DNA of 33,736 nt from a virus. Below the pieces are notes generated by a model. The model did no database searches and had not been told where the DNA came from. It saw nothing but the letters and a program-made list of their open reading frames with translations. Position numbers and translations under genes: made by a program. The stretch covers positions 1 through 33,736 of the IMG/VR virus record IMGVR_UViG_3300025889_000479. One strand, written 5' to 3'. This document shows positions 1 to 33,736 of the stretch, in pieces. The stretch's first letter is position 1; each line of letters opens with the position of its first letter.

Positions 1-520
1 TAGTTCCTGCAGGTATCATCCAACACTGTGCGCCTGCACAAGATCTCCACTGTATCGGCAGAGTGTTCAATGCAGGTTGTGCAGTTGGTACAGATCTAGC
101 CACAATACTGTATACTCCAGGTGCAATGAAATAATTTGTTCCACCACTTGTTGCTACCAATACACGAAAAGCATAGTTTATATCGGCATTGGTTACACCA
201 CCACCATAGATTATCTCGCTAACAAGTGCGTCCCAACTGACACGCAATACCTCGTTGTTTACGCCTAACTCTGTAAGAACAATAGAACCAAGAGTAAACC
301 AAGCAGTAGTATTTACTGTTTGTGGAACTTGTATGGAATTTCCATTAGTAGAATTTATCTTGGCAACGGCACTGCTATCAAAGTGTGATCGCAATGCCCA
401 ATCGTTTCCAGTATTGTATTCTTGTACATTCAAAGATCCTAGTTCTGTGTATGGCTGATTGAGTTGTGTAGCCGTTGGAACATCGCTAGGTTCGAAAGTT
501 GTCTGATTTATCTTTCCCAT
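1..520 (-). CDS. beta-rich virion surface protein, left allele (3'-truncated by window)
   Basis: The gene starts at the ATG complementary to 518-520, behind an AAGGTGAT ribosome-binding site, and runs off the left edge. It is an allele of the complete gene at 33017-33634. The frame stays open, and the roughly 21 base differences give about 11 amino-acid changes, mostly conservative (F/Y, I/V, A/T, G/A, L/F, N/Y). A short block near residues 50-53 differs at three consecutive positions. Retention of the frame argues that both alleles are functional. No named domain is recognised. The position next to the tail nozzle and two other small beta-rich proteins suggests a virion surface or tail appendage component. 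The function is inferred only from context. Confidence 0.75.
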   Translation of the reverse strand, partial: MGKINQTTFEPSDVPTATQLNQPYTELGSLNVQEYNTGNDWALRSHFDSSAVAKINSTNGNSIQVPQTVNTTAWFTLGSIVLTELGVNNEVLRVSWDALVSEIIYGGGVTNADINYAFRVLVATSGGTNYFIAPGVYSIVARSVPTAQPALNTLPIQWRSCAGAQCWMIPAGT

Positions 521-622
521 ATATCACCTTATCTGAAAGTATTTCTCGCCATTATCTGCACACCAAAGATCTCTAGTGCAGTAGTAGGATCGCCAGTGTA
601 TATACCAATAGGTCTGTTATCT
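1..622. repeat. left copy of 622-bp terminal redundancy
   Basis: This segment matches 33115-33736 base for base with no indels and about 21 substitutions. All differences fall between about 128 and 503; the first 127 and last 119 bases are identical. It covers most of one virion gene and the 3' end of the gene upstream of it. The simplest reading is that the contig closes on itself as a 33,114-bp circle or permuted genome and that the overlap joins two strain variants. A true tandem duplication or physical terminal repeat cannot be excluded from sequence alone. Confidence 0.9.
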
Positions 623-1257
623 GTCCAAGTCATCCAACGCACATCAATGCGAATGGTTTGCGATCCAATAGGAACAGAGAATGGAATTACAACATTGGAT
701 AGTTGTGGATACACATTGCCTGATTCGGCAATGAGTACATCGTTTACAAATACACCCCATCTAGTCCACCAATCTTTTCCAACTTCTGCATATATGTTTA
801 CAGGTGGTGCTGCTGCTTCAAGAACTACATTTGTGCCGTGTCTGAAATCTACACACACTTGCCCACTCAACATCCCCTCTTCCATCAGGTCTTCCACAAA
901 CATTGCATTGAAATTTGAAAAGGTAAGTACATCATTCCATCCCTTGTTCCAATCACCTGTGATGAGATCAAAAGTGTATAGTGGATCACAAATATCAACA
1001 CCGTGTTCTAGAGAAGTGCGACTTACTTGGTAATAGGTTTGGGTGCTACCTTTCCATTTCCATTTGTTATAGTTCGGAGTGCTACTGTCAACATATTGTG
1101 GAATTGCAAATTTGATTGGCTCTAGAGTTTGCACAGGTAGATTTGTGCTATCCAGTTTTCCATTCACTTCACCAACATATTGTGCAACATTTGTATTCAG
1201 TGTTTCAGGTATTACAATTGTATTTTGTATTTGTAATTGACTAGGAAATGACTTCAT
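529..1257 (-). CDS. beta-rich virion protein (possible tail/surface appendage)
   Basis: This is a 242-residue protein with no signal peptide or membrane segment. It is rich in alternating hydrophobic/polar stretches, Trp, Asn and Thr, which is typical of beta-sandwich virion proteins. The N-terminal part carries a T/N-rich stretch (NTNVAQYVGEVN) that loosely resembles the start of the next gene. Its ATG overlaps the stop of the tail hub gene in a TAATG, so translation is probably coupled. Its stop lies 8 nt before the next start. I do not recognise a family. A minor tail or surface protein is inferred from its place directly after the nozzle gene. Its first-encoded part is outside the right-hand copy, where only the 3' 94 bp recur. 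Confidence 0.7.
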   Translation of the reverse strand: MKSFPSQLQIQNTIVIPETLNTNVAQYVGEVNGKLDSTNLPVQTLEPIKFAIPQYVDSSTPNYNKWKWKGSTQTYYQVSRTSLEHGVDICDPLYTFDLITGDWNKGWNDVLTFSNFNAMFVEDLMEEGMLSGQVCVDFRHGTNVVLEAAAPPVNIYAEVGKDWWTRWGVFVNDVLIAESGNVYPQLSNVVIPFSVPIGSQTIRIDVRWMTWTDNRPIGIYTGDPTTALEIFGVQIMARNTFR

Positions 1258-3485
1258 TATCTACTTTGCCCCTTTACCATATTTATATTTTGATTCAACA
1301 ATGGCGTTGCTTCGTTCTGTACATTCAAGCGATATCCGATGAGTTGGAATGGAACTACATCCTTGCCTATCAGATAGAATCGAAACTGATTGCACAATTC
1401 TGTATTGACATCGTATCTCAATCGGATCTTGCGAACATCTTGTACTTGTGTACTATTTACTCTAAACGGTGCTTTGGTTATAGTACTGTATGACGGACCG
1501 ACAGTAACAGGCGGTTCGTTGCTTGTGTACAATACTTTTGTTTCGGTCATTTTCTGTCCTGTGACTTTGTTCTCTACTAGAGAATAGTCGATGGCATAAT
1601 ACAATTCTAGTTCTGTATCGCCATAGCATATCAAGTCCAGTTCTACACTATATATCCTAGTTGTGCCTAGATCAAACTGCAACCAACTTGATTCCCAATA
1701 ACTCCCCTCTCTCGCATTCTCTGTGGTGGTAAAGGTTATCTTGTTATCGCCTATTGCAGATACTGTACCTGTTTGGCTATGGTAGGTACTTGCACACCAT
1801 ATATGCAACGGACCCATAAACAAAGAACTCGATCCACCTGTGAGAAAAGAGAAACCCACTGCACCAAAGCAGAAGCGTCCTGTCAGATCTGTTCCCATAG
1901 CAGTAAAGGTAAACTTGGCATTGAATTCTTTGTCAGGTGCTTGACGGAAAGAGAACCAATAGTTTGGAGTGTTGGTATGCAACACAATACCACGATTGGG
2001 ATAGTCACTAGAACCTGTGGGGAAATGCAACCAATACTCTTTCTCTACTGTAGAGTAACTTGCAATGCACTTGCGAAGTGCAGACGCATTCAGTGTTTTC
2101 CACGCCTTGTTTACTTGATTGGAAATTTTATCTATAGATACTTGCGATCCACCATCAAGACCACCATTCACTGCCCAAATCCCATCTGTGTTTGCAAACA
2201 ACAAACCTAGTTTGGGTACAAGTACAATGGAGTTTGTAGCAGTTGTACCCACATTGGATGATAGCGTTCCTAGAGTATACACACCATTGTTGTTACGGAT
2301 AATATTTACTGCATATTCCCTGAAGATAATCAGGTTGTTGTAGTATGCACGAATCTCTGTTATATCGCCACCAATGGTATTACCTAGATCAAAGTAAGAT
2401 ATGGCAGAGAATTGTTCAGGAATACCTTGCTCACTGTATATTATCTTTTGTCCTTTGCCTAGCCATATTCTACCATCCCAAGAATCTGCATACTTGTAGT
2501 CTGTTGCGATGACACTACTAGCAGTTACACTTGGTGCTTCATTCACCAAGTAAGTATCGCTATATACATCTATATAGAAATTGCTAGCATTCTCTTTTAT
2601 TTCTTTCAGGAAATAAAATTGTTGCGACAAAGAGTTGGTGTAGTTATCGCTACGGACATTCTTTGTCCTATAGATTACTCGACTAGAACAGGACTCGTTG
2701 CACACAGGCAAGTTCAGTGTAATACCAAACTTTCTCTTTGGTGATCCTGCACCATTCACTTCCCATCCAATGCGTTCTACATTAGAGAACGGTGACAAAG
2801 CACCGTCTTCAGTTATGTATGCCATCTTATAAAAGTAGTTGTTGGGTACTTCGTCTGTATCGCCAAGACCAATAATAGAATTCTTGGTAAAGGTTGGTGC
2901 GCCTGTGCCTACTGTAAGTTCGTTCCCTTGTATATAATTAGGATCTATACTGATTGCGTTTATGCTAGGTGTGGGAATGGTAAAGGAAAAGTCACGCCAA
3001 TCACCCTGACCACCAAACCAAATAGGTTTGTCTACACCATTGATTATCAGCAACTTGTTGCCGTATGGTACATACCTAGTTCCGATCTCATCGATCTTTG
3101 GAATATGGCGATTGCTTTGCACAATGAATATATCTTTGTCATAGTACACACCAAGATAACTTGTGCCTTGTCCTTTGTTCCCCATTATATAGTAGAGAGT
3201 GCCATTCTGCTCTATAAAGATATACACTTCGCCACTGTTCTTCTTCTTCCAGAAATAAAAAGAATCTGTCTTGCCCTTGAGCAAAGCAGAATAATCCACA
3301 GGGGAAGTAGGTATGTCTATAGTGGCAGGAAATTTCCAAAAAGGCTGAAACGATCTATCGCCTACCCAACACCCTAGGTCACTGTTGTAACGCAAATTAA
3401 CGGCATTTTCTGCCAGACTTGGTGGGGCAGTAATGTTCTTGTCGACACCACCTGCTATTATGAAATCAGTTTGCTTGGTTTTCAT
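1257..3485 (-). CDS. tail nozzle/hub protein (P22 gp10 / T7 gp12-like role)
   Basis: This is a 742-residue protein starting at an ATG behind AAGGGG. It contains repeated blade-like segments such as YADSWDGRIWLG, EIRAYYNNLIIFREYAVNII and GLLFANTDGIWAVNGG. These resemble the beta-propeller pattern of podoviral packaged-DNA stabilisation/nozzle proteins, with a beta-rich C-terminal part after about residue 560. It is encoded 2 nt after the putative head-tail adaptor and directly before small surface proteins, the usual place for the tail hub in P22- and T7-type virions. It would plug or extend the short tail tube. Family assignment rests on pattern, size and synteny, not on a signature motif. 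Confidence 0.6.
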   Translation of the reverse strand: MKTKQTDFIIAGGVDKNITAPPSLAENAVNLRYNSDLGCWVGDRSFQPFWKFPATIDIPTSPVDYSALLKGKTDSFYFWKKKNSGEVYIFIEQNGTLYYIMGNKGQGTSYLGVYYDKDIFIVQSNRHIPKIDEIGTRYVPYGNKLLIINGVDKPIWFGGQGDWRDFSFTIPTPSINAISIDPNYIQGNELTVGTGAPTFTKNSIIGLGDTDEVPNNYFYKMAYITEDGALSPFSNVERIGWEVNGAGSPKRKFGITLNLPVCNESCSSRVIYRTKNVRSDNYTNSLSQQFYFLKEIKENASNFYIDVYSDTYLVNEAPSVTASSVIATDYKYADSWDGRIWLGKGQKIIYSEQGIPEQFSAISYFDLGNTIGGDITEIRAYYNNLIIFREYAVNIIRNNNGVYTLGTLSSNVGTTATNSIVLVPKLGLLFANTDGIWAVNGGLDGGSQVSIDKISNQVNKAWKTLNASALRKCIASYSTVEKEYWLHFPTGSSDYPNRGIVLHTNTPNYWFSFRQAPDKEFNAKFTFTAMGTDLTGRFCFGAVGFSFLTGGSSSLFMGPLHIWCASTYHSQTGTVSAIGDNKITFTTTENAREGSYWESSWLQFDLGTTRIYSVELDLICYGDTELELYYAIDYSLVENKVTGQKMTETKVLYTSNEPPVTVGPSYSTITKAPFRVNSTQVQDVRKIRLRYDVNTELCNQFRFYLIGKDVVPFQLIGYRLNVQNEATPLLNQNINMVKGQSR
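1570..1584. promoter_or_regulatory. dispersed dyad site, intragenic
   Basis: TTCTCTACTAGAGAA is a perfect 15-bp odd palindrome inside the tail hub gene, read there as S-L-V-E-N. It is one of ten exact copies of the core TCTCTA-N-TAGAGA. Its role as a binding site is inferred from recurrence. Confidence 0.55.
3185..3200. promoter_or_regulatory. dispersed dyad site, variant half (intragenic)
   Basis: TTATATAGTAGAGAGT combines a TATATA half with a TAGAGAGT half across one base. It is a variant of the dyad family inside the tail hub gene. It is weaker than the exact copies. Confidence 0.35.
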
Positions 3486-3487
3486 AC

Positions 3488-4993
3488 TTACCCCTTGTAT
3501 TGTAATTGGGAAGCGTCATACCCACGCCATGTGGATTGGAATGAAAACTGACCCCTTTGCACCTGTTGATCGATCTTGTCTACATATCGCTTGGTTAGAT
3601 TCTGTAGTTCTTTTGTGTACTTCTTCTCGTAGGTTGCCGCCATACTAGCCTGACCAAGTTTCAGATATATATCTTCCAATGCCTTGTATACAATTAGTGG
3701 ATGGAACTCGAATGGAATTTCAGGACTATCTGTACCTAGAAGCATATCCTTTGGTTTACGGTAGTAACGCAATCTGCCCAATCTGATATAATCGTGGATA
3801 ACTGTTATCACACCAAGCACTTGTTGTTGCTCTTGCTCAAAGTCCCATCCATCAACTCTAGGATAAAAGCGTAGTTGCTGATGGTTGCCATCGATCTCGA
3901 TATAACGGAACGATCCATTGTCCATCTGATTCTTGTACTTTATCTCATAAAAGTTATCTAGATCACTTGCAATTACAGGCTCTAGATAGGATGAAGTATT
4001 GCGTGTTACACCACCGTTTACTATCTGTACCCAACAAGGTAAACCTTTGCGATCTCCAGTATCTTTGTTGAAATTCTTATTGAAGAAGATAACTTTGCGA
4101 TACCCCTCCCACTGTGTGGGTTGTTGGTCTTTGGAGTTGTAAGCGTCTGCAAGTATGTATTCGCTATCCCAACCAACAAACGATACACGAATGGCATTGT
4201 GACCCTCGCCTATCAATACTGTCTGTGGCTCTGACAATGCAGACATCATACCGTCTTTCACAAATGCCCAACAAATTTCGTAGTATTTACCTGTAGTATA
4301 ATCGCCACCGATAGCATTTATGGATTCTAGTTTGGTTACTTCAGCACTTGCAACAGGTTGCGTTGGTGCAGGAATATATGCTTCTGCGTATGGCATTGCA
4401 TAATCTACACGCAATGGAGCGTCTTCTTCCTTGCGTGGGAGAAGACCTGTGATCTTGCCATATGGTGGCAGTGTACCTGTAACGGTATTGTATGGATAAT
4501 CCCTGTGTCCAATGTACAACAACTCCAACAAGTCTTGTGGTAGGTCATACCATCTTGCTTTGATCAACCAATCGGTTTCATCGCCAAAGGTTGTGCCTTG
4601 AAATGGTTCTACCAATAACAATGTCTTTGCGTCCAAGACTTTTGAAATTGTATATTCGTTTCCTTGAATCGCTATGGGATTGCCCTCCCATATATCACGG
4701 TATGCAAGCAAGCGATCCATATCTGCCGAGAAAGTAACTCTTCTATCGCCCTCCGTTACACTTGCGTTTACACCACCACCACCTGCAGGAACATTCTCGT
4801 TATCCCTAGTGGGTGTCATATCAGGGTAAAACTTAAAAGAAATCTCTTGTGTTGCAAAGTTCCAACGCTTGTAAGTCCATAGACTATAGTGTGCGTCATT
4901 GATTATCTGTGCCAACTGATTATTGAATTGTGCCAATTCAGGACTGTAGTCTGTTAGGTTTTTTACTTTTTCGATCAAGGCTGATAAGTTCAT
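3488..4993 (-). CDS. head-to-tail adaptor / tail tube protein (putative)
   Basis: This is a 501-residue protein. The N-terminal ~60 residues form a helical stretch with paired helices (LIEKVKNLTDYSPELAQFNNQ, then DAHYSLWTYKRWNF), as in connector/adaptor proteins that dock under the portal. The rest is predominantly beta, with a second helical part near residues 430-470. It starts behind AGGAGGG. A terminator and a dyad site (5008-5024) lie upstream, so it may begin its own transcript. Its position between capsid/decoration genes and the tail hub matches podoviral gp4/gp11-type adaptors. It is longer than T7 gp11 (about 196 aa), so it may fuse adaptor and tube functions. The call is contextual. 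Confidence 0.55.
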   Translation of the reverse strand: MNLSALIEKVKNLTDYSPELAQFNNQLAQIINDAHYSLWTYKRWNFATQEISFKFYPDMTPTRDNENVPAGGGGVNASVTEGDRRVTFSADMDRLLAYRDIWEGNPIAIQGNEYTISKVLDAKTLLLVEPFQGTTFGDETDWLIKARWYDLPQDLLELLYIGHRDYPYNTVTGTLPPYGKITGLLPRKEEDAPLRVDYAMPYAEAYIPAPTQPVASAEVTKLESINAIGGDYTTGKYYEICWAFVKDGMMSALSEPQTVLIGEGHNAIRVSFVGWDSEYILADAYNSKDQQPTQWEGYRKVIFFNKNFNKDTGDRKGLPCWVQIVNGGVTRNTSSYLEPVIASDLDNFYEIKYKNQMDNGSFRYIEIDGNHQQLRFYPRVDGWDFEQEQQQVLGVITVIHDYIRLGRLRYYRKPKDMLLGTDSPEIPFEFHPLIVYKALEDIYLKLGQASMAATYEKKYTKELQNLTKRYVDKIDQQVQRGQFSFQSTWRGYDASQLQYKG

Positions 4994-5007
4994 AGGTATG
5001 CCCTCCT

Positions 5008-5024
5008 ACTATATATTAAAAAGT
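5008..5024 (-). promoter_or_regulatory. dispersed dyad site upstream of adaptor gene
   Basis: Read towards the gene on the minus strand the site is ACTTTTTA-A-TATATAGT. Its edge lies 14 nt before the ATG at 4993, directly 5' of the AGGAGGG ribosome-binding site. It follows the decoration-gene terminator. Very similar sequence stands before the portal gene (11292-11315) and before the rightward RHH gene (14642-14658). It may be an operator or a phage-specific promoter element. Confidence 0.55.
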
Positions 5025-5031
5025 AAAATGC

Positions 5032-5066
5032 AAAAAAAGACAAGTGGAAAAGGGTAACCACTTGTC
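5032..5066 (-). terminator. rho-independent terminator after capsid/decoration genes
   Basis: On the minus strand GACAAGTGG pairs with CCACTTGTC across a 10-nt loop (arms 5039-5047 and 5058-5066), followed by a run of seven T (A-run at 5032-5038). It lies about 40 nt past the stop of the decoration gene. Confidence 0.85.
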
Positions 5067-5105
5067 TTGAAAAAAGATTCTTGGAGTAAACTTTTTTAGT
5101 TTTTT

Positions 5106-5675
5106 TTAGGTTGTGAATGGATTCACATAACATAACTTGATTGTAGTTCCAGCAGCGGCAGGGATGGTTTCAGCCAAGTAACCAACAAGTGGGAATACTG
5201 CAGCACCACCAGCCAAATCAGCAACACCACCTGTATTGGATGCAACCAATGCTTGACCGATGTTGATACCTGCACCTGCTGCGTCTGAACAACGTGCTTG
5301 TGCGAAACCACGAGTACAAACAACGATACGAGATCCAGCGGTCAAAGAACCGTCACGCTCGGCTGATTCAAGCACTACACCAACAACGATAGACGCTTTT
5401 GATGTTACACCTGCACCTGCGCCAGCATTCAAGTCAGCAGGAGCAACAGTAATTGCCGCTTGACTTGCAACATCGGCAGAGCCGTAAGGAGCAACCGCAG
5501 TGATCTTTGTCAAGTCTAAAGCGACCCAATCACCGATTTGTACTGTAGAACCTGCAACAAATGTTTCTAATTGTTGCTTGTTCATTGTAGCGATACCTAC
5601 AGGAACAGAACCGCCTGATGGCAATGCACTGTATGCAGAAGTATCCAAGTATTGAATAAGAGTTTGTGTAGACAT
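5106..5675 (-). CDS. capsid decoration/head protein (putative)
   Basis: This is a 189-residue protein starting at an ATG behind GGAGGT, 12 nt after the major capsid stop. It is very rich in Ala, Gly, Val and Thr, with segments such as VQIGDWVALDL, SKASIVVGVVLES and AGSRIVVCTRG that read as short beta strands. This is like the small trimeric decoration or head-stabilising proteins encoded beside capsid genes. It ends with beta residues and has no membrane or signal segment. It is probably co-transcribed with the capsid gene, and a strong terminator follows. Role inferred from composition and position; no family motif is claimed. Confidence 0.6.
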   Translation of the reverse strand: MSTQTLIQYLDTSAYSALPSGGSVPVGIATMNKQQLETFVAGSTVQIGDWVALDLTKITAVAPYGSADVASQAAITVAPADLNAGAGAGVTSKASIVVGVVLESAERDGSLTAGSRIVVCTRGFAQARCSDAAGAGINIGQALVASNTGGVADLAGGAAVFPLVGYLAETIPAAAGTTIKLCYVNPFTT

Positions 5676-5687
5676 AGTTACCTCCGA

Positions 5688-6725
5688 TTAGTAAGTTGTA
5701 CCGCGAATGAGTACAGAGTTAGAGCCAAGATGGTCAGCGATCAATTGTGCTTTTACATACAATTGAGCAGCACGAGCAGTAGTTCCACTGATATGCTCAA
5801 ATGGGGAAACTGCGAAATCTGCGTCTTTGTGCATAATCATTTTGATTGCGTCAAAGTTCAACATATATCCTGCCAAGTCATAATTTCCAGGAGCCAAACC
5901 ATCCAAACCTGCAGTAGCAACTTGTATGCCATTGAACTCAAGGTCACTTTCAACAACTGCACCACCGAATGCCAATTGCATACGACCTGCGTCTAACATA
6001 GACTCGTTGATATATCTTTCTTGTTGGAAAAGAGAACGGCGATAGTTAGCCATTACTGCTTCTGACAACAATACTAAATCGATAGCACCCATAGGAGCAA
6101 CGTTGCTACAACGGATGGATTCACGTTGCATTGCCACGATACCTGTGGTTCCAAAGTTAGCACCCAAGTCAGCGGCGTTGTTTTGCCAACCTGTTGTTGC
6201 AGCATAAGTTGCTTTACTTACACCACCAACAGTGTTTCCTTGTGTTCCAACATCATCTGCTTCGAAGAAACCTGTAGCGACATTACCATTCAAAGTGTTC
6301 ATTGAAGATAAGATTGCAGAGTTACCGATCAAGATTTGCTTGTTGAGTTCTTTACGCAACATTTGCATTACAGAGCGCATGCGTGCTTCAAGAATCTTTA
6401 CAATTGCTTTCTCGCCAGAGTTTTCAAGTTCTTCTTTTTGTGTGATTACGATTGGAGCAGTAAAGTCACACCACTCATAAACTGCAGGACGCAACACATC
6501 TTGCACTGCAAGAGAGATTGCTTCATAACCTGTAGCCAATTGGGTGATGGTTGAGTGTTCTGCTAAAGACAAAGGTCTTTGGATTTTGATACCGCCGTCT
6601 TCGTATTCGAATCCACCTTTCTTTTTTGCCATATCCAAGAAAGCATTTTTCTTGAATAATTCGTCTACTTCGCTATCTCTGATTGAGTAAAGCGTTGACG
6701 ATAGTAAGTCATTTGATATAGCCAT
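5688..6725 (-). CDS. major capsid protein
   Basis: This is a 345-residue protein starting behind GAGGTAA. The layout fits an HK97-fold capsid protein. An N-terminal arm is followed by a charged segment (residues ~25-50), a P-domain-like spine helix (EKAIVKILEARMRSVMQMLRKEL, ~105-127), and an A-domain-like part with DLVLLSEAVMANYRRSLFQQERYI. It ends with a conserved-looking PFEHISGTTARAAQLYVKAQLIADHLGSN. Gene order scaffold-(amidase)-capsid-decoration supports this. The 172 bp upstream contain a hairpin terminator and a dyad site, so the gene probably has its own promoter, as expected for the most abundant virion protein. Confidence 0.85.
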   Translation of the reverse strand: MAISNDLLSSTLYSIRDSEVDELFKKNAFLDMAKKKGGFEYEDGGIKIQRPLSLAEHSTITQLATGYEAISLAVQDVLRPAVYEWCDFTAPIVITQKEELENSGEKAIVKILEARMRSVMQMLRKELNKQILIGNSAILSSMNTLNGNVATGFFEADDVGTQGNTVGGVSKATYAATTGWQNNAADLGANFGTTGIVAMQRESIRCSNVAPMGAIDLVLLSEAVMANYRRSLFQQERYINESMLDAGRMQLAFGGAVVESDLEFNGIQVATAGLDGLAPGNYDLAGYMLNFDAIKMIMHKDADFAVSPFEHISGTTARAAQLYVKAQLIADHLGSNSVLIRGTTY

Positions 6726-6886
6726 ATTTACCTCGCTATAAAGTTGATAATAAATTTAAGTTGTATAAAGTAGTTTCTTGTAACGAGTTCTCACTAGAGA
6801 ATGTTTTTCGGATATACCCTATACAAAGTGTTCTCTAATAGAGAGGTTTGCTATAGTTCATCCTACTAGTATAAAATTGTAAAATA
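6726..6886 (-). promoter_or_regulatory. capsid gene upstream region with dyad site(s)
   Basis: This 161-bp AT-rich spacer contains an exact dyad, TTCTCTAATAGAGAG (6831-6845). A degenerate copy, TTCTCACTAGAGAA, lies about 40 bp nearer the gene (6789-6802). It is bounded upstream by a terminator hairpin at the end of the amidase gene. A promoter for the capsid gene is expected here, but I cannot point to a convincing -35/-10 pair. The two dyads may be the control elements. Confidence 0.5.
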
Positions 6887-6908
6887 AAAACAGTTATTTA
6901 ACTGTTTT
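6880..6908 (-). terminator. terminator overlapping the amidase stop codon
   Basis: AAAACAGTTA (6887-6896) and TAACTGTTTT (6899-6908) are perfect 10-bp arms separated by TT. The amidase TAA lies within the stem. On the minus strand a T-rich tract (TTTTTATTTT) follows. The two-base spacer means the real RNA loop must open a few pairs. Confidence 0.65.
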
Positions 6909-7323
6909 GTTGTTTCAGTTGTTGTAGCACGCCATATAGGTTTTTGCCTGGACACGCCGTGTTACCGAAGTCCTTGTGACCATATACATTCTGCCAAGAA
7001 AGATTGTATTTGTCTAGTAGAGAATTCACAAACATACGCAACACTTCCACTTGCTTTGCAGTAGGAACTTCACCCTCATAGTTGCCAAACACACAGATCC
7101 CAATGGAGTCTGCATTTTGTTCTAGACAGTGTGCGCCTTGCTTGTTGATATGCCTACCTGTTTCGATCTCGTCCTTGTTGTTAAGCATGTAATGATAGCC
7201 AATGTCATTCCACCCACGCTCTTCCACATGCCATTGCTTTACTAGTTCTTTACTAGTACTTGCTCTGGGAGAAGCAGAATGATGGATTATGATTTTGTTT
7301 ATTGTGCGTTGACCTTTTGCCAT
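6898..7323 (-). CDS. N-acetylmuramoyl-L-alanine amidase (T7 lysozyme/PGRP-type endolysin)
   Basis: This is a 141-residue single-domain amidase that would cleave the amide bond between MurNAc and L-Ala in peptidoglycan. The zinc ligands are visible: His14 in IIIHHSA, His116 in GHKDFG and Cys124 in NTACPG. The His116-Cys124 spacing matches His122-Cys130 of T7 lysozyme. Tyr43/Tyr45 lie in GYHYML. The position of T7 Lys128 is Thr122 here, as in peptidoglycan-recognition proteins. There is no signal peptide, so a holin or other export route is needed. The start follows AGGTGATAT, and the upstream scaffold stop overlaps this site. The gene lies between scaffold and capsid genes, far from the holin candidate at 19438-19653. 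It could also act in virion release or entry. Confidence 0.92.
   Translation of the reverse strand: MAKGQRTINKIIIHHSASPRASTSKELVKQWHVEERGWNDIGYHYMLNNKDEIETGRHINKQGAHCLEQNADSIGICVFGNYEGEVPTAKQVEVLRMFVNSLLDKYNLSWQNVYGHKDFGNTACPGKNLYGVLQQLKQQNS
7010..7024. promoter_or_regulatory. dispersed dyad site, one mismatch (intragenic)
   Basis: TTGTCTAGTAGAGAA in the amidase gene differs by one base from the dyad core and is read there as N-S-L-L-D. Confidence 0.4.
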
Positions 7324-7330
7324 ATATCAC

Positions 7331-8119
7331 CTATTTCTTTGCAGACTGTTGCTTGTGCCATAAGAACGCTTCGTATGCGTCACGGAACTTGGGCGCACCT
7401 TGTGGAGAAGAAGCAGAACCTGTGCTTGTCTTGCTCAATGCTTCCTTGCGCTCCGTCTTTACACGGCTCGCTTGTTCTTGCATTGTCTTTGCTTTGGCAA
7501 CTTCCACCTTACTTTTTACTATATAGTAAGCGTCTTCAAGTGATAGTTCTGATCTCTCTTGTAGTAGTTGTGCTACTGGCAAACGGATCTCGTCACTAGT
7601 AAGATCAGGGTGTTCGGTCTTGAATCTTTGCAATTCCATTTGTCTTCGCTCTACAAAGATTTGCTCTTGTGCAGGTTTCATCATTTCTTGCAACATAAGT
7701 GCCGCTTGTCTTTTGATCTCTGCTTTCATTCCGTCTTCAGTATATATGTCATTCTCTTGTTCTGTGTACTGACCAATCTGTTTGAGTATTGGATTATCGT
7801 GTACTCGTTCTTTAGTAGAGAACAATTCTGCTTTTGCAGATTCCAATTCTTTTCTTTGTTCAGCAAGTTCTTGCGTCTTGCGTGTATAGGATGATCGCAT
7901 ATTCGCTAGGTGCTTGCGTACATCTAACGGAACATTCTTTACCCATTCGTGCAATGGTTTCATCCCTTTATGATTGTCTTCTTTGAATTCAGGAAACTGA
8001 TCCTCGTCAATCCCAAGCAAGTCATCGATACTGTATACTTCGTCTACGGTTTCGGTTTCTGCTTCTGTGGTTTCGGTTGGTTCAACAGTTCCTGTAGGAG
8101 TGGTGTCTTTATCATTCAT
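7331..8119 (-). CDS. capsid scaffolding protein
   Basis: This is a 262-residue highly charged protein. It has an acidic Thr/Glu-rich N-terminus (residues 1-45, many T-E repeats) and a long helical, probably coiled-coil middle (residues ~80-160, TRKTQELAEQRKELESAK and onwards). The basic C-terminal tail contains APKFRDAYEAFLWHKQQSAKK, which fits the capsid-binding end of scaffold proteins. It starts behind AAGGAAA and is the last gene before amidase and capsid. It would direct procapsid assembly and leave before DNA packaging. No protease is seen in the window. Assignment is from composition and synteny. Confidence 0.75.
   Translation of the reverse strand: MNDKDTTPTGTVEPTETTEAETETVDEVYSIDDLLGIDEDQFPEFKEDNHKGMKPLHEWVKNVPLDVRKHLANMRSSYTRKTQELAEQRKELESAKAELFSTKERVHDNPILKQIGQYTEQENDIYTEDGMKAEIKRQAALMLQEMMKPAQEQIFVERRQMELQRFKTEHPDLTSDEIRLPVAQLLQERSELSLEDAYYIVKSKVEVAKAKTMQEQASRVKTERKEALSKTSTGSASSPQGAPKFRDAYEAFLWHKQQSAKK
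7511..7527. promoter_or_regulatory. dispersed dyad site, variant halves (intragenic)
   Basis: ACTTTTTACTATATAGT is the same sequence as the core of the element before the portal gene, but it lies inside the scaffold gene and in the opposite orientation relative to transcription. Confidence 0.4.
7807..7823. promoter_or_regulatory. dispersed dyad site, one mismatch (intragenic)
   Basis: GTTCTTTAGTAGAGAAC in the scaffold gene has one change in the left half. The gene reads it in the frame F-S-T-K-E, different from the S-L-L-E-N frame used at other copies. Confidence 0.45.
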
Positions 8120-8134
8120 AGTAGTTTCCTTTTG

Positions 8135-8422
8135 TTATTTGCCAGTATTTTTCTTGGCAGTTGGGTTTGTAGTTGCTTTGTGTTTGTTCCACAAGTTTTG
8201 GCACGCCCAATAACTTGCAGTTAATTTAGATTTATCTTGATCACAATGGTGTCTTGCACGGAAAGAACGCTTGGCTGTGATCGAATAGTTGTGCTTATAT
8301 CCCTTTGCACCAAAGTGAATAAGTTTCTCTTTTCCATCTTCACATGCTTTCACCATCTTCTTCTTGCCTGCCCTGTCGCTAGGTACAGGACTATTGCATT
8401 TCATGTTCTCTTTATCTGCCAT
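8135..8422 (-). CDS. small basic conserved phage protein
   Basis: This is a 95-residue protein rich in Lys, Cys, Ser and Arg, with no membrane segment. It contains KCNSPVPSDRAGKKKMVKACE, then GKEKLIHFGAKGYKHNYS, SFRARHHCDQ and LTASYWACQNLW. I recognise this pattern as a small protein recurrent in the structural modules of many tailed phages, but I know no function. The spaced Cys/His residues (Cys9, Cys27, the HHC motif and Cys in YWAC) could bind metal. The start at the ATG behind GGAG is preferred over the internal Met at residue 7. It lies between portal-side accessory genes and scaffold. Confidence 0.75.
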   Translation of the reverse strand: MADKENMKCNSPVPSDRAGKKKMVKACEDGKEKLIHFGAKGYKHNYSITAKRSFRARHHCDQDKSKLTASYWACQNLWNKHKATTNPTAKKNTGK

Positions 8423-8464
8423 GTCTTCTCCACAATTGTAAGTAGTACCATTCGTTCCAGTTGC

Positions 8465-8629
8465 TCATTTCTTTTTGCACTCGCTACATTGGTGTTTGGG
8501 TTTTGGTTTGCTCTTCTTTGCTACATTCAAAGCAATGGCAACTGCTTGCTTTTGTGGTTTACCATGCTTCATTTCTGTTCTTATATTCTTGGCAATTGTC
8601 TTCTTGCCGTATCCTTTCTGTAGTGGCAT
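8465..8629 (-). CDS. 54-aa Lys-rich conserved phage protein
   Basis: This is a short gene whose ATG overlaps the stop of the upstream gene as TAATG, with GGGGAGG as ribosome-binding site. It reads MPLQKGYGKKTIAKNI, then RTEMKHGKPQKQAVAIALNV, and ends in a Lys-rich tail with a C-x-x-C pair (HQCSECKKK). The 'LQKGY-KKT--KNI-TEMK-GKP-KQAVAIAL' pattern recurs in small proteins near phage terminase/portal genes. The function is unknown. Strong basic charge suggests nucleic-acid contact. The stop is followed by 42 non-coding bases before the next start. Length and coupled start make it a confident gene despite its size. Confidence 0.85.
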   Translation of the reverse strand: MPLQKGYGKKTIAKNIRTEMKHGKPQKQAVAIALNVAKKSKPKPKHQCSECKKK

Positions 8630-9129
8630 TACATCCTCCCCATAAATAGTTTGTCGGTTTCTTCTTCTGTAGGTGGTGCAACAGTTTCTTCTTCCATCAC
8701 TTCTTCTTCCGTCATTTCTTCTTCAGGTGGTTCTTTCAGGAACATTTTGAAATCTTTCTCTCCTGCCAACTTGGATAATTTTGCAGACAAGAAAGTTACC
8801 TTTGCGTCATTGGTAAGTTCTTCCAAGTTAAAGTCATAGTCTTCGCTGATACTGTCGCTATCTACTGCTTGGTTCACTGCACCTTGGAACATACCAAGTA
8901 CACGAACAAAGTCTGTAGGGAATACCTTTACGCCATCCTTGAACATAGGATAGTCAGGTGTTTGCCCAAACAATGGCAACAATTTGTTTGTTGCTCGTAC
9001 TAACATGTTTAGGGATTTTGCACTGAAATTTCCTTTGGGTGCTATTGCTTGGTATTGGCTCTCGTCTTCTTGTTCCATCTGTGCTATTTCTTCTTCCATT
9101 CCCATTTCTGCTGTCATTTGTGGTTGCAT
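8629..9129 (-). CDS. acidic hypothetical head-assembly protein
   Basis: This is a 166-residue protein with Glu-rich ends. Residues ~1-25 contain EMGMEEEIAQMEQEDES, and residues ~133-160 contain long Glu/Thr/Pro runs. The middle is ordered-looking (SLNMLVRATNKLLPLFGQTPDYPMF, then FPTDFVRVLGMFQGAVNQAV). It begins 2 nt after the stop of the zinc-ribbon gene and overlaps the next ATG by one base. The position after portal and before scaffold suggests a role in head assembly, but no family is recognised. Acidic tails are common in chaperone-like or DNA-mimicking assembly factors; this is inference only. Confidence 0.7.
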   Translation of the reverse strand: MQPQMTAEMGMEEEIAQMEQEDESQYQAIAPKGNFSAKSLNMLVRATNKLLPLFGQTPDYPMFKDGVKVFPTDFVRVLGMFQGAVNQAVDSDSISEDYDFNLEELTNDAKVTFLSAKLSKLAGEKDFKMFLKEPPEEEMTEEEVMEEETVAPPTEEETDKLFMGRM

Positions 9130-9130
9130 A

Positions 9131-9631
9131 TTATATTCCTTTCAACTCTGGAGTTGGTGCTTTGTTGTTATATATTTGATCTAATTTTCCTGACAATGCG
9201 TCTTGTGCAGTCCAAGTTTGTGCGACTGCGTCTTCTTTCTTCACTCCACTTTTTACTAGAGAACTGTATTTGTCTTCCAACTTTTGTTGTTCTGCTAGTC
9301 TGTGTCTGTGTGCGTCCATCTTATCTTCTGCATGATACTTGGGCAGATCTGCTTCATTCACAAATCCCTTTGCTTCTAGTTGTCTTTGTGCTTCAGCAGG
9401 TGAAGATACATGCTTGCCAAGTGCAGGGCTAAAGTAACCACTTGCACCATATCGACCTGTCGAGTGCCAACTGGAGTGAGCAAGGGGTACGGCTAGAATT
9501 CTATCTTGTTTGTCAGATAGATTGCAATGCGTGCAAGGTGGTTTGGTAAGTGCAACTGCAACTTCCATTATATCGAACCAATAGTCATCTTCGGTATAAC
9601 AACGATAACATCTATATGTATAGTATGGCAT
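9131..9631 (-). CDS. FmdB-like zinc-ribbon phage protein
   Basis: This is a 166-residue protein. The N-terminal 45 residues match the FmdB-type zinc ribbon. The start MPYYTYRCYRC gives a first Cys-x-x-Cys (Cys8, Cys11), followed by about 21 residues and PPCTHC as the second knuckle. The next segment, GRYGASGYFSPALGKHVSSPAEAQRQLEAKGF, is a pattern seen in proteins beside portal genes in other tailed phages. A charged helical region follows (residues ~100-150). The ATG overlaps the portal stop in a TAATG. The role is unknown, and structural or assembly function is inferred from context. Confidence 0.75.
   Translation of the reverse strand: MPYYTYRCYRCYTEDDYWFDIMEVAVALTKPPCTHCNLSDKQDRILAVPLAHSSWHSTGRYGASGYFSPALGKHVSSPAEAQRQLEAKGFVNEADLPKYHAEDKMDAHRHRLAEQQKLEDKYSSLVKSGVKKEDAVAQTWTAQDALSGKLDQIYNNKAPTPELKGI
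9248..9264. promoter_or_regulatory. dispersed dyad site, mixed halves (intragenic)
   Basis: ACTTTTTACTAGAGAAC lies inside the zinc-ribbon gene. It pairs the ACTTTTTA half with the TAGAGAAC half across one base. Confidence 0.4.
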
Positions 9632-11277
9632 TATCTTCTCCCTTGTAGTGCTTGTGCGAGTTGTTCGGCAGGTAACTGACCTTGTGGTCCGATTTCACCT
9701 GCTTGTGTTTGCACGCCTTGTGCTTGTGGTACTGCTTGTTGCATGGGTTGTTGTGGTTGTGCTTCAGGAATAAAGTCTTTGGGGAAATCAAATAAGCGTT
9801 GAATTTCTTTAAGGATTTTGTCCTGTGGTACACCAAACGATACAAGTGTGGGTGCTAGAGAGATTAGGTTGTTACGCTTGATACTCTCTGACAATGGCGT
9901 GGATGATTGGTCAAGAGCGATGATCTTGAACTTTGCGTCCAAGTCTTCTGTAGATACAAGAGTAGGCAAACCATTGACATCGATGGAAACAATTTCTTTC
10001 TCATCTGTATACAATGATATGATACGCAAATAGGTTTGTGCGATCTGTTCGATTGCCTGATCCTTTTGTCTTGCAAGTTTCCCTATCTCACTTGCACTGT
10101 ACTGTGCAAGAGCAGTGATCTCTGTGGCAGTTGCTTTACTTGCTTCCCCACGAGAGAATGGAGCCAAGATACTTGCACGATTTATATCTGCTTCGATCTG
10201 TGCTTGGTATCTATCAAAGTTTGTGGATATAGGTATAACATCGATAGGACGGATGATACCATCTAGGGATTGTTCATCAACTGCAATCATTGCACCATCA
10301 ATTCCACTAGTCACTTTTGCAAGTGCTTCTTCATCCATCGATCCCTCTTTGTATATATACTGGCGAGAATCTCTTCTAACTGCATTTGCCCAATAGGTAC
10401 GCAAGATATTCTTTTCGTAAAACTGATCGTATGCTCTAGAGATTGCAGATAGTCCACACATTGGTCGTTCAGGTTTACTTGCAAAGTACAATGGGCAGAT
10501 AGGAGATAGTGGGCGATCATCGTAAGTACGAATGGGAATATCCGTCTTCTCTAGAAGATCTTGACCATCACTCCAATTGGGTGTGTAGATATATAGTTTG
10601 TCATAGGCAAAGTCATAGAGTTCTACAATTTGAATATATAAGTATTCGTCAGGTAAACTTTCCTTTTCGCCCGGAGTGTAGCCTTTGTACTTGGACGCTG
10701 AATTAAAGTAGTCCACCTTTGGTATTGGTTTGAACTTCTTATCCCCAAATTTCGCCTTTGCAGATGGAATATCTAGGTAGTAAGTGTGACCACAGAAGCG
10801 TTGTGTTTGCCAACTAGTTGCGTCCAAATCCACAATAATTTCCCAGGGTGGAATTGCTCTTATATCAACTCTTTCTAGTATGTCTTCACTCTGTGTAGGT
10901 GATAATTTTAGGAACGATTGTGGATAGATTAACGCCAAGCGAGAAGCAGTTTCTATTGCGTCACGCTTGTCGAACAGGAATCTGTTTACAATTTCTTGTG
11001 CAAGTGTGGGTTCGCCATTGGGCATTGCTGGATCTTTGGATACAACTACGGCAGGGTTACGGCTAAATAAAGAAGCAATGAACCCCTCTATATAGGAATA
11101 TGCGTCACTCGTTTCTACACGAATCATTGCGTCATCGTTCCACTTTTCACTCCAAAACCTGTTCTCGTATACATCACGATACTTCTTCAGTTCAGGTCGG
11201 CAGTGATCGTAGTAGTCTTCGTGTTCTTTCAGAATCGTCTGTATCAGGTGGATTATGTCTTTCGTTGATTTAGCCAT
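9631..11277 (-). CDS. portal protein
   Basis: This is a 548-residue protein that would form the dodecameric DNA entry/exit channel at one capsid vertex. It begins with helices (KDIIHLIQTILKEHEDYYDHCRPELKKY), then the typical wing/stem pattern with YSYIEGFIASLFSRNPAVVV. A long C-terminal helical stretch carries EITALAQYSASEIGKLARQKDQAIEQIAQTYL (residues ~385-415). The Gln/Pro-rich tail runs from residue ~500. Length and synteny after the large terminase fit podoviral portals. The start lies behind GAGGAAA, with a composite dyad site 14 nt upstream of the ATG. Confidence 0.85.
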   Translation of the reverse strand: MAKSTKDIIHLIQTILKEHEDYYDHCRPELKKYRDVYENRFWSEKWNDDAMIRVETSDAYSYIEGFIASLFSRNPAVVVSKDPAMPNGEPTLAQEIVNRFLFDKRDAIETASRLALIYPQSFLKLSPTQSEDILERVDIRAIPPWEIIVDLDATSWQTQRFCGHTYYLDIPSAKAKFGDKKFKPIPKVDYFNSASKYKGYTPGEKESLPDEYLYIQIVELYDFAYDKLYIYTPNWSDGQDLLEKTDIPIRTYDDRPLSPICPLYFASKPERPMCGLSAISRAYDQFYEKNILRTYWANAVRRDSRQYIYKEGSMDEEALAKVTSGIDGAMIAVDEQSLDGIIRPIDVIPISTNFDRYQAQIEADINRASILAPFSRGEASKATATEITALAQYSASEIGKLARQKDQAIEQIAQTYLRIISLYTDEKEIVSIDVNGLPTLVSTEDLDAKFKIIALDQSSTPLSESIKRNNLISLAPTLVSFGVPQDKILKEIQRLFDFPKDFIPEAQPQQPMQQAVPQAQGVQTQAGEIGPQGQLPAEQLAQALQGRR

Positions 11278-11291
11278 AAAGTTTTCCTCTT

Positions 11292-11315
11292 GTTCTCTAC
11301 TATATAGTAAAAAGT
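11292..11315 (-). promoter_or_regulatory. composite dyad upstream of portal gene
   Basis: Three half-sites are arranged with one-base spacers: on the plus strand GTTCTCTA, C, TATATA, G, TAAAAAGT. Read towards the portal gene it starts ACTTTTTA and ends TAGAGAAC. The edge lies 14 nt before the ATG, immediately before the ribosome-binding site. It fills nearly the whole space between the large terminase stop and the portal start. Confidence 0.55.
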
Positions 11316-11322
11316 AAAATGG

Positions 11323-12822
11323 TTAGTAACGGCGATATTGTTGTTGGGTCTTTTCGTTTATGCGTTTCGCTTTGTTTGCGATGATCCAAGATGGTAAGTA
11401 TGCAGACTCCTTGAGCCGAACTGATTCCAAACACCAAGTTGCAAGTGCCAGTGCCATCGCACTATCACTGTGTCCTTCTTTCGTGGAGTCCAAGAATTTT
11501 ATTCTACCACGCTCGTCTGTTTGGATTGTGCGTAGTTCTGCAAGTGTAATGTTATCTAGCATACGGATCACACCGTTCTGTATCTGCTTCTTCAAATGCT
11601 CGAAGATGATGGGTTTTGATTTCATTGTAGTAATAAAGTCTTTTCCATCTGCGTCCTTGTATAGCCTGTGACAACCTTGGTGAACTAGTTCTGAAATTGT
11701 TGCAAGACCGTAGTTGTTTGCTTCCACCAGAATAAGTGCCGAGTTGTATTGTTCCGAGAATTCGTATATATAGTCTGCCAACTGCACAGGACTCACTTCA
11801 TTGGATCGCCACACTAGTACAGGTTGCATTGTCTTCTTACTCATTACAATAATAACAGAATAGTCCTTGCCAACACCACCACCAACATCCACTCCGATTG
11901 CATAGGTATCATCCCTAACTACTTGCTGAAAAGTTATGAATTCACGGTCGCATATATGCACATCAACATTCTGCACATCTTGGTAGGAGAAGTAGGTATT
12001 GCCTGCCACACGGTATGCTTCCTCTTGCGTAGCAGGAAATTCACGGAGGAATTGGGTGTTTCCGAGTTGCGATACTTTCATTCTTCGCCACTGCAATTGA
12101 TTGCAAGTGACGCCATAGTTCTCTACTAGAGAATTCTCATAGTCGTCCAACTCTTCTGCTTCTGTTTCTTCTGTATACTCCGAATGCGAGAACCAAGGAA
12201 AGAATAAATATTTCCATTTTGTTTCCTTTGTTTCCCACTTCCTGATCTCTTGGTGCAGACAATCGTTGTAGTAGTTTGCCGTACTCTCTAGGACGATCTG
12301 CCCCTTGCATGCACTGAATGCACTTGCCTTGAGTTCGTCAGGGTTCTCGGCAAATGCGTACTCGCTTATCAGTACCTTGCTTGCAGTAAACGAGCGAATG
12401 CCACCCATCTGTGTAGTAGCAACTGCAAGGATTCTGCCACCGTTCTTGAATGACAATTCTGTTGAGTTATCTACTTCAATATCCCTTTGCAAGATCTTGG
12501 GCAAACCATTATAGAATGCCTTTGCCATCTTGAGGATATGCTTACTACTGGATAACTTATAGGAAAAGATTGCATAGGTTACAGGCTCTTCTGACAGGTA
12601 CGCGAGTGCAAATAGGTATGCAATGTTTATGGTTGTCGATCCTATCTGTCTGCATTTAAGTATCAAAAGGTCATCGCCTGTTTCTAGTGCGTCTAGTATC
12701 CGTTCCTGTTCTTCGTTCAAGGACAGTGTTTGCAATTGCCCATCTTTGTTTACAATAGATAGGCGTTCAATGAACTCTCTAATAGAGAGTTGCTTCAGCA
12801 TTTGCAAGTGTTCCTTTTTCAT
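11323..12822 (-). CDS. terminase large subunit (TerL)
   Basis: This is a 499-residue DNA-packaging motor. The ATPase part carries a deviant P-loop, LKCRQIGSTT, at residues 55-64, of the K-x-R-Q-x-G type found in many phage terminases. A Walker-B-like KVLISEYAF lies near residues 150-158. The RNase H-like nuclease part has the acidic cluster in YAIGVDVGGGVGKDYSVI (residues ~300-318), a second acid in LILVEANNYGL, and the final acid in GHSDSAMALALATW. The ATG overlaps the small-subunit stop in a TAATG. Length is typical. Without integrase or cos evidence the packaging mode is open. The circular overlap of the contig would fit headful packaging. Confidence 0.95.
   Translation of the reverse strand: MKKEHLQMLKQLSIREFIERLSIVNKDGQLQTLSLNEEQERILDALETGDDLLILKCRQIGSTTINIAYLFALAYLSEEPVTYAIFSYKLSSSKHILKMAKAFYNGLPKILQRDIEVDNSTELSFKNGGRILAVATTQMGGIRSFTASKVLISEYAFAENPDELKASAFSACKGQIVLESTANYYNDCLHQEIRKWETKETKWKYLFFPWFSHSEYTEETEAEELDDYENSLVENYGVTCNQLQWRRMKVSQLGNTQFLREFPATQEEAYRVAGNTYFSYQDVQNVDVHICDREFITFQQVVRDDTYAIGVDVGGGVGKDYSVIIVMSKKTMQPVLVWRSNEVSPVQLADYIYEFSEQYNSALILVEANNYGLATISELVHQGCHRLYKDADGKDFITTMKSKPIIFEHLKKQIQNGVIRMLDNITLAELRTIQTDERGRIKFLDSTKEGHSDSAMALALATWCLESVRLKESAYLPSWIIANKAKRINEKTQQQYRRY
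12119..12133. promoter_or_regulatory. dispersed dyad site, exact (intragenic)
   Basis: TTCTCTACTAGAGAA is identical to the copy at 1570-1584 and lies in the terminase gene, read as N-S-L-V-E-N. Confidence 0.55.
12773..12791. promoter_or_regulatory. dispersed dyad site, longest perfect palindrome (intragenic)
   Basis: AACTCTCTAATAGAGAGTT is a perfect 19-bp odd palindrome near the start of the terminase gene. The gene reads it in the alternative frame (L-S-I-R-E-F), not the S-L-x-E-N frame. Confidence 0.55.
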
Positions 12823-13121
12823 TAGGACGCCTTGTTTTTATTTTGCAACCAATCTTGCAACTCCAGTGTCTTGTCTTCTGCTTCAGGTGTAGTATTCAGT
12901 TTCTGCAAGGAGTCTAGCATAGCCACAACATGATTACCTGAAAAGGTAGTGAGCGCACCACCATTGCGAATTTCATTTACAGATAGTGTTAGGAATGCCC
13001 AATACAATTCTTTTATATCTCTGTTTGCCATCGCCTTGATCATTAGCCTGTGCGAACTTGGTGGGCGACCTATATTGTGTTGACCTTTCTTGCTATTGCA
13101 CTTTGGGTTTTTGTTTGCCAT
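12822..13121 (-). CDS. terminase small subunit (putative)
   Basis: This is a 99-residue basic protein starting behind CGGAG. The N-terminal part is basic (NKNPKCNSKKGQHNIGRPPSSHRLMIKA). A helical middle (IKELYWAFLTLSVNEIRNGG) and a C-terminal helix follow. It precedes and overlaps the large terminase by a TAATG, the usual place of the DNA-recognition subunit. It is short for the family (often 140-200 aa), and I see no clear helix-turn-helix, so the assignment is by position. It would select phage DNA for packaging. A dyad site lies 14 nt before the ATG. Confidence 0.6.
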   Translation of the reverse strand: MANKNPKCNSKKGQHNIGRPPSSHRLMIKAMANRDIKELYWAFLTLSVNEIRNGGALTTFSGNHVVAMLDSLQKLNTTPEAEDKTLELQDWLQNKNKAS

Positions 13122-13135
13122 AATTGCTCCGTGAG

Positions 13136-13150
13136 TTCTCTAATAGAGAG
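13136..13150 (-). promoter_or_regulatory. dispersed dyad site upstream of terminase genes
   Basis: TTCTCTAATAGAGAG is an exact core copy. It lies in the 42-bp space between the sigma-4-like gene and the small terminase gene, with its edge 14 nt before the ATG. This is the same spacing as at the portal and adaptor genes. Confidence 0.6.
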
Positions 13151-13163
13151 TGTTCTACTAGTA

Positions 13164-13523
13164 CTACTTTGTAAAATGATTCTTCATTTTCGCCATCGCT
13201 CTCTTGTATAGATACCTAATATTCTGCCGTGTACACCCATAGTGTCTGCCACAAAACGCATAGGTCTTGCCATCATACATAATCCACTGCACCAACTGCT
13301 TCTCTTGTGGTGTCAGGACTGACAATAGTTCTTCTGCAATTTCGTTATAGTCAGTATTATCTTCTTCTTTTTCTTGTGGTTCAGGCTCGAATGCTTGTGT
13401 ATTTACATCGTAAATATATTCTCTATCTCCGACATATAGGTATCTGTAGTGGTTATCCACTATCGGTGGGTGTTCTTTATCTAGATCTTCTAGGATCTTC
13501 TGCCAATCGATCATCATATTCAT
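13164..13523 (-). CDS. sigma-70 region-4-like regulator (putative late activator)
   Basis: This is a 119-residue protein. Residues ~67-117 look like a sigma region 4 helix-turn-helix: LSVLTPQEKQLVQWIMYDGKT, then AFCGRHYGCTRQNIRYLYKRAMAKMK. The recognition helix is around TRQNIRYLYKRA. The N-terminal half is acidic, with an E/D/N-rich linker. No regions 2 or 3 are present. Such orphan region-4 proteins placed just upstream of small terminase genes (ArpU/RinA/LtrA-type position) control late transcription in other phages. The same job is a reasonable inference. The start follows GGAG with a 6-nt gap. It is the first gene of the leftward arm, downstream of a strong promoter with two overlapping inverted repeats. 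Confidence 0.75.
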   Translation of the reverse strand: MNMMIDWQKILEDLDKEHPPIVDNHYRYLYVGDREYIYDVNTQAFEPEPQEKEEDNTDYNEIAEELLSVLTPQEKQLVQWIMYDGKTYAFCGRHYGCTRQNIRYLYKRAMAKMKNHFTK

Positions 13524-13554
13524 TTTCTACTCCAACTTCTTATTTATTATGATA

Positions 13555-13590
13555 TACTATCGGTGATAGTAGATATGACCTTTGTCATAT
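13555..13590. promoter_or_regulatory. two adjacent inverted repeats (operator region)
   Basis: TACTATC-GGT-GATAGTA (13555-13571) and ATATGAC-CTTT-GTCATAT (13573-13590) stand side by side between two divergent genes. Each has perfect 7-bp arms. The second overlaps the -10 box and probable start site of the leftward promoter. The two arms differ in sequence, so two regulators or two forms of control are possible. Confidence 0.65.
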
Positions 13591-13617
13591 TATATTCAAT
13601 AAATAAATAGAATACAA
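13589..13617 (-). promoter_or_regulatory. sigma-70-type leftward promoter
   Basis: On the minus strand TTGTAT (13612-13617) is followed, after 17 bases, by a perfect TATAAT (13589-13594). It points at the sigma-4-like gene and the whole late arm. The sequence just past the -35, TTGTATTCT, also starts the rightward promoter at 14501. Confidence 0.65.
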
Positions 13618-13634
13618 ATAAAGGATTGAAATAT

Positions 13635-13913
13635 ATGAAGTTTATTCCAAAGACTGCGTGGTCATTGTTCTGTACAAAGTGTGAACATAGAATATGGTTG
13701 AAAAGAAAACCCAAACAAATTCCCAGTGAGAATGGTTATGCAAATTCTTTTCGTGTGGCAACTGATTGCTTGTGTGGAAACGAAGTCATGATTCTAGTGC
13801 CACATATAGATATAGGCACACCATATTGCAGAGGTGATAGTGCAGAAGAGAGAGAAGACTATCGCAAGAAATACTTGCACGATTACCATAAAAGAAAAAA
13901 AGCACAAGAGTGA
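13635..13913 (+). CDS. small Cys-rich hypothetical protein
   Basis: This is a 92-residue basic protein. The ATG at 13635 is chosen because AAGGA (13621-13625) lies 9 nt before it; a TTG nine bases upstream would overlap that site. Cysteines are paired: FCTKCEH near residues 12-18 and CLCGNE near residue 48, a possible zinc ribbon. A Lys/Arg-rich C-terminus follows. No family is recognised. A terminator hairpin overlaps its stop codon, so it forms a one-gene unit, the first of the rightward arm. It could be an early host-takeover or regulatory protein; this is inference from position only. Confidence 0.7.
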   Translation: MKFIPKTAWSLFCTKCEHRIWLKRKPKQIPSENGYANSFRVATDCLCGNEVMILVPHIDIGTPYCRGDSAEEREDYRKKYLHDYHKRKKAQE

Positions 13914-13926
13914 TCTCGTGCTTTTT
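13897..13926 (+). terminator. terminator at end of the Cys-rich gene
   Basis: AAAAAGCAC (13897-13905) pairs with GTGCTTTTT (13918-13926). GAG/CTC extend the stem inside. The stop codon lies in the loop region and T's follow the stem. Confidence 0.75.
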
Positions 13927-14076
13927 CCATCAATAAAACAATAACAATTTCTTTTCTAACAATTAACTTATTTAAATATAAAAGGAGTAGGGTCATTATC
14001 CAACGAGCCTATATAAATATACCACATTACAAATAGATATGCAAGAACTTTTTACTGTAGAACATAAATACTTGTC

Positions 14077-14098
14077 AGGGAGCGAGAGCAGAGTCCCT
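14077..14098. repeat. short hairpin in origin-like region
   Basis: AGGGA (14077-14081) pairs with TCCCT (14094-14098). The flanking TGTCAGG is repeated at the next hairpin (14191 onward), where GAGTC-A-GACTC forms an 11-bp dyad at 14197-14207. Confidence 0.45.
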
Positions 14099-14177
14099 AC
14101 TGTTATTTAGTGGGTAATAAATTTAAAGTGTAACAGGTGTAACAGTGTAACACCTGTTTCTATACTCATCTTATATC

Positions 14178-14245
14178 GGGTGCCAAAACCTGTCAGGAGT
14201 CAGACTCTGATCCCTTTCTATATACCCAACTCTATTTTGGCACCC
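14178..14245. repeat. long inverted repeat in origin-like region
   Basis: GGGTGCCAAAA (14178-14188) and TTTTGGCACCC (14235-14245) are perfect 11-bp arms separated by 46 bases. The smaller dyad at 14197-14207 lies between them. This could fold as a branched structure in single-stranded DNA or RNA. It does not resemble a terminator because no T-run follows. Confidence 0.65.
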
Positions 14246-14500
14246 AATTTAGAAACTATTAAAAAATACCTGTTACACTGTTACAACAATAAAATATATT
14301 AGTATAGTGTAGTGTAGAGTATAGAGAGATAGGGAATCGCAGAGCAACTAAAAGTTGTAACAGGTAGTGTAACAGGTAGTGTAAGTCCTGTTACATTTTG
14401 TGCAAATTTGGATTATGGTATGCAAAGTTGTAACAGGTCGTGTTACACCATCCCATTACCAACTATTTTATCTTTTTTTCATAAAAGATTTACGATTTAC

Positions 14501-14528
14501 TTGTATTCTGGAAAATATGTAGTATAAT
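14501..14528 (+). promoter_or_regulatory. sigma-70-type rightward promoter
   Basis: TTGTAT (14501-14506), a 16-base spacer and a perfect TATAAT (14523-14528) point at the RHH and primase genes. It lies about 140 bp before the first start codon, leaving a structured leader with two hairpins. Confidence 0.6.
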
Positions 14529-14582
14529 AATCTTATGACAGTGTTACTGTTTAACCAGATCTTTGAAATCGCTAGAAGAGCA

Positions 14583-14637
14583 TTGGGGATTCGCCCCCAA
14601 ATTTAATTATCACTCGGTGGTAATACAAATTGCCACC
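14583..14637 (+). promoter_or_regulatory. two hairpins in the leader of the replication operon
   Basis: TTGGGG (14583-14588) pairs with CCCCAA (14595-14600) and is followed by ATTT. GGTGGTAAT (14616-14624) pairs with ATTGCCACC (14629-14637) around ACAA, with one T-G wobble. Both lie between the rightward promoter and the RHH gene. They could be attenuator or stability elements. Neither has a strong T-run. Confidence 0.45.
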
Positions 14638-14641
14638 ATTA

Positions 14642-14658
14642 ACTTTTTAATATATAAT
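14642..14658 (+). promoter_or_regulatory. dyad-family site upstream of the RHH gene
   Basis: ACTTTTTAATATATAAT matches the element before the adaptor gene (ACTTTTTAATATATAGT on its coding strand) at 16 of 17 positions. It ends 10 nt before the RHH start codon. It also contains a TATAAT, so a second, very short-leader promoter is an alternative reading. Confidence 0.45.
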
Positions 14659-14668
14659 GGAGAACGCT

Positions 14669-14860
14669 ATGGAAAAGAAAATAAACTATCCACTATCCAT
14701 TGATCCCAAAACTTATGCCTTGCTAAAGCATGTAGCCAAGTTGAAAGATCAATCCATAAAAGATTGCTTGGAAACTGCAATCGCACTTTTACTAAAAGAC
14801 AATTGGACATTGATTCACAATGCCAATAACAATGATGATGACAATAACAATAAACAATAA
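14669..14860 (+). CDS. ribbon-helix-helix DNA-binding protein (Arc/CopG-like)
   Basis: This is a 63-residue protein. KKINYPLSIDPKTYALLKHVAKLKDQSIKDCLETAIALLLKD reads as one beta strand and two helices, the ribbon-helix-helix fold that binds DNA as dimers through the paired strand. A disordered Asn/Asp tail follows. The ATG at 14669 is chosen because GGAG (14659-14662) lies 6 nt before it; an ATG four codons upstream has no site. It lies between the iteron region and the primase gene. It may regulate its own operon, bind the iterons, or bind the genome-wide dyads; the sequence alone cannot choose. Confidence 0.75.
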   Translation: MEKKINYPLSIDPKTYALLKHVAKLKDQSIKDCLETAIALLLKDNWTLIHNANNNDDDNNNKQ

Positions 14861-14864
14861 AAAA

Positions 14865-14887
14865 ACCAGTTGCTCGTAACAACTGGT
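14865..14887 (+). terminator. hairpin after RHH gene (attenuator-like)
   Basis: ACCAGTTG (14865-14872) pairs with CAACTGGT (14880-14887) around a 7-nt loop, followed only by AATTT. It probably gives partial termination between the RHH and primase genes. Confidence 0.5.
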
Positions 14888-14923
14888 AATTTAACTTTAA
14901 CCTTAAAATAGGAGTAGACATAT

Positions 14924-17437
14924 ATGTCTAGTAAATACATTATATCAGATAAATTCAAGTCCAGCAACACCATTCTTGCTAAAGATTGGACTTTTTCAAT
15001 CTCTTCTCACCAAGCACCAAAGGGCGAAAAGTGGGGAAAAACCAACCAACTAGAGTACGGTGTACAACATGAAATTGTTGCCACTGATCTAATCGCTAAT
15101 CCAACAATAGTAACCAACATGGATATGAAAACAACCAAGTCAGGAAAACAATATGAGTTGGGCAAGTTCGATGTTCCTATATTCTGTGCAGTAAAATGGG
15201 CAGACAAAACAGGTTCTCGATCCATAACCAAAGTAGAGTCCGTATCTGCAATGGTGTTTGACTTTGACGGTCTTACTGACGACCAAACTGCTGAAACACT
15301 TGTAGCATTCGAGGGTCTGTGTCATATCGCTTACACAAGTTACTCCAACAAAGCACCATACAAGAATGATCTGCATGCATTCCGTGTTATCGTTGCATTG
15401 GATCGTCCTGTGTTACCTGAAGAATATGCTGACCAATACAAGCGTGGCATGTGGTTCGCACTAGAGAGTATCTTCCCACACCTTGACCAAGCAACCAAAG
15501 ACCCTTGTCGCTTTTGGTTTATGCCTAGTTACAGAGTGGATAGAGAGTCCGACTACTTTGCTTACGCAGAAGATGGTGCAATGCTATTGGTGGATCAATT
15601 ATTGGAACAGAGTGACCAACAAAGAACAACTCCTACCGAACCTAGTAACACTACCGAGCAGACACCTAACGGTGAACAGGTACCTAACGGTGAACCACCA
15701 CAGGAAGAAGCACCACAAGCAGACGATGGTAGATATATACAAACCGTTGTTCGTGATGATCATCCTGTAACTTGCCACGACTTGCAAGTCCGTCCTTTCT
15801 CTTGGGTCATAACAAATTGGGATTCTCTTCCAAAGCAAACCAACGGTAGATACAATTGTTGTCGTCCAAACAGTACAACCATTGGTTCTGCATTCGTATC
15901 TAGAACAGCACACCCAAGACACCTAGTTGCTAGGTATCGCTTGACTAGTGTACCAAATCGCACTCACCACGATTGTGATCGTACTGATCATGGGATTGCA
16001 TTACAATATGAAAACCGTGGTGGAACATTCCGTCCTGTCATAGATGTTCCCAACACTATCAAGATGATTGCCGCTATGAATCCCAATCTATACCTTGACG
16101 CAAGAACTGATTATAGTTACTACGAGGGGAAATTGATTATTGATTCTAAATACACTGTTATACAAGGTGTTCTACAAGACCAATATCGTATGCAATTTAA
16201 TAGATCAATTGTGCAGACTGCTACTGAAAACTACTGCGAAATGAATAGTTTTGATTCCTTGAAGACTTACTTGGAAAACTTACAGTGGGATGGTGTACAG
16301 AGAGCAGACGAACTTTTCATCAAATACCTAAAGGCTAACGATACAAATATACACCGTGTGTATGCACGAAAGTGGTTGATCTCTTGTGTTGCCAGAGCAT
16401 TGTCGTGGGGTTGCAAAGTAGATACAATGGTTATCTTGAAAGGTCTACAAGGTCTTCGTAAATCAGGATTCTTCAAAGCATTGGCAGGAACTTGCTCAAG
16501 GACAGGTAACTCATACTTTGCTGATGAACCCACCGAAACATCAGGAACCGATGGACTTTCAAAATTGCGTCTTGCATGGATTCATGAATGGGCAGAACTT
16601 TCAGGGATGAGCAAGAAAGAGAGTGGCGAGGTAAAGCAATTCCTTTCCAAGACAACAGATCGCTATAGACGAAAATATGATCGCAAAGAAATGATAAAAG
16701 AAAGACACTGTGTTCTTGTTGGTACAGTGAATAACGATCAAATCTTCCAAGATGATACAGGTAGCAGACGGTTTTGGGCAGTAGAGTGCAACGGTGAAGA
16801 ACACAAGGAAGCATACGATGAGAAAGATCTAGTTGCTATTCGTGATCAAATTTGGGCAGAAGCAGTTCACTACTACAAGCAAGGCGAGCAATGGTGGTTG
16901 ACTTATGAAGAACAAGTGCAATCAGCAGAAACCAATAGCAAGTTTGATTCTGTATCCATACACGAAGAACTGATTGAAACATGGCTACTTGAGAATCAAG
17001 GTCGCACATTTTCTTTCGAGGATTTGATGGATGAGGTTTATATGGAAGCATATACACTGTCAGATGGTACTGTTGCCAAACGAAATAAAGCGATCAAACC
17101 ACCCAATAACAATAAATGGCACAAGACTATCTTGGTTAGTCTAGGTTGCTTGCAATTGAACGATGGTAAATCTGCTCGTCACAATGGTAAGATAGGCAGA
17201 TGGTGGGTAGCACCGACAGTAGATGTTGCTGAAATTGTATCTGTATCAAACGAGAACTATGAATTGGAATTCAATGATGACAATACTGTAAAACGAGTAC
17301 GCAAGTTTGGACAAGAATGGATACCGTTTGAATCCATGTCAGAACAAGTACAAGCAGATTGGATGAAAAGATATCCAAAGCGTGACACAAAAATACGCAA
17401 CTTTCCTGACAAGCAAGAGCGTATGTTTCGACAATAA
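14924..17437 (+). CDS. primase / VirE-type helicase (replication initiator)
   Basis: This is an 837-residue two-part replication protein. The N-terminal ~235 residues look like an archaeo-eukaryotic primase. AMVFDFDGL (~107-115) supplies the D-x-D motif, followed by CHIAYTSYS, DLHAFRVIVALDRPV and DPCRFWFMPS. A Pro/Gln/Glu-rich linker with a tandem PNGE repeat follows (~240-270). The C-terminal half matches virulence-associated E helicases. It contains LQWDGVQRADEL, the P-loop region KGLQGLRKSGFFKALAG (~504-520), Walker-B-like WIHEWAEL (~548), and DDTGSRRFWAVEC with the arginine pair. The P-loop has Arg where Gly is usual before Lys-Ser. It would prime and unwind DNA at the adjacent origin; polymerase must come from the host. 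AGGAG lies 9 nt before the ATG. Confidence 0.88.
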   Translation: MSSKYIISDKFKSSNTILAKDWTFSISSHQAPKGEKWGKTNQLEYGVQHEIVATDLIANPTIVTNMDMKTTKSGKQYELGKFDVPIFCAVKWADKTGSRSITKVESVSAMVFDFDGLTDDQTAETLVAFEGLCHIAYTSYSNKAPYKNDLHAFRVIVALDRPVLPEEYADQYKRGMWFALESIFPHLDQATKDPCRFWFMPSYRVDRESDYFAYAEDGAMLLVDQLLEQSDQQRTTPTEPSNTTEQTPNGEQVPNGEPPQEEAPQADDGRYIQTVVRDDHPVTCHDLQVRPFSWVITNWDSLPKQTNGRYNCCRPNSTTIGSAFVSRTAHPRHLVARYRLTSVPNRTHHDCDRTDHGIALQYENRGGTFRPVIDVPNTIKMIAAMNPNLYLDARTDYSYYEGKLIIDSKYTVIQGVLQDQYRMQFNRSIVQTATENYCEMNSFDSLKTYLENLQWDGVQRADELFIKYLKANDTNIHRVYARKWLISCVARALSWGCKVDTMVILKGLQGLRKSGFFKALAGTCSRTGNSYFADEPTETSGTDGLSKLRLAWIHEWAELSGMSKKESGEVKQFLSKTTDRYRRKYDRKEMIKERHCVLVGTVNNDQIFQDDTGSRRFWAVECNGEEHKEAYDEKDLVAIRDQIWAEAVHYYKQGEQWWLTYEEQVQSAETNSKFDSVSIHEELIETWLLENQGRTFSFEDLMDEVYMEAYTLSDGTVAKRNKAIKPPNNNKWHKTILVSLGCLQLNDGKSARHNGKIGRWWVAPTVDVAEIVSVSNENYELEFNDDNTVKRVRKFGQEWIPFESMSEQVQADWMKRYPKRDTKIRNFPDKQERMFRQ

Positions 17438-17449
17438 ATAAAAAAAAAT

Positions 17450-17481
17450 GTGGTGGTAGCAATTCTGCTCCACCACTTTTT
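17450..17481 (+). terminator. rho-independent terminator after primase-helicase gene
   Basis: GTGGTGG (17450-17456) pairs with CCACCAC (17470-17476). AGCA/TGCT extend the stem around an ATTC loop, and five T follow. The next genes may be reached by read-through or by a separate promoter in the AT-rich 17482-17510. Confidence 0.88.
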
Positions 17482-17517
17482 CTAAAAATATAATAATATA
17501 ATCGTGAGGAAAAAGCA

Positions 17518-18186
17518 ATGAATAAAATTGATAAAAGAATAAAAGGTACAATCGCCGAAATGATTGTTGTAGATGAAATAAATAAATGTGAATCCATAGT
17601 AACTAACTGCTCCAATGAAGACGCACTTGGTAACATTGTATTCTGTGAAATGGAAATGGCTGAAATAGAAGATAGTTGTGATTGCTTTATTTACAAAGCA
17701 GACTGCACTACTGATGAACAAGATGGATTGTGTACCCCACTCAACCAACAGCGTGTAGAAGTCAAATATGCTGACAATGGTGGCAAGTATACAGATCGTA
17801 ATGGTAATTTACAATACTATGCAGAGATCGTTTCTATATATCACACTGGCGAACTAGGCTATTCAGAATACCTTGTAGAACTCTGTGACTATGTGGTATA
17901 CTATGATAGTGGGAATGACAGAATGCATTGGTACGATGGACATAAATTTGCAGAAGCAGTAAAGAAGAGAAATCCATACAGATTTCCTGCCAAGAATACC
18001 AACACAGAGGGGATATGTTTTTCGTATTATGACGAAGAATATGGCTACATGGGTACACTGCAATGCACAGACAATTGGGAAAATTACAAAAAGAAATTCT
18101 ATCGCCGTGCTTCTGCTATTGCTAACACTGCAAAGAAGAATGTCACTAAATATAAACAAGCAGTTGGATTACCAACTCTATACTAA
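17518..18186 (+). CDS. putative PD-(D/E)XK nuclease
   Basis: This is a 222-residue protein starting behind GAGGAAAAA. The first 90 residues fit the PD-(D/E)XK layout: a helix with Glu14 (KGTIAEMIVVDEI), Asp55 in SCDCFIYK, and the E-x-K pair Glu81-Lys83 in RVEVKYA. The remainder is Tyr-, Asp- and Asn-rich, with nine or more Cys overall, and ends in a Lys-rich tail. It lies between the primase-helicase and the RusA-type resolvase, so DNA recombination, host-DNA breakdown or replication-end processing are plausible. The fold is inferred from spacing of acidic and lysine residues, not from an overall family match. Confidence 0.5.
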   Translation: MNKIDKRIKGTIAEMIVVDEINKCESIVTNCSNEDALGNIVFCEMEMAEIEDSCDCFIYKADCTTDEQDGLCTPLNQQRVEVKYADNGGKYTDRNGNLQYYAEIVSIYHTGELGYSEYLVELCDYVVYYDSGNDRMHWYDGHKFAEAVKKRNPYRFPAKNTNTEGICFSYYDEEYGYMGTLQCTDNWENYKKKFYRRASAIANTAKKNVTKYKQAVGLPTLY

Positions 18187-18199
18187 AAAGGGAGTCATT

Positions 18200-18415
18200 A
18201 TGCTCAAGCATTATCTATTATCTTTATTGGATGTTCTATCATTCATATCAATCGTTGCATTATACTGTCTAGTATTCTTTTGCATTCAACAGATCACAGG
18301 TTCTTATATGCTTGCCGTTGGGGCATACATGGTTGTAACTGTAGGTATCTTCACTTTCTTTATTGCCAAAGAACGAGTGGAGAAAGAGATCAGCAAACAC
18401 TATGACGATGTATAA
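18200..18415 (+). CDS. small membrane protein (two transmembrane segments)
   Basis: This is a 71-residue protein starting at the ATG at 18200 behind AAGGGAG with a 5-nt gap. An in-frame reading from further upstream would run inside the nuclease gene and has no site. Two hydrophobic segments (residues ~5-28 and ~34-55) are followed by a charged C-terminus, ERVEKEISKHYDDV. Its last 14 bases overlap the start of the RusA-type gene. It could be a holin, an inner-membrane anchor for replication, or a superinfection-exclusion protein. The early-gene position argues mildly against holin. Confidence 0.7.
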   Translation: MLKHYLLSLLDVLSFISIVALYCLVFFCIQQITGSYMLAVGAYMVVTVGIFTFFIAKERVEKEISKHYDDV

Positions 18416-18806
18416 GATTGACTTTACACCCGTGGCTAAAGGTCGCCCAAAGTTCACTAGAACAGGGCGTGCCTATACCCCACAGAAGACTAGAGTAGCC
18501 GAACTAGAATTGGCAGAACAAGTGAGAGATCTTGGTCTGCCAGTATCTAATCAGGGAGTACACCTAACAATTGTATTCCATATACCCATAAAGGACAAAC
18601 GCAAGTGGGGCAAACCAAACCTTGCTCGTCCTGACTTGGACAACTATCTCAAACTGTTCCTAGATTCTTGTAACGAAATTCTTTGGCAAGATGACGGACA
18701 AGTTTATTCTATAACTGCAAGTAAACTATACGCACAAACAGGTTCAATCCAATTTCAAATTAAAGGGGCAAACAATGAAAACAAAGACAGTGAACAAACT
18801 TCTTGA
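18402..18806 (+). CDS. RusA-family Holliday junction resolvase
   Basis: This is a 134-residue endonuclease that would cut four-way junctions formed in replication and recombination before packaging. The RusA signature is clear. IDFTPVAKGRPKFTR is near the start, and Asp78 and Asp80 lie in RPDLDNYLKLFLD. Asp97/Asp98 lie in WQDDGQV, corresponding to the catalytic Asp triad of RusA. The ATG at 18402 overlaps the membrane-protein gene; a TTG further upstream would add residues not seen in the family. No strong ribosome-binding site is present, so translational coupling is likely. Its end overlaps the next gene by 32 bases. Confidence 0.92.
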   Translation: MTMYKIDFTPVAKGRPKFTRTGRAYTPQKTRVAELELAEQVRDLGLPVSNQGVHLTIVFHIPIKDKRKWGKPNLARPDLDNYLKLFLDSCNEILWQDDGQVYSITASKLYAQTGSIQFQIKGANNENKDSEQTS

Positions 18807-19053
18807 AAAGAACGCTGAAGCAATACCACTAGAACCAAGACTCATCTATGACGGTGCTTGTGTAGGTGTATCCAAGAGCCGATTGCTTTATAATTTCAAT
18901 CTATTAGTAGAACAAATCGCTACTGCCTTTGCAGTGGATGAATTTCCCAAAGATGATGAATACCAACTCGCATGGAGTTTTGTAGTCAATATTACTTTGC
19001 GTGATCTAGATAAAATAAAATCTGAATACAAACCTGTATTTGTTGACCTATAA
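18775..19053 (+). CDS. hypothetical protein
   Basis: This is a 92-residue protein with a good ribosome-binding site (AAAGGGG, 6 nt before the ATG), starting inside the 3' end of the resolvase gene. It contains a probable helix around NFNLLVEQIATAFAVDEF and a second around LAWSFVVNITLRDLDKIKSE. It has no membrane segment and no motif that I recognise. It is the last gene of the rightward arm and ends 140 bp before the bidirectional terminator. Confidence 0.65.
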   Translation: MKTKTVNKLLEKNAEAIPLEPRLIYDGACVGVSKSRLLYNFNLLVEQIATAFAVDEFPKDDEYQLAWSFVVNITLRDLDKIKSEYKPVFVDL

Positions 19054-19182
19054 CAAATAGTAAGATAGTATTATATTGTGATCGCCCAAGTTGGAATAAC
19101 GGTCACTTGTTCTACCTCTCATTTATTCACTCGGTGGGGAGTGGAGTCTTTGTGGAAGAAGACTTAAATGGAAATACACGTT

Positions 19183-19226
19183 CAAAAAATCGACCTAGTT
19201 TCGCAAGGAACTAGGTCTTTTTTTTT
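19183..19226. terminator. bidirectional terminator between converging arms
   Basis: GACCTAGTT (19192-19200) pairs with AACTAGGTC (19209-19217) around 8 bases. Nine T follow on the plus strand (19218-19226), and six A precede the stem, giving a T-run on the minus strand as well. It lies between the end of the rightward arm (19053) and the end of the leftward arm (19251). The bases from 19054 to 19182 contain nothing else I can name. Confidence 0.92.
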
Positions 19227-19250
19227 GCTAGTTGTAATCCATCAAGTGTC

Positions 19251-19448
19251 TTACTTCTTGCTTTCCTCTAGTATCAACAACGATAATTCTAGAAGATCAG
19301 CCGCCAACTCTCGTTTCTCTTCAGGAGTGAATCCACCTTGCGAAAAACGAATCACTTTTGCCGCAAGTCTTATCATCTGTGGAGCAAGGTCTACTATATT
19401 GTTTGCACTCATATATTTTCCCAATTCTTGTACTTGTTTATTGTCCAT
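19251..19448 (-). CDS. small helical hypothetical protein
   Basis: This is a 65-residue, mostly helical protein: VQELGKYMSANNIVDLAPQM, then IRLAAKVIRFSQGGFTPEE, then ELAADLLELSLLILEES. It overlaps the holin-like gene by 11 bases in another frame and has only a weak GAAAG site, so coupling is likely. It is the last gene of the leftward arm, just before the terminator. The position next to a holin-like gene might suggest a lysis accessory role, but no family is recognised and no membrane segment is evident. Confidence 0.6.
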   Translation of the reverse strand: MDNKQVQELGKYMSANNIVDLAPQMIRLAAKVIRFSQGGFTPEEKRELAADLLELSLLILEESKK

Positions 19449-19653
19449 TATCTTTCAACTCGCCATGGATTGCTTCTAGTTTCTGTACTATAATTTCCAT
19501 TTGCTGATGGTATACCTGACGGTCTTCTTCACAACGATTCATCATCAGATCCAAAGTTTCCTTGTATTGTGCGCTCATCCAGTATAACACCACAATCGCA
19601 AGTGCCAATGCTCCATACTGTCCTAGCAACGCATTAAAAATCTTCTCGCCCAT
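19438..19653 (-). CDS. holin-like protein (BhlA/UviB-type layout)
   Basis: This is a 71-residue protein starting at the ATG complementary to 19651-19653 behind GGAGGAG; a GTG five codons upstream would overlap that site. One membrane segment (YGALALAIVVLYWMSA, residues ~12-28) is followed by a charged, probably coiled-coil tail (ETLDLMMNRCEEDRQVYHQQMEIIVQKLEAIHGEL). This is the layout of BhlA/UviB-type holins, which would open the membrane for the amidase. A spanin-like or tail-associated membrane protein is the alternative. A terminator and a dyad site lie just upstream. Confidence 0.6.
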   Translation of the reverse strand: MGEKIFNALLGQYGALALAIVVLYWMSAQYKETLDLMMNRCEEDRQVYHQQMEIIVQKLEAIHGELKDNGQ

Positions 19654-19669
19654 CTTCTTCTCCTCCACT

Positions 19670-19686
19670 GTTCTCTATTAAAAAGT
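19670..19686 (-). promoter_or_regulatory. dispersed dyad site upstream of holin-like gene
   Basis: Read towards the gene the site is ACTTTTTAATAGAGAAC, ending 16 nt before the ATG. The T-run of the preceding terminator is the same stretch as the ACTTTTTA half, so termination and the site are fused. The identical 17 bases occur at 22121-22137. Confidence 0.55.
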
Positions 19687-19715
19687 TGCCTGTGTATATG
19701 TTACTACACACAGGC
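19687..19715 (-). terminator. terminator after tail fibre gene
   Basis: GCCTGTGT (19688-19695) pairs with ACACAGGC (19708-19715) around 12 bases. On the minus strand it is followed by AAC and five T. Confidence 0.75.
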
Positions 19716-19732
19716 TACCATATTATCTAGAA

Positions 19733-21349
19733 TTATGCAATATAGAACGCTCTCAAGTTGTCGCCATTTGCTGGAGCAGCACCGAAGATGATTTGTCCTT
19801 TACCTGCACCACCTGTCAAAGTGATCGTGTATTGGTCACTGGTAGAAGCACCACTTGCAACTTGTTCCATAGCCAAACCGTTCTTGAATACGAGTACGCT
19901 AGAGAATTTACCCAACAAAGCGTAATCCAAATCAAATGTGGTAGTTGAGCCATTTGGAGAAAAGGTTTTCCAATGAGAACTGAAAGAGATCCCAATGTTG
20001 TTGCTTGGATCAAACACAACATAAGTACCGTCTACTTTTGCTTGCAATGAACCACTGGAGTTTTGTACTCCGTTGCCCAAAGTAAGTTTATCGGCAGTGA
20101 TAGATCCTGCAAGTTTTGCATTGGTAACACCACCGTCAGCAAGTTGGGATGTTCCAACCGCTCCTGTCGCAATCTTTGCAGATGTAACATTTGCGTCAAC
20201 AATCTTTGCAGTAGTAACAGAGCCGTCAGCCAACTTAACGCCAACAACAGCACCATCAACAATTTTGCTACTAGTAACAGAGCCATCGCCCAACTTAACT
20301 GTAACAACGGATCCATCAGCGATTTGTGTAGAACCAACTGCATTGGCAGCAATTTTGGCAGAAGTTACGGCATTAGCACCTAACTTTGCTTCAACCACAG
20401 AACCATCTGCAAGTTGTGTAGTACCTACTGCACCTGTACCGATCTTTGCAGATACAACACTTCCGTCAGCGATTTCTGTAGATCCGATACCACCTGCTTT
20501 TACGGAGATTGCATTGCTTGCAATTTCCAACATAGCGGAGTTGACATTAACTGCCATATCAGAAGAAGCACTAGAACCATTGTAGGAAGTGAAAGAGATA
20601 GCACCTGAAGCACTAGCACTCAAAGAAGATAAAGTACCACCAAGAGCAACACCAGAGATTGTGGAGTTTTGCAATTTAGCATTGGTAATATTTCCTGCCA
20701 ACTTGTCATTGGTCACGGATCCATCAGCCAATTGGGCAGTATCAACACCCAAGTTTTTGATTTGCAATGTGTCAGAAGAGATTTCAATGGTGGAGTCATC
20801 AACATTTACAGAGAGTTCGTTTCCTGTTTTGGAAAGACCTGCACCTGCAATGATATTGCTTGCACCGTTGAATTGTACGAAAGTGATATTGGTTGATCCC
20901 AAAGTTACAGAATCATTTGTACAAACATAACCGATATCTGCATTAACAGTACCTTGTTGTACAAAGATAGAAGCAGATGGGAAATCAGAGTTTGCATCCA
21001 TATCTGTAGATCTTGCCCAAGATCCTGAAGCAACGATATACACACCGTTTTCTTTTGCGTCTGTTTGGTCTTTAACCAATACTCTATCGCCTGCCAACAC
21101 ACTAACACCATCGATGGTTTGTGTACCTGACAAGGTAATGTTTGCAGTAGTAGCACACTTGGCAGGTGCTTTCCAAGATAATCCAGCAGCAATGGAGTCA
21201 ACGTATGCTTTGTTGGCAACTTGACTATCAGCACTTGGGGTTGCCGAAAGGAGCGTACCTGAAGAGAAATCAAATGAACCTGTTAAGTCCATCTTGCTGG
21301 CAGAAACAGCATTGTTTTTAATCTGCGATTGAGAAATTTGAATAGCCAT
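19733..21349 (-). CDS. tail fibre protein with decapeptide repeats
   Basis: This is a 538-residue fibre behind GGAGGC. Residues 1-185 hold an N-terminal module with KAYVDSIAAGLSW and a DRVLVKDQTDAKENGVYIVASG segment typical of phage fibres. Degenerate repeats follow at ~195-230. Thirteen uninterrupted 10-residue repeats then run from residue ~293 to ~422, with consensus [I/L]-x-D-G-[S/A]-V-x-x-x-K. The C-terminal module carries SVLVFKNGLAMEQV and ends in NLRAFYIA. The repeats probably form a triple-stranded or helical beta shaft, with the C-terminus as tip. It would bind the host surface. Attachment to the tail is inferred from gene order. Confidence 0.8.
   Translation of the reverse strand: MAIQISQSQIKNNAVSASKMDLTGSFDFSSGTLLSATPSADSQVANKAYVDSIAAGLSWKAPAKCATTANITLSGTQTIDGVSVLAGDRVLVKDQTDAKENGVYIVASGSWARSTDMDANSDFPSASIFVQQGTVNADIGYVCTNDSVTLGSTNITFVQFNGASNIIAGAGLSKTGNELSVNVDDSTIEISSDTLQIKNLGVDTAQLADGSVTNDKLAGNITNAKLQNSTISGVALGGTLSSLSASASGAISFTSYNGSSASSDMAVNVNSAMLEIASNAISVKAGGIGSTEIADGSVVSAKIGTGAVGTTQLADGSVVEAKLGANAVTSAKIAANAVGSTQIADGSVVTVKLGDGSVTSSKIVDGAVVGVKLADGSVTTAKIVDANVTSAKIATGAVGTSQLADGGVTNAKLAGSITADKLTLGNGVQNSSGSLQAKVDGTYVVFDPSNNIGISFSSHWKTFSPNGSTTTFDLDYALLGKFSSVLVFKNGLAMEQVASGASTSDQYTITLTGGAGKGQIIFGAAPANGDNLRAFYIA
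20084..20473 (-). repeat. 13 x 30-bp repeat array encoding decapeptides
   Basis: The 390-bp stretch is exactly 13 units of 30 bp with no gaps. Units such as IADGSVVSAK, LADGSVVEAK and LGDGSVTSSK alternate with GAVGT[T/S]Q-type units at positions 2, 5 (as NAVGSTQ) and 11. DNA similarity between units is partial, so the protein pattern is what is conserved. It is a coding repeat, not CRISPR. Confidence 0.88.
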
Positions 21350-21372
21350 ATAATAGCCTCCGAATGAGAGTT

Positions 21373-21636
21373 TTAGTGTAAATAAATGACAACCAAATGA
21401 TCGTCACTTGCAGGGTAGAAAGAAGTGATAAATGTGAATGAATCGTATTCAGTTATATCTTCGTCTAATTGTAATAAACCATTCCAATATACTTGCAACG
21501 ATCCTACTTGATATGATTGAGTTAGGGTGAATGAGTTGTTAGTTCCTGTGCATTGATCGGATACATCTTGTTTTACGAGATTGAACGATACACCACCACT
21601 TGACCCCCCACCGTTAAAGACTGGTGAAACTGGCAT
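21373..21636 (-). CDS. small protein resembling a fibre C-terminal module
   Basis: This is an 87-residue protein behind AAAGGGA. A Gly/Ser-rich start (NGGGSSGG) is followed by NNSFTLTQSYQVGSLQVYWNG, then DEDITEYDSFTFITSF, and it ends in DDHLVVIYLH. The tip of the neighbouring fibre shows the same layout: T-T-T-F-D-L, SVLVFKNG, a polar D/T stretch, P-x-x-x-D-x-L, then a C-terminal aromatic. So it is probably a stand-alone copy of that receptor-facing or trimer-capping module. It lies 23 bases upstream of the fibre gene. Confidence 0.65.
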   Translation of the reverse strand: MPVSPVFNGGGSSGGVSFNLVKQDVSDQCTGTNNSFTLTQSYQVGSLQVYWNGLLQLDEDITEYDSFTFITSFYPASDDHLVVIYLH

Positions 21637-21660
21637 TTCTTTTCCCTTTATTTACAAAAA

Positions 21661-22068
21661 CTATTCGCTCCAAGTTATACAACTTGCGTCCAAAGTAAAG
21701 GTTCCTTGATCAATTTTTACAAATAGATACACATCACCTGTTCCAAAGAACTGCTTGAGTGGTAGGTCAAATTCCCAAACCGCTACTCCTGTGGTTGCAG
21801 TGGTTACACCTTTTGCTATTGCCCCAACAGTGTCAGGCAAAAAGGTATAATCACCGTTGGGATCACAACACAATCTCAAAGTAAGTTGTGGTGTAGCAGA
21901 CAAACCTGCCAAACTTGTACATCTTACATAGATTCCATTGATCTCGCTAGTGAATTGACCTGTGGTTAATATATGATGGTGAGTCTTGGCAACATTAAAG
22001 GTTGTGCCAATTCCTGCAACATCATCTGTTACGGTTGATCCGTGAAAGTATCTTCCTGTTTTTCCCAT
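21661..22068 (-). CDS. beta-rich hypothetical virion protein
   Basis: This is a 135-residue protein behind AGGAG, with no membrane or signal segment. Strand-like stretches include NGIYVRCTSLAG, PQLTLRLCCDPNGDYTF, GVAVWEFDLPLKQFF and DVYLFVKIDQGTFTLDASCITW. This is a jelly-roll-like composition similar to that of the other small virion proteins of this genome. It begins MGKTGR; the beta-rich protein at 33017-33634 begins MGKINQ, which may be chance. It lies between the giant internal protein and the small fibre-module protein, so an adhesion or fibre-adaptor role is plausible. No family is recognised. Confidence 0.6.
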   Translation of the reverse strand: MGKTGRYFHGSTVTDDVAGIGTTFNVAKTHHHILTTGQFTSEINGIYVRCTSLAGLSATPQLTLRLCCDPNGDYTFLPDTVGAIAKGVTTATTGVAVWEFDLPLKQFFGTGDVYLFVKIDQGTFTLDASCITWSE

Positions 22069-22120
22069 ACTCTGCTCCTGCTTCTAATGGTTTGTTCATA
22101 TATCATAATTTGTAAAGTGT

Positions 22121-22137
22121 GTTCTCTATTAAAAAGT
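22121..22137 (-). promoter_or_regulatory. dispersed dyad site before the fibre gene cluster
   Basis: Read towards transcription the site is ACTTTTTAATAGAGAAC, identical to 19670-19686. It touches the stop codon of the giant gene and lies 52 nt before the 135-aa gene. Confidence 0.55.
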
Positions 22138-25100
22138 TACTCTTCTTCTTGTCTTGCTTTTGTTTCTTCCACCTTACGCAATTGTGATTGTACAGATTTT
22201 ATTTCTGCTTCCATTGCTTTCTGTTTGGCGTCTAACAAAGAGCGTTCCAACTTTGTACCTGTTCGTGCTTGCATAGGTCTAGTCAATCCAAGTACTCTCT
22301 CGGCAGTGGTTTGTTGTCCTGTCTTACCTGTTTCGCCACCATATACAACTTTCGACCATTCCATAATTGGAGCGTCAAAACCTGTAATAGCAAACAGTTT
22401 CTTTTCAGCAACTAGGCGCTCTCTTTGTGCTTCATTCAATGGATATACGAATCCATTTACTGCACCCTCATCAGCCATACCTGGCAATGGTAAGAGTTCA
22501 CCACCAACAATGGATTGTAAAATTCCTGCAGTGCATGTTGGGTCTCCTGCACAGAACGCATTGGCAGCCATTACATATTCAGGTGGCATATTCGCACCTC
22601 GATATTCAAACATATCAGGATACTGTAAAACCATTTTTAACCCAGGTGTAACAAAACCTGCTATCGATCTAGTAACTCCTGTGGGTTCTTCACCCCTACC
22701 TAATGATACAATGTCTTCAGCAACAGAGAATGTCAATAACATCGCACCTAGTGTTGGGATTGGTGGACTCATCATATAGAAATCTCTTGTTTCCCCTTGC
22801 GACATCCTGACGGTAATTTTCTCTAGAGCCATTGGGTTCATAAAGATTTTTTCGTATACTTCTCTATTTCCTGATTCATCATCCATACTACGCAATATGG
22901 ATTCTACTCCTCTCTGTGCTTTCAGTGTATTTACATATCGTTTGAACACTTCGAGATCGGTGAATGAACGCATAAACATTGACGCATTCTGTCTAGAGAA
23001 AGTGTAGAACATAAGGTATTGTGTGGCTACTGTTTTCTCTACTGCTGACATATCCGAATAATCGTACATAGATCTCTTCGCAAGTTGTACTGCTTCGTCC
23101 ACAGCGAAACCTTTTGCAACTGCGTCATAGAATACATTTAGACGGAAGACCATATCTTCTTTGATTGTCAGGTCTTGTACGAATATTTCGCCTATCTTCT
23201 GTGAATACTTTCTAGCAACACTAGCATTCACTCCTCTTGCTTTCAGGAAATTTACAAGTTGCCCATTGTCCAAAGATGAAGTAACAAAGTTTACTTCACT
23301 ACGGATCCCACTAGATTGTATGAGTGCATATATCTCACCGTGTGTGTAGGGTCGTCCTGCTGGATCTATGATTGCAATTTCATTGTAGTATTTGCTACCC
23401 GCGTTATCAGCAAAAATCGTTTTAATGCTATTTCCTCTAGGTTGTGTTAGTTGCCCTAGTGTCTGCCCTGTCATTACTTTTACTTCATCCCATTGGGGCA
23501 ATTTGCCCTGTTTGAGATTACCTAGCATTAGGTCGTATGCTCGACTAGAGAATTCCACAACAGGTGCAACTGCTCTAGATATACCTGTGCCAAAGTTACC
23601 AACAGTAGCGTATGCCATACTCGGTCCTGTCAGTGTATTGCCAGTGTGGAAATAGATTCTTGATCCCAACAATGCAGAGTATCTGTAACCACCAACAAAC
23701 AGATTGATTAAAACATCCACTGCCTTGCTAGTGTATTTCCAAGTAGGTGACTTTGCTTCCGATCTCAAGTATCTGTTGATCTTCTGTGTAAGTCCTTGTA
23801 GGCGTGCGTCTGTAAGTGCCTTGTTCATTTCATCGTACACTTTCTCACCAAGATATGCCTTACTAAATTTCTCGTTTCTCGGACCGAATAGATCATCCAA
23901 TACCACTTGCACATCAGCCAAGTCTGTCAACTGTACATCAATTCCGTTCTTACGCATAGCCATATCGCCATATCTTTCAGCGTCATTGAGTAGAGTAACG
24001 ACTTCGTTTCTCCACCAATATTCCTTATCTATTGCAAGATATTGTCCACCAGTATTATTCCAAACTTGGGTTTTTAATTGTTCATCGTTTACCATAGCAA
24101 GATAGGTATCACTACGCCATTTACCTTTCGCTTGGTTACCTTGATTCAGTGCATTGCCAACATAACTTCTAACTGTTGTTTGTTTTACTGTGTCATCAAA
24201 GTAAGTATTTGATACTCTAGGTGCTAAATCCACAAGTTCTTGTTCTACGGCACGGATGGCATTGCGTGCAACAATACGATCACCCTCTGCATAAAAATAC
24301 ATCCCAGCCATGAATTCAAATTGTATTTCCTGTGCTTTTGCTATATCAACCATAGCAATGGATTTGGTACTACCACCACGAATGTTGGATGGTTGTCCTA
24401 GTATCTTGCTTGCTTCACCTACAAGTGTGTTGAAATTTTCCCAAAACATTTTGGGATCTGCATAGGTTGCAACGGCAAATTTATTCACTGCCAGTTCTAG
24501 CAATGCTTTGCCCTTTGGAGATAATATATCAGACTTGTAAGTTAGATTGCTACCACCTGCACGCAACAAACTAGAATTCAAATCAGCCTTTTCACCTACT
24601 GTAAAGAACAATCTGTCCACTGCCCAAGTAGCAGTGTTCTTCAATCGTAATACTGCGTCACCTTTGGTAGATAGGGAGTTCTCGATAAGTTCTTCAAAGG
24701 AATAGCCTGCTTTGGATACTGGTGCGGGAGCATTGAGTGCTTGCTCAATGCGTTGCATGTCTAGTGACTTTTCCAAATCTATCTGCTCACTAGATTGCTT
24801 GTATATATCCTTGATCTCGATACGGCGCGCGTTCTTTATATCCTTGTATACATTGATTGTCTTTTGCCAAGTATCTTTCAACTGATCAATAGCGGCAGTC
24901 TTGTCAGCCTTGATTCTTTCGATAGTAATATTTCTAGTTGCTTTGGTGTCTTGTATTTGCTTGTTCCAAAGATTGTCTGTTAATTCTTTCCTAGAAGCAA
25001 AGTCTTTTTTGATTGCGTCTTTCTTCTTGGCAACAATTTCTGACTTTTTAGTAGAGAGTTCTTTTCGCAAGTCGCTTATCTTTTCACTTGTTCTTCTAGT

Positions 25101-28100
25101 ATCCCATCCCAAGTAGCCTCGTCTAGATCGTGCTTGAAAATCTGCAAGAGCCTGTTGATCTGCATAACTAGTAAGACCTTGCTTGATCTCTTCAATGGCA
25201 TTGTCCATTTCGTTCAGGATCTGTCTAGGTTCTACCTTTTCTTGCAAGCGTCTTTCGGCAGTGTTGTATATCTCATCCAACTTGGCAACAGTTGCGTCAT
25301 AATCGGACTCTGCTTTTTCTAGTGCATTGTCCAACTCTTCTTTTATAGATTCTTGTTCTGCTTTGTATCTCTTCTCGTATTGCTCGATAGTTTCAGCAAT
25401 CTCTTTGTTTTCTTGCTTTACTAGATCATCTGCTTCTTTCTCGATCCGTGCTTGTGCTTCCTTGAACTTATCAGATAGGTGTTGGGCAGTTCTCTTGCGT
25501 TTCTCTGCAATGGATTTAAGTTCTATATTGGCGGCACTGTTTATACTGGCAACCTCTGATTCACTCTTTCCAATGATATCTTCTTTTGCCTTGTCCATAA
25601 CGGCACGCTCTTCACGGATAGCAGAATCAATACTAGAATTCACTTCTTCAGTAAGTGTCTTGATTTCTTGTTTGAGAATTGCACGGCGTTCTTTGGTTCT
25701 GTCTTTTATGCGTTGGCGTTCCTGTGGAGCAGATTCCTTTAGTTCGTTCATCTGTTGTTCGTATCTTTTATTCAATTCCATTTGGTCGAAGAACCGTTCT
25801 TCCAAACCTTTGGTTGCGTCATCAACAGGAATGTATTGTCTAGTCTGTGGTGGTGCAGGACTATACATTCCCCCTTGTTGACCCGCTACCTCCCATGCTC
25901 TTTGTCTTTCCAAGAATTCATTAGGTTGTGTAGGCATTACGGTTCTAGTAGCAGGAACATCTACTTGCTTTTCTACATCGCCAAGTACTGCTATATCTCT
26001 TACAGGTTTCGGTCCGACAATAGCCATACCAAGAGCCTGTACACTGTCAACAGATTGTTCAGGATCGGCAACATATCTTGCACGCACTTCTTCCGATCCC
26101 ATCAACCCATTGATCTCTCTCTTCAGTTTGAGATCCATAGTACTTGCTTCTTGGGCTGTTTCTTTGATCAAGCGTCTTTGTTGCAGTGTTGCACCTGACG
26201 CTTGTGGTATAACTCCACCATCAACACTAGTGAATAGAGCGAGTACTGGTTTACCTTTGCGTTGTATAAAGTCTACAAATCTTGTAAGTACATTGTCATA
26301 GGATCTGAATCCACCTGCCTCCATCCATCGTTGTTGTTCTCTAGTAGAGAGTTTGCCAATGGATTCTGCTGATATGACATCTCTTTGCACTGTACTTGCA
26401 GCAGCGTCTAGGTTTTCATCAATAAGGAATCGCAAGTCTTCTACAGATAAGAAACCTCTACCTATAGAATCACGAATTCTTTGTTGAATTATGCTATAGG
26501 AAGCGTCAGGTTTAGTTTGCTCTCTTTCTAGCCATTCACCAATATATCCTATTTCTTCATCTGTAAGTCTGTAATAAGTTCCCACTTCAGATGGTTTCGT
26601 TAAATACTTTTCTTGCAATGCTTGAACTCTAAAGGTAATCTCAACACCCTTTATGTCAGGCACTATTTCCTGTACTATTTGCCCACGCTTTACTATGGAG
26701 TAAAGTGTTTCACCTAGTTTTGTCTTGCTAGCACGGTTGATAATTTCAGGGATTCTATCTTCGTGTGCAAATGTTCGCTTGGTTACCGCACGCATTTTCT
26801 CTATGTTCTTCATGTCAGGAGCAATCTGCATTACTAGATTGCGTGCAAATGCTTCATCAACATGTGGTAGTAGTGTGGACGCTGCTTCTGTTTGTTTTTT
26901 CAAATCACCTATGCCATAGTACTGTCGCAACTTTTGCACAAGTTCAGTATCTACACCAACACGCATAAGACCATCTTGCACAAACTGTCTAGTAGCCATC
27001 CACTCATCCCAAGTCTTTTCGAACTCTGCCACATCAGCAGAGTTCTTCAATACCTTGTTCTCTAGTAGAGAGTCAATCACTTGACCCTTGTCAGGCAATC
27101 CCCTTGGTTTTCCTGTTGCATTGTAATGAGCAGCAGCACCAGTATTATCTAATTTTGCAGTTGCCAAAGCGTCTTGTACAACTTCTCTTTCCACACCTGA
27201 AACAACATTATCAATAATTTCTTGTTGGCGTGCTAGTGGTAATTGTTCAAATGGAACAGAATCATCACCCATTCTTACAGTGGAATGCTCTTGGGTTTTT
27301 GCTTCTTCTATTTGTAATTGTGCTTGTTTTCTAGATTGGATTATGGCGTCATTGATAACATCTTCGGCAACAACTTCATCGGCAAATCTATTTGTAACTT
27401 GCATGCGAACATCGCCCGGACTTGTCATTGCTCTGTACTTTGCAGTAGTACCCGGACGCAGTCCTGTGATGATATTGCTATCTTGGTAGAAACCGTGTAC
27501 TGCTCCCTGTTTTACTGCTTCCCAAGCAGTCTTGCTTTGTTTTGCAGTTTGTGTGGGATCCAATAAGGCAAGTGAAATTTGTCTTGCTTGGTTCAACCCT
27601 TTAACAGATTTGTATGCACCTATGGTAGCAGTGCCAAGACCAAAGGATGGTTCGATGAAATCGCCTACAAACGATCCTGCTTGGTGTGTTGTCTTCTGCC
27701 ATCCCTCTAGTCCGATCTGTTTGGAGATCTCTTCTGCTTCACCTGTAAGACCTTTGTTCAATGCAATGTTCGCTAATACAGGAGAATCTTGATAGAATGC
27801 TTGTGACTTGGCTCTGTATCTTTCTCGTTCGTTGGCAACATTGTATACATCTTGATCGAATGCATACGCAATTCCTGACATAAGTGGATCGTTTACATAG
27901 TGCAAATACCCACCAACAATAAGATTGGCAGGAACTAGCATAGAACGCATTGCCCAACCTGTCACAGTTTCTGCTTGCCCACCAAGTGGACCGAGATCGT
28001 GTAGTATGCCTGCTTCTGTAAATTTCTGTGGATTAGCCAATACTTCATCTACTTTGTTGGGATCATATATCCAAGACTCATAATCGCCTATCGCTTGCTT

Positions 28101-29405
28101 TGCTCTCACTTTGGAAAGTGTACGCAAATCTTCTTCGCTAGGTAAACCTTTGAAAGTCTTTTTACCAATAGCAGTTTTCAGAAGATTTTCAGGAGCAAGT
28201 GCCGTATCAACACTAGCAGCATAATCCTTGACATTTTGATCAAACTGTTTCGATATGATTGGTGGATTTACTAGCATGTTGTTGTTTACAATAGCCGTCC
28301 ACACTTCCACAGGTATTTGTTGTGTGGCAGGTAATTTTGCAGTTTGTGTAGCAGATAGTTGCCCAGGTTTCCAAAAACGAGTTGGTGAATACTCAACCAT
28401 ATCCACTTGTTCGCCTTGCAGATCTGTGTAGTATTTCTGTGTTAGGTAGTTCTCTTCGTTCTGTAATTGTCGTCTTCTGTATGCTGCTTGGGTAGCATTG
28501 AGTTTCTTGAACGATTGCCCTGCGTCTATTTGTCGTTGGTATGCTTGCACCATTGGATCCATCGGACCACCTTGTGGGGCAATGGATTGTGGTACAAGTC
28601 TTGTTGGATCTACTACCTCTGTATTCTTTATATTCTCTATATCTTCCATTGCTTGGGCAAATGCTTCTCGTTCTGAAAGACTAGGATCTTCTTTCATCTT
28701 CTGCATAGTTGCAGACATAAATGCGGCAACTTCATCCTTTGCATATCTATCTATTTCGCTTTCAGGAATCTGTAGGTTCAAGTCTAGGTAGCGTTGCTTT
28801 ACTTGCTTGAACAGTTCGTCACGATTCACTTCCATTGCTTCTCGTTCTGTTTGAGCAATTGTGGGTGTGACTACTTGTTGTCTAGAGAAAGCATACAAAC
28901 TTTGTTGTAAAGGTGTAACACCACCAACTTCACTAGGAGTGTACTGCACAGGTGGAGCAACTCCTCTAATGTCGAGTGGTGGGGTAACCTTGCTATATAC
29001 GGAAGTACCTGTTTCAAATGGTGGTAACACCAGTAACGGTGTAACACCACCTGTAATATAGTTCCTACTTACGGTGCCACTTGCTTTCTGCCTTAACTTA
29101 TCTTCATCAATTTGATCTTCAGGTATACCCCTAGCAATAAGTGATTGCTTTTCTTTTTCCACATACAAATCTATAAGTTGTCCAGTAAGGGATTGTTTGT
29201 AGTTGCGAAATTCATCACTTGTCTTATATGGTTTCTCTACAGAATATATTGTTTCCTTTTGTCTTCCTAGTTCGCCCTGTGTGATAATCAGATTGCCATA
29301 AGCGTCTTCTTTGAAAGAGTACGGTGTAGTACCTTGCTTGAGATTTGCAAGTATAGCATTCAGTTCATCTTGGGTAACAATTGTAGGTGCATTAGGTAGT
29401 GCCAT
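22137..29405 (-). CDS. giant internal virion / DNA-ejection protein (T7 gp16-like position)
   Basis: This is a 2422-residue protein taking about 22% of the genome, starting behind AGGAG. A Pro-rich stretch with two GGVTP repeats lies at ~115-175. A highly charged coiled-coil region spans ~1200-1560 (many Glu/Lys/Arg/Ala heptads). Hydrophobic patches occur near ~1905-1930 and ~2215-2235, and a charged helical C-terminus ends in ETKARQEEE. It is the third of three internal-type virion genes (221, 731 and 2422 aa), matching the order and relative size of T7 gp14, gp15 and gp16. It is almost twice gp16 length, and I see no transglycosylase motif. It probably forms part of the channel for DNA entry into the cell. 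Confidence 0.6.
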   Translation of the reverse strand: MALPNAPTIVTQDELNAILANLKQGTTPYSFKEDAYGNLIITQGELGRQKETIYSVEKPYKTSDEFRNYKQSLTGQLIDLYVEKEKQSLIARGIPEDQIDEDKLRQKASGTVSRNYITGGVTPLLVLPPFETGTSVYSKVTPPLDIRGVAPPVQYTPSEVGGVTPLQQSLYAFSRQQVVTPTIAQTEREAMEVNRDELFKQVKQRYLDLNLQIPESEIDRYAKDEVAAFMSATMQKMKEDPSLSEREAFAQAMEDIENIKNTEVVDPTRLVPQSIAPQGGPMDPMVQAYQRQIDAGQSFKKLNATQAAYRRRQLQNEENYLTQKYYTDLQGEQVDMVEYSPTRFWKPGQLSATQTAKLPATQQIPVEVWTAIVNNNMLVNPPIISKQFDQNVKDYAASVDTALAPENLLKTAIGKKTFKGLPSEEDLRTLSKVRAKQAIGDYESWIYDPNKVDEVLANPQKFTEAGILHDLGPLGGQAETVTGWAMRSMLVPANLIVGGYLHYVNDPLMSGIAYAFDQDVYNVANERERYRAKSQAFYQDSPVLANIALNKGLTGEAEEISKQIGLEGWQKTTHQAGSFVGDFIEPSFGLGTATIGAYKSVKGLNQARQISLALLDPTQTAKQSKTAWEAVKQGAVHGFYQDSNIITGLRPGTTAKYRAMTSPGDVRMQVTNRFADEVVAEDVINDAIIQSRKQAQLQIEEAKTQEHSTVRMGDDSVPFEQLPLARQQEIIDNVVSGVEREVVQDALATAKLDNTGAAAHYNATGKPRGLPDKGQVIDSLLENKVLKNSADVAEFEKTWDEWMATRQFVQDGLMRVGVDTELVQKLRQYYGIGDLKKQTEAASTLLPHVDEAFARNLVMQIAPDMKNIEKMRAVTKRTFAHEDRIPEIINRASKTKLGETLYSIVKRGQIVQEIVPDIKGVEITFRVQALQEKYLTKPSEVGTYYRLTDEEIGYIGEWLEREQTKPDASYSIIQQRIRDSIGRGFLSVEDLRFLIDENLDAAASTVQRDVISAESIGKLSTREQQRWMEAGGFRSYDNVLTRFVDFIQRKGKPVLALFTSVDGGVIPQASGATLQQRRLIKETAQEASTMDLKLKREINGLMGSEEVRARYVADPEQSVDSVQALGMAIVGPKPVRDIAVLGDVEKQVDVPATRTVMPTQPNEFLERQRAWEVAGQQGGMYSPAPPQTRQYIPVDDATKGLEERFFDQMELNKRYEQQMNELKESAPQERQRIKDRTKERRAILKQEIKTLTEEVNSSIDSAIREERAVMDKAKEDIIGKSESEVASINSAANIELKSIAEKRKRTAQHLSDKFKEAQARIEKEADDLVKQENKEIAETIEQYEKRYKAEQESIKEELDNALEKAESDYDATVAKLDEIYNTAERRLQEKVEPRQILNEMDNAIEEIKQGLTSYADQQALADFQARSRRGYLGWDTRRTSEKISDLRKELSTKKSEIVAKKKDAIKKDFASRKELTDNLWNKQIQDTKATRNITIERIKADKTAAIDQLKDTWQKTINVYKDIKNARRIEIKDIYKQSSEQIDLEKSLDMQRIEQALNAPAPVSKAGYSFEELIENSLSTKGDAVLRLKNTATWAVDRLFFTVGEKADLNSSLLRAGGSNLTYKSDILSPKGKALLELAVNKFAVATYADPKMFWENFNTLVGEASKILGQPSNIRGGSTKSIAMVDIAKAQEIQFEFMAGMYFYAEGDRIVARNAIRAVEQELVDLAPRVSNTYFDDTVKQTTVRSYVGNALNQGNQAKGKWRSDTYLAMVNDEQLKTQVWNNTGGQYLAIDKEYWWRNEVVTLLNDAERYGDMAMRKNGIDVQLTDLADVQVVLDDLFGPRNEKFSKAYLGEKVYDEMNKALTDARLQGLTQKINRYLRSEAKSPTWKYTSKAVDVLINLFVGGYRYSALLGSRIYFHTGNTLTGPSMAYATVGNFGTGISRAVAPVVEFSSRAYDLMLGNLKQGKLPQWDEVKVMTGQTLGQLTQPRGNSIKTIFADNAGSKYYNEIAIIDPAGRPYTHGEIYALIQSSGIRSEVNFVTSSLDNGQLVNFLKARGVNASVARKYSQKIGEIFVQDLTIKEDMVFRLNVFYDAVAKGFAVDEAVQLAKRSMYDYSDMSAVEKTVATQYLMFYTFSRQNASMFMRSFTDLEVFKRYVNTLKAQRGVESILRSMDDESGNREVYEKIFMNPMALEKITVRMSQGETRDFYMMSPPIPTLGAMLLTFSVAEDIVSLGRGEEPTGVTRSIAGFVTPGLKMVLQYPDMFEYRGANMPPEYVMAANAFCAGDPTCTAGILQSIVGGELLPLPGMADEGAVNGFVYPLNEAQRERLVAEKKLFAITGFDAPIMEWSKVVYGGETGKTGQQTTAERVLGLTRPMQARTGTKLERSLLDAKQKAMEAEIKSVQSQLRKVEETKARQEEE
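25043..25059. promoter_or_regulatory. dispersed dyad site, mixed halves (intragenic)
   Basis: ACTTTTTAGTAGAGAGT lies in the coiled-coil part of the giant gene, oriented opposite to the intergenic mixed copies. Confidence 0.4.
26336..26352. promoter_or_regulatory. dispersed dyad site, exact core (intragenic)
   Basis: GTTCTCTAGTAGAGAGT in the giant gene is read there as K-L-S-T-R-E, the alternative frame. Confidence 0.55.
27057..27073. promoter_or_regulatory. dispersed dyad site, exact core (intragenic)
   Basis: The same 17 bases as at 26336-26352 occur 721 bp away in the giant gene, but here they are read as D-S-L-L-E-N-K. Identical DNA in two reading frames of one gene argues for selection at nucleotide level. 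Confidence 0.6.
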
Positions 29406-29417
29406 AGATCAGTTCTC

Positions 29418-31613
29418 CTATTGAGATATTGCTTCTTCTATAGTCGTACTTTGTAAAGGAGATTGTTCAGGAGTGGATTCAGGAGCAGGTTCTTGCACAG
29501 GTTCTTGCACAGATTCTGTTCGATGGGGTACATCTTTGTTCATAAAGTGCTTCTGTACTAGATAGTTGATAGCCTGTTCCCTCTGCTTATCTGTGAGATT
29601 TGGATATACAGAAATTGAGTTAATGGCAGCCTGATATAGTTTCTCTTTCTCTGGTTTACTTGCATTTCTTCTTGGGTTGTACACAGTATCCACAACCTTT
29701 CTAGGGTACTTGTCGGTCTCTTTAAGGACTTGTTTTCTTTGTTCTTTGGTTCGCTCACCTACTTTCACTTCTTGTTGTGTTGCCAATGCTTGTGCCGTCT
29801 TAAAATCGTCAGCAGAAGTATCTAATACCTCTTGAGCAATATCTTGTACAATTTTACTTTTCAAGTGCTTATTGTATTGTTCAAGCATTCTCTCATCCAT
29901 ACCTTGTTTGCGAAGATACTGTTTTGCTTCTGTCAAATATATCGCTTTTTTATGTCTTGTATTGTTTTTGCTTGGTATGGTATTGTAAACATAAGCAGCA
30001 AGTGCCAATGGGTTGTCGCTATGTAATGTGTATCCAGTTTGATATGGTGCAGTGCGTATTGATGATCTACCACCTTGTAGGATATCCAATTCCATTTCGT
30101 TACGTGTGGGCAGATCTCTCTCTTTTGTCAAAGTTTGATACTCTGCAGCAACGGCATCAAATCGCTTTGCTATAGGTGAATTGGCGTCTTCTAGTCTAGC
30201 AGATTCTGCTTCTGCATAAGATTGTCGCCATTCTCTTTTCTCTTGTTTTGTGGAATTGTCTATATATCTGTATTCAGATATTCTTCCAATTCTTGGATCG
30301 AATATAGGAACAATTGTATACTTTCCATCATTTGTTACCACACTCTTTCTGTCTGTTTGACCCCTATTTACATTATTTTCTGAACTATCTGTTACAGTGT
30401 TACTAGATATAGTAGGTTCTTGTGTAGGTGCGATAGACTCGGCACTAGCACCTGTAACAGGTTCTGTAACAAGTTGTGCTGCTTGTTGTTGTGTAGGTGG
30501 TACAGTTTGACCCAATGCTTCTAGCAAAGCATTTCTTCTGTGTTGCATTTGGTCTGCAGGAGTTGCATTCTTTGGCATTGACAATTCTGCTTTCTGTTTT
30601 GCACCTTGCAATGTCGATAATCCAAGTATTTGTGCTTCCAATGCTCTGTCAGTTCTGTTAGGTTGTCCAAGAATTTCCCTTGCAGTTTCTCCTGATCTCT
30701 CTAGTAGAGAACGAGTATCTCTTGTTGGAGTTTGCAAACCTTGTAATTCTTTTTCTATCTTTGCAATCTGTTCATCTATACTTTGTTGTCTTGTAGTTAT
30801 ATCTTGTGGGGTAACGGCAGGTTGATAACCTGTTTGTCTACTATAGGTAGTAGTAGGTACGAACTCTCTTTCTGCTTGGGTTGTAGGTGCAGCAGGGGTA
30901 CGAAGTTGTGCAATTTCTGCATTCTTTGCTTGTAGTTGTTCGTCTTTTGCTTTAGCGACTTGCTTGTATTGTTCTGCCTGAAGAGTAGCAGTTCTTATAT
31001 CTTGAGCAGCAGCCTTTGCATTAGCATTATTGGTTACTATATTCAAAGTAACACTAGCAGGATCACCACCCCTTGCCACTGTATCAGCAACTTCTTGTTC
31101 GTATTGTGCAATTTCTGTCTGATAGTTCTTCAAGTAATTAGTAGTCTTTGCCGTGTTTGCTCGTGATCTTGCTTCCAATTCATCAGATAATGCTTGATCT
31201 CTTTCGTTTTCCAAACCTGTAGCATAGCGTTCTTGTTGCAGAATTTGTTGCTCTCCACCAGTAGTAGCAGTACTTGCTCTAGTTGTTGTAGATACACGAA
31301 CCTGTGCCGCCTTGTTCGCTCTTGCCTGTTCTTTGACTAACTCACTAGCAGTTTTCTCTTTTAATTCCAATAGTTTAGTTCTTGCGTCAACCAAGTCTTT
31401 CCTGTATTGCGTCATTGCTTTCATCTGTGCTTCGTATGACGCACCCTCTTGTTGCATTTTCAACATGCTATCTTTTACTGCTTGCTCGTATATTCTATAC
31501 TTTTGTTGTGACACGGCATTTGCCCAAGATTGCCCTGAAGATTGCAATCTAGGATCTCTACCACTACCAGTGATAACATATACGGTTTGACCACTTATTT
31601 GTTGAATAGCCAT
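29418..31613 (-). CDS. internal virion protein (T7 gp15-like position)
   Basis: This is a 731-residue protein behind AGGAG. It is rich in Gln, Ala, Thr, Lys and Glu, with long helical/coiled-coil stretches at ~35-100, ~125-180 and ~210-300. A Ser/Thr/Pro-rich disordered centre follows (~370-430). A more ordered part (~430-690) includes a basic segment (KYPRKVVDTVYNPRRNASKPEKEK), and the tail is Glu/Pro repeat-rich. No enzyme motif is visible. Size and place between the 221-aa and 2422-aa genes match T7 gp15 (747 aa). It probably sits in the capsid core and is ejected with DNA. Confidence 0.6.
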   Translation of the reverse strand: MAIQQISGQTVYVITGSGRDPRLQSSGQSWANAVSQQKYRIYEQAVKDSMLKMQQEGASYEAQMKAMTQYRKDLVDARTKLLELKEKTASELVKEQARANKAAQVRVSTTTRASTATTGGEQQILQQERYATGLENERDQALSDELEARSRANTAKTTNYLKNYQTEIAQYEQEVADTVARGGDPASVTLNIVTNNANAKAAAQDIRTATLQAEQYKQVAKAKDEQLQAKNAEIAQLRTPAAPTTQAEREFVPTTTYSRQTGYQPAVTPQDITTRQQSIDEQIAKIEKELQGLQTPTRDTRSLLERSGETAREILGQPNRTDRALEAQILGLSTLQGAKQKAELSMPKNATPADQMQHRRNALLEALGQTVPPTQQQAAQLVTEPVTGASAESIAPTQEPTISSNTVTDSSENNVNRGQTDRKSVVTNDGKYTIVPIFDPRIGRISEYRYIDNSTKQEKREWRQSYAEAESARLEDANSPIAKRFDAVAAEYQTLTKERDLPTRNEMELDILQGGRSSIRTAPYQTGYTLHSDNPLALAAYVYNTIPSKNNTRHKKAIYLTEAKQYLRKQGMDERMLEQYNKHLKSKIVQDIAQEVLDTSADDFKTAQALATQQEVKVGERTKEQRKQVLKETDKYPRKVVDTVYNPRRNASKPEKEKLYQAAINSISVYPNLTDKQREQAINYLVQKHFMNKDVPHRTESVQEPVQEPAPESTPEQSPLQSTTIEEAISQ
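30697..30712. promoter_or_regulatory. dispersed dyad site, exact core (intragenic)
   Basis: CTCTCTAGTAGAGAAC in the 731-residue protein gene is read as R-S-L-L-E-R. Confidence 0.55.
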
Positions 31614-31621
31614 ATAATCTC

Positions 31622-32287
31622 CTATTGACCTTGACCAAGCAAATCGAATGGGATACTTGTGTCGATACCTAATAATGCGTTAATCTCGTCCATATCTTGT
31701 ATACCAAAGTAGTTAGCATACTCTTGCAAATCTGCCTGATTTGCTTTGATCTGTGCCATCTTCTCTAGTTCTTGCATTCTGTAGTTGATAAGTTTATCAG
31801 CCGCCATCTGACCTGTGTATGCTTCAGCACCACTGCTAAAGGGAGCAACTAGTGCTTCGGCACGCTTACGCTTGTACTCTGCTTGTTGTGCTTCCAATGC
31901 TCGCAATTCTTGTTCTTGGCGTTGTTGTTTTGCAACGTCCTGTTCCATCACTGCTTGTTGTACTTGTTGTTGGGTTCTTGCACCTTGCTCGGCACCTATC
32001 TGCTGACCAAGTAATGCAAGTCCTGATTGCGCCCCACCAAGACCTTGTGCATATTGTCTTGCTACAAGATCACTTTGTTTCATCGCTTGTTGTGCGCCTT
32101 GTTGCATTCTGTTCTCTAATAGAGAACGCTCTTTGTCTGATAATCCAAGTGTGCCAAGTTCTTGTTGCCGTTGCAATTCTTGCAAACGTTTCTTCTGTTC
32201 TTTCTCAAACTTGCTAGGGATTATGTCAGGCAATGCACCAAGTGCTGTGCCACCTGCTGATATAAGTGCTAGTGTTAATGGATCCAT
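31622..32287 (-). CDS. internal virion protein (T7 gp14 / P22 gp7-like)
   Basis: This is a 221-residue protein behind AGGAG. The N-terminus is hydrophobic and Ala/Gly-rich (DPLTLALISAGGTALGALPD). A long Gln/Ala/Glu-rich helical region follows (~30-150) with an AQGLGGAQSGLALLGQQIGAEQGA segment. A helical C-terminal part ends with an acidic/hydrophobic tail. This is the composition of ejection proteins that insert in the outer membrane or periplasm during DNA delivery. It is first of the three internal protein genes, in the same order as in T7 (gp14 is 196 aa). Confidence 0.7.
   Translation of the reverse strand: MDPLTLALISAGGTALGALPDIIPSKFEKEQKKRLQELQRQQELGTLGLSDKERSLLENRMQQGAQQAMKQSDLVARQYAQGLGGAQSGLALLGQQIGAEQGARTQQQVQQAVMEQDVAKQQRQEQELRALEAQQAEYKRKRAEALVAPFSSGAEAYTGQMAADKLINYRMQELEKMAQIKANQADLQEYANYFGIQDMDEINALLGIDTSIPFDLLGQGQ
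32111..32127. promoter_or_regulatory. dispersed dyad site, exact 17-bp palindrome (intragenic)
   Basis: GTTCTCTAATAGAGAAC is perfectly symmetric over 17 bp and lies in the internal virion protein gene, read as S-L-L-E-N. Confidence 0.6.
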
Positions 32288-32309
32288 AATTTTATTCTCC
32301 TATATGTGC

Positions 32310-33017
32310 TTATATGTAAAACAATTCAACTGTCATATTCTTTGCTTCCGTCCATCCCTCTTCGTTGTGTGGATTGACGGTCATAGTGATACCATAGTAC
32401 CCTGCCTGTAATGATATGCGATAAGTAACGTGACATACTCTACCACTCGCTTGTTCAGCACCTGCGCCAGGGTCTTTGGTATCTAACGCACCACCTGATC
32501 CCTCGAACACATAAGTGTCTGTGGAATTCTGATACAAGGTTCTAGAGTTATCTGCTATATTTCTCACAGATAGAATCAGAGTATTGAACCATAATCCATT
32601 GCCTTGACCTTGTGGTGGAGCAACTTCATTGTTGTTTATTTTGTAATTTACCATCACATTGATGATTGCTATGCAAGTTTGCTTTGCGTGTACTCGTACC
32701 CCACTGTTGCATATATCTTGCCATTGCGTACCAGTAGTTTGCACATTGTTCTTTGCGGTAGAAGTTTGGTATTCTCTATTAGAGATATTGTTCAATGCGT
32801 GTTGCCCAACTATATCACAAGTAACAAACGAATAACTGCGCTCGATTGCATTGTATGATCCTTTGGCTATATCTGTCTTGTCCAAAGATAATGGTGCAAT
32901 ATCTGCCTTTGCGATCTCTTGATTCACAAAGTTTTTCATGGATTCTTCATTGGATATGATCTCTACACTAGAGAGTGTATTGCCGTTCACATACGGAAAT
33001 GGTTGTGTGTATGCCAT
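32310..33017 (-). CDS. beta-rich virion protein
   Basis: This is a 235-residue protein whose ATG overlaps the preceding stop in a TAATG, with GGGAGGAG as site. A polar, helical N-terminus (~15-50, EIISNEESMKNFVNQEIAKA) precedes strand-like segments such as QTCIAIINVMVNYKIN, GLWFNTLILSVRNIA, VCHVTYRISLQAGYYGITMTV and the end NMTVELFYI. This is a probable jelly-roll or beta sandwich. It is third in a run of three similarly sized beta-rich genes between the nozzle and the internal proteins (242, 205 and 235 aa). A tail-appendage or surface function is inferred from context. Confidence 0.7.
   Translation of the reverse strand: MAYTQPFPYVNGNTLSSVEIISNEESMKNFVNQEIAKADIAPLSLDKTDIAKGSYNAIERSYSFVTCDIVGQHALNNISNREYQTSTAKNNVQTTGTQWQDICNSGVRVHAKQTCIAIINVMVNYKINNNEVAPPQGQGNGLWFNTLILSVRNIADNSRTLYQNSTDTYVFEGSGGALDTKDPGAGAEQASGRVCHVTYRISLQAGYYGITMTVNPHNEEGWTEAKNMTVELFYI
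32773..32785. promoter_or_regulatory. dispersed dyad site, exact core (intragenic)
   Basis: TCTCTATTAGAGA in the 235-residue protein gene is read as I-S-N-R-E, the alternative frame. A related version with a three-base spacer, TCTCTA-CAC-TAGAGA, lies at 32960-32974. Confidence 0.5.
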
Positions 33018-33634
33018 TATCTCCTCCCTATTACTACATTCAGGTTCAATCTATCTACTGTAATTTCATTGGGTTCTGCACAAACCTTTGCTTGCAATTG
33101 TACCGAAGTAACTGTAGTTCCTGCAGGTATCATCCAACACTGTGCGCCTGCACAAGATCTCCACTGTATCGGCAGAGTGTTCAATGCAGGTTGTGCAGTT
33201 GGTACAGATCTAGCCACAATACTGTATACTCCAGGTGCAATATAATAATTTGTTCCCCCACTTGTTGCTACCAATACACGAAAAGCATAGTTTATATCGG
33301 CATTGGTTACACCACCACCATAGACTATCTCGCTAACAAGTGTGTCCCAACTAACACGCAAGACCTCGTTGTTTACGGCTAACTCTGTAAAAACAACAGA
33401 AGCAAGAGTAAACCAAGCGGTAGTATTTACTGTTTGTGGAACTTGTATTGAATTTCCATAAGTAGAATTTATCTTGGAAGCAACACTGCTATCAAAGTGT
33501 GATCGCAATGCCCAATCGTTTCCAGTATTGTATTCCTGTACATTCAAGGATCCTAGTTCTGTGTATGGCTGATTGAGTTGTGTAGCCGTTGGAACATCGC
33601 TAGGTTCGAAAGTTGTTTGATTTATCTTTCCCAT
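33017..33634 (-). CDS. beta-rich virion surface protein (complete, right allele)
   Basis: This is a 205-residue protein behind AAGGTGAT, with its stop overlapping the next ATG. The N-terminal ~45 residues are polar (TTFEPSDVPTATQLNQPYTELGSL). The rest is strand-rich, with AWFTLASVVFTELAVNNEVLRVSW, INYAFRVLVATSGGTNYYIAPGVYSIVAR and a final TVTSVQLQAKVCAEPNEI. A Cys pair in RSCAGAQCW is unusual. It differs from the left-end allele at about 11 residues. No family is recognised. Variation between alleles while both neighbours stay identical suggests an exposed surface or receptor-contacting role, by inference. Confidence 0.75.
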   Translation of the reverse strand: MGKINQTTFEPSDVPTATQLNQPYTELGSLNVQEYNTGNDWALRSHFDSSVASKINSTYGNSIQVPQTVNTTAWFTLASVVFTELAVNNEVLRVSWDTLVSEIVYGGGVTNADINYAFRVLVATSGGTNYYIAPGVYSIVARSVPTAQPALNTLPIQWRSCAGAQCWMIPAGTTVTSVQLQAKVCAEPNEITVDRLNLNVVIGRR

Positions 33635-33736
33635 ATATCACCTTATCTGAAAGTATTTCTCGCCATTATCTGCACACCAAAGATCTCTAGTGCAGTAGTA
33701 GGATCGCCAGTGTATATACCAATAGGTCTGTTATCT
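33115..33736. repeat. right copy of 622-bp terminal redundancy
   Basis: This is the partner of 1-622, offset 33,114 bp. It has the same gene arrangement and no indels, with about 97% identity. It probably marks closure of a circular or permuted genome assembled from two variants. Confidence 0.9.
33643..33736 (-). CDS. 3' end of the 242-aa beta-rich protein gene (second copy, partial)
   Basis: These last 94 bases repeat 529-622 exactly and encode the C-terminal end (TTALEIFGVQIMARNTFR). The 5' part lies beyond the window. If the genome is circular, this is the same gene as 529-1257. Confidence 0.85.
   Translation of the reverse strand, partial: DNRPIGIYTGDPTTALEIFGVQIMARNTFR

Follow-up and report, generated by a model that had tools for sequence, protein, structure and literature searches.

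The origins of PICIs contain an AT-rich region located between two sets of iterons, and their pri-rep-ori module has been put to the test of plasmid maintenance (PMC6092414). In SaPI, the C-terminal domain of Rep binds iterons situated directly downstream of the rep gene (PMC7581432). P4 (NC_001609) was used as a positive control in the present work: its annotated ori and crr repeats correspond to GGTGAACA, and crr lies beside the alpha gene. P4 resembles the phage described below in encoding a single primase-helicase fusion, in displaying 8-bp GGTGAACA repeats in both orientations in ori and crr, in the RACA core of its repeat unit and in that no DNA polymerase of its own is recognized. It differs in having two sites, crr on the 3' side of alpha and ori on the 5' side at a distance of about 2 kb, whereas the present phage displays one array, 5' of the gene. 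The DNA-binding domain of P4 alpha is characterized, in contrast to that of the protein studied here.

The window analyzed is the whole IMG/VR virus record IMGVR_UViG_3300025889_000479 (G000), with a length of 33,736 bp. Its segment 14129-14447 is very probably the replication origin of the phage, of the P4-alpha, SaPI-Rep and PICI pri-rep-ori kind, with the primase-helicase (or a complex of it) as its proposed initiator. A probable origin had been proposed at this place by a sequence-only reading, and the proposal is supported by comparative evidence from the close relative L008, from the association with VapE genes, from the P4 control and from the published origins. The locus shares with the Gram-negative PICI modules an AT-rich region (14286-14355) flanked by two iteron sets (PMC6092414), and with the SaPI Rep/PriRep origins a VapE-type helicase (7pds) and short iterons beside the gene. 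The SaPI iterons are directly downstream of rep (PMC7581432), whereas those of the window are upstream of the proposed initiator gene and separated from it by an RHH-like gene, which is the unusual trait of this locus.

Genome context and layout of the array

The ends of the record (1-622 and 33115-33736) share a direct overlap of 622 bp in which 97% of the positions are identical, with mismatches mostly within 128-503. The genome therefore most likely measures about 33.1 kb, with terminal redundancy or circular permutation, and the record, classed as linear, is probably a complete genome assembled from two strains differing in the end gene. Unlike the PICIs, which are satellites, the window is apparently a complete tailed-phage genome. 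Scans of the window against Rfam and for tRNAs returned no match. The non-coding region extends over 13914-14656 (743 bp) and had been described from sequence as the only large one of the genome; it is the biggest gap among the likely genes when ORFs of at least 60 aa are considered. It had also been described as adjoining the primase-helicase gene: the array is near this gene, but its end is 474 bp from the start of the gene, with an RHH-like ORF of 63-67 aa in between. The array as a whole lies 487-795 bp 5' of the gene and none is present 3'. The features of the locus are collected in Table 1.

Table 1. Coordinates of the iteron array and of neighboring features in the window
Feature	Position	Strand	Remarks
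Terminase	11323-12822		Terminase and its upstream small gene at most 1.3 kb from the array
Cys-rich, Zn-ribbon-like protein, 95 aa	13626-13913	+	Left of the non-coding region; 93% nucleotide identity in L008
Iteron set A, left	14129-14154	+	TGTAACAGG (14129), TGTAACAGT (14138), TGTAACACC (14146)
Imperfect inverted repeat, 51 nt, 73%	14138-14285		Frames set A; inner arms GGGTGCCAAAA/TTTTGGCACCC, 46 nt apart
Iteron set A, right	14269-14285	-	TGTAACAGG (14269-14277), TGTAACAGT (14277-14285)
AT-rich spacer between sets A and B	14286-14355		70 bp, 69% AT
Iteron set B, left	14356-14395		TGTAACAGG + (14356), + (14368), - (14387)
Iteron set B, right	14429-14447		TGTAACAGG + (14429), TGTAACACG - (14439)
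AT-rich flank	14453-14530		78% AT
Palindrome TGGTGGTAATACAAATTGCCACCA over promoter-like site TTGCCA-17-TATAAT	14614-14658	+	Just 5' of the RHH gene; kept in L008
Small RHH/CopG-like protein	14669-14860	+	Core 52% identical to that of its L008 homologue
AEP-like primase/VapE (PF05272) helicase fusion, 837 aa	14924-17437	+	Proposed initiator

The six exact copies of TGTAACAGG reported in both orientations were recovered with their coordinates and strands. The TGTAACA heptamer occurs ten times in both orientations within 14129-14447, and these ten sites are grouped into set A (14129-14285) and set B (14356-14447). The array thus consists of short identical repeats in two orientations near the gene of the proposed initiator, as in a pri-rep-ori module. 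Six copies per 320 bp is the largest 9-mer cluster of the window, every other 9-mer clustering less. Among 60 dinucleotide shuffles, 57 were devoid of any 9-mer reaching at least four copies per 320 bp and the remaining three reached four. When up to one mismatch is allowed, TGTAACAGG is found at 23 sites across the window, to be compared with 9.7 +/- 3.0 expected. The observation made from sequence is confirmed as real and the array is beyond chance. The further elements described with it are likewise present, namely the 12-bp tandem (14356/14368), the perfect dyad with 9-bp arms (AACAGGTGT/ACACCTGTT, 14132-14158), the long inverted repeat with 11-bp arms (14178-14188 and 14235-14245) and the AT-rich flank. 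The GC-skew check of the origin showed no inflection, a result which neither supports nor refutes it. The spacer separating the two sets is a candidate DNA-unwinding element, and the segment 14257-14306 ranks fifth among the least stable 50-bp stretches of the genome.

An extra exact copy of TGTAACAGG at 30453, within a late gene, is probably due to chance. Three TGTAACA-like sites are found around it (30388-30473), two of them spaced by 12 bp like those of the main array; they are probably coding or fortuitous as well, but a second cis site does exist in P4.

The region could be compared with L008, a 5-kb contig whose terminase protein is 99% identical and which is the sole close relative reaching the region. 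Identity between the two amounts to 97% in the intergenic segment 13524-13625, 86% in the left flank and 87% in the leader, whereas the iteron block is reshuffled and only 56% of it is alignable. This block of L008 nevertheless contains nine exact copies of TGTAACAGG, mostly at positions other than those of the window. The conservation of TGTAACAGG in a rearranged setting is the pattern expected of protein-binding sites under selection. The start of set B is identical in both sequences (GTGTAACAGGT after a common TGTAACAGGTA) and the AT-rich spacer ahead of it is similar. The ++- arrangement of TGTAACAGG seen in the left part of set B is found again in L008, as well as in phages that are not related.

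The palindrome TGGTGGTAATACAAATTGCCACCA is a candidate operator/promoter of the replication operon. The leader itself (14531-14656) contains the hairpins TTGGGGATTCGCCCCCAA, whose loop differs in L008, and GGTGGTAATACAAATTGCCACC; an operator or an RNA element is possible there. On the other side, the first leftward gene (region 13164-13625) is similar to sigma factors of phages (phrog_351, E 4e-10) and the 97% conserved gap before it contains the palindromes TACTATCGGTGATAGTA and ATATGACCTTTGTCATAT, so that this region is a possible late-gene switch.

The RHH-like gene more likely starts at the ATG at 14669, located behind GGAG, than at 14657. The protein has no Pfam match and was assigned to the RHH family by eye. 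The primase-helicase matches PF05272 (E 6e-71) and its helicase core matches PDB entry 7pds (E 3e-38), annotated as 'similar to D. nodosus vapE', which we take to be SaPI Rep. Its N-terminal stretch aligns with other VapE primase fusions. A primase joined to a VapE-type helicase is thus encoded near the array, as in the pri-rep-ori modules. The C-terminus (beyond residues ~705-764) has no detectable homology to other VapE C-terminal domains, and is unreliable in the AlphaFold model of the protein (mean pLDDT 52). A search for relatives using the primase protein alone returned none that is close. The gene is followed by that of a RusA-like resolvase. The VapE Walker A motif (16442-16465) reads GLQGLRKS, with R in place of the usual G before K; the same substitution is found in Synechococcus phage S-LBS1 (GDQGARKS).

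VapE genes and iteron arrays in other phages

VapE genes were collected from annotated phages, from P4 and from viral contigs, and the 102 genes obtained were reduced to 29 clusters at 60% identity. A gene was scored as having an array if some 8-mer occurred, without mismatch, four or more times in the 500 bp on its 3' side. Such arrays were found for 14 of the 29 non-redundant VapE/P4-alpha genes as compared with 37 of 1579 control windows (2.3%) taken from the same sequences. The corresponding Fisher p-value of ~9e-15 is approximate because the control windows overlap by half. Examples of these 3' arrays include Jacinda (CTGCAACA, 9 copies), a Pasteurella phage (GTGACAAA, 9), Staphylococcus phage 47 (ATGCAACA, 5), SMP (GATGTAAC, 7), CL31 (CGGGACAA, 9), S-LBS1 (CCTAACCT, 11) and P4 (GGTGAACA, 5). 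About half of the VapE genes, such as those of most Bacteroides phages, are devoid of an array by this definition. No array was found within 500 bp on the 5' side of any of the 29 genes; where surveyed genes have an array nearby, it is nearly always 3'. A TGTY/RACA core is present in 9 of the 14 top repeat units, a number reached in none of 5000 permutations, and a look-elsewhere search using random 8-mers yielded a best 4-mer in at most 7 units over 60 draws. The array of the window is not directly 3' of its proposed initiator gene; the directly 3' position, seen in SaPI, in P4 crr and in most VapE phages that have arrays, is a usual rather than an obligatory trait, the ori of P4 being about 2 kb away. 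Fetched by its VapE protein, the contig L128 (IMGVR_UViG_3300019857_000029) shows the highest core identity to that of the window (45%). It carries about ten TGTAACATT-like copies and resembles the window in the TGTAACA heptamer of this iteron, but its array is directly 3' of the VapE gene.

Taken together with the window, these results suggest that VapE primase-helicase genes mark origins. We tentatively propose, at a confidence somewhat short of probable, that VapE/DUF5906/P4-alpha initiators of phages and satellites from a wide range of hosts recognize related iterons with a TGTY/RACA core, that their origins may thus be predicted from sequence and that the window is one 5'-side case. No description of this association of VapE genes with arrays of common core was found in the literature searched, although its newness is unproven.

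A pattern search for the ++- arrangement of TGTAACAGG matched phages L031, L070 and L071-73, with 7-12 copies each. The reversed 9-mer, used as a control, matched a similar number of contigs and several of these matches are real arrays. That unrelated phages such as L031, L070 and L071-73 have the same 9-mer is therefore no evidence of a common binder. Among the records whose arrays were found by the window 9-mer or its reverse, a DUF5906 primase-helicase is encoded in five of the six tested, the sixth being a short fragment. Two-orientation arrays do track primase-helicases of the DUF5906 type. A search of viral contigs with a 19-mer iteron pattern was also discarded, as it yielded isolated chance matches and many repeats within coding sequence (Pro-Val-Thr tracts) instead of origins.

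Matches to TGTAACAGG also occur in Polyangium, Chitinophaga and Bacteroidales genomes. On a scaffold of a Chitinophaga MAG (L077:5053-7463), repeats of TGTAACAGG/TGTTACAGG directly follow the gene of a RepA-like ATPase, which ends in a C-terminal helix-turn-helix. Three Polyangium genomes (L074, L075 and L076) have a short TGTAACAGG cluster in common, with partly similar flanks.

Alternative functions of the array

RHH regulators bind short repeated sites. The array could be an operator at which the adjacent RHH protein, or another phage repressor, controls transcription of the early replication operon, instead of acting in replication. This is unlikely, although the array is upstream of the RHH-primase operon, is of the kind of short repeats known to be bound by RHH regulators, and has promoter-like sites nearby, which are no commoner than chance. 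The separate conserved palindrome covering the -35 of the promoter-like site is a more natural RHH operator. The presumed DNA-contacting strand also differs between the RHH proteins of the window and of L008 (INYPLSI and KIYPLQI, respectively) while the 9-mer is identical, and tblastn detected no RHH homologue in the loci of the other phages displaying a TGTAACAGG array. Finally, the arrays associated with VapE genes are mostly 3', a position ill suited to an operator of the same gene. A dual use of the array as operator and origin is possible.

Binding of the sites by a host protein would explain why an exact 9-mer is common to the window, L031/L071-73 and L070 as the target of one host factor, and pairwise BLASTP of the primases of the window, G001 and G002 did reveal no similarity. 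The control with the reversed 9-mer, several matches of which are real arrays in primase-helicase records, makes this highly improbable: sharing to roughly this extent would be produced by a large number of phages whose iterons are varied, and the repeat unit varies between VapE phages. The proximity of the terminase and of its upstream small gene could in turn suggest that the array serves in packaging, as a pac-like site, or in recognition by the terminase. Neither a VapE nor an RHH relative was detected in the terminase relatives other than L008, with 42-63% identity and at least 2 kb of sequence upstream of the terminase, and these are devoid of a TGTNACA array, at most two such sites being close together. 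The array therefore goes with the replication gene and not with packaging. Arrays of unrelated phages also accompany the primase-helicase, and a packaging function can hardly be credited.

Other repeat clusters are located upstream of the terminase in seven of these relatives in which VapE is undetected (L215, L223, L231, L233, L205, L229 and L237). Their units (CCGAAACA, GAAACAAT and TGCAACAT) again display a RACA-like core, and the DUF5906 domain was absent where tested.

Proposed initiation and implications

By analogy with the described systems, we infer the binding protein and its domain, the melting site and the start of replication at 14129-14447. The primase-helicase, or its complex, would bind the TGTAACAGG iterons in the form of two multimers, which would occupy set A and set B, respectively. 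The initiator would then melt the AT-rich DNA between or beside the iteron sets, and the primase-helicase may load itself as a ring helicase. Synthesis would be primed by the AEP-type primase domain. As no DNA polymerase was recognized among the phage proteins scanned, extension would be performed by a host polymerase, as for P4.

The phage is best regarded as a further case of a replicon type already described, its array being on the 5' side. A concrete origin and its initiator can thereby be proposed for an uncultivated phage family. Since about half of the VapE genes have an array at most 500 bp downstream, often with a common core, origins may become predictable in numerous phages and satellites in which replication is unstudied.
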